From Campylobacterales bacterium (lineage in GTDB: Bacteria; Campylobacterota; Campylobacteria; Campylobacterales; JALSKU01), in contig JALUBK010000058.1 of the NCBI GenBank assembly GCA_027044945.1, positions 1 through 54,871 on the forward strand: a stretch of 54,871 nt of DNA, written 5' to 3'. Under the pieces are notes generated by a model. It was not told the DNA's origin, ran no database searches, and was given only the letters and a program-made list of their open reading frames with translations. Positions 1 through 54,871 of this stretch are shown piece after piece (positions within the stretch are counted from its first letter, which is position 1; each line of letters opens with the position of its first letter). A program made the translations under genes and the position numbers.

Positions 1-118
1 CTTCAAGAAGTATATGTCCATCACACAAAAGTCCTACAATCAAGGCCTCAACCATTTCATCCTGACCAATAATAACTTTTTTTATCTCTTTCTTAATATT
101 TTCAACAATTTCCAACAT
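1..118 (-). CDS. MoxR-family AAA+ ATPase, N-terminal fragment
   Basis: Only the first 39 codons lie in the window; the gene continues past the left edge. The translation begins MLEIVENIKKEIKKVIIGQD and goes on to a segment ending in CDGHILLE. This is the usual MoxR opening, with an IGQ motif followed by GGHxLLE just before the Walker A loop. MoxR ATPases act as chaperones that mature metalloenzymes or von Willebrand domain proteins, often encoded next to them; here those partners would be outside the window. The ATG is preceded by GGAG six bases upstream, which supports this start. Family assignment rests on the short N-terminal match, so the exact subfamily is unknown. Confidence 0.75.
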   Translation of the reverse strand, partial: MLEIVENIKKEIKKVIIGQDEMVEALIVGLLCDGHILLE

Positions 119-248
119 TTTTTCTCCATTTATCAATATTTCTTTTTCAAACGAAATTGTAATAAAATAGTTTAAATGTATAGTAAATAAAATATAAAGG
201 GCATCTCTAAAATTAATACTTCTAAAGTTATACCAATTTTAATGATTG

Positions 249-842
249 TTATTTATTCCTAAAATTAGGTCTGATTTCTCTGTTTTGATGTGCATAAATC
301 AAAATAGCCACAAAGACACCTCCTTGAATCACACCAAGTATAGCTTCTGATGTAACCGCAATCATCCCAGTTAAAGTTTGTGGTATCCAATCTCCAGATC
401 CAAGAGTTGTAAAAGTAACTGCAGATATATACATAGAAGTTATAAATCCATGTTTGTGAATAGCATGTAAATTTTCAGGGCTAAGATGTGCACTTAAATG
501 AAAAATAGAAAAAACACCAAAAATATAAAAAATAGTTGCATAATAGACAATAGTTACAACTGTAATCTCTAAATACAAAAATATAACTTGAATAAGAGCC
601 ATATTTACTTTATGCTTCGAATGAGAAAAAATATAGATTGCACTATCAAGCAACAAAAATCGTCCTAATACAATATATATAATATTAACAATTAAAATTT
701 CATCTTTATAATGAATAAAAAATACATTTTCATTCGTATGAAAATACCACTCCACAATAAGTGGCAATAAAATCATAGGAATAAACAAAAATGCTAAATT
801 TATATTTTTTATATAGCGATTTTCTCTTTCTAAAAAATTCAT
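249..842 (-). CDS. Two-pore-helix ion channel family membrane protein with atypical filter (TLGSGD)
   Basis: This is a 197-residue membrane protein. An N-terminal hydrophobic segment (about residues 17-32) is followed by further segments (about 48-70 and 84-113), a pore-helix-like stretch and a final helix (about 155-185). The region SAVTFTTLGSGDW occupies the place of the potassium-channel pore loop, where the classic filter is TVGYGD; the tyrosine is replaced by serine and valine by leucine. It therefore looks like an Ion_trans_2 channel whose selectivity may differ from K+. There is no cytoplasmic regulatory domain. The ATG at 842 is chosen over a TTG nine bases upstream because AAGG sits eight to nine bases before the ATG. 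It is divergent from a canonical K+ channel gene, with a 144-bp shared regulatory region. Confidence 0.65.
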   Translation of the reverse strand: MNFLERENRYIKNINLAFLFIPMILLPLIVEWYFHTNENVFFIHYKDEILIVNIIYIVLGRFLLLDSAIYIFSHSKHKVNMALIQVIFLYLEITVVTIVYYATIFYIFGVFSIFHLSAHLSPENLHAIHKHGFITSMYISAVTFTTLGSGDWIPQTLTGMIAVTSEAILGVIQGGVFVAILIYAHQNREIRPNFRNK

Positions 843-860
843 GAAAAACAACCTTTTTTT

Positions 861-893
861 ATTATAACTAACTAACCAATCAGTTAATTATAA
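861..893. promoter_or_regulatory. Imperfect inverted repeat over divergent channel promoters
   Basis: Arms TTATAACTAACT (862-873) and AGTTAATTATAA (882-893) match as an inverted repeat at 11 of 12 positions around an 8-base centre. The repeat overlaps minus-strand -10-like TATAAT hexamers at 861-866 and 887-892. It lies between the two divergent ion channel genes and is a plausible operator. AT-rich sequence makes chance symmetry possible. Confidence 0.35.
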
Positions 894-940
894 TAAAATA
901 AAGATGAAAAAATACTGAAAATTGATTTTAGGCTGAGATA

Positions 941-949
941 TGCTATAAT
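941..949 (+). promoter_or_regulatory. Extended -10 promoter for the K+ channel/CNB operon
   Basis: TGCTATAAT matches the extended -10 consensus TGnTATAAT and sits about 40 bases before the channel start. A second TATAAT follows at 952-957. No convincing -35 is seen, as is usual for sigma-70 promoters of this phylum. Confidence 0.5.
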
Positions 950-986
950 TCTATAATTCTTGGTTCAATTTTATAAGGATTAATAA

Positions 987-2078
987 TTGAAAAAGTGGAA
1001 AAAATTTAACTTTAGTTTAGCATCGGTTTATATGTTTGCATATATACTTTTTTTGCTTATCTCTTCAAAAGCTATGGTATTAATTGAACCTAATAATTAT
1101 AAAAATTTTTTTGATGGACTTTGGTGGTCTATAGTTACAGCAACAACTGTAGGCTATGGAGACATAATACCTCATAGCGTAATTGGAAAAATTTTAGCGA
1201 TTAGCATTATATTGGGAGGAGTTATAGAGGTTGCAATTTTTACAGCAACTGTTACTACAAGATTAATAGAAAAAAAGATTTTTTCCAAAAAAGGATATAA
1301 AATGCTTGATTCTTTAGAAAATCATTTAGTTATTTGCGGTTTTAAAACACCAAGAATAGAAGTTTTAAATACTTTTAGAAGAGTTTATCAAGATAATATA
1401 GTTATTATTCATAATGAGCTTGTTCCGGAATTAAAAAGTTTATTTCAAAAATATAATTTTAAATTTGCTCAAGGAGAATATAATAATGAAGAAATTTTAA
1501 AAAATGCAAAAATTGAAAAAGCTGATAAAGTTATGATATTAAATATGGGTGGAGAATTTGCGGATGCAAAGGTTCTTGAAACTATCATTGTAATAAGATC
1601 ATTAAATCCAAATGTTTACATAATAGCTGAAATAAACGATCCAAAATATGAAAATTATCTTATAAAAAGTGATTGCAATGAAATAATAATGAGCGAAGAA
1701 TACAATAGATTTTTACTTTCCAAATCCATAACAGAACCTGGCATGTCAAAAGTGGTAAGAAATCTACTTAAAACTCAAAATTTCCATATAAAAACAAAGC
1801 ATGATTTTACCGGAAAAAGTTACAAAGAAGCATTCGAAGAGAGTCTAAAAAATGGTGAAATATTGCTTGGTATCATAGAAAATTATATAACAGAAGCCAA
1901 ACTTAAAAAAATAGTTTTAACAAAACTTCGTTTTGGAGGAGAAGTCAAAAAATATGAAACATTGCTACATAAAATCAAAAAACATGAAATAGAAATGGAA
2001 GTAAAAATAAATCCAAAAGATACTCTAATCATATCGGAATTTGCAGCAACTATATCAATAAGGCGTAAAAATGGATAG
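987..2078 (+). CDS. Potassium channel with TrkA-N (RCK) domain
   Basis: This 363-residue protein has two membrane segments (about residues 10-32 and 63-90) flanking a pore with the canonical K+ filter TATTVGYGD (D59). A cytoplasmic Rossmann-type RCK/TrkA-N domain starts near residue 112 (HLVICGFKTPR), where the nucleotide-binding glycine loop is altered. A TrkA-C-like tail may follow from about residue 270. The architecture is that of MthK or Kch-type ligand-gated K+ channels. The start codon is TTG at 987, preceded by AAGGA at 975-979. It overlaps the next gene, a cyclic-nucleotide-binding-domain protein, by eight bases, so the two are translationally coupled and probably work together. Confidence 0.9.
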   Translation: MKKWKKFNFSLASVYMFAYILFLLISSKAMVLIEPNNYKNFFDGLWWSIVTATTVGYGDIIPHSVIGKILAISIILGGVIEVAIFTATVTTRLIEKKIFSKKGYKMLDSLENHLVICGFKTPRIEVLNTFRRVYQDNIVIIHNELVPELKSLFQKYNFKFAQGEYNNEEILKNAKIEKADKVMILNMGGEFADAKVLETIIVIRSLNPNVYIIAEINDPKYENYLIKSDCNEIIMSEEYNRFLLSKSITEPGMSKVVRNLLKTQNFHIKTKHDFTGKSYKEAFEESLKNGEILLGIIENYITEAKLKKIVLTKLRFGGEVKKYETLLHKIKKHEIEMEVKINPKDTLIISEFAATISIRRKNG

Positions 2079-2520
2079 TTTGATTTTTGAAGGATTAAGC
2101 GATGATAATAAAAAAATTTTTTTAAAAAGTTTCAAAAAAAAGGAAATTAAAAAAGACGAAATTATAAAAAATGAAAATGATAAACTTGAAAAAGCATTTT
2201 TTCTTATCGAAGGAGAGGTAGAAGTAAAAAAAGAATTTTCAGGTGCAAATATGCAAATATGCAATATCAAAGCAGAAGAAGATATCTTTTTTTCTATTAC
2301 TTGTATGCTCGATAATGGCAAAAGTTTAACTACGATAGTCGCTAAGAAAAAATCAGTTATCATGGAAATTTCAAAAAAAGAATTGATAAATTTTTGTCAG
2401 ATAAACCCTACTGTTGGTATAAAAATTCTAGAAAATATTAACAAATTATTGAGCAAAATTATCAGAAAAAACGATAACAAAATTTCTAAAATGTACAATA
2501 CCTTGGAAGAAGTGTTATAG
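2071..2520 (+). CDS. Stand-alone cyclic-nucleotide-binding (CAP_ED) domain protein
   Basis: The 149-residue protein resembles the CAP_ED/cNMP-binding fold over about residues 1-125: an N-terminal helix (FEGLSDDNKKIFLKSF), beta strands with FFLIEGEVEVKKEF, then IMEISKKEL. There is no helix-turn-helix, membrane segment or other effector domain, so it is not a CRP-type regulator. The phosphate-binding cassette (FGE...RxA in true cAMP binders) is not clearly conserved, so the ligand is unknown. It starts inside the last codons of the K+ channel gene (8-base overlap). The simplest reading is a separate regulatory subunit for that channel. It could instead be a free-standing signalling protein; only the coupling to the channel gene is directly visible. 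Confidence 0.7.
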   Translation: MDSLIFEGLSDDNKKIFLKSFKKKEIKKDEIIKNENDKLEKAFFLIEGEVEVKKEFSGANMQICNIKAEEDIFFSITCMLDNGKSLTTIVAKKKSVIMEISKKELINFCQINPTVGIKILENINKLLSKIIRKNDNKISKMYNTLEEVL

Positions 2521-2550
2521 AAACAAAACTTAAAAAAATTTATCCGAACT

Positions 2551-3708
2551 TTATTGTGTTTTCCAAGTTATTAACAAATCAACAATCCATTTTTTAATCA
2601 AAAATAACACTGCTATTATTGTTATCATTAACATAGCAAAAGAAACAATCAAAGTTTTAATAAAATCTTTTTTAACAATTTTTTCTTCTTGAGTTTTCAT
2701 TTTTTTAATATTTAATTCAATATCAGTCAGATATACTCCTGTTCCTATAACCCAACCCCAAGGTTTAAACAATCTAACATCAGAAATTTTATTGCCATAT
2801 TTTCCAGTGGCAGGATTGAAAAAAGAATATTTTATAATAGCATCATCTTTTGAAGATTTTTTTAAAGCATTTACTCCTAATGCTACAAAAGGAACTTTAG
2901 GATTGTTTTTAAAATATTTACCAGTTAATTCTTTTTTTATTGGATGCATAATCATTTTATAATTCATATTGTTTATCCAAAAATATCCATTTTTGCCATA
3001 TCTAATTTTAGAAATAGCATTCAAGGCTTCTTTTTTCATTTTCTCAGTTACATCATCAATATATGCCCCCGTTCCTATAACCCAATTATACGGTTTAAAC
3101 ACTCTGACAATAGAAAATTTATAAACATATTTTTTTGATTTTGGTGAATAAAAATTATATGCTATATAAGCTATATTTTTACCATTTTTTTTAAGCTTAT
3201 TTACTCCTAATGCTACAAAAGGAACTTTAGGATTGTTTTTAAAATATTTACCAGTTAATTCTTTTTTTATTGGATGCATAATCATTTTATAATTCATATT
3301 GTTTATCCAAAAATATCCATTTTTGCCATATCTTGCAGCAGCAACTGTTTTAATAATCAAATTTTTCAATTCTTTTTTTGACATTTTATCTTTATTTAAA
3401 TTATAAATTTCTTCAATAATATTAAATAAGAGATCAGATTGCTGTGTAATATAATTTTTTACTTCATATTTTAATTTATTTTTATTGGTTCTTTCATAAT
3501 ATGGTTTTATAATATTCATTACTATCGTTGTATAATTATGCAATTTTTCTTTTTTCAAATTCAATACATTTTTTTTATAAATATTTATATTTTTATCGGC
3601 TAATTCTTTTAAAGAAATTGTATTTACAATAATTAAAGCTATTGATAAACCAATAATTGACATTATTATCACAAACAATAATCTTTGTTTAATTGATAGA
3701 TGTTTCAT
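2551..3708 (-). CDS. Membrane-anchored double Cache sensor protein without output domain
   Basis: The 385-residue protein has a membrane segment at about residues 9-29, a large extracytoplasmic region of two Cache-type units, a second membrane segment near residues 351-371, and then only about 14 cytoplasmic residues. Each unit carries RYGKNGYFWI, HPIKKELTGKYFKNNPKVPF, and later a VIGTGxY motif, as in Cache_2 sensor domains of chemoreceptors and kinases. HAMP, methyl-accepting and kinase domains are absent, and only 30 bases separate its stop from the convergent gene, so no missing output region lies downstream. Residues 126-170 and 236-280 are identical and encoded by a perfect 135-bp direct repeat. 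AGGA six bases upstream supports the ATG. It may be a natural stand-alone binding protein or a truncated receptor. Confidence 0.75.
   Translation of the reverse strand: MKHLSIKQRLLFVIIMSIIGLSIALIIVNTISLKELADKNINIYKKNVLNLKKEKLHNYTTIVMNIIKPYYERTNKNKLKYEVKNYITQQSDLLFNIIEEIYNLNKDKMSKKELKNLIIKTVAAARYGKNGYFWINNMNYKMIMHPIKKELTGKYFKNNPKVPFVALGVNKLKKNGKNIAYIAYNFYSPKSKKYVYKFSIVRVFKPYNWVIGTGAYIDDVTEKMKKEALNAISKIRYGKNGYFWINNMNYKMIMHPIKKELTGKYFKNNPKVPFVALGVNALKKSSKDDAIIKYSFFNPATGKYGNKISDVRLFKPWGWVIGTGVYLTDIELNIKKMKTQEEKIVKKDFIKTLIVSFAMLMITIIAVLFLIKKWIVDLLITWKTQ
2869..3003. repeat. 135-bp perfect direct repeat, copy A
   Basis: Identical to 3199-3333 at every base, offset 330 bp, and in frame inside the Cache gene. 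It encodes residues 236-280 (RYGKNGYFWI to ALGVN). Confidence 0.95.
3199..3333. repeat. 135-bp perfect direct repeat, copy B
   Basis: Second copy of the repeat at 2869-3003, encoding residues 126-170 of the Cache protein. Identity extends to synonymous positions, while the flanking parts of the two Cache units have diverged. Confidence 0.95.
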
Positions 3709-3842
3709 ACTTTTTCCTGATTTTTAGATAAATAATTATAGTATTATTATACTGCCTATGTCAAATCTAAGAAGGATGGTTTTTACTAATAACAATCTAA
3801 AAATTCTTTAAATAACTTAACGAACATAAAGACAAATATATG

Positions 3843-3848
3843 TATAAT
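3843..3848 (+). promoter_or_regulatory. -10 element for carbonic anhydrase gene
   Basis: TATAAT lies 37 bases before the carbonic anhydrase ATG, in the region shared with the divergent Cache gene. Minus-strand TATAAT candidates for the Cache gene are at 3735-3740 and 3746-3751. Confidence 0.4.
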
Positions 3849-3885
3849 GATTTTAATAAAATTCATTTATTAGTAGGAGTATCAA

Positions 3886-4503
3886 ATGAGCAAAATTTTT
3901 AATGGTGTTTTGAAGTTTAAAGATAAAGAATTTGAATCTCATAAAAAACTTTTTGAAGATTTAAAAGAAAAACAAGATCCACATACATTTTATATAGGAT
4001 GTAGTGATAGTAGAATTGTTCCAAATTTAATCACAAAAACTTTACCAGGAGAAGTTTTTGTTTTGAGAAATATCGCAAATATTATTCCTCCAGCTTCTGC
4101 AAACGATGGTAGGTATAAATGCTCAGCCAGCATCTTAGAATATGCCGTAAAAGTTTTAAAAGTGAAAAATATTGTTGTATGCGGACATAGCAACTGTGGA
4201 GGACTAAAAGCACTCTATTATCCACAAGAAAAAATGAAAGAAATGCCATTTATTAATAAATGGCTTGACTTGGTAATTGATTTAAAAGATAAAGTCTCTT
4301 CAATTAAAGATAAAAAACTAAGAGCATGGAGACTTGAACAATTAAACATAATAAAACAAATACAAAATTTATTATCATATTCTTTCGTAAGAGAAAAATA
4401 CGAAAAAGAAGAACTTAATATCTATGGATGGTATTATATTATACAAACAGGTGAAGTTTATAATTATGATTTTGATGAAAAAGAATTCAAGCTAATTAAT
4501 TAA
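3886..4503 (+). CDS. Beta-class carbonic anhydrase
   Basis: This 205-residue protein interconverts CO2 and bicarbonate using zinc. The beta-class signature is complete: CSDSR gives C39, D41 and R43, and GHSNCGG gives H101 and C104, so the zinc ligands are C39, H101 and C104. The length is typical of bacterial beta-CAs. No signal peptide is present, so it should be cytoplasmic, supplying bicarbonate for carboxylation or pH balance. AGGAG upstream of the ATG supports the start. A membrane efflux gene (arsB-like) follows 24 bases later, so the two may be co-transcribed, though no functional link is obvious. Confidence 0.95.
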   Translation: MSKIFNGVLKFKDKEFESHKKLFEDLKEKQDPHTFYIGCSDSRIVPNLITKTLPGEVFVLRNIANIIPPASANDGRYKCSASILEYAVKVLKVKNIVVCGHSNCGGLKALYYPQEKMKEMPFINKWLDLVIDLKDKVSSIKDKKLRAWRLEQLNIIKQIQNLLSYSFVREKYEKEELNIYGWYYIIQTGEVYNYDFDEKEFKLIN

Positions 4504-4527
4504 AATATAAACAGTGGGAAAAATTTT

Positions 4528-5754
4528 ATGTTTTTAGCTATTTCTCTTTTTTCAATAACTCTTCTTTTAATCTTTATAAAACCAAAATATATGGGATATA
4601 TCACTGTTTTTATGGCTTTCATTGCCTTCTTTCTTAATATGGTAAATATTGATGACATTATTGAAGTTATAGAAATTGTTTGGGATGCTACTTTTACTTT
4701 TATTGGAATTATTATTTTATCTTTAGTTTTAGAAAAGATTGGCTTTTTTGACTGGATAGCTATTAAAATAGCCAAATTTTCACGAGGCAATGGTTTTTTT
4801 ATGTTTGTAAATTCTTTATTATTAGGAAGTATAATTTCTGCTTTTTTTGCAAATGATTCAGCCGCTTTGATATTAACACCGATTTTGCTCTCTAAAATGA
4901 AAATATTAAAATTTAATTCGAAAACGATATTGGCTTTTTTACTTGCAGGAGGTTTTATGAGCGATAGTGCTTCTTTGCCTTTTGTTTTTTCCAATCTTAC
5001 AAATATTATTACTGCAGATTATTTTCATATTGGCTTTATAGAATATTTTAAAAATATGATTTTACCTTTTATTGTAAGTGTTTTAATTTCTATTTGTGTA
5101 TTATGGTTATTCTTCAAAAAGGATATACCAAAAATAATTGATATAAATTTATTGCCTGAAGCAAAAAGTGTAATAAAGTCTCAAAAACTTTTTTTATTCA
5201 GTTGGTTTTTTTTAATTATTTTATTTGTAGGTTATTTAATAGGAGATTTTTATCAAATTCCTGTTAGTTTTTTTGCTTTAGGTGGAGCATTATTGTTTTT
5301 ATTGATTGCAACTTTGATGAAAGAAGTTTCTTTTAGCAAAACAATTAAAGAAGCACCTTGGCAAATTGTATGGTTTAGCATAGGGCTTTATATAGTGGTA
5401 TTTGGACTTAAAAATGCAGGACTAACCAATTATCTCCATCATGTTTTAGAAAACGGAAATATTTTTAGTGTTGGATTTATTAGTGCTATTTTGAGTGCAT
5501 TTTTAAATAACTTACCCTCTGTTATGATAATGGATATTGCATTAAAAGGTATAGAAAATCATCATTTAATCTATGCAAATATAATAGGTTCCAATATTGG
5601 TCCGAAATTAACACCTTTCGGGAGTTTATCAACCCTGCTTTGGCTTAATATATTGGAAAAAAGAGGAATTAAAATAACTTTTTTAAAATATATGAAATTT
5701 GCCATCATAATAACACCTATCGTTTTATTTTTTGTATTATTAAGCTTATATTAA
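4528..5754 (+). CDS. arsB: ArsB-type arsenite efflux permease
   Basis: This 408-residue polytopic membrane protein matches ArsB of E. coli closely along its length. Examples are GFFDWIAIKIAKFSRGNG, AAFFANDSAALILTPI-like text near residues 105-125, APWQIVWFSIGLYIVVFGL, NAGLTNYL, NNLPSVMI, and GPKLTPFGSLSTLLWL near the C-terminus. ArsB exchanges arsenite or antimonite for protons across the inner membrane. About 10-12 hydrophobic helices are visible. No arsR, arsC or arsA is adjacent, so it is an orphan pump here. The ribosome-binding site is weak (GTGGGA). Other members of the ion transporter superfamily (NhaD) are less similar. Confidence 0.88.
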   Translation: MFLAISLFSITLLLIFIKPKYMGYITVFMAFIAFFLNMVNIDDIIEVIEIVWDATFTFIGIIILSLVLEKIGFFDWIAIKIAKFSRGNGFFMFVNSLLLGSIISAFFANDSAALILTPILLSKMKILKFNSKTILAFLLAGGFMSDSASLPFVFSNLTNIITADYFHIGFIEYFKNMILPFIVSVLISICVLWLFFKKDIPKIIDINLLPEAKSVIKSQKLFLFSWFFLIILFVGYLIGDFYQIPVSFFALGGALLFLLIATLMKEVSFSKTIKEAPWQIVWFSIGLYIVVFGLKNAGLTNYLHHVLENGNIFSVGFISAILSAFLNNLPSVMIMDIALKGIENHHLIYANIIGSNIGPKLTPFGSLSTLLWLNILEKRGIKITFLKYMKFAIIITPIVLFFVLLSLY

Positions 5755-5771
5755 CGATGCCTTAATATGAT

Positions 5772-5777
5772 TATAAT
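5772..5777 (+). promoter_or_regulatory. -10 element for cytochrome c gene
   Basis: TATAAT follows TGAT and lies 32 bases before the cytochrome ATG, suggesting a promoter separate from the carbonic anhydrase/arsB unit. Confidence 0.45.
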
Positions 5778-5808
5778 AGAATAAAACATAAATTATTAGG
5801 AGAAAAAT

Positions 5809-6186
5809 ATGAAAAAAATAGTTATTATAATATCAGCATTAAGTGGTTTTCTTTTTGCACAAACTGCTCAAGAGCTTATAAACCAAAATGGATGTTTTGC
5901 ATGCCATAGCGTGGCAAGTAAAAAAACTGCTCCTGCATTTGCAGGTATAGGAATGAGAAATAAGCATTTCAATGGTTCTAATGCAAAAGTTGTTATCATG
6001 AATTCGATCAAATATGGCTCAAAGGGCAAATATCCAATGTTTGCAAATAAAACAATGCCTGCATTCAAAAATCTTTCACAAAAAAATTTATCAATTCTTG
6101 CTGATTATATTTTAGAACAATCCTCTAAAGCACAATGCAATGGCAAAAGAGGTCAAGGTATGAGCAAAAAAGTCATAAGACAATAA
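5809..6186 (+). CDS. Periplasmic class I cytochrome c
   Basis: The 125-residue precursor starts with a Sec signal (MKKIVIIISALSGFLFA, cleavage expected after A17). One heme motif follows: CFACH (C29, C32, H33). M83 in the KTMPAF segment is the likely sixth heme ligand, as in small class I cytochromes (c551/c552 type) that carry electrons in the periplasm. The heme domain ends near residue 104. A basic tail follows with an extra cysteine (C110), unusual for the family. AGGAG precedes the ATG. The neighbouring arsB and fabH give no clear clue to the redox partner. Confidence 0.9.
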   Translation: MKKIVIIISALSGFLFAQTAQELINQNGCFACHSVASKKTAPAFAGIGMRNKHFNGSNAKVVIMNSIKYGSKGKYPMFANKTMPAFKNLSQKNLSILADYILEQSSKAQCNGKRGQGMSKKVIRQ

Positions 6187-6197
6187 AAAAGTAATAT

Positions 6198-7190
6198 TTA
6201 TTTCATTGCAAATTTTACTAAAGCACTTCCCCATGTAAGACCGCCACCAAAAGTATCAAGTAGCATTAAATCTCCATATTTAAGATTTTTATTTTCATAA
6301 GCATCATTGATCGCCATTGGAATAGATGCAGAAGAAGTATTTCCATATTTTGCTACTGTTAAAACAGTTTTTTCTTTTGGAAATTTCAATTTGCTTCGAA
6401 CATATTCTATAATTCTATAATTTGCTTGATGAGGTATAAATTTATCTACATCTTTTGAAGAAAGATTATTTTTTTGTAATATTTCTACCACATCTTCAGT
6501 AAGAGTTTTAACCGCTATTTTAAAAGTTTCATTTCCAGCCATTTTAATATAATGCATCTCTTTTTCTAAAGTTTTTAAAGATGTTGGATATTTTGAACCT
6601 CCACCAGGAGTCAAAAGTAAATCATAATATTTTCCATCGGATGCTGCAGAAACATCCAAAATAGCTTCATTTTTATCTTCAGTTCTGCTAATAACAGCAG
6701 CTCCTGCTCCATCACCAAAAATAACACAAGTAGATCTATCTTTGTAATTTGTAATACTGCTTAATTTTTCAGCCCCAACGACCAAAACATTTTTTTTAAA
6801 ATTTGACTCTATAAAAGATTTAGCCATTGCTAAAGAATAAACAAAACCACTACAAGCCGCACTTATATCAAATGTCATTGCACCTTTAATATCAAGTTTA
6901 TCGGCAACCAAACAAGCAGTTGAAGGCATACAAAAATAATCTGGGCTAATAGTTGCTAAAATAATAGCATCTATTTCATCTTTATTAATACCTGCTCTTT
7001 TGATAGCTATCTTGGCTGCTTCATAGGCCATATCGCTTGTTGTTTCATTTTTATCCGCTATATGTCTTGTTTCTATGCCTGTTCTTTTTTTTATCCATTC
7101 ATCGCTTGTATCAACCATTTGTTCCAAATCAAGATTTGTAAGTTTTTTTTCAGGAACATAAGCACCTATAGATTTAAAAGAAGCAAACAT
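6198..7190 (-). CDS. fabH: Beta-ketoacyl-ACP synthase III
   Basis: The 330-residue enzyme condenses an acyl-CoA primer with malonyl-ACP, the first step of fatty acid synthesis. The catalytic triad is visible: cysteine in [14 protein letters not shown], histidine in [10 protein letters not shown] and asparagine in [11 protein letters not shown]. The C-terminal [13 protein letters not shown] is also typical. Length is normal. It follows plsX with a 9-base gap, and its AAGGA overlaps the plsX stop codon region. The order rpmF-plsX-fabH is widespread in bacteria and couples phospholipid and fatty acid synthesis to ribosome supply. Confidence 0.97.
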
Positions 7191-7199
7191 ATAAATTCC

Positions 7200-8195
7200 T
7201 TAAGATTTTTTAAGATTTTGCAATTTATTTTTAATATCTTCGTTGATATTAGAATTTGAAAAATTTATAGCCTGAAAAATTGCATTTTTAACAGCTTTTG
7301 CATTACTTTTTCCATGACTAACTATAGCACAACCGTCTATTCCTATAAGAGGTGCCCCTCCATATTCATCATAATCAACTTGTTTTTTTAATATTTTAAA
7401 AACTTTTTTCATAAGTATTGCACCAGTTATTGCCAATGGTGATTTTCTAACATTTTTTTTGATAATTTTTGCAATAGAATCTGCAACACCTTCACTTGTT
7501 TTCAAAAGAATATTTCCTACAAAACCATCACAAACCACTACATCAACAGATCCGTCAAAAATATTATTACCTTCTATATTGCCAACAAATGAAGATAAAG
7601 ATTTCAACATTGAATATGCTTCTTTTGTAACTTCATTTCCTTTTGAAGATTCCTCTCCATTTGATAAAAGTCCTATTTTAGGGTCACCAATTTTCAAAAC
7701 ATCTTTAGCATATGCTTCACCCATAATACCAAATTCAAAAATATGAATAGGCTTTGAATCGACATTTGCACCAACATCCAAAACGAGTGAAAATTTATTA
7801 TTTATAGTAGTTGGCATTAAAGTAGCGATAGCAGGTCTTGTAACACCTTTTATTCTTCCTATTCTAAGTGTAGCTAAACTCATTGTAGCACCGCTATGAC
7901 CAGCCGATATGACACCATCAGCTTTTTTTTCTCTTACTAAATCAATGGCTTTATAAATAGAACTTTCTTTTCTTTTTAAAGCATTAGTAGCTACATCTTT
8001 CATGCTAATTACATCGTCAGCATTTACAATTTCAATATATTTTTCATATTTTAAAGGTATTCTTGAAGAAATAATTTCTTTTTTGCCAACAAGTATAGCT
8101 ATAAATCTTCTCTCTTCGAGAGCTTGTAAAGTTCCTTCTATAATAGGAGCAGAGCCATTGTCTCCGCCCATAGCATCAATTGCAATTCTTTGCAT
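7200..8195 (-). CDS. plsX: Phosphate acyltransferase PlsX
   Basis: The 331-residue protein makes acyl-phosphate from acyl-ACP for glycerolipid synthesis. The start [20 protein letters not shown] is the hallmark of PlsX. Further family motifs are [35 protein letters not shown] and [17 protein letters not shown]. The ATG shares one base with the rpmF stop (TAATG), so it is translated with L32. It is a soluble, membrane-peripheral enzyme. No anomaly is seen. Confidence 0.97.
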
Positions 8196-8350
8196 TAGTT
8201 ATTTTTATATTCGCCAGTAGTTTTATTTACATGATGAGGCATTCTCCAGCTCCCATCGCTATCTTTTACAGGTCTTGGCAAAGTTACTTTGTAATGTGTT
8301 CTTCTTTTTGCAGCTCTAGTTTTGCTGACTCTCCTCTTTGGTACTGCCAT
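8195..8350 (-). CDS. rpmF: 50S ribosomal protein L32
   Basis: A short gene of 51 codons. The protein begins [20 protein letters not shown], the conserved basic start of L32, and contains [18 protein letters not shown]. It binds 23S rRNA in the large subunit. A strong AAGGAG lies six bases before the ATG. It overlaps plsX by one base and is the first gene of rpmF-plsX-fabH. The zinc-binding cysteines found in some L32 proteins are absent. Confidence 0.97.
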
Positions 8351-8393
8351 TTGTTCTCCTTAATTTATATTTTAAATGTTTTAACAATCAATT

Positions 8394-8807
8394 TTAGCTA
8401 ATTTCTCTTTTAGCAAAAAAGAAATTTATTTCTATTTTAGCATTTTCCAATGAATCACTTCCATGAACCGCATTTGCATCAATACTATCTGCAAAATCTG
8501 CTCTAATTGTTCCAGGATTTGCTTCTTTTGGATTTGTAGCACCCATTAATTCTCTATTTTTAGCAACAGCATTTTCACCTTCGAGAACCATTACGACTAC
8601 TGGTCCGCTTGTCATAAATTCAACCAATTCACCAAAAAAAGGTCTTTGTGCATGAACTGCATAGAAGTTTTCTGCATCTTTTTGGCTTAATTCTACTTTT
8701 TTCATTGCAGCGATTTTAAGAGAATTGCTTTCAAATCTATCTATAATCTTTCCGATTACACCCTTTTTAACCGCATCGGGTTTTATAATCGAGAGTGTTT
8801 GTTCCAT
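8394..8807 (-). CDS. ndk: Nucleoside diphosphate kinase
   Basis: The 137-residue kinase transfers the gamma phosphate between nucleoside triphosphates and diphosphates. The N-terminus [20 protein letters not shown] and the active-site segment [14 protein letters not shown] (phospho-histidine in NAVHGSDS) are diagnostic. The chosen start at 8807 gives the usual length and is preceded by GGAG. An in-frame ATG 12 bases upstream overlaps that Shine-Dalgarno site and is unlikely. It lies between rpmF and a ferredoxin gene on the same strand, and probably has its own promoter. Confidence 0.96.
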
Positions 8808-8842
8808 TTTAATCTCCATTTGAAAATAATTTTAAGAGAGGG

Positions 8843-8851
8843 ATGATACCA
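8843..8851 (-). promoter_or_regulatory. Possible extended -10 for ndk
   Basis: On the minus strand TGGTATCAT resembles TGnTATAAT and lies about 36 bases before the ndk ATG, downstream of the ferredoxin terminator. Confidence 0.3.
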
Positions 8852-8932
8852 AATTTTTTCTATAATTAAGATTAAATTAGGCAAGTAATTTTAGTTTTAT
8901 AAGTATTTTTTCATTATAAGCTTAATTAAAAT

Positions 8933-8963
8933 AAAAATAGAGGACAAAATATCCTCTATTTTT
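8933..8963 (-). terminator. Intrinsic terminator after ferredoxin
   Basis: A perfect 12-bp stem has arms AAAAATAGAGGA (8933-8944) and TCCTCTATTTTT (8952-8963) and a 7-base loop. It starts three bases after the ferredoxin stop. On the minus strand the stem runs out into T-rich sequence, as expected for Rho-independent termination. Confidence 0.85.
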
Positions 8964-8966
8964 TAA

Positions 8967-9245
8967 TTATTCAACTACAGGAGTTTCTGCTTCTCCTCTA
9001 TCTTCTCTTTTAGGTTTATCAGGAGCAACACTTGGATCATCCCATACAATACAACCTTCAGTTGGACAAGCTTCCGCACAAGCAGGTGAATCATTATATC
9101 CAACACATTCTACACATTTATCTGGATATACATAATAAGTTTCTTCTCCTGTTGGATTATCCTCATCATCAACAATAGCTTCAACAGGACACTCATCTAT
9201 ACAAGCACCGCAACTAATACAACTATCTGTAATTTTAACTGACAT
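8967..9245 (-). CDS. 2[4Fe-4S] ferredoxin (YfhL/Alvin-type spacing)
   Basis: The 92-residue electron carrier has two cluster motifs. The first is CISCGACIDECP (C9, C12, C15, C19). The second is CVEC at C44/C47 with its third cysteine after an eight-residue insert (C56, then C60), plus a further C65. The long insert between the second and third cysteines of cluster two is typical of Alvin/YfhL-type low-potential ferredoxins. An acidic C-terminal tail of about 20 residues follows. AAGGAG precedes the ATG, an extended -10 lies upstream, and a strong terminator lies downstream, so the gene is probably monocistronic. Its redox partners cannot be told from context. Confidence 0.95.
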   Translation of the reverse strand: MSVKITDSCISCGACIDECPVEAIVDDEDNPTGEETYYVYPDKCVECVGYNDSPACAEACPTEGCIVWDDPSVAPDKPKREDRGEAETPVVE

Positions 9246-9272
9246 ATTCTTCTCCTTTTAATTTTTGTGAAA

Positions 9273-9281
9273 ACTATACCA
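9273..9281 (-). promoter_or_regulatory. Extended -10 for ferredoxin
   Basis: On the minus strand TGGTATAGT matches TGnTATAnT and lies about 28 bases before the ferredoxin start. Confidence 0.45.
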
Positions 9282-9301
9282 AATTGATACCCAAATCAAT
9301 C

Positions 9302-10459
9302 TTAAATTCCAAAATATGTTTTAATATTTTCTACTTTATCAATTTTTTCCCAAGTAAATTCAGGAAGTTCTCTTCCAAAATGTCCATAACTTGCTGTTTT
9401 TTGATAAATTGGCCTTACTAAGTCAAGAGTAGTGATAATACCTTTAGGGGTTAAATCAAATAATTTTTCAACACATTTTTCTATTTCTGTATCATCAACC
9501 CTGCCAGTGCCTTCGCTATTTATCATGATTGATACTGGTTCAACAACACCAATCGCATAAGCAATTTGAATAGTAACTTTTTCGCAAATACCACTAGCAA
9601 CTAAATTTTTAGCCACATATCTTGCCATATATGCCGCACTTCTATCTACTTTTGTCGGATCTTTACCACTAAATGCTCCGCCACCATGAGGACAAGAACC
9701 ACCATAAGTATCAACTATTATTTTTCTTCCTGTAAGTCCAGCATCTCCTTGAGGACCTCCTATAACAAATCTACCTGTTGGATTTATATGATATTTAATA
9801 TTATCAATATCAATATCCTGTGGAAGTTCTGGCAAAATAACTTCTTCAATAACAGCATCTTTCAATTTTTGATATGATACTTCAGGAGAATGTTGAGTAG
9901 AAACAACAACCGTATCCACTGCTTTTGGTTTTCCATTTTCATATCTAATACTTACTTGAGCTTTTCCATCAGGTCTTAAAAAAGGCAAAACACCGCTTTT
10001 TCTTTTTTGTGCCAATCCCATAGTTAATTTATGTGCCAAATAAATTGGAAGTGGCATATAAGTATCTGTTTCCTTGCAGGCATATCCAAACATCAAACCT
10101 TGATCACCAGCACCAATTTCTCCATTTTCTTGATCAACACCTTGATTAATATCAGGACTTTGTTCTCCTACTCCATTTAATATCCCAGCACTTCTGTAAT
10201 CAAATCCAAATGTTGAATCTGTATAACCAATTCCTCTTATAACATCTCTTGCAATATCTTGCAATGGAGCATAAGAAACAGTTTTTATTTCACCGGCAAT
10301 AACACAATATCCATTTGATAAAAGAGTTTCACAAGCTACTCTAGCATTTTTATCCCTTGCAATTATATAATCCAAAATTGCATCACTAATTTGATCAGCC
10401 ATTTTATCTGGATGACCTTCTGTAACAGATTCACTCGTAAATAAAAAATTTTTTGACAT
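9302..10459 (-). CDS. metK: S-adenosylmethionine synthetase
   Basis: The 385-residue enzyme forms S-adenosylmethionine from methionine and ATP. The start [20 protein letters not shown], the loop [12 protein letters not shown] and the glycine-rich [19 protein letters not shown] are diagnostic; all are intact. Length is normal. AGAGGA precedes the ATG. It is divergent from the peroxiredoxin gene. The roughly 30-base leader has no room for a SAM riboswitch. Confidence 0.98.
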
Positions 10460-10489
10460 TTGTTTTCCTCTGTATTAATGAGATTAGCA

Positions 10490-10498
10490 ATTATATCA
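10490..10498 (-). promoter_or_regulatory. Extended -10 for metK
   Basis: Minus-strand TGATATAAT is a perfect TGnTATAAT, 31 bases upstream of the metK start. Confidence 0.6.
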
Positions 10499-10565
10499 AA
10501 TTTTTATTAAATAAAACACAATTCTAAATATAGATTTTTTTTTACAAAATAAATTAATTTTATTA

Positions 10566-10574
10566 TGATACAAT
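10566..10574 (+). promoter_or_regulatory. Extended -10 for peroxiredoxin
   Basis: TGATACAAT matches the extended -10 with one change in the hexamer, about 37 bases before the peroxiredoxin ATG. Confidence 0.5.
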
Positions 10575-10610
10575 TTAAATGTTGAAAAAATATTTTTTTA
10601 GGAGACGATA

Positions 10611-11207
10611 ATGATTGTAACAAATAAAGCACCAGATTTTACTGCAACTGCAGTTTTAGGCAACAATAAGATAGTTAATGATTTTAATTTATACGAAAAT
10701 TTTGGAGAAAAAGGCACAGTTGTATTTTTTTATCCATTAGATTTTACTTTTGTATGTCCTTCTGAAATCATAGCTTTTGATCACAGACTTGACGAATTTA
10801 CAAATAGAGGCATCAATGTCATAGGTATTTCAATAGATTCTCAATTTTCTCATTTTGCTTGGAAAAATACACCTGTAAATAAAGGTGGTATAGGACAAGT
10901 CAGATTTCCTTTGGTAGCTGATTTGAATAAACAAATAGCAAGAGATTTTGATGTTCTTTTGAATGAAAGTGTGGCACTAAGAGGCTCTTTTTTGATAGAT
11001 ACAGATGGAACAGTAAGACATGCTGTAATTAATGATTTACCGCTTGGAAGAAATATTGATGAAATGTTAAGAATGGTAGATACAATGTTATTCACAAATG
11101 AATATGGAGAAGTTTGTCCAGCAGGTTGGCACAAGGGAAAAGAAGGTATGAAAGCTTCAACTGATGGGGTTGCCAATTATCTCGCAGAACATGCAGAAGA
11201 ACTTTAA
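10611..11207 (+). CDS. Typical 2-Cys peroxiredoxin (AhpC/TSA family)
   Basis: The 198-residue enzyme reduces hydrogen peroxide and organic peroxides. The peroxidatic cysteine is C49 in FYPLDFTFVCPSE, and the resolving cysteine is C169 in EVCPAGW, as in typical 2-Cys (Prx1/AhpC) enzymes. Length is normal. A strong AGGAG precedes the ATG, and an intrinsic terminator lies just downstream, so it is probably a single-gene unit. Campylobacterota members of this family are named ahpC or tsaA. No AhpF is adjacent, so thioredoxin is the likely reductant. Confidence 0.95.
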   Translation: MIVTNKAPDFTATAVLGNNKIVNDFNLYENFGEKGTVVFFYPLDFTFVCPSEIIAFDHRLDEFTNRGINVIGISIDSQFSHFAWKNTPVNKGGIGQVRFPLVADLNKQIARDFDVLLNESVALRGSFLIDTDGTVRHAVINDLPLGRNIDEMLRMVDTMLFTNEYGEVCPAGWHKGKEGMKASTDGVANYLAEHAEEL

Positions 11208-11236
11208 TACACTATCTATTAAAATATAATATATTG

Positions 11237-11274
11237 AAGATAAGAGTTTAGATATTTTCTGCTCTTATCTTTTT
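11237..11274 (+). terminator. Intrinsic terminator after peroxiredoxin, overlapping dxs 3' end
   Basis: A perfect 10-bp stem has arms AAGATAAGAG (11237-11246) and CTCTTATCTT (11262-11271), a 15-base loop and a following T run. It terminates plus-strand transcription. The right arm lies within the last codons of dxs on the opposite strand. Confidence 0.8.
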
Positions 11275-13068
11275 GGCTATTTGTTGAGGCAAAAGTCTTA
11301 AACTTTTTTCTACCTCTTTTGTATTTCCGTGAACAATAAATTGATCATTATATTCAAAAGATATTATTTCTATATTAAAAATTTTATTTTCATTTAATAG
11401 TTCCAATATAGCGGATGCAACACCACCCTTTTTAACACTATCGCTAAAAACATACCATTTTTTATATTTTTTAGATAATTCAATAAGCATTTTTTCATCT
11501 AATGGTTTCACAAAAACAAGATCTAAAATAGCAGGATTCATTTCATCTTTTATCAATTCGTATGTTTCACAAGCCCTTCCTACACCATTACCAAAACCTA
11601 TAAATAATATATTATCTCCATCTTTTAAAAGTTGAGCTTTTCCTAATTGGTATTTAGCTGGTTCGTATTTAGAAGAATCCAAAAAAGTCCCTCTTGGATA
11701 CCTAAAAGCACAAGGAGTTTTCATTTCATAAGCAAATTCAACTGCATATTTCATACTAAGCTTATCTCTTGGGGCAAAAACTGTCATATTCGGCAAAATT
11801 CTTAAAAAAGATACATCAAAAAGCCCTTGGTGTGTCTCTCCATCTTCGCCCACAATTCCTGCTCTATCAAGTGCAAAAACAATAGGCAATCCCATAATAC
11901 AGACATCATGAATAACTTGGTCATATGCTCTTTGCAAAAATGTTGAATAAATAACAACAAATGGCTTAAATCCCTCTTTTGCCAATGCTGCCATGGAAGT
12001 AACCGCATGTTGTTCAGCAATAGCAACATCCCAAAATCTTGTAGGAAATTTTTCTATACATTTACTAAGTCCTGTGCCACTAGGCATAGCTGCAGTAACT
12101 CCTACTATGTCTTCTTTTTTAGTTGCCATTTCACACAAAGCATTACTAAAAAGAGTTGTGGCATTTTGACTATTTTTTTTTCTCAAAGATTCTCCTGTTT
12201 TTAAATCAAACGGACCGACTCCATGCCAATTTTCCATATATCCTTCTGCTTTAGAATATCCTTTTCCTTTTAAAGTTTGAGCATGAATAACAACTGGACC
12301 TTTAAAATCTTTTGCAATCTTAAATGTTTCAATTATCTCTTTTATGTTATTGCCATTAATTGGACCGATATAATCAATTCCTAACTCTTCAAAAAACATT
12401 CCCGGAGTTATAAGTTTTAATAAATCTTCAAATTTTTTCGCTACATAAGATGCACTATCTGGAAAATGATTTAGAAATTTTTCTGTTATTTTTTTAAATT
12501 TTTGATAACTGTTTTCAGCCATTTTTTTAGATAAATATTTACTAATTGCTCCTATTGGTTTAGATATGCTCATCTCGTTATCATTTAATATTATAACAAC
12601 ATGATATTTCTTATCCCCCAATTCATTTAATGCTTCATAAACCATTCCTGCAGTCAATGAACCATCGCCTATTAAAGCAATAGGAGTTCTGTTTTCATTT
12701 TTTAATTTGATAGCTTTTGCTGCACCAACAGCCAAAGAGATAGAAGTAGAACTATGACCGGCTATAAAATAATCAAAGGGAGATTCACTTGGCTTTGTAT
12801 ATCCACTAATCCCACCAAAAGTTCTTAAACTATCAAAATTATTCCATCTATCCGTCAATAACTTATGTGCATATGCTTGATGGCTTACATCGAAAATAAA
12901 AGGGTCTTTTTTAACATCGAAAACATAGTGCATCCCCACAATAAGCTCCACAGCTCCAATAGGAGAACTCAAATGACCACCATTTTTGCTGACAGTAGAC
13001 AAAATCTTCTTTCTTATATTTGCACTAATTTCTTTTAATTCTTCTATATTTTTTTCTTTTATATTCAT
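11248..13068 (-). CDS. dxs: 1-deoxy-D-xylulose-5-phosphate synthase
   Basis: The 606-residue thiamine diphosphate enzyme condenses pyruvate and glyceraldehyde-3-phosphate, the first step of the MEP isoprenoid pathway. Visible motifs are DVSHQAYAHKLLTDR, FDYFIAGHSSTSIS, the cofactor loop IGDGSLTAGMVYEALNELGD, GEDGETHQGLFDVSFLR and the C-terminal transketolase region FIGFGNGVGRACE. Length is normal. Its ATG overlaps the fliH stop (ATGA), making it the last gene of the lysA-to-dxs run. The fliF-fliG-fliH-dxs order is, as I recall, shared with Campylobacter. Confidence 0.97.
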   Translation of the reverse strand: MNIKEKNIEELKEISANIRKKILSTVSKNGGHLSSPIGAVELIVGMHYVFDVKKDPFIFDVSHQAYAHKLLTDRWNNFDSLRTFGGISGYTKPSESPFDYFIAGHSSTSISLAVGAAKAIKLKNENRTPIALIGDGSLTAGMVYEALNELGDKKYHVVIILNDNEMSISKPIGAISKYLSKKMAENSYQKFKKITEKFLNHFPDSASYVAKKFEDLLKLITPGMFFEELGIDYIGPINGNNIKEIIETFKIAKDFKGPVVIHAQTLKGKGYSKAEGYMENWHGVGPFDLKTGESLRKKNSQNATTLFSNALCEMATKKEDIVGVTAAMPSGTGLSKCIEKFPTRFWDVAIAEQHAVTSMAALAKEGFKPFVVIYSTFLQRAYDQVIHDVCIMGLPIVFALDRAGIVGEDGETHQGLFDVSFLRILPNMTVFAPRDKLSMKYAVEFAYEMKTPCAFRYPRGTFLDSSKYEPAKYQLGKAQLLKDGDNILFIGFGNGVGRACETYELIKDEMNPAILDLVFVKPLDEKMLIELSKKYKKWYVFSDSVKKGGVASAILELLNENKIFNIEIISFEYNDQFIVHGNTKEVEKSLRLLPQQIAKKIRAENI

Positions 13069-13856
13069 GTATTTATCTTTAATATTAATTCTTTTGCCTT
13101 TTCTATTCTTGTTTTTATATCTCCATCAATATTTCCAATATTGCTAAATAAAATAACACCACCTTTGCTGATAGCATCATCTTTTGATATTTCAATATTT
13201 GTTTTTTCACTAAATTTATTTTTAATATATTCATAATCTTGTGAATTTACTTTAATATCAATCTTGGTTGCATCTTTTAATTCTTCTAATAATTTTACCG
13301 CTAAAGAGTATGCAATTTCTTGAGAATCTTTAGATATCTCTTTTTCTATAACTTCTTTTGCTATTTCAAGAGATACTTCTGTAAGTTCATTCTTAAGATT
13401 TTCAATTTTTTGATTAAATGTATCATATAAATCTTCTAATTTTTTAATGGATGCTAAATATTGCTCTTTTAAATTATTAAAATCTTTTTCAAAATCTTTT
13501 TTAGCATTTTCATATCCCTCTTTTTTACCTTTTTCATATGCATCATTAGTCTCTTTTTGGAGTCTTGCCTCGAACTCTTTTTGACCATCTTCTATTTGCA
13601 TTTGAAGTTTTATTAATTCACTGGACATTTTATCACTTTTTTTAAGCAATTCAGAAATAAAATCGTCTTTTATCTCTTTTTCTTCTTCATCTTTTAAAAT
13701 TTTTACATTATTATTGTTTATCTCATTTTCTTCTGTTTTGAAAGATTGATTTTCAACAACATCTGTATCTTGATTTTTTTGAGAACTTAAAATCTTAAAA
13801 TTATATTTTTTAACAACATGCTTATCTATGGAATTCGAATTTATAATATTTTTCAT
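13065..13856 (-). CDS. fliH: Flagellar assembly protein FliH
   Basis: The 263-residue protein has a variable, charged N-terminus, a long coiled coil (about residues 65-165, rich in E and K) and a C-terminal FliH/YscL-like domain with EVSLEIAKEVIEKEI and KGGVILFSNIGNIDGDIKTR. FliH binds and restrains the FliI ATPase of the flagellar export apparatus. Assignment rests on the C-terminal domain and on position directly after fliG. The ribosome-binding site is weak, so translation is probably coupled to fliG, nine bases upstream. Confidence 0.85.
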   Translation of the reverse strand: MKNIINSNSIDKHVVKKYNFKILSSQKNQDTDVVENQSFKTEENEINNNNVKILKDEEEKEIKDDFISELLKKSDKMSSELIKLQMQIEDGQKEFEARLQKETNDAYEKGKKEGYENAKKDFEKDFNNLKEQYLASIKKLEDLYDTFNQKIENLKNELTEVSLEIAKEVIEKEISKDSQEIAYSLAVKLLEELKDATKIDIKVNSQDYEYIKNKFSEKTNIEISKDDAISKGGVILFSNIGNIDGDIKTRIEKAKELILKINT

Positions 13857-13864
13857 TTTTTATT

Positions 13865-14893
13865 TTACTCAATCATTTCATCAGATTCGCCTATTTGAAT
13901 TAAACCTTGTTCGGCCAACTTTTGAACTTCTTCTACTATTTTTCTTTGTGCTTCTTCCACATCTTTTACTCTTACTGCACCTAAAAATTGCATCTCTTCG
14001 TTAAAAGCCTCTTGAGCTCTTTGGGACATACTTCCTAAAAATTTATCTCTTAGCTCGTCTGGAGAACCTTTTAAGGCTATCATCAAATCCTTTTTATCAG
14101 CAACTTTCAAAATCTCTCTTATACCATTATTATCCATTTTTGAAATATCTTCAAAAGTAAACATCATATCTTTAATAGTATTTGCCAATTTTTCATCTGC
14201 TTGTTCAACAAGTCCAAGAGTAGATTTTGCTGCTTTTTGCCCCAATCTATTTAAAATTTCTGCTACCGCTCTAGGACCGCCAACTTCTACTTTGTAAGAA
14301 GTCAATGATTCAAGCTTACTTTCCAATATAGTTGAAACTCTTTTTATGATTGAAGGAGAAATATCTCCGAGATTTGCCATTCTTATGGTAACTTCACTTC
14401 TTAATTCATCAGAAAAAAAACTAATAGTTTCAGCAGCATTGGTAGGATCCATGTGTGCCAATATTAAAGCAATAGTTTGAGGATGTTCGTTTACTATAAA
14501 ATCAGCTAATTGTTGAGGTTTTACTTGATCTAAATAACCAAAACTTTGGCCACTTTCCATACTTTTAGCCAAACTATCAAGAATTCTTTGAGCTTCATCA
14601 GAACCTAATGTCCTATATAAAATATCTTTTGCATATTCGAGTCCACCTGTTCTAATATATTGATTTGATTGAGTGATAGCATAAAATTCTTCCAAAATTG
14701 CTGTTGCAACTTGTTTATCAATATCTTTGGCTTTTGCAATATATTTTGAAATTTCAGTAATTGTATCTATATTCATGTTGGAAAATATAGTTGTTGTAGC
14801 ATCTTCTCCTAATTGAATTAAAAAAATAGCAATTTTCTCTGCCATTGTTAAACTATCATAAACATTTTGCTGTTCTTTTGTTAATTTAATCAA
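13865..14893 (-). CDS. fliG: Flagellar motor switch protein FliG
   Basis: The 342-residue protein forms the rotor ring that contacts the stator. The middle-domain motif EHPQTIALILAHM (EHPQ) and the C-terminal torque helix region (DLMIALKGSPDELRDKFLGS) are clear. Length is standard. The start codon is TTG, preceded by AAGGGA. It lies four bases after fliF, so ring components are made together. Confidence 0.97.
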   Translation of the reverse strand: MIKLTKEQQNVYDSLTMAEKIAIFLIQLGEDATTTIFSNMNIDTITEISKYIAKAKDIDKQVATAILEEFYAITQSNQYIRTGGLEYAKDILYRTLGSDEAQRILDSLAKSMESGQSFGYLDQVKPQQLADFIVNEHPQTIALILAHMDPTNAAETISFFSDELRSEVTIRMANLGDISPSIIKRVSTILESKLESLTSYKVEVGGPRAVAEILNRLGQKAAKSTLGLVEQADEKLANTIKDMMFTFEDISKMDNNGIREILKVADKKDLMIALKGSPDELRDKFLGSMSQRAQEAFNEEMQFLGAVRVKDVEEAQRKIVEEVQKLAEQGLIQIGESDEMIE

Positions 14894-14896
14894 TTT

Positions 14897-16612
14897 TTAT
14901 CCCTTGTTTGCCGATTTTAAACTTACATCTCTTTCGCTTTTAAAAAGAGATTCTAATATATGAGCCATATCTTCTGGTTTATGTTCAACTAACTCTTTCA
15001 TTTTGTCAAGAAGGATATCATATTTTACTTCTTCTTCTTTAAAATTACCCTCAATACCAAGCTGTTCTTCTACTTTTTTTCTCATTGCTTTAAATTTATC
15101 CAATGTATCCTCTGCTGTTTCTTCTTCATCCACTGTTTCTTCATAAGACACTTCATCTTCTTCATCAATATTGGTTTCAACCATTTTTTGAATAAACGGA
15201 ATAATAACTTTTTTGTAAAAAATTAAAATTAAAATTAAAACTATAATAAATTTTAAAACAGGAATAATAGGATTCACATAATTTCTAATCTTATTCATAA
15301 AAGTTTGAGTAATAGGTGCTTCTATATTGGATGATAAAGGTTTAAATTCAAAACTGCTAACCGTTACTTCATCACCTCTTTTTGCATTAAAACCAATAGT
15401 TTGTTTTACTATATTTTTTATTTGCGCCAATTCGTTTGCACTAAGAGGCACAAATTTTTTACCAATAATTTTACCATTTTTATCTTTTTTATCAACATAT
15501 TTACCATCAACTACAACCGCAGCAGTTACTCTTTTTAATGTCGCAAATTCTCCTTTAGATTTAGAAACTGTTGAAGATATTTCATAATTTGTTGTAGTAG
15601 TGCTTTTTGTATATATATTTTTTTTTGCACCTGTCTTGCTTAACCCCTGAACAGGACCTATATTGCTAACAGCACCCGGAACTCCGCCTACTTGTTGAGA
15701 GGGGACATATCCTTCTTTTTTTATATCTTCAGTTTGCTCACTTCTTGGAACAGAATTTGGATCATAAACTTTAGAAACTTCACTTTTTTTATTAAAGTCA
15801 AAATCAATATTAACTTTAGCTACTACTTTATTTTTTCCTCCAACTATAGGAGCTAAAACATTTTGTATTTTTTGTTCATAACTGTTTTCAAATATTTTTT
15901 TATATTCTATTTGTTCTTTTACCGCATCAGAATCAAAACCTTCATTGTCGGCACCCAAAGTTACACCATTTGAATCTACTACTTTTACATTATTTGTTGT
16001 TAATCTTGGAACTGAAGCTGCTACTAAATTTTTAATACCCAAAATTTGCTTATTAGAAAGTTTCGTCATTGGCTCTAAATAAACTACAACTGATGCCGTT
16101 GGAGAAGCACTATTGTCTGTAAAAACACTCTCTTTGGGAATAGCAATATTAACTGAAGCTTTTTCAATAGGATCCAATCCTTGAATTGTTCTAGTTAATT
16201 CACCCTCTAAAGCTCTTAAATATTTTATTTGTTCTTCAAAATCAGTAGTTCCAAAGCTTTGCTTATTAAATAGTTCAAAACCAACTACAGAATTTTTAGG
16301 TATTCCCTTAGAAGCTATGGCAATTCTTTCTTTATAAACAACATTTCTAGGAACTTCAATAGTTCCTTCATTTATAATTTTATAAGGAATATTATCTTTT
16401 TTAAGTTGCTGAATAATAAGTGCAGAATCAGAAGGAGAAGTGTTATCAAACAATACACTATAATCTTTTATATTATTTTGTTTATTATAAACAACCAAAA
16501 AAACTAAAAATCCCACCAATGCAATTAAAGATAAAGATATAACAATCTTTTGTTTTTGAGATAATTTTTGTATGGTATCAATTATTTGTTGTAGTAATTG
16601 TTTAAATTCCAT
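14897..16612 (-). CDS. fliF: Flagellar MS-ring protein FliF
   Basis: The 571-residue protein forms the membrane-embedded MS ring. Membrane segments lie near residues 24-44 and 443-465. The YscJ/FliF ring-building domains lie between them, with motifs VGFELFNKQSFGTTDFEEQ, RALEGELTRTI and SVVVYLEP. A long acidic C-terminal cytoplasmic tail carries the FliG-binding end. AGGA upstream lies in the end of hisC. FliF, FliG and FliH are consecutive, as in many flagellates. Confidence 0.96.
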   Translation of the reverse strand: MEFKQLLQQIIDTIQKLSQKQKIVISLSLIALVGFLVFLVVYNKQNNIKDYSVLFDNTSPSDSALIIQQLKKDNIPYKIINEGTIEVPRNVVYKERIAIASKGIPKNSVVGFELFNKQSFGTTDFEEQIKYLRALEGELTRTIQGLDPIEKASVNIAIPKESVFTDNSASPTASVVVYLEPMTKLSNKQILGIKNLVAASVPRLTTNNVKVVDSNGVTLGADNEGFDSDAVKEQIEYKKIFENSYEQKIQNVLAPIVGGKNKVVAKVNIDFDFNKKSEVSKVYDPNSVPRSEQTEDIKKEGYVPSQQVGGVPGAVSNIGPVQGLSKTGAKKNIYTKSTTTTNYEISSTVSKSKGEFATLKRVTAAVVVDGKYVDKKDKNGKIIGKKFVPLSANELAQIKNIVKQTIGFNAKRGDEVTVSSFEFKPLSSNIEAPITQTFMNKIRNYVNPIIPVLKFIIVLILILIFYKKVIIPFIQKMVETNIDEEDEVSYEETVDEEETAEDTLDKFKAMRKKVEEQLGIEGNFKEEEVKYDILLDKMKELVEHKPEDMAHILESLFKSERDVSLKSANKG

Positions 16613-16614
16613 TA

Positions 16615-17721
16615 TTATCCTGCATTATAAATTTGTAAAAAATTTGTAAAAAATTTACTGTTTTCTTCTTTTTTACCTATTGTTATTCTTATGGCATTAA
16701 GCCCATAAGCATCCAAATCTCTAATTATTATACCTTTTTTTAGCAAAGAATTTGAAATTTTTGTAGAATTTTTGTTATTTTTTAATAAAAAAGTAATAAA
16801 ATTTGTATAACTGGGTATAAATTTTATCTTATTTTGTATCGCAAACTCTTCATATCTTTTCATTTCCTTAAAACTGTTTTCTAAATATTTATAAATAAAA
16901 TCTTCATCTTTTAATGCTTCTATCGCGGCTTTTAAACTTAAAGTTGTAATATTAAACGGTGGTCTTAATTTTGTTAAATTAGATATTATCTCTTTATTAG
17001 ATATGCCATATCCAACTCTCATTCCTCCAAGTCCATAAACTTTGGAAAAAGTCCCTAAATAAATAACATTTGAAAAATTATTTATCAAATCTTTTGGATA
17101 AAGTTCTTTTTCTTTATCTTTGAAAGATGCAAATTCTTGATATGCACCATCAATTACAATCAGAGTGTCTTGATCAATTTTTTTAATAAATTCATATATA
17201 TCATTTTTATTCAAACATTCACCGGTAGGATTATTAGGAACACATAAAAAAATTATTTTAATCTTTTTTTCTTTTTTGTAAATATCTAAAAATTCTTCTA
17301 AATTGTGTCCTTCAGAAGTAGTTTTTAAAATAGTAGTTCCGACAGATCTTGAATAAATATCATATATAGCAAAAGTTGTTTTTGCCATTAAAACTTTATT
17401 GTTTTTATTTGCTTTAGCTCGTATAATAAATTCAAGTATTTGATCACTTCCAGCTCCGATAATAACATTATCTTCTTCGATATTAAATCTTTTTGTCAAA
17501 CCATCTTTCAACTCATACATACTGTCATCAGGATAAAGATTCATTTTATCGCATATATTTCGAACAGCTTCCACGACTTTTGGACTAGAACCATAAGGAT
17601 TTTCATTGCTGGCAAGTTTAATAACATCTTTTGGTTTGATTCCAAATTCTCTAACAACAAGTTCAATAGGTTTCCCCGCAGAATAATTTTTTATCCCTTT
17701 TAATTCTTCATTAAATTTCAC
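16615..17721 (-). CDS. hisC: Histidinol-phosphate aminotransferase
   Basis: This 368-residue PLP aminotransferase acts in histidine synthesis. Motifs include [34 protein letters not shown] and the PLP lysine in [17 protein letters not shown]; the C-terminal [10 protein letters not shown] arginine is present. The start is GTG with AGGA in front. It sits between pheA and fliF, an order I recall from Campylobacter, where it may also serve aromatic amino acid transamination. Confidence 0.94.
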
Positions 17722-17734
17722 AATATTCCTTTGG

Positions 17735-18790
17735 TTAATTAACAGAATAACTTCCGAGCCATTTTATATCATATTTTCCATTTAAAACTTTTTGGACATT
17801 TTCATCATCAATAAAGCCTTCAAAATCAAGATAAAAGACTGTGCCAAATCCACTACTTTTTAATGGTCTTGATTCAATTTTTGTAATATTTACATTTTCT
17901 TCTTCAAATCGTTTTAAAAATTTGACTAAACTACCAGGTTTATCTTCGGTTCTGGCCAAAATAGATGTTTTATTTTTTTTAGCTCTTTTATTTTTAAAAT
18001 CACTGAGAATTAAAAATCTTGTTTTATTGGCAAGATTATCTTCTATTTTATCAAAAAGAATGGGAACTTTATACATTTTAGCAGCTATTTTTGAACATAT
18101 AGCCGCGGAAGAAGCATCTTTAAAAGCCATTTGAGCAGCCTCTGCGGTTGACTTAGTAGGAATAAACTCCAAATCCAAAAGCATATGTTCTTCTAAAAAA
18201 AGTTTGCACTGATTATATCCTTGAGGATGAGAATAAATTCTTTTTATATTTTTTAAATTATCGTTTAATGACACAAAAGAATGATGAACATCCATGATAC
18301 ATTCTGCAACTATTTTTGAATCATATTTTCCAAGACAATCAAGGGTAACACCTACTATTCCATCAGTATTATTTTCAATCGGAACAACACCATATTTTGC
18401 TTCTTTATTTTTTAATATTTTAAAAACAGATTCTATATTATTAAGAGATAAATAATCCGCATAAGCACCAAATCTACTTTCTGCAATTTGATGAGTAAAA
18501 CTTCCCTTAGGACCAAGATACGCTACTCTTTCAGGTAGTTCAAGATTTCGACTTGCAGCAAAAACTTCTAAAAAAATTGCTTCTATCGCTTCGTCATTTA
18601 TAACACCTTTTTTATTCTTTTTAAGCCTGTCAATAATCTCTTGTTCTCGTTCAGGTCTATAAATAGCTCCTCCACTTTTATGCTTGAGTGCTCCTACGCT
18701 TTTTACAATTTTCATTCTTTTTTCAAGAAGCTTCAATATTTCATCATCAATATTATCTATTTTTTTTCTTAATTTTTCTAAATCCACCAC
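17735..18790 (-). CDS. pheA: Chorismate mutase/prephenate dehydratase (P-protein)
   Basis: The 351-residue bifunctional enzyme of phenylalanine synthesis has three parts. An AroQ chorismate mutase occupies about residues 1-85 ([20 protein letters not shown]). The prephenate dehydratase spans about 90-270, from [19 protein letters not shown] to the catalytic TRF in [10 protein letters not shown]-terminal ACT domain (about 275-345) begins [20 protein letters not shown] with ITKIESRP, the feedback site for phenylalanine. Two consecutive GTG codons could serve as start; the first has AAGG in front. Confidence 0.96.
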
Positions 18791-18799
18791 AATCGCCTT

Positions 18800-20005
18800 T
18801 TATAAAAACTCTTTTTCCAATCGTATCAAATCTTCAAAACTCTCTCTTTTTCGAATCAATCTATCACTTCCATCTTCAAACGAAACTTCAGCTGCTCTTC
18901 CTCTTGAATTATAATTACTACTCATTGAAAATCCATATGCACCAGCACTTTTTACAACAAGCAAATCATTTTGTTTTAATTTCGGAAGTTGAACATCTTT
19001 TGCAAAAAAATCTCCACTTTCACAAATTGGTCCAACAACATCACAAACAGATCTATTTTGATCATCATTTTCAACTATTTCTATCTCATGATAGGCTTTA
19101 TATAAAGATGGTCTTATCAAATCGTTCATTCCTCCATCAACAATAACGAATCTTTTGCCACTATTTTTCTTTTCATAAAGAACAGTAGTCAAAAAATATC
19201 CACTATTTCCAACGATATATCTTCCTGGCTCACACACAACAGTAACATCTAACCCTTTTAAAGTAGCCAAAACAGCTTGAGCATAGTTATAAAGCCTAAT
19301 AGTTTCTTCATCATTATATTTTATCCCTATTCCACCACCAATATCATAAAATTTAATATCAATATCTAAATATTTCAAGCTTTTAAGCATATTAGAAACA
19401 ATTTTACTTGCCTCTTCAATAGGCTTTAAATCAGTCAATTGACTTCCGATATGAAAATGAATTCCTACAGGCTCAAGATAATCAGACTTTTTAGCTCTTA
19501 TATATAACTCTTTTGCCTGATCTATCTCTACACCAAATTTATTTTCGTTTAAACCGGTTGAAATATAAGGATGAGTTTTGGCATCAATATTTGGATTTAC
19601 TCTTATGCTAATTCTTGCTTTTTTATTTAATCTCGCAGCTATAATTTCTATCCTGTTAAATTCGGCTTCACTTTCAAGATTTATCATCAAAATATCTCTT
19701 AAAATAGCTTCCTCTATTTCATCATCTCTTTTGCCGACACCACTAAAAATAATCTTATATTTGGGAATACCCGCTTTCAATGCTCTTTTAACTTCGCCGA
19801 TTGATACACAATCAGCCCCACTTCCAAGACTTGCAAGATATTTCAATACAGATAAATTCGAATTTGCCTTAACTGCATAACAAATCAAAGATTTTCGTGC
19901 TTTAAAAACTTCTTTTATATTTGTAAAATTTTTTTTTATATTATTAAAATCATACACATATAAAGGAGTGCCATATTTTTTCGCCAAATATTTAAAATCA
20001 ATCAT
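18800..20005 (-). CDS. lysA: Diaminopimelate decarboxylase
   Basis: The 401-residue PLP enzyme makes lysine from meso-diaminopimelate. Motifs are CYAVKANSN with the PLP lysine, FSGVGKRDDEI, GIHFHIGSQL, CEPGRYIVGNSG and GPICESGDFFAKD, all intact. ATG at 20005 is preferred to a TTG 15 bases upstream because the GGGG ribosome-binding stretch lies between them. An extended -10 lies upstream, so lysA probably leads the seven-gene run to dxs. Confidence 0.97.
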   Translation of the reverse strand: MIDFKYLAKKYGTPLYVYDFNNIKKNFTNIKEVFKARKSLICYAVKANSNLSVLKYLASLGSGADCVSIGEVKRALKAGIPKYKIIFSGVGKRDDEIEEAILRDILMINLESEAEFNRIEIIAARLNKKARISIRVNPNIDAKTHPYISTGLNENKFGVEIDQAKELYIRAKKSDYLEPVGIHFHIGSQLTDLKPIEEASKIVSNMLKSLKYLDIDIKFYDIGGGIGIKYNDEETIRLYNYAQAVLATLKGLDVTVVCEPGRYIVGNSGYFLTTVLYEKKNSGKRFVIVDGGMNDLIRPSLYKAYHEIEIVENDDQNRSVCDVVGPICESGDFFAKDVQLPKLKQNDLLVVKSAGAYGFSMSSNYNSRGRAAEVSFEDGSDRLIRKRESFEDLIRLEKEFL

Positions 20006-20033
20006 AAAAACCCCAAACAATTTAAGTATTGTT

Positions 20034-20042
20034 ATTATACCA
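20034..20042 (-). promoter_or_regulatory. Extended -10 for the lysA-to-dxs operon
   Basis: Minus-strand TGGTATAAT is a perfect TGnTATAAT, 29 bases before the lysA start and just after the lptF/G gene. Confidence 0.55.
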
Positions 20043-20055
20043 AAATAATATAAAT

Positions 20056-21120
20056 TTATCTATTTTTATAATAAAGAAAAGAAGCAAAAAAAGATAGAAT
20101 TATTATAGGCAAAATAATACCTATTTCAGGGTTTATGATCGCATTTTTAGACATTCTAACAAGCATAAACAAAATAGACCAAGCAATTAATGAAATAAAA
20201 ATAAAAATCGAACTTGCAAAAGTTAAATTAAAAAAACGATTACCAATAGGCATATAATAAAAAAGTATCAAAATTAAAATAGGTGCAAAAAATGGAAATA
20301 CAGTAAGTGAAAAAAGAGTCGCTTTTATATTTTGAATATTTATATTTTGAGATAAAAAAAGTTTTATAGCCAACAAGGCATCAATAGCAGAAAAATTATT
20401 TTTACCTTCATAAATATTTTCTATTATTTTTGGTTTAAATCCTTTAAGCATTTTTAAAGTATTATAATGAAATTTTTGTAATTTTGCATTTTTTTGATTT
20501 ATATTTGGTTTTTTGATCATATCAATATCTTGTAAAATCCAAATATTTTTAACAAATTTAGCTTTTTTAGCATAAATAATATTTGTTAAATCTTTATTTT
20601 TTAATTCAAAAATTTTAATATTGAAAGCTTCTTTTTTAACAGGATCTAATTTATTTATATAAATATAATTATTAAAATATTTTAAAAAAAGATTTTTTGA
20701 ATTGCTAGAAAGAGTTGAATTTGTGATAATATTGTGTGCAAAATCTTTAGAATATGGAAAATTGGTAAAATTCAACGATACATAAATCATTGTTATAAAT
20801 AAAGATATAAAAAATATTGGTTTTATAACTTGATTTTTAGATATGCTAAGAGCATATAAAGCTACCAATTCATTTGTTCTTATGATATTAAATTTGGAAA
20901 TTATCATAGCAATAACCAAAGAAACAGGCAAGGTAAAATTAATAGCATTTAAAAATGTATAAAGTGCATATAAAATTTGTAAATTTGCAGAATCGGGAAT
21001 TTTTTTAAAATTTTGCATCAAATCAATCCCAAGATAAAAAAATTGAAATGCAAAAAAAACAATAAAAAAATTTTTTAAAAATATAACACTAATATATTTT
21101 TGATATATTTTTATATTCAT
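20056..21120 (-). CDS. LptF/LptG-family LPS export permease
   Basis: This 354-residue inner-membrane protein has the YjgP/YjgQ layout: three helices near the N-terminus (up to about residue 120), a periplasmic beta-jellyroll-like domain (about 125-245), and three C-terminal helices. LptF and LptG form the permease that, with the LptB ATPase, lifts lipopolysaccharide towards the outer membrane. Whether this is F or G cannot be settled here. It overlaps pth by four bases (ATGA). From memory, Campylobacter has the same neighbour order, pth then a YjgP/YjgQ gene then lysA. Confidence 0.85.
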   Translation of the reverse strand: MNIKIYQKYISVIFLKNFFIVFFAFQFFYLGIDLMQNFKKIPDSANLQILYALYTFLNAINFTLPVSLVIAMIISKFNIIRTNELVALYALSISKNQVIKPIFFISLFITMIYVSLNFTNFPYSKDFAHNIITNSTLSSNSKNLFLKYFNNYIYINKLDPVKKEAFNIKIFELKNKDLTNIIYAKKAKFVKNIWILQDIDMIKKPNINQKNAKLQKFHYNTLKMLKGFKPKIIENIYEGKNNFSAIDALLAIKLFLSQNINIQNIKATLFSLTVFPFFAPILILILFYYMPIGNRFFNLTFASSIFIFISLIAWSILFMLVRMSKNAIINPEIGIILPIIILSFFASFLYYKNR

Positions 21121-21695
21121 AAACTTTCCTGTTCATTTTTGCATAAGCTTTTTTTACTTGTATATTTTGATGCTGTTTCTTCAATAGTATGATTTTGCAA
21201 AAATATTACAGCTTCTACAGCTCTTTGAATAATTATTGGCAAACATTCAACCTCTTTTTTTGAAAAATTGGAAAGAACATAATTAGATATTTCATCTTTT
21301 AGTAATGGCTTACCAATTCCCAATCTAATTCTATCATAATTTGCACCAAAATGAGCATCAATCGATTTTAAGCCGTTATGACCTCCATTGCCACCCCCAT
21401 TTTTAATCCTAACAGAACCAAAAGGAAGTTCTAAATCATCATGAACAACTGTTATTTTATCGATTTTGAAATATTTACTTACACTTATAACACTAAGTCC
21501 AGAATTATTCATATAAGTAACAGGTTTCAAAAAAAGAATATTATTAAATTTGAAAAGTTCTCCATTGAAAGTAGTTTTTTTTATTGGAGAGGGTTTATAT
21601 TTATTGATTAATGCATCAATAACCATAAACCCTATATTGTGTCTATTTAGTCTATACTTATCAGTAGGATTTCCAAGACCTACAACAAGAATCAT
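21117..21695 (-). CDS. pth: Peptidyl-tRNA hydrolase
   Basis: The 192-residue enzyme releases peptides from prematurely dropped peptidyl-tRNAs. The start MILVVGLGNPTDKYRLNRHN includes the catalytic histidine (H19). VVHDDLELPFGSVRIK carries the conserved aspartate, and GGNGGHNGLKS follows. It begins one base after the rplY stop and overlaps the next gene by four, so L25, Pth and the LPS permease are co-translated. Confidence 0.97.
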   Translation of the reverse strand: MILVVGLGNPTDKYRLNRHNIGFMVIDALINKYKPSPIKKTTFNGELFKFNNILFLKPVTYMNNSGLSVISVSKYFKIDKITVVHDDLELPFGSVRIKNGGGNGGHNGLKSIDAHFGANYDRIRLGIGKPLLKDEISNYVLSNFSKKEVECLPIIIQRAVEAVIFLQNHTIEETASKYTSKKSLCKNEQESL

Positions 21696-21696
21696 A

Positions 21697-22233
21697 TTAT
21701 TTAGCTTTTACAATCCCAACAACTGAAATTCTATCAGCTTCCATCATTTTTATATTTTCAGGAATATTCATATCTCTTACAAGAATTGCATCATTGACAC
21801 CAAGAGGACGAACATCTAAAACAAAACTGTCAGGCACATTTTCTGGAATACATTTAACTTTCAATCTTCTCTTAGAAAGCATCAAAACACCTCTATCTTT
21901 AATACCTTTTGCTACACCTTCAGTTTTGACAGGAATCATGAAATTTGATTCTACTCCAGGAATTGCAATTTTTAAATCAACATGCAAAAGATCATTAGTT
22001 ATAGGATCTTTTTGATATTCTTGAATAGCAACTTTATATTCGTTATCTCCAACTTTCACATCAAGAAAAAAATGTTCTTTTGATCTAACAGCTTTCATAA
22101 ATTCATTTTTCTTAAATGCTGCATTAATATTTTCAATCCCTTTGCCATAAATATTAGCAATTAGATAACCATCTCGCCTTAAAGCTTTTGCAGCTTTTTT
22201 CCCGATACTATCTCTAATTATTCCTTCTAACAT
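21697..22233 (-). CDS. rplY: 50S ribosomal protein L25 (CTC type)
   Basis: The 178-residue protein binds 5S rRNA. The N-terminal L25 domain (about residues 1-88) begins [20 protein letters not shown] with an IANIYGKG loop. A C-terminal TL5/CTC domain (about 95-178) has [20 protein letters not shown]. The long form is usual in this phylum. AAGGAT before the ATG is part of a short inverted repeat at 22238-22259 that might partly hide it. Confidence 0.96.
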
Positions 22234-22283
22234 AATTATCCTTTTAAAATTTTAAGGATTTATTTTATCTAAAATTAACTTAT

Positions 22284-23447
22284 CTACTTCTTAATGCCAA
22301 TTTTAATTTCATTAATTCCGCTATTATTGCTTTCATCTAAAACATCCATTTGTAATTTCAAATCATTTCTATTTGTTGCATTTAAATATGCTTCTTTTCC
22401 GGATATAATTTTTCTTTGATATAAATCCAAAAGTGCTTGATCAAAAGTTTGAGTTTTATATGTTTGTCTACCATCTCTTATAGCATCCGGAATCTCCTCT
22501 TCTCTGCCTTCAAGTATAAGAGATTTGACTCTTGCATTTTTTACCAAAACCTCCACAGCTGCCACTCTTTTTCCGTCCAAGCTTTTAACAAGTCTTTGAG
22601 ATATAACACCCTCTAAAACCGATGCTAAAGAAATTTTAATCCTATTTTGTTCATTTCCAGGAAATATATTTACTATTCTATTAATTGTCTCTTTTGTATC
22701 CATTGTGTGCAAAGTTGTCAAAACCAAATGACCTGTTTCTGCAGCATGCATAGCTGTTTCAATCGTTTCCATATCTCTAAGCTCTCCAACAAGTATAATA
22801 TCAGGATCTTCCCTAAGAGCCGCTCTTAGTGCATCAGAAAAATTCAAGGCATCTTGACCGATAGATCTTTGATTGATGATACATTCATCATCTTTAAATA
22901 TATATTCTATAGGATCTTCTATGGTGATAATATGTTTATTTTTTATATGATTGATTCTATTTATAATTGAAGCCAATGTAGTTGTTTTTCCACTTCCAGT
23001 AGGTCCAGTTACTAACACCAATCCCCTATTTAATGAACAAAATTTTTCTATAACAGAAGGTAATTTTAATGATTTAATCGTTGGTATTTTAGTAGGTATA
23101 GTTCTGAAAACAAAAGAAACTCCATCCATTTGAAAAAATATATTTGCTCTAAAATTATAATTTTCATTAAGTTTAAAAGTAAGATCTACATTTTTCTTTT
23201 GAACAAGTTCTTGAAATCTACCTCTTAATAATTCTTTTGCAAGTGTTATTCCATCTTTTTTTGAAAGAATATCAGAAGATATTTTTATTATGTCTCCAAA
23301 AACTCTTCCTTTAACATTAGCACCTGATTTTAAATGAAGATCACTTCCTCCTTTTTCAACCAGCATAGACAAATATAATTTTAATTTTTTAGTCATTTCA
23401 AATGTTAATTTATTGACATCTACTGCTATATTTTGCATATTTTCCAT
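22284..23447 (-). CDS. PilT/PilU-family type IV pilus retraction ATPase
   Basis: The 387-residue protein is a secretion-type hexameric ATPase. An N-terminal PAS-like part (about residues 25-120, GGSDLHLKSGANVKGRVFGD) precedes the RecA core with Walker [11 protein letters not shown] (near 148-157). This is followed by the Asp box (TIEDPIEYIF), Walker B (DIILVGELRD) and the His box (ETGHLVLTTLHT). The C-terminal stretch TFDQALLDLYQRKII and NATNRNDLKL looks more like PilU than PilT, and the PilT-type AIRNLIRE motif is not intact. It powers pilus retraction or twitching. AGGAG supports the ATG. No other pilus genes are present here. Confidence 0.9.
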   Translation of the reverse strand: MENMQNIAVDVNKLTFEMTKKLKLYLSMLVEKGGSDLHLKSGANVKGRVFGDIIKISSDILSKKDGITLAKELLRGRFQELVQKKNVDLTFKLNENYNFRANIFFQMDGVSFVFRTIPTKIPTIKSLKLPSVIEKFCSLNRGLVLVTGPTGSGKTTTLASIINRINHIKNKHIITIEDPIEYIFKDDECIINQRSIGQDALNFSDALRAALREDPDIILVGELRDMETIETAMHAAETGHLVLTTLHTMDTKETINRIVNIFPGNEQNRIKISLASVLEGVISQRLVKSLDGKRVAAVEVLVKNARVKSLILEGREEEIPDAIRDGRQTYKTQTFDQALLDLYQRKIISGKEAYLNATNRNDLKLQMDVLDESNNSGINEIKIGIKK

Positions 23448-23448
23448 A

Positions 23449-24444
23449 TTATTCTCCTAATTGTATAAGGATTTTATTAAAAGCATTTTTAAAAGCTTCC
23501 AAGCCTTCATTTATCAACTCACTATATATTTCTTCCATATCAATTCCTTGCATAGACAATGTTTCAAAATATTCATCAATAATTTGATTGTTTATAGGAT
23601 TTTTTGGTGTAAAATTTTTATTTTTTATAAAATCTTTTATTGTATTAAGCGGTGCAGTATTGATTGAATGAGCAAAAAGTAATTTTTTTATATAATAATC
23701 ACTTTCCAGCCTATCATCTTTTACTCCAGTGCTTGCAAAAAGAGTTCTAATATTTGCAATATTTTCTGCCTCAATAATGTTGTATATTTTTCCTGCATTT
23801 AAAATCCCAGTTAATGATGGTTTTATATTTTTTTCAAGTAATTTTTTATCTAATTTCCTATCAAATCTACTAACAAATACACTTATGACAACTTGTGGGT
23901 TTTTTTTATCCGCTTTTAATTTTTGTTTTCCTTTTTTAATTGCCTGTAAAGATAATTGTGCTTGAAGAGGAGAAAAAACCAAAGTAACATTTACATTGAT
24001 TCCTTCACCAATCAAAGTTTCTATTATTTCATAGCCAGCTTGAGTTGCAGGAACTTTAATCATTACATTTCTTTTACCTATTTTCTCAAAAAGTCTTTTG
24101 CCTTCTTTAATGCTTTCTTGAGCATTATCACAAAGTCTTGGATCAATTTCTATGCTAATAAAACCATCATCTCCTTTTTCATACAAAGGATATAATATTT
24201 CAGCCGCTTTTTTTATATCTTTACAAGCTAATTCTTCATATATTTCTTTTGGTTTTTTACCTTTTAATTTTTCAATATCTTCTTTATATGATTGTGAAGT
24301 TAAAATTGCATTTTTAAATATTGCAGGGTTGCTTGTAGCCCCATTTACTATCTTTTGAGTTATCAAGTCTTTAAATTCATTCTCTAAAAAACTTCTCTCA
24401 ATAAAATCGCACCAAAGTGAAAACTTAATATCATTTAAAAACAT
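23449..24444 (-). CDS. tal: Transaldolase
   Basis: This 331-residue pentose-phosphate-pathway enzyme moves a dihydroxyacetone unit between sugar phosphates. SLWCDFIERSFL, GATSNPAIFKNAI and the Schiff-base lysine K130 in RNVMIKVPAT are visible, with NVTLVFSPLQA and ASTGVKD further on. It overlaps serB by 14 bases, and its GGAG lies inside the serB end, so the two are coupled. As I recall, the same tal-serB pair occurs in Campylobacter. Confidence 0.95.
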   Translation of the reverse strand: MFLNDIKFSLWCDFIERSFLENEFKDLITQKIVNGATSNPAIFKNAILTSQSYKEDIEKLKGKKPKEIYEELACKDIKKAAEILYPLYEKGDDGFISIEIDPRLCDNAQESIKEGKRLFEKIGKRNVMIKVPATQAGYEIIETLIGEGINVNVTLVFSPLQAQLSLQAIKKGKQKLKADKKNPQVVISVFVSRFDRKLDKKLLEKNIKPSLTGILNAGKIYNIIEAENIANIRTLFASTGVKDDRLESDYYIKKLLFAHSINTAPLNTIKDFIKNKNFTPKNPINNQIIDEYFETLSMQGIDMEEIYSELINEGLEAFKNAFNKILIQLGE

Positions 24445-25063
24445 GTAACTCCTTTATAATTTCTTCTAAATTTTTATTGTTTATAACTATATTGGCTTCT
24501 TTTTTTAAAATATCTTTTGCACAAAAAGCTATTTTTATTTTTGAGTATTTAAACATTGATAAATCATTTGCCCCATCTCCAACAACAATAGTATCATCTT
24601 TGGAAATATTCATTAAAGTTTGCAATCTTTTGAGCATATCTCCTTTGCTAAAACCAAACATCATATCTCCTCCGACCAATCCTGTTAATATCTCATTTTT
24701 AGAATGAAGAATATTTGAAAATGAAGTATCAAAACCCAAAATATTTTTAGCATAATCAGTTGCATTTCTAAAGCCACCACTAAAAACTACAACCTTATAT
24801 CCTAATTGTTTTAATTCTTTTATCGTTTCTTTTGCTCCTTTTGTATATGGCAAACAATGGCATATTTCATCAACTTTTTTAACATTTAACCCTTTTAAAA
24901 AAGAAACTCTTTGGACTAAACTTTCAAAAAAATCAATTTTTCCAGCCATTGCCTTAGAAGTTATTGTTGCCACTTTATCTTTTATACCAATTTCACTGGC
25001 TAAAAAATCTATAGTTTCTCCATCCATTAGTGTAGAATCAAAATCAAATACACAAAGTTTCAT
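24431..25063 (-). CDS. serB: Phosphoserine phosphatase
   Basis: The 210-residue HAD-superfamily hydrolase releases serine from phosphoserine. The catalytic DFDST motif (D7, D9) opens the protein as MKLCVFDFDSTLMDGETIDF. Motif II is VVFSGGF and motif IV is VVGDGANDLSMF. Length fits the compact SerB without the extra ACT domain. GGAG precedes the ATG. It is divergent from metF with 74 bases between. Confidence 0.94.
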   Translation of the reverse strand: MKLCVFDFDSTLMDGETIDFLASEIGIKDKVATITSKAMAGKIDFFESLVQRVSFLKGLNVKKVDEICHCLPYTKGAKETIKELKQLGYKVVVFSGGFRNATDYAKNILGFDTSFSNILHSKNEILTGLVGGDMMFGFSKGDMLKRLQTLMNISKDDTIVVGDGANDLSMFKYSKIKIAFCAKDILKKEANIVINNKNLEEIIKELHVFK

Positions 25064-25088
25064 ATTGCTCCAATATTTTCTATATTTT

Positions 25089-25097
25089 TGATATAAT
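25089..25097 (+). promoter_or_regulatory. Extended -10 for metF-like gene
   Basis: TGATATAAT is a perfect TGnTATAAT, about 41 bases before the ATG at 25138. Confidence 0.55.
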
Positions 25098-25137
25098 ACA
25101 AAAATAAATGTAATAAATTCATAAAAGGCGTCAAATT

Positions 25138-26058
25138 ATGATTGAAAATTTTATTCAACAGTTAGAGAATGATAAATTTTTATCTTTAGAGGTTACCCCT
25201 ACTCATTCTCCAGATTTTTCAAAAATCATTAATAAAATTAAAAAATTAAAATTAAATGAAGTGATTAATGGCTTTAGCACAACAGATAATCCATTGGCAA
25301 AATTAAAATATAGTTCAATATTTTCTGCTTTAAAATTACAACAATCTTTTAATAAGGGGTGCATTACAACAATAAGCATGAGAGATAGAAATAAAATTGC
25401 ATTACAATCTGATATGTTAGGAATGAATGATTTTAATATAAGAATTATCTTAGCTCTTACTGGAGATCCCGCAAGAATTAGCGATCAACCAAATGCAAAA
25501 GCTGTTAATGAAGGAAAAAGTTCTCTACTTTTGGATATCATAAAATGTTTCAATTCAGGAATAGATTATGCCGGTAAACCTTTTACCGAAGATTTAAAAC
25601 CTATTTATCCTTTTGCTGTTACAAATGCTTATGCAAAAAATTATAAAAGCATATATAAAAATATATTTACTAAATTATCTCATGGTGCCAAAGCTATCAT
25701 AACACAACCCGTATATGATATAGAAAATGCAAAATTATTAATAAAAATTTTCGAACAGGCAAAAAACGATATTAAATACAATGTTCAAGACAGTGTTTTA
25801 ATTTTAGGTTTTTTTCCTATTACAAAATTAAGAACAGCACAATTTTTATCTTCTCATGTTCCAGGGATTCATGTTCCTCCGTCTTGGATAAAACAACTTA
25901 TACGAGCGAAAGAAATTTCCGAAAGCAAAGAAAATGAAGTTGGAATGAATTTAAGTAAAAAAGCTTTTAGCGATTTATATAAATTTCATCCCAAAATTCA
26001 TTTCATGGCAGCAAACCATTTTGAAATTGTTCAAAAAATTTTAGAAGTTTCTCTTTAA
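25138..26058 (+). CDS. Methylenetetrahydrofolate reductase-family protein
   Basis: The 306-residue protein has the MTHFR TIM-barrel pattern: FLSLEVTPTHSPDFSK with the conserved glutamate, STTDNPLAKLKYSSI, then ILALTGDPAR, KAIITQPVYD and ILGFFPITKLRTAQFL. It should reduce or oxidise folate-bound C1 units, supplying methyl groups for methionine, with the nearby metK in the same cycle. It is diverged from E. coli MetF, so direction and cofactor are uncertain. AAGG precedes the ATG. Its 3' end overlaps the convergent cheW by 18 bases. Confidence 0.8.
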   Translation: MIENFIQQLENDKFLSLEVTPTHSPDFSKIINKIKKLKLNEVINGFSTTDNPLAKLKYSSIFSALKLQQSFNKGCITTISMRDRNKIALQSDMLGMNDFNIRIILALTGDPARISDQPNAKAVNEGKSSLLLDIIKCFNSGIDYAGKPFTEDLKPIYPFAVTNAYAKNYKSIYKNIFTKLSHGAKAIITQPVYDIENAKLLIKIFEQAKNDIKYNVQDSVLILGFFPITKLRTAQFLSSHVPGIHVPPSWIKQLIRAKEISESKENEVGMNLSKKAFSDLYKFHPKIHFMAANHFEIVQKILEVSL

Positions 26059-26547
26059 TAAAGTTTTTGTATTTAAAATAGTAATAATCTTATCTTCCAT
26101 TTTTCCTATTCCACTTATAAGGCTATTGCTGTCATTTTCTTTATTAAAAGTTTCAGGAGTTGTTTCTATATCTGCATTGTCTATTCTTATAGCTTGAGTT
26201 AATTTATCTATAACAAATCCGGCTTCACTATTTTCTGTTTTAATAACAATATATCTGGTATCTTCTGTTTGAGATATATGAGGAAGTCCAAATTTTATTC
26301 TTAAATCTATAAGTGGTAAAATACTTCCTCTTAAATTGAATACTCCCAAAACATATTCAGGAACACTAGGCACTTTAGTATATTCGATAGGTTTTATAAT
26401 CTCTTGTATATTTAAAATAGGGACAGCAAGTTCTTCGTTTCCTACAATAAATCCAACAAGTTGCACTACATCTTCATTTTTTTTATTTACAATTTCTTCT
26501 TTTTGTTTTTGCTGTTTTTGTAATATTGATTTTAATTTTTCACTCAT
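26041..26547 (-). CDS. cheW: Chemotaxis adaptor CheW
   Basis: This 168-residue protein links chemoreceptors to CheA. A CheW-fold domain spans about residues 25-165: VQLVGFIVGNEELAVPILNIQ, then VLGVFNLRGSILPLIDLR. A charged N-terminal extension of about 24 residues precedes it. Its Shine-Dalgarno GGAG overlaps the cheA stop, so it is the last of cheV-cheA-cheW. Confidence 0.95.
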   Translation of the reverse strand: MSEKLKSILQKQQKQKEEIVNKKNEDVVQLVGFIVGNEELAVPILNIQEIIKPIEYTKVPSVPEYVLGVFNLRGSILPLIDLRIKFGLPHISQTEDTRYIVIKTENSEAGFVIDKLTQAIRIDNADIETTPETFNKENDSNSLISGIGKMEDKIITILNTKTLLKRNF

Positions 26548-26550
26548 TTT

Positions 26551-28887
26551 TTACTCCAATGGAAGTTTTAAATTTTTTCGGACAATACTAGACAAATATT
26601 CCAAAGAATATGGTTTTGTAACATATTCTGTCATTCCTACCTCAACACCTCTCATTCTGTCTGATTTTGAAGCTCTTGAAGTCACTGCTATAAGTGGTAA
26701 ATTTTTATATCTTGAATATTTTCTAATCTCTCCAGCCAATGTATATCCATCCATCTTAGGCATTTCAATATCTATCAAAACTATATCAAATTTTACATCA
26801 CCTGTTTTTAAAAGTTGCAAAGCTTCCATTCCGTTTACAGCTTCAGTTATTGACACACCAAGAGGATTTAAAGCTTTTTTCATAATAGTTCTATCTGTTT
26901 TACTGTCATCTACTATCAACACTTGATAATCTTTAGCTTCTTTTTTAATATCAGTTGTTGTAGATGCGATCTCTTTTTTAATACTACCTGTTGTGTTTTT
27001 GGCCAACTCCATAAGTGCTCCAACATCAATTATAAGAGTTACTTTTCCGTCTCCTCTTATAGTAGCACCGGCAATTCCTGGAATATTTTGTAAATAATCT
27101 CCCAAAGATTTTATAACTATCTCTTCTTGTCCAACCAAAGTATCAACAATAACACCAAGTTTTGAATCCGCTAAAGCAAGCACTACAATATATAAATGCT
27201 CAGAATCATCAAATATTTTCTCTACACCAAATATATCTGACAACCTCACTAAAGGAAGAATTTCGTCTCTTAATCTTAAAACATCTTTTCCTTCAATTGA
27301 ATAAATTTCTTCCGTTGTAACTCTTACTGTTTCAAGAACAGAAGAAAGAGGTATAGCAAAATATTCCTCTTGTGCTCCTACTAACAATGCTTGTATAATA
27401 GCCAAAGTCAAAGGAATTTTTAATTTAATAATTGTCCCCTTTCCAACTTCACTATCTATATCAATAATACCATTAAGTTTTTCTATATTTGTTTTAACAA
27501 CATCCATTCCAACACCACGACCTGAAACATTTGTTACAGTAGCAGCAGTTGAAAATCCGGGTTTGAAGATAAGCCCTAAGATTTCTTTTTCACTTAAATT
27601 ATCTGCTTCTCTTTCTGTTATAATGCCCTTTTCTATAGATTTATTGATAAGCATATCAGGATCAAGTCCTTTTCCATCATCTACAATCTCTATAACGATT
27701 GAATTTCCTTCGTTATAAGCTTTTAATTCTATCGTTCCTTGAGCGGGTTTTCCTTTAGCTATTCTTGTTTCTTCATCTTCAATGCCATGATCACAAGAAT
27801 TTCTAATAATATGAACAAGAGGATCGCCTATCTCTTCGATAATAGATTTATCAAGTTCTGTATCTTCACCTGATATTTTTAAATCTATATGCTTTTTAAG
27901 CTCACGAGAAAGATCTCGAACCATTCTTGGAAATTTATTAAAAACTTTTGCTATTGGAAGCATTCTTGTTTTCATTACCGCTATTTGCAAATCAGTTGTA
28001 ACAGAGGACACAGAAGATACTACTTGAGTTAATTCTTCTAAAAATTTTTCCCCTTCGTATCTTTCTTCCACATCATCATAAATTTTCAATAATCTATTTT
28101 TACCAAGCACAAGCTCACCTATAAGATTCATAAGATGATCAAGTCTTTTAACTTCAACACGAATAGTTTGTTCTAAAGAACTGCCACCACTTTTTTTAAC
28201 AGGAGCCGATCCTTTTTTATTGTTATTTTTTTTAGTAGAATTATTATTTTGCACAGATTTTTGGTTTGTTTTAGAAGTAACTTGTTTAGATTGAGGCTTT
28301 GGTTGTTCAACAGATTGTTTTTTCTTTTTCTTTTCCTTCTCTTCTTTTTTTTCTTTAAGCAATCTTTCTATCTCAGCTTCTACTTCTTCATCGCTCATAT
28401 TTGAATAATCGGCTTCATCTTCTACTGGCTCTGGCTCAGGCTCAGGCTCTTTTTTTATTTCCTCTTCAACATTATTTTCTTCTACAATTTCATTTCCATT
28501 AGATATTGCATCCAATCTTTTACAAATAGGTTCAATGTCTATATCAGCATTTTCATCACTTCCTGTATCTCTTATGCTGGACAACAGTGTTTTCATTAAA
28601 TCAGTAGATTCCAAAACAGCATCCATAACATGCGGAGTAAGAACAAGCTCTCCTTTTCTTGCTTTATTTAAAACATCTTCCATATGATGGGTAAGTTTAG
28701 TTAATATATCCAAATTTAAGAAAGAACTTGAGCCTTTTATTGTATGGGCTACTCTAAAAATACTATTTAATAATTCCAAATCTTCTGGATTGTTTTCAAG
28801 CTCAACCAAGTCTTGATCCAACTGCTCAATAAGCTCAAAAGCTTCTATTAAAAAATCATCTAATATTTCTTGCATTTCATCCATCAT
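26551..28887 (-). CDS. cheA: Chemotaxis histidine kinase CheA with C-terminal receiver (CheA-Y)
   Basis: The 778-residue fusion has, in order: an Hpt domain with H48 in VAHTIKGSSSFLN; a long low-complexity linker (about 130-240, first Glu/Pro-rich then Lys/Gln/Asn-rich) where P2 would normally be; the dimer domain; an ATP-binding kinase domain (NSCDHGIED, DDGKGLD, SGRGVGMDVVK); a CheW-like P5 domain; and a receiver (VLIVDDSKTDR, phosphoacceptor near D706 in LIDIEMPKMDG). CheA-Y fusions without a clear P2 are, as I recall, usual in this phylum. It overlaps the cheV stop (ATGATGG). Confidence 0.97.
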   Translation of the reverse strand: MMDEMQEILDDFLIEAFELIEQLDQDLVELENNPEDLELLNSIFRVAHTIKGSSSFLNLDILTKLTHHMEDVLNKARKGELVLTPHVMDAVLESTDLMKTLLSSIRDTGSDENADIDIEPICKRLDAISNGNEIVEENNVEEEIKKEPEPEPEPVEDEADYSNMSDEEVEAEIERLLKEKKEEKEKKKKKQSVEQPKPQSKQVTSKTNQKSVQNNNSTKKNNNKKGSAPVKKSGGSSLEQTIRVEVKRLDHLMNLIGELVLGKNRLLKIYDDVEERYEGEKFLEELTQVVSSVSSVTTDLQIAVMKTRMLPIAKVFNKFPRMVRDLSRELKKHIDLKISGEDTELDKSIIEEIGDPLVHIIRNSCDHGIEDEETRIAKGKPAQGTIELKAYNEGNSIVIEIVDDGKGLDPDMLINKSIEKGIITEREADNLSEKEILGLIFKPGFSTAATVTNVSGRGVGMDVVKTNIEKLNGIIDIDSEVGKGTIIKLKIPLTLAIIQALLVGAQEEYFAIPLSSVLETVRVTTEEIYSIEGKDVLRLRDEILPLVRLSDIFGVEKIFDDSEHLYIVVLALADSKLGVIVDTLVGQEEIVIKSLGDYLQNIPGIAGATIRGDGKVTLIIDVGALMELAKNTTGSIKKEIASTTTDIKKEAKDYQVLIVDDSKTDRTIMKKALNPLGVSITEAVNGMEALQLLKTGDVKFDIVLIDIEMPKMDGYTLAGEIRKYSRYKNLPLIAVTSRASKSDRMRGVEVGMTEYVTKPYSLEYLSSIVRKNLKLPLE

Positions 28888-29837
28888 ACATCCTTGCTAT
28901 TAATATGAGATTTAACAACACGAGATATTTCGCTATAAAATTCAGGTGCATCAAATTTGGTAAGATAAGCTTCTCCACCGGCTTTTTTACCTCTTGTTTC
29001 GCTAAAATGATCGCTAATAGAAGAATTAAACACAAGCGGAATATTTGCAAATCTCTCATCTTCTTTTAATTTTGCTGCAAAATTAAATCCATCCATTTGA
29101 GGCATTTCTACATCGCTAATAATAATTTTCAATTCTTTTGTTAAATTATCCCCATATATACCATATAATTCTTCCAATTTATCAAGTGCAACAGCTCCAT
29201 TATTGGCTTCAATAGGTTTCATTCCCATTTTTTTCAAAGCATCTTTGATAAGTTTTCTAGCAGTCAAGCTATCATCAACAACAAGAGCAAAGCCATTTAA
29301 TTTTTCAATCTTTTCATCTTCAAAATCAAGACTTGGCTGATAAAGACCGAGTTCTTGAACAATAGTTTCAAGATCTAATATCAATAAAACTTCTCCATTT
29401 TCTATTTTTGTAACTCCAGTAATTTGAGCTTTATTTAAAGCCCCATTTCCTGCAGAAAAATTGGCCGCTTCTATATCTTTCCAATTTATTCTTCTTATTC
29501 TTTTTGCTTCATGAACAATAAAACCAATAAGAATCCCATTAAATTCAGCTATCAAAACTCTAGGCTTTAAATCTAAATTTTTTGGAACTTCTATTTGCAT
29601 CCATTTGGCAAGATCAATAGCTGGAATAACAACTCCTCTTAAATCAAATATCCCCTTTACGAAATCAGGAACATTTGGAATTTTTGTAATATTTGGAATT
29701 TTTATTATTTCACGAACTTTTACAACATTTACCCCATATATTCCTTCATATACATTATCCCCATCTTGTTTAAATACACGAAAATCGACAAGTTCCATTT
29801 CATTGGAACCTACCTGCAAGATATCATTTTTTTTCAT
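28884..29837 (-). CDS. cheV: Chemotaxis coupling protein CheV
   Basis: The 317-residue protein fuses a CheW-like adaptor (about 10-170; VKGIFDLRGVVIPAIDLAKW) to a receiver (about 180-305; ALVVDDSLTARKLI, phosphoacceptor in IISDVEMPQMDGF). It couples receptors to CheA and helps adaptation. ATG at 29837 is chosen because AAGGAG lies nine bases before it; a TTG six bases upstream is too close to that site. Order cheV-cheA-cheW. Confidence 0.95.
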   Translation of the reverse strand: MKKNDILQVGSNEMELVDFRVFKQDGDNVYEGIYGVNVVKVREIIKIPNITKIPNVPDFVKGIFDLRGVVIPAIDLAKWMQIEVPKNLDLKPRVLIAEFNGILIGFIVHEAKRIRRINWKDIEAANFSAGNGALNKAQITGVTKIENGEVLLILDLETIVQELGLYQPSLDFEDEKIEKLNGFALVVDDSLTARKLIKDALKKMGMKPIEANNGAVALDKLEELYGIYGDNLTKELKIIISDVEMPQMDGFNFAAKLKEDERFANIPLVFNSSISDHFSETRGKKAGGEAYLTKFDAPEFYSEISRVVKSHINSKDV

Positions 29838-29870
29838 TATCAATAACTCCTTTTAACAAGGCAAAATTAA

Positions 29871-30587
29871 TTAAAATTGCATAATTTTAAACTCTGAACT
29901 GTATTCTACAATAATAAAACTTTTATTGCACGCAAAAGAAGGCAAATTGATATATATTATTTGTTTAAAATCAAATTTTTTATTTTGATGAAAATGTCCT
30001 TCTATATAATAATCAATATTTTTCAAATCAATATTTTTCAATCTTTTTTTAACAATTTCTTTAAAATTTTTTATTTTTTTACAAATATTTTTATCTTTCT
30101 GTTTTGAAATAATTATTTTAGATATAAAATTATTGAAATTATTATCTAAAAAATCGAGAATTTTTAAGACAAATTTATTTCTAATTATTTTGCTATATAT
30201 TTCATACGATTTTGAAGACAAAATATCTCCATGACTTAATAAAATTTTTTTATTTTTATAGATAGCTATTATTGGTTGGTTTTTTAAGGGAAACAATTTT
30301 ATTTTAGGAAAAATTTTAGATAAATTAAAATCATGATTACCTTCAAAATAATATATTTCAATTTTTTCTGAAAGTTTATTTAGCAAATCAACATACTTTT
30401 TATTAATTTTTATTGTCCAATCGATCCCGCCAATTAATAAATCAAAAATATCACCCATTAAAAAAATTTGTGAAACAAATAAATCTTCTTTTTCAATTTT
30501 CTTTAGAACTTCATAAAAGTCATCTCTTTTATCATTTATATGCACATCTGCAAAAAAAATAGCATTTTCTTTAATTTTAAGGCACAT
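29871..30587 (-). CDS. LpxH-like calcineurin-type metallophosphatase
   Basis: The 238-residue protein carries all five metallophosphatase motifs in order: FFADVH, MGDIFDLL, FEGNHDF, LLSHGDIL and IEGHFH. This pattern fits UDP-2,3-diacylglucosamine pyrophosphatase, the lipid A step before LpxB, and lpxB lies three genes upstream. The protein is diverged and Lys/Ile-rich. Start choice is uncertain: ATG at 30587, or an in-frame TTG at 30593 with GGAA before it. Both lie inside the argC 3' end, so translation is coupled. Confidence 0.78.
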   Translation of the reverse strand: MCLKIKENAIFFADVHINDKRDDFYEVLKKIEKEDLFVSQIFLMGDIFDLLIGGIDWTIKINKKYVDLLNKLSEKIEIYYFEGNHDFNLSKIFPKIKLFPLKNQPIIAIYKNKKILLSHGDILSSKSYEIYSKIIRNKFVLKILDFLDNNFNNFISKIIISKQKDKNICKKIKNFKEIVKKRLKNIDLKNIDYYIEGHFHQNKKFDFKQIIYINLPSFACNKSFIIVEYSSEFKIMQF

Positions 30588-31590
30588 AGGCAATATCTGG
30601 AATTCCTAAATCTTCATCAAATCCACACATAATATTTGCATTCACAACTGCACCTGAAGATGATCCTTTTAAAATATTATCAATAGTGGAATTTATATAT
30701 AATTTTTTACCAACACTTTTTGCAAAGATATCACAAAAATTTGTTCCAGCGACTGATTTCATATCTACGGGGTTTTCAAAAATTCTGACAAATCTTGCTT
30801 CTTTGTAAAATTCTTTAAGATATTTTACAGGATCAATCTCTTTTTTAAGAAGCATATACATATCACACATTTCGCCTCTAACTAATGGCAAAAGATGCGG
30901 AACAAAATTAATATCAAAATCTTTACCACTAATTATTTTCATCTTTTCTTTTATTTCTGGCTCATGCCTATGTTTTAAAGGATTATAAGCAAAACAATTT
31001 TCATCAATAGACACAAAATGAGTTTTAGCATTGCATTTTTTACCTGCTCCGCTTACTCCACTTTTGGCATCTATAAAAACAGGATAACTCTCATCTATAA
31101 AATCACAAAACGGTAAAATTCCAAGCAATGAGGCTGTAGGATAACATCCCGGATTTGCAACAAGATTTGCTTTTTTTATCTCATTTTTAAAAAATTCTGG
31201 CATTCCATAAACAGAATCGTTCAAATGTTCTTTATCTTCATGCAAACAATAATATTTTTCGTAAGTATCAAGTTCCAATCTATAATCAGCCGAAAGATCT
31301 ATTACTTTAACTCCTAATTTTAACAGCTCTTTTGCAAACCCCATGGAAGTTTTATGCGGTAATGCTAAAAAAGCTAAATCAGCAACTTTTGCTATCTCTT
31401 TTGGATTTGCTTTTGAAATTTCTATATCAAAAACTTTAACAGTAGAAGGATAAAGTTCATTAAGACTCGTTCCTCCTTCACTGTTTGCTACACATGATAA
31501 ATTAAATTTAGGATGTTTAATAAGTATTTTAATAAGTTCCAATCCAGTAAAACCACTAACACCTACAATTGCTACATTTATTTTATTCAT
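30577..31590 (-). CDS. argC: N-acetyl-gamma-glutamyl-phosphate reductase
   Basis: The 337-residue NADP-dependent enzyme of arginine synthesis starts INVAIVGVSGFTGLELIKIL, a Rossmann nucleotide loop. The catalytic cysteine is in LVANPGCYPTASLL. HRHEPEIKEKM and the C-terminal GSSSGAVVNANIM region are conserved. It overlaps greA by eight bases and the LpxH-like gene by eleven. Confidence 0.96.
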   Translation of the reverse strand: MNKINVAIVGVSGFTGLELIKILIKHPKFNLSCVANSEGGTSLNELYPSTVKVFDIEISKANPKEIAKVADLAFLALPHKTSMGFAKELLKLGVKVIDLSADYRLELDTYEKYYCLHEDKEHLNDSVYGMPEFFKNEIKKANLVANPGCYPTASLLGILPFCDFIDESYPVFIDAKSGVSGAGKKCNAKTHFVSIDENCFAYNPLKHRHEPEIKEKMKIISGKDFDINFVPHLLPLVRGEMCDMYMLLKKEIDPVKYLKEFYKEARFVRIFENPVDMKSVAGTNFCDIFAKSVGKKLYINSTIDNILKGSSSGAVVNANIMCGFDEDLGIPDIAYVP

Positions 31591-32062
31591 CTTTATACTC
31601 TATTTTTATTATTTCAAGGTCATGAATTCCATCAGGAACTCTTATTTCCACCTCATCACCCTCTTCTTTTCCAAGAAGTTGTTTCGCTAACGGAGAATTA
31701 TAAGAAATCAATCCATTTTCAGGCGAACTTTCATATCCTCCTACAATTTTATAAGTTATCTCTTCTTCTGTGTCTAAATTTTCTAAAGTTACGGTTGAGC
31801 CAAATTTAACCCTATCGTGTTTATAGCTTGATGGATCAACAACTCTTGTTCTGGAGAGATAACTGCTAAGCTCTGCTATAGTTGCTTCAATAAAAGATAA
31901 TCTTTCTCTAGCAGCATGATATTCAGAATTTTCTTTTAAATCTCCATGACTTCGTGCAATATCAATTTCAATAACAGTTTCAGGTCTTTCTACTTTTTTT
32001 AAATTCTCAAGTTCTTCCACTATTTTATCATATCCACTTTGTGTAATTGGTTCGTTTTGCAT
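31583..32062 (-). CDS. greA: Transcription elongation factor GreA
   Basis: The 159-residue factor rescues backtracked RNA polymerase. The N-terminal coiled coil contains DIARSHGDLKENSEYHAARE, whose acidic tip stimulates transcript cleavage. The C-terminal FKBP-like domain has YKIVGGYESSPENGLISYNS and SPLAKQLLGKEEGDEVEI. AGGAG precedes the ATG. It lies between lpxB and argC. Confidence 0.97.
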   Translation of the reverse strand: MQNEPITQSGYDKIVEELENLKKVERPETVIEIDIARSHGDLKENSEYHAARERLSFIEATIAELSSYLSRTRVVDPSSYKHDRVKFGSTVTLENLDTEEEITYKIVGGYESSPENGLISYNSPLAKQLLGKEEGDEVEIRVPDGIHDLEIIKIEYKDE

Positions 32063-32095
32063 ATAATCTCCTAAAATACATGATGTCTCATGATA

Positions 32096-33130
32096 TCAAA
32101 TTTTAACTAACATGTTGCTAACTTCTTTAGCACTTCCGTGTTCTAAAATAGTTCTGAGCCTTTTAGCTTTTTTTATAAATTGTTCTTTGTCTAAATTTTT
32201 ATATGCATTCAAAAGGTTTTCTAAAGTAAGTTCATCTTGTATATATTCATCATGCATTGACTCTTCATGATTGAAATCGAAAATAATATTTGCTAAACCT
32301 ATATGTTTAAGATGAACAAATTTTTTTGCAAGAAAATAATCTATCTTTTTAGCTTTATAAGTCAACACAAAAGGAGTGCCTATAACTGCGGCTTCAAGAG
32401 TAGCTGTTCCTGAACAGATAAAAGCAAAATCAGATTTATTTAAAGCATCTTCTGTATTTTTACAAATAGTAAAATCTTTTATATCTCCATAAATTTCTTT
32501 TATTTGCTTTTCTTGAAAATGTTTAGGTATTACCAAAATTTTTTCTTCTTTTATATTTTTTGCAACTTCTTTATAAGTTTTCATTAAAAATTTTATCTCA
32601 CTTTTTCTAGAACCTGGTAAAAAAGCAACTTTTCCATTATTCGTAGTTTTTGTTTTAAAAGTCGTAATTTCATCTAAAAGAGGATGGCCTACATAATGAG
32701 CTTTATTATAAAATTTACTCTCAAAAGGCAAAATAGAAGCCAATTTATCACAATATTTTTCTACTTTTTTAACTCTTTTTTCTTTCCAAGCCCACACTTG
32801 AGGAAGTATATAATAAATTATTTCTATTGTAGGATTTTTCTTTTTAATAGCTTTTGCCAATGGAAGATTGAAAGCTGGAGAATCTATAAGCAAAACTTTA
32901 TCGCATTCAAAACTAAGTTTTACCATTTTTTCAATAGCTTGTTTTGCTTTTTTTATTTTAAATAAAATATCCACAAACCCCATTACCGAAAAATCAGACG
33001 ACGGATAAAGTGGTTTCCCAAATCTAGGATCAAAAATCCCTTTTAAATTATATTTTTTTAACTCCTTTAACACTGGCTCAAGATGCAAATTTGCTGATGG
33101 CTCCAAAGAAGAAACTAAAATATTATTCAT
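32096..33130 (-). CDS. lpxB: Lipid A disaccharide synthase
   Basis: The 344-residue glycosyltransferase joins two acylated glucosamine units into the lipid A disaccharide. It has ILVSSLEPSANLHLEPVLKE, VLLIDSPAFNLPLA, YILPQVWAWKEKRVK, VGHPLLDE, FLPGSRKSEIKF and SGTATLEAAVIGTPFVLTYK, all typical. AGGAT precedes the ATG. It leads the minus run lpxB-greA-argC-lpxH-like-cheV-cheA-cheW from a promoter in the palindrome shared with surE. Confidence 0.96.
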   Translation of the reverse strand: MNNILVSSLEPSANLHLEPVLKELKKYNLKGIFDPRFGKPLYPSSDFSVMGFVDILFKIKKAKQAIEKMVKLSFECDKVLLIDSPAFNLPLAKAIKKKNPTIEIIYYILPQVWAWKEKRVKKVEKYCDKLASILPFESKFYNKAHYVGHPLLDEITTFKTKTTNNGKVAFLPGSRKSEIKFLMKTYKEVAKNIKEEKILVIPKHFQEKQIKEIYGDIKDFTICKNTEDALNKSDFAFICSGTATLEAAVIGTPFVLTYKAKKIDYFLAKKFVHLKHIGLANIIFDFNHEESMHDEYIQDELTLENLLNAYKNLDKEQFIKKAKRLRTILEHGSAKEVSNMLVKI

Positions 33131-33156
33131 TACATATCCTATGATAAAATTTTTTA

Positions 33157-33218
33157 TTTTTTTTATTAGATTATATCATAAAATTAAAATTTTCTATGAT
33201 ATAATCTAATAAAAAAAA
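33157..33218. promoter_or_regulatory. Perfect 24-bp inverted repeat carrying mirror-image lpxB and surE promoters
   Basis: Arms 33157-33180 and 33195-33218 are perfect reverse complements around a 14-base AT loop. Each arm contains TATGATATAATCTAAT, so a perfect extended -10 (TGATATAAT) points outward on both strands: 33197-33205 for surE and 33170-33178 for lpxB. Predicted leaders are about 15 and 33 bases. Confidence 0.75.
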
Positions 33219-33226
33219 GAGGTAAA

Positions 33227-34018
33227 TTGAAAAATATACTTATAACAAATGATGATGGTTACGAGAGTGAAGGCTTAATACAATTAGCTAAAACAATTAA
33301 AGAGTTAGATGATGTAATAGTTACAATCGTTGCACCTACTACAGAAAAATCAGCTTGTGGGCACTCTTTAACGATTACAAAACCTTTAAAATTTATAGAA
33401 ATAGATGATAATTTTTTTAAACTTGATGATGGAACTCCTTCTGATTGTATATATCTTGCAATTCATGCTCTTTTTAACAACAAACCAGATCTCGTTATAA
33501 GCGGAATCAATAAAGGCTCAAACATGGGAGAAGATATCACTTATAGCGGAACAGCAAGTGCTGCCATGGAAGCTGTTTTACAAGGTGTTCCAGCTTTTGC
33601 AATATCTCAAGTATATGACAAAACTCCTAAAAATATCAACACTTATGGTTTTGATTTGGCTTGTAAAGTGGCAAAAGATATAGCTAAAAAATTTTTATCA
33701 AATCAAATCAAAATGGATAAAAGAAAATTTTTAAATATCAATATTCCTCCGATTCATTTAAAAGATTTCAAAGGATATAAAATCACAGAAGCAGCAATAA
33801 GACTATATGGAAATGAAGCAAAAATTGGCAAAAATCCAAAAGGTGAAACATATTATTGGCTTGGCATTCATCCTTTGCAATGGGAACAAAGAAGTAAAAA
33901 TTTTATTAGCGATTTAGATGCGGTTAGTCAAAATTATGTTTCAATTACACCAATTCAATTAAATTTAACCTCTTATGAAGATATCAAAACTCTAAAAAGT
34001 CTTGAATATGAAATATGA
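33227..34018 (+). CDS. surE: 5'/3'-nucleotidase SurE
   Basis: The 263-residue nucleoside monophosphate phosphatase has the metal-binding NDDGYESEG near residues 8-16 (D9, D10), KSACGHSLTIT and SGINKGSNMGEDITYSGT; all ligands are present. The start is TTG at 33227 with AGAGG five bases upstream, giving the expected N-terminus MKNILITNDDGY. The leader is very short because the promoter lies in the palindrome just upstream. Confidence 0.96.
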   Translation: MKNILITNDDGYESEGLIQLAKTIKELDDVIVTIVAPTTEKSACGHSLTITKPLKFIEIDDNFFKLDDGTPSDCIYLAIHALFNNKPDLVISGINKGSNMGEDITYSGTASAAMEAVLQGVPAFAISQVYDKTPKNINTYGFDLACKVAKDIAKKFLSNQIKMDKRKFLNINIPPIHLKDFKGYKITEAAIRLYGNEAKIGKNPKGETYYWLGIHPLQWEQRSKNFISDLDAVSQNYVSITPIQLNLTSYEDIKTLKSLEYEI

Positions 34019-34646
34019 TAGAGTAAAAAAACTTTTCCATAATGATTTTGAAAAGCTTAAAAATTCTAAAATTATTCTTATCGGAGTAGGCGGAGTTGGA
34101 GGATATTGTTTGGATTCTTTACAAAGAACGGGTTTAACAAACATAACTATTGTTGATTTTGACAAATTCGATATAACAAATCAAAATAGACAATTAGGAA
34201 GCGAATATATAGGAGAATACAAAGTTCATATTTTTAAAAAATTATATCCAAATATTACACCAATTTGTGAAAAAATAACTCCATCTTGGGTTGATAATTT
34301 TGATTTTAGCTGTTATGATTTAATCATTGATGCTATTGACGATATACCCTCTAAAGTTGCTTTAGCAAACAAAAATTATAAAAATTTTATCAGTTCTTGC
34401 GGTGGAGCAAATAGAATTGATCCAACTCAAATAACTATTGATTCCATTTGGAAAACTATAAATGATCCTTTTGCTAAAAAATTTAGATATGAATTAAAAA
34501 AATCTGGCTTTAAAAATAAATTTGATGTAGTTTTTTCAAAAGAATTGCCGAAAAAATGTGAAGGGCTTGGAAGTTTTGTAGGGGTTACTGGCACTATGGG
34601 ACTTACTCTTTGCTCACTTGCTATAAAAAAACTCACTATTTTTTAA
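34008..34646 (+). CDS. ThiF/MoeB-superfamily protein, TcdA (CsdL)-like
   Basis: The 212-residue protein has the E1-like ATP-binding fold: IILIGVGGVGGYCLDSLQRT, IVDFDKFDITNQNRQ, then SCGGANRIDPTQI, IWKTINDPFAKKFRYELKKS and VVFSKELP. The last block matches TcdA, which dehydrates tRNA t6A to its cyclic form, better than MoeB or ThiF. Adenylation residues D, N and R in DITNQNRQ are present. It starts inside surE (11-base overlap) and ends with a 33-base convergent overlap with the next gene. Confidence 0.75.
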   Translation: MKYDRVKKLFHNDFEKLKNSKIILIGVGGVGGYCLDSLQRTGLTNITIVDFDKFDITNQNRQLGSEYIGEYKVHIFKKLYPNITPICEKITPSWVDNFDFSCYDLIIDAIDDIPSKVALANKNYKNFISSCGGANRIDPTQITIDSIWKTINDPFAKKFRYELKKSGFKNKFDVVFSKELPKKCEGLGSFVGVTGTMGLTLCSLAIKKLTIF

Positions 34647-35066
34647 CTTTATTGTTTTATTTAAATCTTTTCTATATATATAACTGTTTTTTCTCCCTCG
34701 ATACAATAAATCACCTTTAAATTTAAAATGACCTAATTGAAACTCTAAATTATTTTTTCTAAATAAAAATTCACCCATATTTTTTCCGACAGACGGAAAT
34801 AAAGTCAAACAAGAGATAAAAACAAGAATTATATAAATATAAGCAAAAATTTTACTAGTTTTTCTTTGCATAAAACAAAAACCAAATAATATTGAAAACA
34901 ATATAAATAAAATATAGCTTTGATGATCAACAAAAAGAACATTGTAATATTCTCTAATTTTATAAAAATCAATATAGTTTATTTTAATGCCAACAAAAAA
35001 TAAAAAATCAAGAAGCAAAAGAAGAATAGAGCCTAAGAAAAATGAATTAAATATTTTATTTATCAT
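34614..35066 (-). CDS. Hypothetical membrane protein
   Basis: I do not recognise this 150-residue protein. Three hydrophobic helices are visible (about residues 8-27, 50-67 and 72-91). A basic soluble C-terminal part of about 55 residues follows, with KGDLLYRGRKNSYIYRKDLN. It overlaps the YrdC-like gene by four bases (ATGA), with AAGGAG inside that gene, so it is the last gene of the carB run. No catalytic motif is seen. Confidence 0.6.
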   Translation of the reverse strand: MINKIFNSFFLGSILLLLLDFLFFVGIKINYIDFYKIREYYNVLFVDHQSYILFILFSILFGFCFMQRKTSKIFAYIYIILVFISCLTLFPSVGKNMGEFLFRKNNLEFQLGHFKFKGDLLYRGRKNSYIYRKDLNKTIKLKNSEFFYSK

Positions 35067-35503
35067 CTTATTCTCCTTTTTTTTATTTTATTTATAATAA
35101 ACAATTTTGAAGCATTATTACTTTTAAAATTTGAGCTATCATAAATAATTATATCCACTTTATCTTTAATATAATTAAAATCAAAACTATGCATTGTTTT
35201 ATTTGCAGAAGTAGAATAAAACCATCCAAATCTTTTTAAAAACTCTTGATGCTTTGATTTTGTTACAACTCTATAAGCTTTTTTATTTGGGTATATAATA
35301 GTTGTTTTTTTTGCTCTTCGAATATATTTTTTAAATTTTTGAGGAACTCTCACTCGTTGCTTTAATTCCTTAAATGTCGGCAAAACAATCAAAAAAGGTT
35401 TTTTAATATCTCTTTGTTTAATGTTGGATAATTTAATATTATCTTTTGATAAAATACCTACAGTAGTATCAGTCTGAGTGAGAAAAACCGGACTACTACT
35501 CAT
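35063..35503 (-). CDS. Short YrdC/Sua5-like protein
   Basis: The 146-residue protein has two motifs of the YrdC/Sua5/YciO fold: [17 protein letters not shown] near the start (family PTDTxYGL) and [10 protein letters not shown] near residue 95 (family STSAN). The family is usually about 190-210 residues; the middle is shortened here, and the usual DRP-like segment is replaced by [11 protein letters not shown]. Sua5/YrdC make threonylcarbamoyl-AMP for tRNA t6A, but a protein this short may do something else. It overlaps carB by four bases, with AGGAG in the carB end. Confidence 0.65.
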
Positions 35504-38500
35504 TTTGCTCCTAAATAATCCTGTAAAGCTTTTGGGGTAAATATTTCATTGTTTTCTTTTTGTAATTCTTTTATTGATTCAATAGCTACTTTTGCAGCTG
35601 AAATAGTAGTAAAGTATGGAATATTAAGTCTTACTACTGTTCTTCTTAAATCTTTAGCATCTGTTTTACTCGCTTTATTATCACTGGTATTAACAACAAG
35701 AGAAATTTCATTATTTTTCATGCTATCTTGAATATTTGGCCTTCCTTCACTAATTTTATATACAAATTTAGAATCAACTCCTGATTCTGATAAAACCTTA
35801 TGAGTTCCGCCTGTGGCTACTATCTCAAAGCCCAATTTTTGAAAACCAATCCCTATTTCTCCTGCGAATTCTTTGTCGATATTGCTTAAAGAGATAAAAA
35901 CAGTTCCACTTTTAGGAAGTGCATTTCCTGAAGAAAATTGACCTTTGGCAAAAGATATAGCAAAACTGTTACTTATCCCCATAACTTCACCTGTTGATTT
36001 CATTTCAGGACCAAGAATCAAATCAGCACCATTTAATTTATTGAAAGGAAAAACTGCCTCTTTTATACTAATATGATTTTTTATATGTGGTTTAAAAATA
36101 CCATTATCAAAATATACCACAGAGTGTTTGTCATAAAAATCTAAAGCTTCTTTTAAATCTCCTTTAAACATAACCATGGTTGCAACTTTAGCCAAAGGAA
36201 TTCCGGTAGCTTTACTTACAAAAGGAACGGTTCTACTTGCTCTTGGATTTACTTCTATAATATAAACTTCATTTTTATGAACAGCGAATTGAATATTTAA
36301 AAGACCTATAACACCCATGTTTAGGGCTATTCTTTTTGTTTGATCTTCAACTTCTTTTAAAATCTTTTTACTCAAAGAAACCGCAGGTAAAGAACAAGAA
36401 CTATCCCCACTATGAATTCCGGCTTCTTCTATATGTTGCATGATAGCGCCCATATAAACATTTTTACCATCACAAATAGCATCTACATCTATCTCTATAG
36501 ATTTATCTAAAAATTGATCAATTAAAACAGGCGAATCATTACTGACACTGACGGCTTCATTCATATATTCTTTCAATTCATCTTCACCATAAACAATCCT
36601 CATAGCTCTACCGCCAAGAACATAACTTGGTCTAACAAGAACAGGATAACCTATTTTTTCAGCTTCACTTAAAGCTTCTTCTTTTGTTGTAGCGGTTGCA
36701 TTATTTGGTTGTAAAAGATTATTTTTACGGGCAAAATCTGAAAATTTTTCTCTATCTTCGGCAATATCTATAACTTTTGCTGTTGTTCCAATGATTTTTG
36801 CTCCACTTGCAGTTAATTTTTTAGCAAGTTTAAGAGGAGTTTGTCCTCCAAAATGAACTATAATACCATCTGGATTCTCTTTTTCTACAACAGCTTGAAC
36901 TCTTTCAAAATCAACAGGTTCAAAATACAAAATATCGCTTGTGTCATAATCAGTTGAAACAGTTTCAGGATTACAATTATACATAATTGTTTGCACTCCC
37001 ATATTTTTTAAAGCATACGAAGCATGCACACAACAATAATCAAATTCTATTCCTTGACCTATTCTATTTGGGCCTCCTCCTAAAATTAAAACTTTTTGTT
37101 TTTTTGAATGTTGAATATTAGAGCTTGATTGCTCAGCAAAAGAATTAACAGGTGTAGTTGAATACAAATATGGTGTTAATGCTTTAAATTCGGCAGCACA
37201 AGTATCTACTTCGTTATAAGTTAATTTTATATTCATTTTAACTCTTGCATTTCTAACATCGTTTTCACTGATTCCAATATTATCTTTTTCGTTAATCAAT
37301 TTTGCTATCATAATATCGCTAAAACCATCAATTTTTGCTTTTCTTAAAAGTTTGTTATCGTGTAAAATATTCATATCTATTTTATTTTCAAGCAATATTA
37401 TTTCTTCTATTTGATATAAAAACCATCTGTCTATTTTTGAAAATTCAAATATTTCTTCTACACTAAAGCCTTCTCTAAAAGCTTGTGCAATATATAAAAT
37501 CCTATCTTCATTCGCCCTTCTAATCCCTTTTTCAATATCTTTTTTTGATAAATTTTTTAATTCATCAAATCCATCCAAACCTGTTTCCAAAGAACAAAGG
37601 GCTTTTTGAATTGATTCTTTAAAAGTGGTGCCTATCGCCATCGTCTCGCCTACACTTTTCATTGAAGTTCCAAGAGTTGAATCAGCTTGAGGAAACTTTT
37701 CAAAAGTAAATCTTGGCATTTTTGTAACAATATAGTCAATAGTAGGTTCAAAACTAGCCGTAGTTCCAATAATATCATTTTTAATTTCGTCAAGAGTATA
37801 ACCAACTGCTAAATATGTTGCGATTTTAGCTATCGGATAGCCTGTTGCTTTACTAGCTAATGCCGAACTTCTACTAACTCTAGGATTCATTTCAATAACT
37901 GTCATTCGACCATTTTCTGGATTTATAGCAAACTGGACATTACTGCCACCCGTATCAACTCCTATTTCCCTAAGAATTGCAAAAGAAGCATCTCTCATAG
38001 CTTGATATTCTTTATCTGTTAAAGTTAAGGCCGGAGCCACAGTAATACTATCTCCAGTATGCACACCCATAGGATCAACATTTTCAATAGAGCACACAAT
38101 AATACAGTTATCTTTTTTATCTCTAATAACTTCCATTTCATACTCTTTCCAACCCAAAAGAGATTCTTCAACAAGTATTTCGTTTATAGGGCTTTCTTCG
38201 AGTCCATTTTGAGCCAAAGTTTTATATTCATCAATATTGTAAGCAACTCCGCTTCCTCCACCAGCCAATGTATAACTAGCTCTAATAATTAAAGGAAAAC
38301 CAATATCTTTGGCAGCTTGCATTGCATCATTCATGTTATATGCATATTTACTTCTTGGCAAATCCATGCCTATTTTCATCATGGCTTCTTTAAAAGCTTG
38401 TCTATCTTCACCTTTTCTAATAGCATCAGGATTGGCTCCAAGAAATTTAATTCCCTCAAGCATTCCTTTTTCATACATTTTCATAGCAATATTTAAAGCA

Positions 38501-38781
38501 GTTTGCCCACCCATTGTTGGCAAAATCGCATCAACATTCTCTTTTTTTATAATTTGATAAATAATCTCTTCATTGATTGGCTCTATATATGTTTTATCGG
38601 CAAATTCCGGATCAGTCATAATTGTTGCGGGATTTGAATTGATAAGCACAACTCTATATCCTAACTCTTTTAAGGTTTTTACCGCTTGTGTTCCACTATA
38701 ATCAAATTCGCAAGATTGACCTATAACAATAGGACCTGAACCTATCAAAAGTATTGTTTTTATATCTTCTCTTTTTGGCAT
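35500..38781 (-). CDS. carB: Carbamoyl-phosphate synthase large subunit
   Basis: The 1093-residue enzyme makes carbamoyl phosphate for arginine and pyrimidines. Two homologous halves are clear. Each has a pre-ATP-grasp region ([20 protein letters not shown] and [20 protein letters not shown]) and an ATP-grasp core ([15 protein letters not shown] and [15 protein letters not shown]). Each core ends in [15 protein letters not shown] or [17 protein letters not shown]-terminal MGS-like allosteric domain follows (about 950-1093). The small subunit gene is not in the window. Confidence 0.98.
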
Positions 38782-38795
38782 ATTTTTTATCCTTA

Positions 38796-39545
38796 TTATG
38801 GCTGTGTAATTATATGAAAAAAACCTGGCACTGTTATTTTAACATAAGGTTTTACTATGGCACTTGTATAAGATTCTTCTTTGATAATCTTAACTACTTT
38901 CCCAACTTTGACACCTTCATAAAATATATTATCAAGGCCACTTGTATAAACTTCGTCTCCTTCATGAACTTTCATCCAAGATGGAATATATCTAATAATC
39001 ATATTATTTTTATTCCCAAAAATCACTCCGGGCAATTTATTTTTTCCTATATAAACAGAAAAAATACATTTATCATTTCCCTCCAATAACCCTAACGCTC
39101 TTCCATTTTTATTAATAGCAATTCCGGCACTATATCCTTGATATAAAAGTCCAAAAATTTTATCTTTTTTTAAACCTTTAAAATCTAACCAAACACTGTT
39201 ATAATCGGCTAAACTAACATATGATAAAGCTCTTGTAATTTTTAATTTTGGAGAATATGTCATATCATTATCTTTTAAATAGCTATTTAATTTACTAGCG
39301 AAAGCCGAAGAAAGAAGAGCTGATTTTTTTAACATTTTAATTTCTTTTTTTAACTTATTAATCTCTTCTTTCTGAAAAATATATTTATCTTTGGCATTTT
39401 TTGCAAAATCCATTGCCTCAATATAATAACTTTTCACAGAAGATGTTACATTTAAGATTGGTTCTTTAATAATATCATTATATTTATATTTTATCATAAT
39501 TGCTATAATTATAATAAGTAAATAAAAATATTTATTTTTAATCAT
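38796..39545 (-). CDS. mreC: Rod-shape protein MreC
   Basis: The 249-residue protein has one N-terminal membrane helix (about 6-20), a coiled coil (about 50-80) and a periplasmic beta domain with [39 protein letters not shown] and VGKVVKI. It scaffolds the cell-wall elongation complex with MreB. Its ATGATTAA start overlaps the mreB stop by eight bases. MreD is not evident next to it; carB follows. Confidence 0.9.
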
Positions 39546-40572
39546 TTATAATTTGTTTTAAAAGATCTATCTCTTCCAAGACTCTTCCTGTCCCTTTTGC
39601 AACTGCCAAAAGAGGTTCTTCTGCAACATATACAGGAAGTTTTACTATTTCACTTAAATATTTATCCAATCCTCTAATAAGTGCACCTCCTCCTGTTAAA
39701 ACTATACCATTTTCTACAATATCTCCTGCCAAATCAGGAGGTGTTAATTCAAGTATATCTTTTAAAGCATTGCCTATCTCTTTAAGTGGTTCTTTCATAG
39801 CTTCTCTTGCATCTTCACTTGTCAATTCAATACTTACTAAAAGACCACTTATTTGATCTCTTCCTTTGATATTAAGAGATACTTCTTCATCTGTTTTAAT
39901 TGCTGTTCCAATTTCTATTTTTATATTTTCACCTGTTCTATCACCTATAAGAAGATTGTATTTTTTCTTTATATAATCCACAATCGCTCTATCAATCTTA
40001 TCTCCAGCCACTCTTATAGATTTACAAATGACAAGTCCTCCCAAAGAGATAACTCCTATTTCGGTAGTTCCTCCGCCTATATCAACCACTAAATTTCCAT
40101 GAGGTTTTTTTATATCCAAATCAGCACCGATAGCAGCCGCCATAGGTTCTTCTATCAAGTAAACTTCTCTAGCACCCGCACTCATAGCAGATTCTTTTAC
40201 TGCTTTTCTTTCTACTTGGGTCAATCCATAAGGCACACAAATAACAATTCTAGGTCTTATGAAACTTTTTCTTTTATGAGCTTTTTCTATAAAATATCTT
40301 ATCATTTTTTCAGTTATATCAAAATCAGCTATCACTCCATCTTTCATAGGTCTTATTGCTTCAATATTTCCAGGAGTTTTTCCTATCATATCTTTTGCTT
40401 CTTTTCCAACAGCCAAAATATTATTTCTTCCATATTTATCATTTTGAATTGCTACGACAGAAGGCTCATTAATAATAATTCCTTTATTTTTTAAAAGCAC
40501 CAAAGTATTTGCTGTGCCTAAATCTATGCTCATATCATTTGAAAATAACCCTATAACATGGTCTAATATCAT
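39538..40572 (-). CDS. mreB: Rod-shape actin homolog MreB
   Basis: The 344-residue actin-like ATPase guides lateral wall synthesis. The phosphate-1 loop MSIDLGTANTLVLLKNKGII, VDIGGGTTEIGVISLGG and the adenosine motif IVLTGGGALIRGLDKYL are all conserved. Length is standard. AAGGA precedes the ATG. It is followed by mreC and preceded by clpX, an order shared with Campylobacter as I recall. Confidence 0.98.
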   Translation of the reverse strand: MILDHVIGLFSNDMSIDLGTANTLVLLKNKGIIINEPSVVAIQNDKYGRNNILAVGKEAKDMIGKTPGNIEAIRPMKDGVIADFDITEKMIRYFIEKAHKRKSFIRPRIVICVPYGLTQVERKAVKESAMSAGAREVYLIEEPMAAAIGADLDIKKPHGNLVVDIGGGTTEIGVISLGGLVICKSIRVAGDKIDRAIVDYIKKKYNLLIGDRTGENIKIEIGTAIKTDEEVSLNIKGRDQISGLLVSIELTSEDAREAMKEPLKEIGNALKDILELTPPDLAGDIVENGIVLTGGGALIRGLDKYLSEIVKLPVYVAEEPLLAVAKGTGRVLEEIDLLKQIIND

Positions 40573-40587
40573 TTTTATTATCCTTTT

Positions 40588-41811
40588 TTATGCTATTTTT
40601 TTACTATTTTTAATATACAATGGTTTTTCGCCTTTTAGTATCACATTTTTGTTTATCAATACTTCATAACCTTTTAGTTCAGGTAATTCAAACATTATAT
40701 CTACCATTATTTCTTCCATAATTGATCTCAGTCCTCTGGCTCCTGTTTTTCTTTTTATTGCCATTTGTGAAATTTCTCTTAAAGCCTCTTCTTCAAAAGT
40801 CAATTTTACATCATCAATAGCAAAAAGTTTTTGATACTGTTTCAAAATTGCATTTTTAGGTTCAGTTAAAATTTTAACCATATCATCTTCAGTTATTTGA
40901 TTTAAAGTAGCAATAGAATGAAGTCTTCCTATCAATTCAGGTATCAAACCATAATTTACCAAATCATCTGGTTCTACAAGTTCAATTAAATTTTTATCAT
41001 CACTTTTATTTCTTTTTTCTTGATTAAAACCTAAAACATTATTGCCAATTCTTCTTTTTATTATATCAATCAAGCCATCAAATGCACCTCCACAAACAAA
41101 TAAAATATTTGATGTATCTATTTGTGTAAATTCTTGATTTGGATGTTTTCTCCCTCCTTTTGGAGGAATATTTACAATGCTTCCTTCAATAATTTTAAGA
41201 AGAGCTTGTTGAACACCTTCTCCAGAGACATCTCTTGTAATAGATCTATTTTCACTCATTCTAGCTATTTTATCTATTTCATCTATAAAAACAATTCCTT
41301 GTTCGGCTTTTTTTATATCTCCATTAGCTTCTTGCAATAATTTTGTTAAAATATTTTCAACATCTTCTCCTACATACCCAGCTTCAGTTAAACTTGTAGC
41401 ATCTGCAACGGCAATAGGAACATCTAAAAATTTTGCCAATGTTTGAGCCATAAGTGTTTTTCCGCTTCCAGTTGGTCCTATAAACAAAATATTTGATTTT
41501 TGTATTTCTGTGTCATCATCTTTTATATAATTTTTTCTAAAAATTCTTTTATAATGATTATACACTCCTACTGAAAAAATCTTTTTAGCTTGATCTTGAC
41601 CTATTACATAATCATCTAAAACTTTTTTTAATTCCTTTGGAGTAAAAATTTTCTTATCTTCAGAGGTAGTGTTATCAGATATTTCTTCTTCATCGCCAAA
41701 TAATATTTTATAAGCTGATATAACACAATGCTCACAAATACGAACACCATTCCCTTCAATCAATCTATTATCATTGCTTTCTACTGATTCACAAAAACTA
41801 CATTTTTTCAT
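40588..41811 (-). CDS. clpX: ATP-dependent Clp protease unfoldase ClpX
   Basis: The 407-residue AAA+ unfoldase feeds ClpP. The N-terminal zinc finger (CSFCESVE then CEHC) is intact. Next come [20 protein letters not shown], Walker [16 protein letters not shown], Walker [12 protein letters not shown], the pore loop GYVGEDVE and sensor [13 protein letters not shown]. It overlaps lpxA by four bases (ATGA), with AAGGA in the lpxA end. ClpP is not in the window. Confidence 0.98.
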
Positions 41812-42593
41812 TTTTTATTCCTTTCAAAAGGTATGCCTCTTGTTGTTTGGAGAATAAAATTACATAATTTTTGAACTTTTTCATTTTTTTCTTTCTCCAA
41901 TATTTCTTTAGCAACTTCTTTTATTTGTTTACTGCCCCTAAAAATTTTCTTATAAGCTTTTGTTAAAGCATCAATATCATTTTTTTTAAGTTTTCTTCTA
42001 AGTCCTACAAGATTTAAGCTTTTTATTTTTGCTCTGTTACCTTCGGCTAAACAATATGGAGGAATATCTTGAGTAAGAGCACTAGCTCCTCCTATCATTG
42101 CATATTCGCCTATTTTTACAAATTGATGTATTGGTGTCAGACCTCCTACAACAGCATGGTCTTCTATCTCGACATGTCCAGCAAGTGTTGCATTATTGGC
42201 TAAAATAATATTATTTCCCAATATACAATCATGAGCTATATGACAATATGCCATAATATAATTATTATCTCCTATAATAGTCTTTTTTATTGCTTTTAAA
42301 GTAGGTAAATTTATAGTAACAAATTCTCTGATTATATTATTTTTACCTATAATAAGTTCTCCGCATATTCCTTTGTATGATACATCTTGAGGAACATTTC
42401 CAACAACTGCATACGAATGTATTTGAGTGTTTTCCCCAACAATAGTATCTCCTCTTACTTGTGCTCCTTGAAAAATTTTAACACCTTTTTTGATTTTAAC
42501 ATTATCGCCTATATATGCAAAATCGCCTATTTCTACACCATCTTCTATAATAGCTCCATCTTTTATAACAGCACTCTTAGCAATATTTGACAT
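41808..42593 (-). CDS. lpxA: UDP-N-acetylglucosamine acyltransferase
   Basis: The 261-residue enzyme performs the first lipid A step. Hexapeptide repeats run through about residues 1-185 (for example [15 protein letters not shown]). The catalytic histidine lies in [18 protein letters not shown]. The C-terminal helical part has [20 protein letters not shown]. It sits between fabZ (2 bases upstream) and clpX, and complements lpxB and the LpxH-like gene elsewhere in the window. Confidence 0.97.
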
Positions 42594-42594
42594 T

Positions 42595-43041
42595 TTATTT
42601 ATCCACTATCATAGCTTTAAGTTCAGCTTCTGCTGCCAATTTATCATCAACATAAGCTTTTCCTTCAAGAACCCAAACAGCACCTTTATGTTTTAAAACA
42701 TTAAGTTTATAAACAAGTCTATCTCCTGGCTTGATTGGATTTCTAAATTTTGCTTTATCTATACTCATAAAATAAACAACTTTATCTTTAGTATCATTTT
42801 GACCAGCTTCATCCATGCTTTTAAAAGCAAGAATTCCTCCCGCTTGAGCCATTCCTTCAATAATCATAACACCTGGATATATCGGATGCTCTGGAAAATG
42901 TCCTTGAAAAATCTGTTCTGTAATAGTTATATTTTTATATGCTTCTATAGACTTTCCAGAATCTAATTTTACTACCCTATCAACCAGAAGAAATGGAAAT
43001 CTATGAGGAAGAATCTTTTGTATTTCAATAACATCTATCAT
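42595..43041 (-). CDS. fabZ: 3-hydroxyacyl-ACP dehydratase FabZ
   Basis: The 148-residue hot-dog-fold enzyme removes water in fatty acid elongation. The start [20 protein letters not shown] and the catalytic stretch [20 protein letters not shown] (His and Glu) are diagnostic. AAGG precedes the ATG. It is paired with lpxA; both use 3-hydroxyacyl-ACP, so co-expression balances membrane lipid and lipid A. Confidence 0.97.
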
Positions 43042-43077
43042 AATATTTTAACCTTTTAATAAAATTCTATTATTCTA

Positions 43078-44157
43078 TCAAAAAATTACTAAATTTTCCC
43101 TAACATCTTGATATAAATTAGCATCACAAAAAATTTCAAAGTTTTTAAAATCAATTTTATCAACAATTACAACAGGAGAAATAGTATAAAAAATATTTTC
43201 TATCGTTTGTCTCAATCTAATTTCATCTTCAAAGCTAATAGGTAAAAAGTATAATTCTTTAATATTTTTATATTTTTTTTCAAGAATTTGATTTAAATAA
43301 GAAAGTTCTATTATTTTTACATTTTCTCTATTGGAAAAAGCAACAGCATTAAAATATTTTTCAATTTTTAATTTAGCTTTTTTTCTTTTAATATATGAAA
43401 ATGATAAAAAATAAGATGGAATTATATTTTGTTGAACTTTTATATATGCTCTAAGTAATCTATAATTTAAAATTTTATCTTTTACAATTTCATATTTTTG
43501 TTTATTTTTTTCTGCTTTATATCTTTTTTCATACAGTGCAATTCTTTCTTCGAGAGAATTAGGCAAAATTTGTTTATTTATACTGCAAAAAAGTTCATTA
43601 CTTACTCTATTTTGAATTTTTCTTTGTTTATCTAAAGCATACAAACACCCACAATAATCTTGATGATAAAGTTTATTTTCTCTTGCCAAAGCAAATTGTT
43701 CTTGAGTTCCTCCATTTATTCTAAAATCATGACAAACAAACTGCAAACCATAAAAACTGGCTAATTTTTCACCAACTTGCTTTAACTGCTTTATTGATTT
43801 TTTAGGACTAGCTAAAAGAGTAGTAGTAACTTTTCTTTCTCCTATCTCCAAAGCTTTTTTCATACTTTCTTCTACCCTTTTATCAAAACACAAAGTGCAT
43901 CTTTCGCCTTTTTCAGGTTCTTCTTCATGCCCTTTTACAAAATCAAACCATGACACATAATCATATTCTCCCTCAATAAGTTCAATATCGAGCATTTCAC
44001 AACTTCTTTTGACATCTAAAAATCTTAAATAATATTCGCTAAACGGATGAATATTTGGATTATAAAAAAAACCTATCAACTTTTCATGAGGATATTTTTT
44101 TCGCAACTTTTGTAAAAAAAAATGACTATCAACCGAACAACAAATATGAACTAACAT
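43078..44157 (-). CDS. queH: Epoxyqueuosine reductase QueH with C-terminal extension
   Basis: The 359-residue protein begins MLVHICCSVD (C6, C7). It has RCTLC (C87, C90), TTLLASPKKS and HQDYCGC (C169, C171), the metal and [4Fe-4S] cysteines of QueH (DUF208), which completes queuosine in tRNA wobble positions. QueH proteins are usually about 180-220 residues. Here roughly 180 more residues follow, basic and Tyr/Ile-rich, with no recognised motif. AAGGCG supports the ATG. The gene follows bcp by 13 bases. Confidence 0.88.
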   Translation of the reverse strand: MLVHICCSVDSHFFLQKLRKKYPHEKLIGFFYNPNIHPFSEYYLRFLDVKRSCEMLDIELIEGEYDYVSWFDFVKGHEEEPEKGERCTLCFDKRVEESMKKALEIGERKVTTTLLASPKKSIKQLKQVGEKLASFYGLQFVCHDFRINGGTQEQFALARENKLYHQDYCGCLYALDKQRKIQNRVSNELFCSINKQILPNSLEERIALYEKRYKAEKNKQKYEIVKDKILNYRLLRAYIKVQQNIIPSYFLSFSYIKRKKAKLKIEKYFNAVAFSNRENVKIIELSYLNQILEKKYKNIKELYFLPISFEDEIRLRQTIENIFYTISPVVIVDKIDFKNFEIFCDANLYQDVRENLVIF

Positions 44158-44170
44158 GCTAATATCGCCT

Positions 44171-44641
44171 TCAATTCCTCTTTAATTCTTTTAATTTTTC
44201 TTTTACTTTTTGGACATGTTCTTTTACTTTTACTTTATCCCATCTATAAGCTATTTCTCCCTCAGGATTGATTAAGTATGTAGTTCTGACTACCCCCATA
44301 TATTCTTTTCCAAACATTTTTTTAAGTTGCCATACTCCATATTCACTCAATATTTTTTTATCTTCATCACTTAGCAAAGTAATTTTTAAATTCTTTTTTT
44401 CTATAAAATTTCTATGCTTTTTAGAACTATCTGGACTTACACCCAAAACTACAGCATTAAGATTTTCAAACTCTTTTAAATTATCTGTAAAATCACAAGC
44501 TTCTATGGAGCATCCTGGAGTATTATCCTTTGGATAAAAATATAATACCACCCATTTACCTTTTAAATCTCTTAAACATATTTCCACTTCGTCTTGATTT
44601 GGCAAACAAAATTGAATTGCTTTTTTTCCTATTTCTATCAT
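44171..44641 (-). CDS. bcp: Thioredoxin-dependent peroxiredoxin (Bcp/PrxQ)
   Basis: The 156-residue peroxidase has VVLYFYPKDNTPGCSIEACD with the peroxidatic cysteine C44 and a second cysteine C49, the PrxQ pattern. Later segments GVSPDSSKKHRNFIEKKNL and TTYLINPEGEI are typical. It is reduced by thioredoxin, and trxA/trxB are present at about 51-52 kb. It is the first gene of the long minus run to 34.6 kb, with an extended -10 about 30 bases upstream. Confidence 0.95.
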   Translation of the reverse strand: MIEIGKKAIQFCLPNQDEVEICLRDLKGKWVVLYFYPKDNTPGCSIEACDFTDNLKEFENLNAVVLGVSPDSSKKHRNFIEKKNLKITLLSDEDKKILSEYGVWQLKKMFGKEYMGVVRTTYLINPEGEIAYRWDKVKVKEHVQKVKEKLKELKRN

Positions 44642-44669
44642 TAAATTTCCTTCATATAATTATAGATTG

Positions 44670-44678
44670 ATTATATCA
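44670..44678 (-). promoter_or_regulatory. Extended -10 for bcp and the downstream run
   Basis: Minus-strand TGATATAAT, within TATGATATAATCA, is a perfect extended -10 and shares 11 bases of context with the lpxB/surE arms. Confidence 0.6.
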
Positions 44679-44710
44679 TAGCTACTTTTATATATTCTTT
44701 AATATTTTTT

Positions 44711-44719
44711 TGATATTAT
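44711..44719 (+). promoter_or_regulatory. Extended -10 for the ilvE operon
   Basis: TGATATTAT matches TGnTATnAT and lies 33 bases before the ilvE ATG. Confidence 0.5.
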
Positions 44720-44751
44720 CTTTACTTATTTTAATATTTAAGGAAATATTG

Positions 44752-45666
44752 ATGAAAAAAGCAAAATATATTTGGATGGACGGAAAACTTGTGTCATGGG
44801 ATGATGCCAAAGTCCATATTTTGACTCATACTTTGCATTATGGCAATGGTGTTTTTGAAGGAACAAGAGCATATCAAACAAAAGATGGTTTAGCCATTTT
44901 TAGATTGAAAGACCATACACAAAGACTTTTAAATTCAGCAAAAATAACTGCTATTAAAGTTCCTTGGACTTTAGATGATTTGGAAAAAGCACATGTTGAG
45001 CTTTTAAAATCAAATAATTTTAAATCTAATGTTTATATAAGACCACTTATTTATTTAGGCTATGGAGTCATGGGTTTGTATCATGTAAAAGCTCCTGTAA
45101 AAGTTTCTATATCTGCATGGGAATGGGGAAGTTATCTTGGAGATGAAGGGATGGAAAAAGGAATAAGAGTAAAAATAAGTTCATTTGTTAGAAATTCTGT
45201 TAAATCAACCATGGGTAAAGCAAAAGCTGCAGCAAACTATTTAAATTCTCAAATGGCAAAATTTGAAGCTATTGATTGTGGATATGAAGAAGCTCTTTTA
45301 CTAGATGATGAAGGTTTTGTAGCAGAAGGCAGTGGAGAGTGTTTTTTTATAGTAAGAAACGGTGTTCTTATAACTCCGCCAAATGATAATTCATTAGAAT
45401 CAATCACACAAGATACTACTATAAAATTAGCCCATGATCTTGGATTGAAAGTAAAAAGAGAAAGAATTACTAGAGATGAAATTTTTATAGGCGATGAAGC
45501 ATTTTTTACTGGAACCGCAGCAGAGATTACTCCTATAAAAGAAGTTGATGGAAGAATTATTGGAAATGGAAAAAGAGGCGAAATAACAAAAAAACTTCAA
45601 GATGCATATTTTGATGTTGTTTATGGAAGAAATGAAAAATATAAATATATGTTGACATACATATAA
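44752..45666 (+). CDS. ilvE: Branched-chain amino acid aminotransferase
   Basis: The 304-residue fold-type IV PLP enzyme transaminates leucine, isoleucine and valine. KYIWMDGKLVSWDDAKVHIL, HYGNGVFEGTRAY and the PLP lysine region STMGKAKAAANYLNSQMAK are diagnostic, with GSGECFF and AAEITPIKEVDGR after. The ATG at 44752 follows AAGGA; an in-frame upstream extension lacks family similarity. It leads ilvE, SPFH, hisIE and two DUF2393-like genes. Confidence 0.96.
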   Translation: MKKAKYIWMDGKLVSWDDAKVHILTHTLHYGNGVFEGTRAYQTKDGLAIFRLKDHTQRLLNSAKITAIKVPWTLDDLEKAHVELLKSNNFKSNVYIRPLIYLGYGVMGLYHVKAPVKVSISAWEWGSYLGDEGMEKGIRVKISSFVRNSVKSTMGKAKAAANYLNSQMAKFEAIDCGYEEALLLDDEGFVAEGSGECFFIVRNGVLITPPNDNSLESITQDTTIKLAHDLGLKVKRERITRDEIFIGDEAFFTGTAAEITPIKEVDGRIIGNGKRGEITKKLQDAYFDVVYGRNEKYKYMLTYI

Positions 45667-45676
45667 AAGGAAAAAA

Positions 45677-46744
45677 ATGCCAGCAAACTTAAATGATTAT
45701 TTCAACAAAAATAACAATGGGGATCATAATAACAAAAAAAATAATTTTGAAACACCTCAGTTTTTTAAAGATTTAGGCAAAAAGGCAGGTATTTTATATG
45801 CTCTCCTTATTATCATTGGGCTACTTCTTATATCAAAACCATTTGTTATTATAAACTCAGGTGAAGTAGGAATAAAAGCAACAGCAGGAAAATTTGATCC
45901 TGCCGCTTTATCTCCGGGATTGCATTTTTTTGTACCTTTTATACAAAATATTTTTGTAGTCAATACAAAAGTTAGAATTATAAATTATACCGAAAATGCA
46001 GATGCAACTATTGTCAATCAAAAAGACGGCATAAGATTTAAACAAGCGATTTCAGTATTAGACGCAAGAGGTCTTCCGGTATCTATTGATTTGACCGTCC
46101 AATACAAATTAAAAGCTAAAAATGCACCTAAAACTATTGCTACTTGGGGACTTTCTTGGGAAGATAAAATCATAAATCCAGTAGTAAGAGATGTAACAAG
46201 AAATATAATTGGACAATATACTGCTGAAGATTTGCCTATAAAAAGAAATGAAATAGCTGCAAAAATTACACAAAAAATAAAAGAAAGAATCGATTCTCAA
46301 CCAGGACAACCAGTTGTTTTACTTGCTGTTCAGTTAAGAAAAATAGTCCTTCCTAAAAAAATTCAAGATCAAATTTTAAGAGTGCAAATAGCAAAACAAC
46401 AAGCTGAAGAAGCTAAATATGAAGTTGAAAGAGCAAAACAAACTGCACAAAAAAATGCAGCCTTAGCTCAAGGAGATGCGAATGCTAGAAAAATTAGAGC
46501 ACAAGGACAAGCTGATGCAGTCAAAATTGAAGCTGATGCACAAGCTTATGCCAATAAAAAATTGGGGATGAGTGTAACTCCAAATTTTCTAAAATTAAAA
46601 CAATTAGAAGTTCAAGATAATTTCAATAATGCTTTAAGAGTAAATAAAGATGCTAAAATATTTTTAACACCTGGTGGTGTCGTTCCAAATATTTGGCTAA
46701 ATTCAAAAGATACTCAAAGGACTATGACAATTGAAAACAAATAA
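45677..46744 (+). CDS. SPFH/prohibitin-family membrane protein
   Basis: The 355-residue protein has an Asn/Lys-rich N-terminus, one membrane helix (about 37-55) and an SPFH/Band 7 domain (about 58-250) with INSGEVGIKATAGKF, LSPGLHFFVPF and ISVLDARGLPVSIDLTVQY. A long Ala/Gln/Lys coiled coil (about 225-290) follows. It resembles prohibitins and HflK, which form ring scaffolds around membrane proteases such as FtsH. The ilvE-SPFH neighbourhood is also known to me from Campylobacter. AAGGA supports the ATG. Confidence 0.88.
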   Translation: MPANLNDYFNKNNNGDHNNKKNNFETPQFFKDLGKKAGILYALLIIIGLLLISKPFVIINSGEVGIKATAGKFDPAALSPGLHFFVPFIQNIFVVNTKVRIINYTENADATIVNQKDGIRFKQAISVLDARGLPVSIDLTVQYKLKAKNAPKTIATWGLSWEDKIINPVVRDVTRNIIGQYTAEDLPIKRNEIAAKITQKIKERIDSQPGQPVVLLAVQLRKIVLPKKIQDQILRVQIAKQQAEEAKYEVERAKQTAQKNAALAQGDANARKIRAQGQADAVKIEADAQAYANKKLGMSVTPNFLKLKQLEVQDNFNNALRVNKDAKIFLTPGGVVPNIWLNSKDTQRTMTIENK

Positions 46745-47429
46745 ATTAGACGAAATAGTAAATAAAGTTGACTGGGATAAGAATTCTCTTATTCCAGCAA
46801 TCGCTCAAGACAATGCAAGTGGTAAGGTTTTAATGCTTGCTTACATGGACAAAGTTGCTTTAAAATTAACACTATCTACCAAAATTGCTCATTATTTCAG
46901 TAGAAGCAAACAAAGAATATGGAAAAAAGGCGAAACAAGCGGAAATATACAAAAAGTTCAAGATATTTTTATAGATTGTGATAATGATACAATTTTATTA
47001 AAAATAGAACAAGTTGGTGGTGTCGCTTGTCATACAGGAAGAGAAAGTTGTTTTTTCACAAAATTAGAAAGTGGAAAAATTATATCCAAACCAATAAAAA
47101 AAGCAACAGATAATTATGGGGTATTAGACAAACTTTATCATGTAGCACAATCAAGAAAAGAAGCTGATGATAAAATATCTTATATAGCATCTCTTTATAA
47201 AAAGGGAGAAAATACTGTCTTAAAAAAAGTTGTTGAAGAAGCTGGAGAATTTTGTTTTGCTATTAAAGACGGAAAAGAACACGATATTATTTATGAAGCT
47301 GCTGATCTGTTTTTTCACAGTATTGTCGCACTTTCATATAAAAATATAAATCCTGATAGAATTGAGCAAGAACTTAAAAGAAGAATGGGAACCAGTGGAT
47401 TGGAAGAAAAGAAAAATAGGAAAAAATAG
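46731..47429 (+). CDS. hisIE: Phosphoribosyl-AMP cyclohydrolase / phosphoribosyl-ATP pyrophosphatase
   Basis: The 232-residue bifunctional enzyme performs two histidine steps. HisI (about 1-110) has MLAYMDKVALKLT, HYFSRSKQRIWKKGETSG, DCDNDTILLK and GVACHTGRESCFF (zinc and magnesium ligands). HisE (about 125-225) has KGENTVLKKVVEEAGEFCFA and EAADLFFHSIVAL. The start is TTG within the SPFH gene (14-base overlap), preceded by AAAGGA nine bases away; no ATG precedes the conserved region. Confidence 0.95.
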   Translation: MKTNKLDEIVNKVDWDKNSLIPAIAQDNASGKVLMLAYMDKVALKLTLSTKIAHYFSRSKQRIWKKGETSGNIQKVQDIFIDCDNDTILLKIEQVGGVACHTGRESCFFTKLESGKIISKPIKKATDNYGVLDKLYHVAQSRKEADDKISYIASLYKKGENTVLKKVVEEAGEFCFAIKDGKEHDIIYEAADLFFHSIVALSYKNINPDRIEQELKRRMGTSGLEEKKNRKK

Positions 47430-47437
47430 GAAAAAAT

Positions 47438-47953
47438 TTGTATCAATTCAAAATATATTTTCATTATTTAACATTTTATGATTATTTTGGAATAATTTGG
47501 GTTTTATTATCATTTTTTTTATTTATTATTTTAGCTTTTTGCTTTATAAGAAAAAAAACAGTTTTATCTCTTTTTATTTTTATTTTTTCTTTTGTTTTTT
47601 TAATTGTAGCTTTTTTGGGAGCAAAAACTTTTCTTGATAACACTATAAGAAAAAATAAAATTACTATTTTACATGCAAAGCAATTACATTTTGAAAATGC
47701 TTTGGTTATTTCCGGAAAATTAAAAAATCTTGGAAAAATTAATTTTCATAAATGTATAATTACTTTTAAAATAAGCAAAAAAACAAACAATAAAATCAAA
47801 AATATTATTTATAATATAAAGCCAATCAGCAAAAGGTCGATAATTATAAGTAGAGAGATGTTAAAAGGAAACAGTTATGTTTTTAAAACTATATTAAATA
47901 ACATAATTTATAAAAATAACTTGAATTTAACAGCACATGCAAATTGTTATTAA
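47438..47953 (+). CDS. DUF2393-like membrane protein, first of tandem pair
   Basis: The 171-residue protein has two membrane helices (about 14-35 and 41-65). A predicted periplasmic beta-rich domain follows with HFENALVISGKLKNLGKINF. The layout and sequence match the DUF2393 family of Campylobacterota, whose function is unknown. The start is TTG with AGGA six bases upstream. It follows hisIE by eight bases, and the next gene is a paralogue. Confidence 0.65.
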   Translation: MYQFKIYFHYLTFYDYFGIIWVLLSFFLFIILAFCFIRKKTVLSLFIFIFSFVFLIVAFLGAKTFLDNTIRKNKITILHAKQLHFENALVISGKLKNLGKINFHKCIITFKISKKTNNKIKNIIYNIKPISKRSIIISREMLKGNSYVFKTILNNIIYKNNLNLTAHANCY

Positions 47954-47964
47954 GGAAAAATTAA

Positions 47965-48504
47965 ATGACTCATCTTACTATTTTACATTGGATTACATTA
48001 TCTGTTTTTTTTCTTATTTTTGTTTTACTTGTCGTATTAGCAAAAGAGGAAACAGATAAAAAAATATTCTGGTCTATGGTCTTTTCTTCTTTTTTGGTTA
48101 TCTCCTTATTATCTGTTTTTTCTTTATTCGTGCTTGATAAATATACAAAAAAAGCTAAATTGGTCAGAATAACCAGCAAAAGAGTTTTATTAAATGAAAC
48201 AATTATGTTTTTTGGTGCAGTTCAAAATGTAGGTAAATTTGAAATTGGAAAATGCAAATTAAGAGTAAAAATTGTTAATAATGCATTAAATATCAATAAT
48301 TTGTCTGGCTCTAGTTTTTATTCACCTAGAAGTGGACTTAAATCTCTTTTAACAAATACAAAAAACAAACCATCTACTGTGATTAAATATTTTACAATAG
48401 CAAAAAATCTTCTTCCTGGTAGAATATACAATTTTAGTGCCACTATGCCTTATCCTCCATATTTTCAAAATGCAAATATTCGTTATAAATTATACTGCCA
48501 CTAA
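47965..48504 (+). CDS. DUF2393-like membrane protein, second of tandem pair
   Basis: The 179-residue paralogue of the previous protein also has two N-terminal helices (about 8-25 and 33-56) and a C-terminal domain with TIMFFGAVQNVGKFEIGKCK, aligned with the neighbour's GKLKNLGKINFHKC. It ends in a short Cys-His tail. AAGGA precedes the ATG, 11 bases after the first gene. Function unknown; last gene of the ilvE operon. Confidence 0.65.
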   Translation: MTHLTILHWITLSVFFLIFVLLVVLAKEETDKKIFWSMVFSSFLVISLLSVFSLFVLDKYTKKAKLVRITSKRVLLNETIMFFGAVQNVGKFEIGKCKLRVKIVNNALNINNLSGSSFYSPRSGLKSLLTNTKNKPSTVIKYFTIAKNLLPGRIYNFSATMPYPPYFQNANIRYKLYCH

Positions 48505-48506
48505 AA

Positions 48507-49850
48507 TCAGTTAATAAAATAATCTCCATCAAAACTTACAAGAGAATAATTCCTCTCTTCTCCTAGTGCTTCTTTAAGCCCATCTATACTTAAAAAAGTT
48601 AAACTATCGGCACCTATATATTTACAAATCTCCTCTTTGGATTTGTTTGCACTCAAAAGTTCTTTAAAACTCGGAGTATCAATACCATATTTGCAAGGAT
48701 ATTTAATCTCAGGTGCAGCAATCATCATATGAACTTCTTTGGCTCCTGAATTTTTTAACATTTTAACAATTTGTTTTGAAGTAGTTCCTCTAACTAAAGA
48801 ATCATCCAAAACAATAATTTTTTTACCATCTATTTTTTCTTTAATAGGGGATAATTTTAATTTAACTTTTAAATCTCTCATCTCTTGAGTAGGTTCAATA
48901 AAAGTTCTACCCACATAATGATTTCTTACTATTGCAAGTTCAAAAGGAATTTCACTGGCTTTTGAGAAACCAAGAGCTGCAGCAATACCGCTATCTGGAA
49001 CAGGAACGACTATATCTGCTTTTATATGTTTATTTTCTTTAGCTAATGCCCACCCTATTCTTCCTCTTACTTTATATACACTTTTTCCATCGATCACACT
49101 GTCAGGTCTGGCAAAATAAATATATTCAAATGCACAAGGTCTATAATCGCTTTTATATAATTGGATTGATTCCATAGTGTTTGGATTTTCATTATCAAAA
49201 ATAGCCATTTCTCCAGGTCTTATATCTCTTATAAATTCCGCTTTTACAAGGTCAAAAGCACAAGTCTCACTTGCTACCATATATCCTCCGCTTTCAAGCT
49301 TTCCAAGAGATAAAGGTCTAACTCCATATTTATCACGTATAACAAAAATTTTACTTCTGCTTTGAATAATAAAACAATATGCACCTTTTGTTTTTTCAAG
49401 TGCTTCAATAATTCTATCTTTTAAATGTTTTTTTTGACTTCTTGCTATAAGATGAATAACATTTTCAGTATCCATAGATGTAGCAAAAATAGCACCTTCG
49501 TCAATAAGTTCTTTTCTTACTTCATTTTTATTAATAAGATTTCCATTATGGACAATAGATATTTCTCCAAGAGCATATCTGGCAAAAATAGGTTGTGCAT
49601 CCAAAATAGAATCATGACCTGCAGTAGAATACCTGTTATGACCTATAGCCATCTGTCCTTTTAATATTTTAAAAGAATCTTCATCAAACAATTCAGTAAC
49701 AAGACCTCTGCCTTTTATAGTTGTTATATGTTTACCATTACTGGCACTAATACCACTAGCTTCTTGACCACGATGCTGCATAGCAAAAAGACCATAATAA
49801 GCTATTTTTGAAGCATTTTCATTCCCAAAAACTCCTACAATTGCACACAT
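48507..49850 (-). CDS. purF: Amidophosphoribosyltransferase
   Basis: The 447-residue enzyme makes phosphoribosylamine, the first committed step of purine synthesis. It begins MCAIVGVFGNEN, so removal of Met exposes the N-terminal cysteine nucleophile without a propeptide. MQHRGQEASGI and GHNRYSTAG belong to the glutaminase domain; the PRPP loop is IIVLDDSLVRGTTSKQIVKM. GGAG precedes the ATG. It is the last gene of the trxA-to-purF run. Confidence 0.97.
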   Translation of the reverse strand: MCAIVGVFGNENASKIAYYGLFAMQHRGQEASGISASNGKHITTIKGRGLVTELFDEDSFKILKGQMAIGHNRYSTAGHDSILDAQPIFARYALGEISIVHNGNLINKNEVRKELIDEGAIFATSMDTENVIHLIARSQKKHLKDRIIEALEKTKGAYCFIIQSRSKIFVIRDKYGVRPLSLGKLESGGYMVASETCAFDLVKAEFIRDIRPGEMAIFDNENPNTMESIQLYKSDYRPCAFEYIYFARPDSVIDGKSVYKVRGRIGWALAKENKHIKADIVVPVPDSGIAAALGFSKASEIPFELAIVRNHYVGRTFIEPTQEMRDLKVKLKLSPIKEKIDGKKIIVLDDSLVRGTTSKQIVKMLKNSGAKEVHMMIAAPEIKYPCKYGIDTPSFKELLSANKSKEEICKYIGADSLTFLSIDGLKEALGEERNYSLVSFDGDYFIN

Positions 49851-49863
49851 AATTTACTCCAGA

Positions 49864-50634
49864 TTATAATCCTAAACAATCATTTATACTATATAATTTT
49901 GGCTCTTTTCCTGCAATCCATTTTGCAGCCCTTATAGCACCTTTGGCAAAAGTATCTCTACTGGTTGCAGTATGATTTAATTCTATAAATTCGCCATCAT
50001 TATAAAAACCTACGGTATGACGACCCACGATATCACCACCTCTTAAAGCCATGATAGCTATCTCGTCTTTATTTCTCTCTCCTATATTACCATTTCGTCC
50101 ACTTACTCTTACTTCATCAAGCACTAAACCTCTAGCATTTGCCACATTTTCTCCCAAAGTCAAAGCTGTTCCACTAGGAGCATCTTTTTTGTATCTATGA
50201 TGTTGTTCAACTATTTCGGCATCAAAATCACTTAAAACTCCTGATGCAATAGTTACCAATTTATTTAAAACAGCAATACCTAATGACATATTTGTAGAAT
50301 ACAAAACAGGAACTTTTTTACTAAGTTCTTTTATCAAATTATGTTGATGAGGATTTAATCCAGTAGTCCCTATAACAAGTGGCTTTGGTATTTTATTTAT
50401 AGCAGTTTCCAAAAGAGATTCGCTTCCTTTTGGAAGAGTAAAATCTATAACTACATCAGCATTTTCCAAAAGAGTTTTAGTATCATTTGTAACAAGCACA
50501 CCTTCTGGAACAGAAAAATTAATCTCTTCTATCGCATGAAGAACTGTTATTTTAGCATTTTTATCATTTTTTAAATTTTCTATTAATAATTTTCCAACTC
50601 TTCCAGTTGATCCATGAATTCCTATTTTTATCAT
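49864..50634 (-). CDS. dapB: 4-hydroxy-tetrahydrodipicolinate reductase
   Basis: The 256-residue enzyme of lysine and peptidoglycan precursor synthesis has the dinucleotide loop [17 protein letters not shown]. The substrate-binding [20 protein letters not shown] follows, with the catalytic [13 protein letters not shown] and [14 protein letters not shown] are also present. Its AGGAG lies in the trxB end, one base upstream. It acts in the same pathway as lysA at 19-20 kb. Confidence 0.97.
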
Positions 50635-50635
50635 A

Positions 50636-51577
50636 CTAATCTCCTAAAGAATCTACATAAGATATTGCACCAATTCCAGCAGTTGCACCATCTCCAGCTG
50701 CACATACAACTTGTTTTGGAGCTTTTACTCTTATATCTCCTGCTGCAAACAAACCCGCTTTTGAAGTTTTCATAGACAAATCTACCAATATTTCACCACT
50801 TTCATTGACATCACATAAAAAACTTCCATCATTTTGTTTTATAACATTATTATTAACATTCATTCCTACAAATACAAATATTCCAGGGACTTTTAAATCC
50901 CTTTCTTTACCGTCTTTATCTATGGTTATTACACCTTCAACACCCAATTCATTACCATAAACTTTTTGAATTTTAGAATTTAAAACAAGTTCAATATTTT
51001 TAGTATTTTCTATTCTCTTAACTGTTGCGGGACTTGCTCTAAAAGTATCTCTTCTATGGATTAAATAAACTTTTGAACAAATATTAGATAAATAAGAAGC
51101 TTCCTCTAAAGCAGTATCTCCTCCGCCTAAAACTGCAACTTCTTTTCCTTTGTAAAAAAATCCATCACATGTGGCACAAGTGCTTACACCTTTTCCAAAA
51201 AATTTATCTTCTCCTTCAAAACCAGCTCTTCTAGGATTACTGCCTGTGCAAATTATTACACTTTTTGAATCAACCTCTTCACTCCCAGCAATAAAAATTT
51301 TGAAAGTCCCATCGCTATTAGCAGAAACTTTTGTTACCTCTTTCATTTCATGTTTTAATCCAAATTTCATACATTGTTCAGGCCAACTTTCCATCAACTC
51401 CATTCCTGTAACTACTTTAGAAATTCCAGGATAATTTTCTATTTCACTGCTTTTAGTTATTTGACCTCCTGGCATTCCTTTTTCATACATATTAACTTTT
51501 TTCAATCCGCCTCTTGTAGCATACATTCCAGCTGTAAGCCCAGCAGGACCACCACCGATAATAGCTAAATCTAACAC
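50636..51577 (-). CDS. trxB: Thioredoxin reductase
   Basis: The 313-residue flavoenzyme uses NADPH to reduce thioredoxin. The FAD loop is [20 protein letters not shown]; the redox-active CATC (C134, C137) sits in [12 protein letters not shown]. The NADPH loop is [18 protein letters not shown], and the C-terminal [14 protein letters not shown] is typical. The start is GTG with AAGGA upstream. A 47-base gap before it holds a possible own promoter (minus-strand TGTTATAGA, 51604-51612). Confidence 0.97.
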
Positions 51578-51624
51578 ACTTTTTCCTTTTATATTGATTT
51601 CAATCTATAACACACTATAAACAC

Positions 51625-52074
51625 TCATAATGCTTGCACCATGGATTCTTGTTTGTATTTATTATTTTTTACTTTTTTAATCATAAAAGCAGAAGGTATA
51701 TAATAAATATTAAATCTTTGTATAACTGTTAAAATCGTATTTATACCACTTGTAACATATATAACTTTCTTATTGCTTTTAAATCTTTTTTGATATACAT
51801 CTATAGCTAAAATTTTAGCTTTATTTTTAATTTTTTTTATAATTTTTTTGAGATTATTTTGATGAGAGCTAAATAAAACAACAATATATTCATTTTCTTT
51901 CGGCTTAAATATATCCTTTTTTTCATAAAATACTTTTTTGTTAAAGTCTATAAAATGAAATTTTGCAAATCTATAATTGAAATATGCATAAGCACTTGCT
52001 ATCATAAGTGCACCAAAAAAGGATGCAAATAAATAATTAAGGGAGAAAAGTTTTCTCCCTCTTTTGAAAGCCAT
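51625..52074 (-). CDS. Membrane-anchored, cysteine-free thioredoxin-like protein (putative)
   Basis: The 149-residue protein has a basic N-terminus and one membrane helix (about 13-32). The rest follows the thioredoxin fold in order: a strand YIVVLFSS, a helix NNLKKIIKKIKNKA where WCxxC would be, a strand KILAIDVYQK, and IQRFNIYYIPSAFMIKKV, which resembles the Trx segment ending in cis-proline (YGIRSIPTLLFFK in the neighbouring TrxA). There is no cysteine in the protein, so it cannot be a disulfide reductase. It shares one base with the trxA stop and lies between trxA and trxB. The fold is my inference. Confidence 0.5.
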   Translation of the reverse strand: MAFKRGRKLFSLNYLFASFFGALMIASAYAYFNYRFAKFHFIDFNKKVFYEKKDIFKPKENEYIVVLFSSHQNNLKKIIKKIKNKAKILAIDVYQKRFKSNKKVIYVTSGINTILTVIQRFNIYYIPSAFMIKKVKNNKYKQESMVQAL

Positions 52075-52391
52075 TATAAAAGTTGATTTAACTTATCAGC
52101 CAAAACTTGTTTGCCAGCAGCTCCAACCATTTGATCAACCAATTCACCATTTTTGAAAAACAACAAAGTAGGAATTGATCTAATACCATATTCAATGGCA
52201 ATATCTTGCTCTTCATCAGTATTAACTTTACAAACTTTTGCTTTTCCATCAAAATCTTCTGCCAATTCTTCGATAACTGGAGCTACCATTCTACAAGGTC
52301 CGCACCAAGGAGCCCAAAAATCAACTAAAGCAACACCTTCGCTAATTGTATCTTTAAAATTAGATGCATGTAATTCAATATATTTTCCCAT
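52074..52391 (-). CDS. trxA: Thioredoxin
   Basis: The 105-residue cytoplasmic redox protein has VDFWAPWCGPCRM (C30, C33) and the cis-proline segment GIRSIPTLLFFKNG. It supplies electrons to the two peroxiredoxins in the window, among others. AGGAG precedes the ATG. An extended -10 about 45 bases upstream drives trxA and probably the genes to purF. Confidence 0.98.
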   Translation of the reverse strand: MGKYIELHASNFKDTISEGVALVDFWAPWCGPCRMVAPVIEELAEDFDGKAKVCKVNTDEEQDIAIEYGIRSIPTLLFFKNGELVDQMVGAAGKQVLADKLNQLL

Positions 52392-52436
52392 TATAATCTC
52401 CTAAAAATTTTTAGCGCTTCTACGCTTTGGAGTGGT

Positions 52437-52445
52437 ATTATAACA
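52437..52445 (-). promoter_or_regulatory. Extended -10 for the trxA operon
   Basis: Minus-strand TGTTATAAT is a perfect TGnTATAAT, about 46 bases before trxA. Confidence 0.6.
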
Positions 52446-52464
52446 TCTTTTCTTTAAAATCCGA

Positions 52465-52470
52465 TATAAT
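52465..52470 (+). promoter_or_regulatory. -10 element for the FliK-like/FlhX pair
   Basis: TATAAT lies 24 bases before the ATG at 52494, back to back with the trxA promoter. Confidence 0.4.
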
Positions 52471-52493
52471 AAGCAATAAAGGAGAACTTTTTA

Positions 52494-54143
52494 ATGCTAA
52501 TATCTGATTTATTGTCAAATAATACAAAACCAAACTTAGTCTCATTTGAAAAAAATATCAATAAAATATTAAATGAAATAAAAAATTTCAATCCTAAAAC
52601 TTCTCATCAAAACATACTTACTTCCCTCCAAAATAGTATCTCAAATTCTACTAATTTTAGAACAAAAAATAGCGAAAAAAATATTCAAACTTTAAAAAAT
52701 ATTTTTACCGAACTTCATAATATAAAATACTACAAAGAACATCCAAAAAAACTCGAAAATATCCAAAAAGAAATATCTACTCTATTTCAAAAATACAACT
52801 CTAAAAATTTTTTAAAAAAAGAATTAACAGAGATAAAAAATGAGCTAAAAAATTTTTCTCTCCAAAATTCACCTAAAAAAATAGATAAACTTATAAAACT
52901 CTTTTCAGAAAAATTATTAAAAAACTCAACGAAACATTTAGAAAGTTCAACAAAAGCCGATATAAAAGATATTTTAAATAAACTTGAAAAGATAGATTTT
53001 TACAAAAATAATCCAAAAATTTTTAAACTTATAAAAACAAATTTAAACAATATTTTAAAAGATAAACCCTATTTTATCTCAAATAGCAATAAAAAAATTC
53101 TTGAAAATCTATACCAAAAAGCTTCAATGCTTTCAAACACAGAAAAAGATACTCCTTATATACAAGAATTAGTAAAAAATATAGAAAATATTTTAAAAAA
53201 TGATACTCCTCGATCAAATATCCAAATCGAGTTCAAAAATATCAAAAACACTTTTGAAAAAATAAATATTAATTTTTTAAGTAAACAAGAAACGAAAAAT
53301 ATTCTAAAATCAATGGAAAAAGATATAAAAACTCTTTTGCAAAACTCAAATATAACCCCAAAATATAAAGAATTTGACTCTTTTATAAAAGATACTTTGA
53401 TACATTTTAAAACAGATAAAATTAAACTCTTAAGCCAAAATAAAATCATAAAAAATATAGGAAATATCACAAAAAATTTAGATAAAATCATTTTAAATTT
53501 ACCAAAAACTAAAAAATACATTCCGATAAAAAAAGAACTATCAAAATTTTCTCAAGATATAAAACATGTAGATTTAAAACAAAATATAAAAAATAGTGGT
53601 ATTCTTTACGAATCAAAACTTTTAAACTCTATTAGCGAAAAAGGTTCATTTGCACAAATAGCAAAATCAGATGTCAAGGCCATATTGTTATCTCTTAAAA
53701 ATGATCCCTCTTTAAAACATCATAACATTCAAAACAATATAGAAAACACACTATCTCAAATCAATGCAATCCAAGCAAATGCACTTATAGGAGAAAATTT
53801 CATCTCATATATTCCATTTGCATGGGATAATCTAAAAGATGGACACTTTAGTATAGTGAAATTGAAAACTGAAAATGGCTTTAGTTGCAAAATAGAGCTT
53901 GATTTAAACGAATACGGTAAAGTAGATATACTTATGCTTTTTCATCAAAAGTTTCTCTCTATTAAAATGGATATTAAAGATAAAGAGTTTAAAAATAGAT
54001 TAAAAGAAGATTTCTCTCTTCTTCAACAAGCTTTAAAAAAATTGGGCTTTAAAAATTCTATATTTTTTTCCGAAAAACAACAAAGCTTATATACTTGTAA
54101 AGATAGTTTTAACAATACCCTAAATATGGATATAAAAGCATGA
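52494..54143 (+). CDS. FliK-like flagellar hook-length control protein (putative)
   Basis: The 549-residue protein has a long N-terminal region (about 1-430) of low-complexity, Lys/Asn/Ile-rich helices. A compact C-terminal domain follows (about 435-540) with KIELDLNEYGKVDILMLFHQ and SLLQQALKKLGFKNSIFF. This pattern, a strand with LxEYGxVxI and then a helix ending LxxLGF, resembles the FliK Flg_hook domain that contacts FlhB. The next gene, overlapping by four bases, encodes an FlhB C-terminal-domain homolog, which supports a role in export switching. AAGGAG supports the ATG. It may be a paralogue rather than the main FliK. Confidence 0.6.
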   Translation: MLISDLLSNNTKPNLVSFEKNINKILNEIKNFNPKTSHQNILTSLQNSISNSTNFRTKNSEKNIQTLKNIFTELHNIKYYKEHPKKLENIQKEISTLFQKYNSKNFLKKELTEIKNELKNFSLQNSPKKIDKLIKLFSEKLLKNSTKHLESSTKADIKDILNKLEKIDFYKNNPKIFKLIKTNLNNILKDKPYFISNSNKKILENLYQKASMLSNTEKDTPYIQELVKNIENILKNDTPRSNIQIEFKNIKNTFEKININFLSKQETKNILKSMEKDIKTLLQNSNITPKYKEFDSFIKDTLIHFKTDKIKLLSQNKIIKNIGNITKNLDKIILNLPKTKKYIPIKKELSKFSQDIKHVDLKQNIKNSGILYESKLLNSISEKGSFAQIAKSDVKAILLSLKNDPSLKHHNIQNNIENTLSQINAIQANALIGENFISYIPFAWDNLKDGHFSIVKLKTENGFSCKIELDLNEYGKVDILMLFHQKFLSIKMDIKDKEFKNRLKEDFSLLQQALKKLGFKNSIFFSEKQQSLYTCKDSFNNTLNMDIKA

Positions 54144-54397
54144 AAGAGAAAAAAGCTGTAGCACTTCAATATAATAATAAAGTTCAAAATGCTCCAAAAG
54201 TCACAGCAAAAGGTGAAGGTCAAATTGCAAACAATATCATAAAACTTGCCAAAAAAAATAATATACCTATACAAGAAGATAGGGATTTGGTAGAAATGCT
54301 AAGCAAAATAGAACTAGATAAAGAAATTCCACCAAATCTTTATAAGGCAATCGCAGAAGTATTTTCATTTATATATCAACATTCTAAAACAAAGTAA
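54140..54397 (+). CDS. FlhB C-terminal-domain homolog (FlhX-like)
   Basis: The 85-residue protein corresponds to the part of FlhB after its autocleavage site: KAVALQYNNKVQNAPKVTAK, then IANNIIKLAKKNNIP and IPPNLYKAIAEVFSFIYQ. The NPTH cleavage motif and all membrane segments are absent, so it is a ready-made FlhB-CC fragment. Such proteins (FlhX/FhlB in Helicobacter and relatives) can partly replace the cleaved FlhB tail in flagellar export. It overlaps the FliK-like gene (ATGA) and the convergent yraN by 14 bases. Confidence 0.85.
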   Translation: MKEKKAVALQYNNKVQNAPKVTAKGEGQIANNIIKLAKKNNIPIQEDRDLVEMLSKIELDKEIPPNLYKAIAEVFSFIYQHSKTK

Positions 54398-54713
54398 TAT
54401 TTTCCAAAAAATCTATATCGTTCCCTTTTATAATAATCGCATCTATTACGATTTCTGAATTTATCTTTTTTTTCAAAATATAGTAATTGACAGTCTTCAA
54501 TATCTTATCTATTTTTTTTGGAGTTATAGCATAAACAGGATCAAAATTTTTTCCAGACTTTACTTCTATAAAATGCAAAACTCTATTTTTCAAGGCTATT
54601 ATGTCTATCTCACCAAATTTTGAATAAAAATTTCTATCTACTATTTTATAATTATTTTTTATCAAAAATTTACAAGCCAAATCTTCAGCAATATTTCCTA
54701 TAGCTCTACTCAT
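54384..54713 (-). CDS. YraN/UPF0102-family nuclease-like protein
   Basis: The 109-residue protein matches UPF0102: RAIGNIAEDLACKFLIKNNY at the start, then FGEIDIIALKNRVLHFIEVK. The latter carries the E, D and ExK residues of an endonuclease-like (PD-(D/E)XK) fold. Its cellular role is not established. It follows homoserine dehydrogenase by nine bases and lies near trxA, an order shared with Campylobacter as I recall. Confidence 0.9.
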   Translation of the reverse strand: MSRAIGNIAEDLACKFLIKNNYKIVDRNFYSKFGEIDIIALKNRVLHFIEVKSGKNFDPVYAITPKKIDKILKTVNYYILKKKINSEIVIDAIIIKGNDIDFLENITLF

Positions 54714-54722
54714 ATAATAATT

Positions 54723-54871
54723 TTAATCCTCTATTCTAATCATTGCTGGTTTTTCTTTAACAAAATTCAATTTCTCTATCTCTGCTAAAGCTTCTTTAAT
54801 CCTTTTTTCCTGACATTTATGAGTTGAAAATAAAAGTGTAGTTCTTTCTTTATTTTTAGAAGATTTTTGTA
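54723..54871 (-). CDS. hom: Homoserine dehydrogenase, C-terminal fragment
   Basis: The last 48 codons of a gene that extends past the right edge are present, ending LNFVKEKPAMIRIED. The segment TLLFSTHKCQEKRIKEAL matches the end of the C-terminal ACT domain of bacterial homoserine dehydrogenases, including the STHxCxE stretch. The enzyme makes homoserine for threonine and methionine. Catalytic parts are outside the window. Confidence 0.8.
   Translation of the reverse strand, partial: QKSSKNKERTTLLFSTHKCQEKRIKEALAEIEKLNFVKEKPAMIRIED

Follow-up and report, generated by a model that had tools for sequence, protein, structure and literature searches.

Probable gene conversion between the two Cache units of a double-Cache gene lacking its output domains in a member of the Campylobacterales

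Introduction

The dCache_2 sensor domain derives from a duplication of sCache_2 (PMC4822843); chemoreceptors with this domain (PF08269) carry two sCache_2-like units between two membrane helices. Among the sCache_2 receptors, those of the PscD type are sensors of the C2/C3 carboxylates acetate, propionate or pyruvate. PscD uses Tyr90, His103, Tyr143 and Lys156 to hold the carboxylate, which lies between Trp92 and Trp145 (PMC5062169). Recombination is known to act on Cache regions: those of Treponema mcp2-1 (TP0488) are mosaics that arose by gene conversion (PMC3447947). In the limited open literature we found no report that the two units of a dCache_2 protein continue to exchange sequence, and nothing direct on conversion between Cache or PAS units.

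Here we describe a gene from a Campylobacterales bacterium whose two Cache units share a block of identical sequence. It lies in a contig of 54,871 bp (JALUBK010000058.1 of assembly GCA_027044945.1), the whole of which was analysed and is referred to below as the window.

Results

A double-Cache protein without its output half

The double Cache architecture proposed in the initial annotation of this gene was confirmed by Pfam, which matched dCache_2 to the encoded protein with 227.5 bits against a curated cut-off of 26.5 (E 2.5e-67) and sCache_2 in two separate stretches. The predicted structural model (mean pLDDT 83.3, pTM 0.65, based on a shallow alignment of only 3 sequences) has two sets of strands and helices, with a PAS-like core in each unit. 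On inspection, hydrophobic helices are visible at the N- and C-termini in both the sequence and the model and may flank an extracytoplasmic sensor part as two membrane helices. The gene is read from the reverse strand (Table 1) and its N-terminal unit (unit 1) is therefore the copy at the higher coordinates, which corrects the initial annotation. A ribosome-binding-like AGGA motif was seen on inspection to abut the ATG.

Table 1. Coordinates of the features discussed in the text (window positions unless another locus is named)
Feature	Position	Strand	Residues, basis or remark
Double-Cache (dCache_2) membrane protein, 385 aa; open frame, output domain missing	2551..3708	(-)	ORF, Pfam
Cache unit 1	3019..3333	(-)	Residues 126-230; unit alignment, strands and helices of the model
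Cache unit 2	2689..3003	(-)	Residues 236-340; unit alignment, model
Identical block, unit 1 copy	3199..3333	(-)	Residues 126-170; strands 1-2, loop and helices (model)
Identical block, unit 2 copy	2869..3003	(-)	Residues 236-280; exact-repeat search
Second membrane helix	2593..2652	(-)	About residues 353-372; alignment with L058/L059/L007
Sigma-70-like promoter, TTGACA-18-TATAAT	3735..3764	(-)	12/12, consensus match only; 26 bases upstream of the ATG
96-bp element, two copies	L002:2422-2517; G000:C64:48087-48182		

Overlooked in the initial annotation was the absence of the output domains, as neither HAMP nor MCPsignal (PF00015) was found by Pfam in the 385-aa ORF. The closest relatives of the gene product are methyl-accepting chemotaxis proteins (MCPs) of 705–748 aa, and Pfam detects the MCPsignal domain in the relatives from G030 and G008, including L058 and L007. 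The ORF stops 13 codons past the second membrane helix, where the relatives run on into the cytoplasmic signalling part; a convergent CRP-like gene ends 30 bp beyond the stop. Judging by these alignments, the gene is probably a recently truncated chemoreceptor. Loss of chemotaxis does not account for the truncation: the machinery is intact, with nine MCP domains in the genome and CheW-domain proteins at 26–30 kb of the window. An insertion element was likewise rejected as the cause, the TATCAATAGG repeat end being found at contig C9 and missing from the window. Truncation is not proof of lost function. Since the frame is open and preceded by a perfect promoter-like match, expression is possible, and the product would still be a membrane-anchored ligand binder, with no known signalling route.

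A block of identical sequence shared by the two units

A search of the whole window identified the 135-bp block, repeated at a lag of 330 bp, as its longest exact direct repeat and found no other of at least 24 bp; Tandem Repeats Finder did not report a 330-bp array. The identity sits within a broader match of 184 bp (89%). The block is in register with the reading frame, opening with codon 126 in unit 1 and codon 236 in unit 2, and covers exactly 45 codons, which in the model comprise strands 1–2, the ensuing loop and the helices, strands 3–5 being outside. Because the gene is AT-rich (22% G+C) and some codon agreement is expected, we compared it with 3,000 redraws in which the amino acids were held and the codons resampled from the gene's own usage. 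The longest identical run among the redraws was 107 nt, compared with the 135 nt observed, and the probability of agreement at all 45 codons when the amino acids are the same is about 10^-8.3. Outside the block, the codons agree at 21 of the 27 positions where both units share the amino acid (Met and Trp excluded), and over 60 codons the two units are 59% identical. Both parts of the initial description, two 135-bp segments 330 bp apart that are identical even at synonymous positions, and divergence of the remainder of the units, are borne out by these results.

Age of the two units and direction of exchange

Orthologs were gathered from 399 genomes of the order and each was divided into unit 1 and unit 2. 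Outside the block, identities to the same-position units of two G030 genes are 77% and 81% for unit 1 of the window gene and 73% and 68% for its unit 2. Within the block, the two units of the window gene match each other at 100%, and no other unit exceeds 83% identity to them. The tree of the non-block part separated the unit-1 rows of all seven genes from their unit-2 rows (support 98/97), and pairing of the window gene's own two units was rejected (p-AU 3.8e-6). The units also retain unit-specific ends, FKPYNWVIGTGAY in unit 1 and FKPWGWVIGTGVY in unit 2. As the flanks are old and position-specific, the block would be a partial tract copied between two old units. The alignments thus support an origin of the identity by intragenic gene conversion between long-diverged units. 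The direction is a tie: of the 26 sites informative against L058, the block agrees with unit 1 at 13 and with unit 2 at the other 13, and the block tree is poorly supported, without any starred branch. A third copy, on contig C9 of the same genome, was rejected as a donor, being merely 80–81% identical to the block.

Taken together, these observations make it highly probable that a two-unit chemoreceptor was inherited, underwent a recent non-reciprocal exchange between its units and has also suffered a probable truncation of its output part. The ancestral gene would have been a double-Cache chemoreceptor, its two units already long diverged. The exchange, by gene conversion or template switching, would have overwritten the first 45 codons of one core and left the unit-specific second halves untouched. 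The two matching stretches, spaced 330 bp apart, may recombine with ease; the usual outcome would be an exchange of the carboxylate pocket's front half, and an occasional one the in-frame loss of an entire unit.

Exchange tracts in other genes

Identical tracts shared by a gene's own units exceeded all 3,000 codon redraws in 3 of 75 genes, namely the window gene, L040 of G276 (93 nt) and L029 of G036 (65 nt), which belong to three different families of the order. Shorter tracts of 29–36 nt in L091, L065 and L007 (p 0.005–0.008 by codon redraws) were not counted because 75 tests were made. L031 is an unconverted gene with units of two different sequence types. A gene's own units were closer to each other than to same-position units elsewhere in 4 genes for the block, in 2 for the middle and in none for the end part. 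Across trees built from 150 units, the unit label changed 21 times for the block, 16 times for the middle and twice for the end part; as short segments give weak trees, whose weak signal can inflate such counts, and the clean separation of the end part may reflect functional constraint, these figures are suggestive, not decisive. The redraws show that apparent exchange tracts of this type recur in other genera.

Number of units

A decayed second copy with frameshifts is present on contig C9 of the same genome in the form of a one-unit Cache MCP pseudogene (L002:1370-2422). Compared with L007, its single unit has 85% identity to unit 2 and 65% to unit 1, and it is preceded by the N-terminal flank typical of unit 1 in two-unit genes. 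One other genus contains, in two sister species, a two-unit MCP (G146, 734 aa) and a one-unit MCP (G113, 599 aa), which are 72% identical across the final 490 residues. One-unit forms were placed among the unit-2 rows with moderate support (81/85; p-AU 0.042 against unit 1). In each, a unit-1 flank is joined to a unit-2 core. This joint is the outcome that would be expected of a crossover close to where the block starts, at the conserved RYGKSGYFW, and the comparison supports in-frame loss of a unit between species and between paralogs. The suggestion in the initial annotation that one unit could be gained or lost in frame therefore has a counterpart at the comparative level, in the C9 pseudogene and in the G113 and G146 orthologs. 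The end of contig C9, directly after the pseudogene, carries one of two identical genomic copies of a 96-bp element with inverted ends TATCAATAGGTAG...CTACCTATTGATA (Table 1).

The ligand pocket

The nearest solved relatives are the sCache_2 receptors 5G4Y (E 5.9e-19) and 4K08 (E 1.1e-14). Alignment to PscD-type structures placed the four residues that hydrogen-bond the carboxylate in PscD at Tyr242, His255, Tyr294 and Lys307 of unit 2; their equivalents in unit 1, assigned by register with unit 2, are Tyr132, His145, Tyr184 and Lys197. All four positions are thus kept in both units. The Trp92 position is conserved and the Trp145 position is occupied by Phe in both units. The block contains the positions of Tyr90, Trp92 and His103, with those of Tyr143 and Lys156 lying outside it. 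The earlier proposal of gene conversion in a ligand-facing segment is supported by this half-pocket of Tyr, Trp and His within the block and with its old, position-specific flanks. Because the four carboxylate-binding positions are present in both units, small monocarboxylates are the likely ligands, and NCBIfam matches below threshold, to the MctS and CtpM sensors, suggest the same compounds.

Other output-less dCache_2 proteins, of 385–389 aa, are encoded in two other genomes (L063:15-2531, L064:1520-3909). In G164 such a protein adjoins an L-lactate permease gene (Pfam), and in G296 one is found near what reads like the end of an L-lactate permease gene. It is possible that the L063 and L064 products are lactate-sensing or transport-linked solo Cache proteins.

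Neighbourhood and origin

The closest homologs of the gene, at 64% and 61% identity, are found in another family of the order (G030). A same-genus homolog is 50% identical, and seven other members of the genus have no homolog at E <= 1e-40. As the G030 homologs are closer than the one from the same genus, horizontal transfer of the gene is possible. The convergent gene at 2071-2520 encodes a short CRP-like cyclic-nucleotide-binding protein of 149 aa, lies beside a potassium-channel-like gene and has no good match elsewhere in the genus. Near ArsB homologs in other species, none of the other window genes was found within 1.5 kb. On these comparisons there is no syntenic ortholog. A single exact inverted repeat of 24 bp or more occurs in the window, at 33157-33218.

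Discussion

Several other histories could leave two identical blocks in one gene. The initial annotation had considered a recent duplication, and creation of the second Cache unit by recent tandem duplication of a whole unit would fit the in-frame 330-bp period and the origin of the dCache_2 family itself from an sCache_2 duplication (PMC4822843). However, orthologs in other families share both units, each with the halves specific to its position, and the pairing that such a duplication predicts is rejected by the non-block tree; this origin is extremely unlikely, and the p-AU value disposes of the earlier claim. Strong selection without any exchange might hold the block constant, as pocket residues are located there, but 45 of 45 codons agree, synonymous positions included, and the orthologs differ from the window gene by at least 17% within the block. 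Barring a constraint at the RNA level, the identity of the synonymous positions refutes selection as the sole cause, which we find hardly credible. The assembler deserves a closer look. An overlap of exactly 127 bp was found at eight pairs of contig ends, one of which is formed by the window's own end and contig C60; it follows that the graph was built at k = 127. The 135-bp repeat exceeds this value and is a branch point in such a graph, so the number of passes through the loop is left unfixed, and one, two or more passes would yield almost identical k-mers. That the two copies are identical nevertheless appears safe, as unique flanking k-mers should enter each copy from both sides and the identity would need real reads, and the tracts of 93 nt and 65 nt in L040 and L029 fall below 127 and are clear of this concern. 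We therefore consider a repeat created or mis-joined by the assembler very unlikely, and retain gene conversion between two old units.

Two further readings concern what the gene does now. The truncated protein could be a working output-less sensor or a ligand buffer, perhaps acting via another receptor, which would be compatible with the conversion history. The 385-codon frame is open behind a perfect promoter-like site, both units keep all four carboxylate-binding positions (PMC5062169), output-less dCache_2 proteins of about 390 aa occur near lactate permease genes in two other genomes, and Tlp7 of Campylobacter functions as separate sensor and cytoplasmic proteins (PMC3461409). On the other hand, an adjacent signalling gene is absent, a second MCP gene of the same genome has also decayed, and the closest relatives are all full MCPs. 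Because every close relative is a full chemoreceptor, we rate truncation with loss of signalling as likelier and treat a working solo sensor as a tentative possibility. It has also been proposed that members of the population differ in how many 330-bp units they carry, with recombination of the identical blocks acting as a switch that alters the sensor. In favour of this are the 135 bp of identity repeated after 110 codons, the predicted joint in one-unit relatives and an assembly at k = 127 that cannot count units. Against it, no array is reported by Tandem Repeats Finder, two units are the conserved layout in the 75 genes sampled (collected by matches covering most of a two-unit query), and in a gene without output such switching would have no obvious phenotype. 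We regard variation within the population as unlikely. Equally improbable, in our estimation, is the broader proposition that the pockets of the order's double-Cache receptors repeatedly swap front halves and that whole units are lost and gained, so that recombination within the gene would set ligand specificity and unit number, in populations and not just between species. If exchange between units is general, unit-by-unit trees of tandem sensors would mislead, one step could make the two pockets of a receptor alike, or mix them, and double-to-single Cache transitions would have a simple mechanism.

Comparison with known systems

The window gene has the layout of dCache_2 chemoreceptors, two sCache_2-like units between two putative membrane helices, and differs from them in the converted block between its units; the full-length relatives in G030 and G008 terminate with an MCP signalling domain, whereas the window gene has neither HAMP nor MCP. 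With the PscD-type sCache_2 receptors (5G4Y, 4K08) it shares the Tyr, His, Tyr, Lys and Trp92 positions, although these have a single unit and the window gene has two, with Phe at the Trp145 position. As in the split Tlp7 of Campylobacter jejuni (PMC3461409), the sensor is made apart from a cytoplasmic part; unlike in Tlp7, the cytoplasmic part is not adjacent and HAMP is missing. In TP0488, as in the window gene, recombination alters a Cache ligand domain, but the exchange there is between strains and here it would be between the two units of one gene. None of the parts is of a new kind; what is new is the repeated exchange of sequence between two units within a single sensor.
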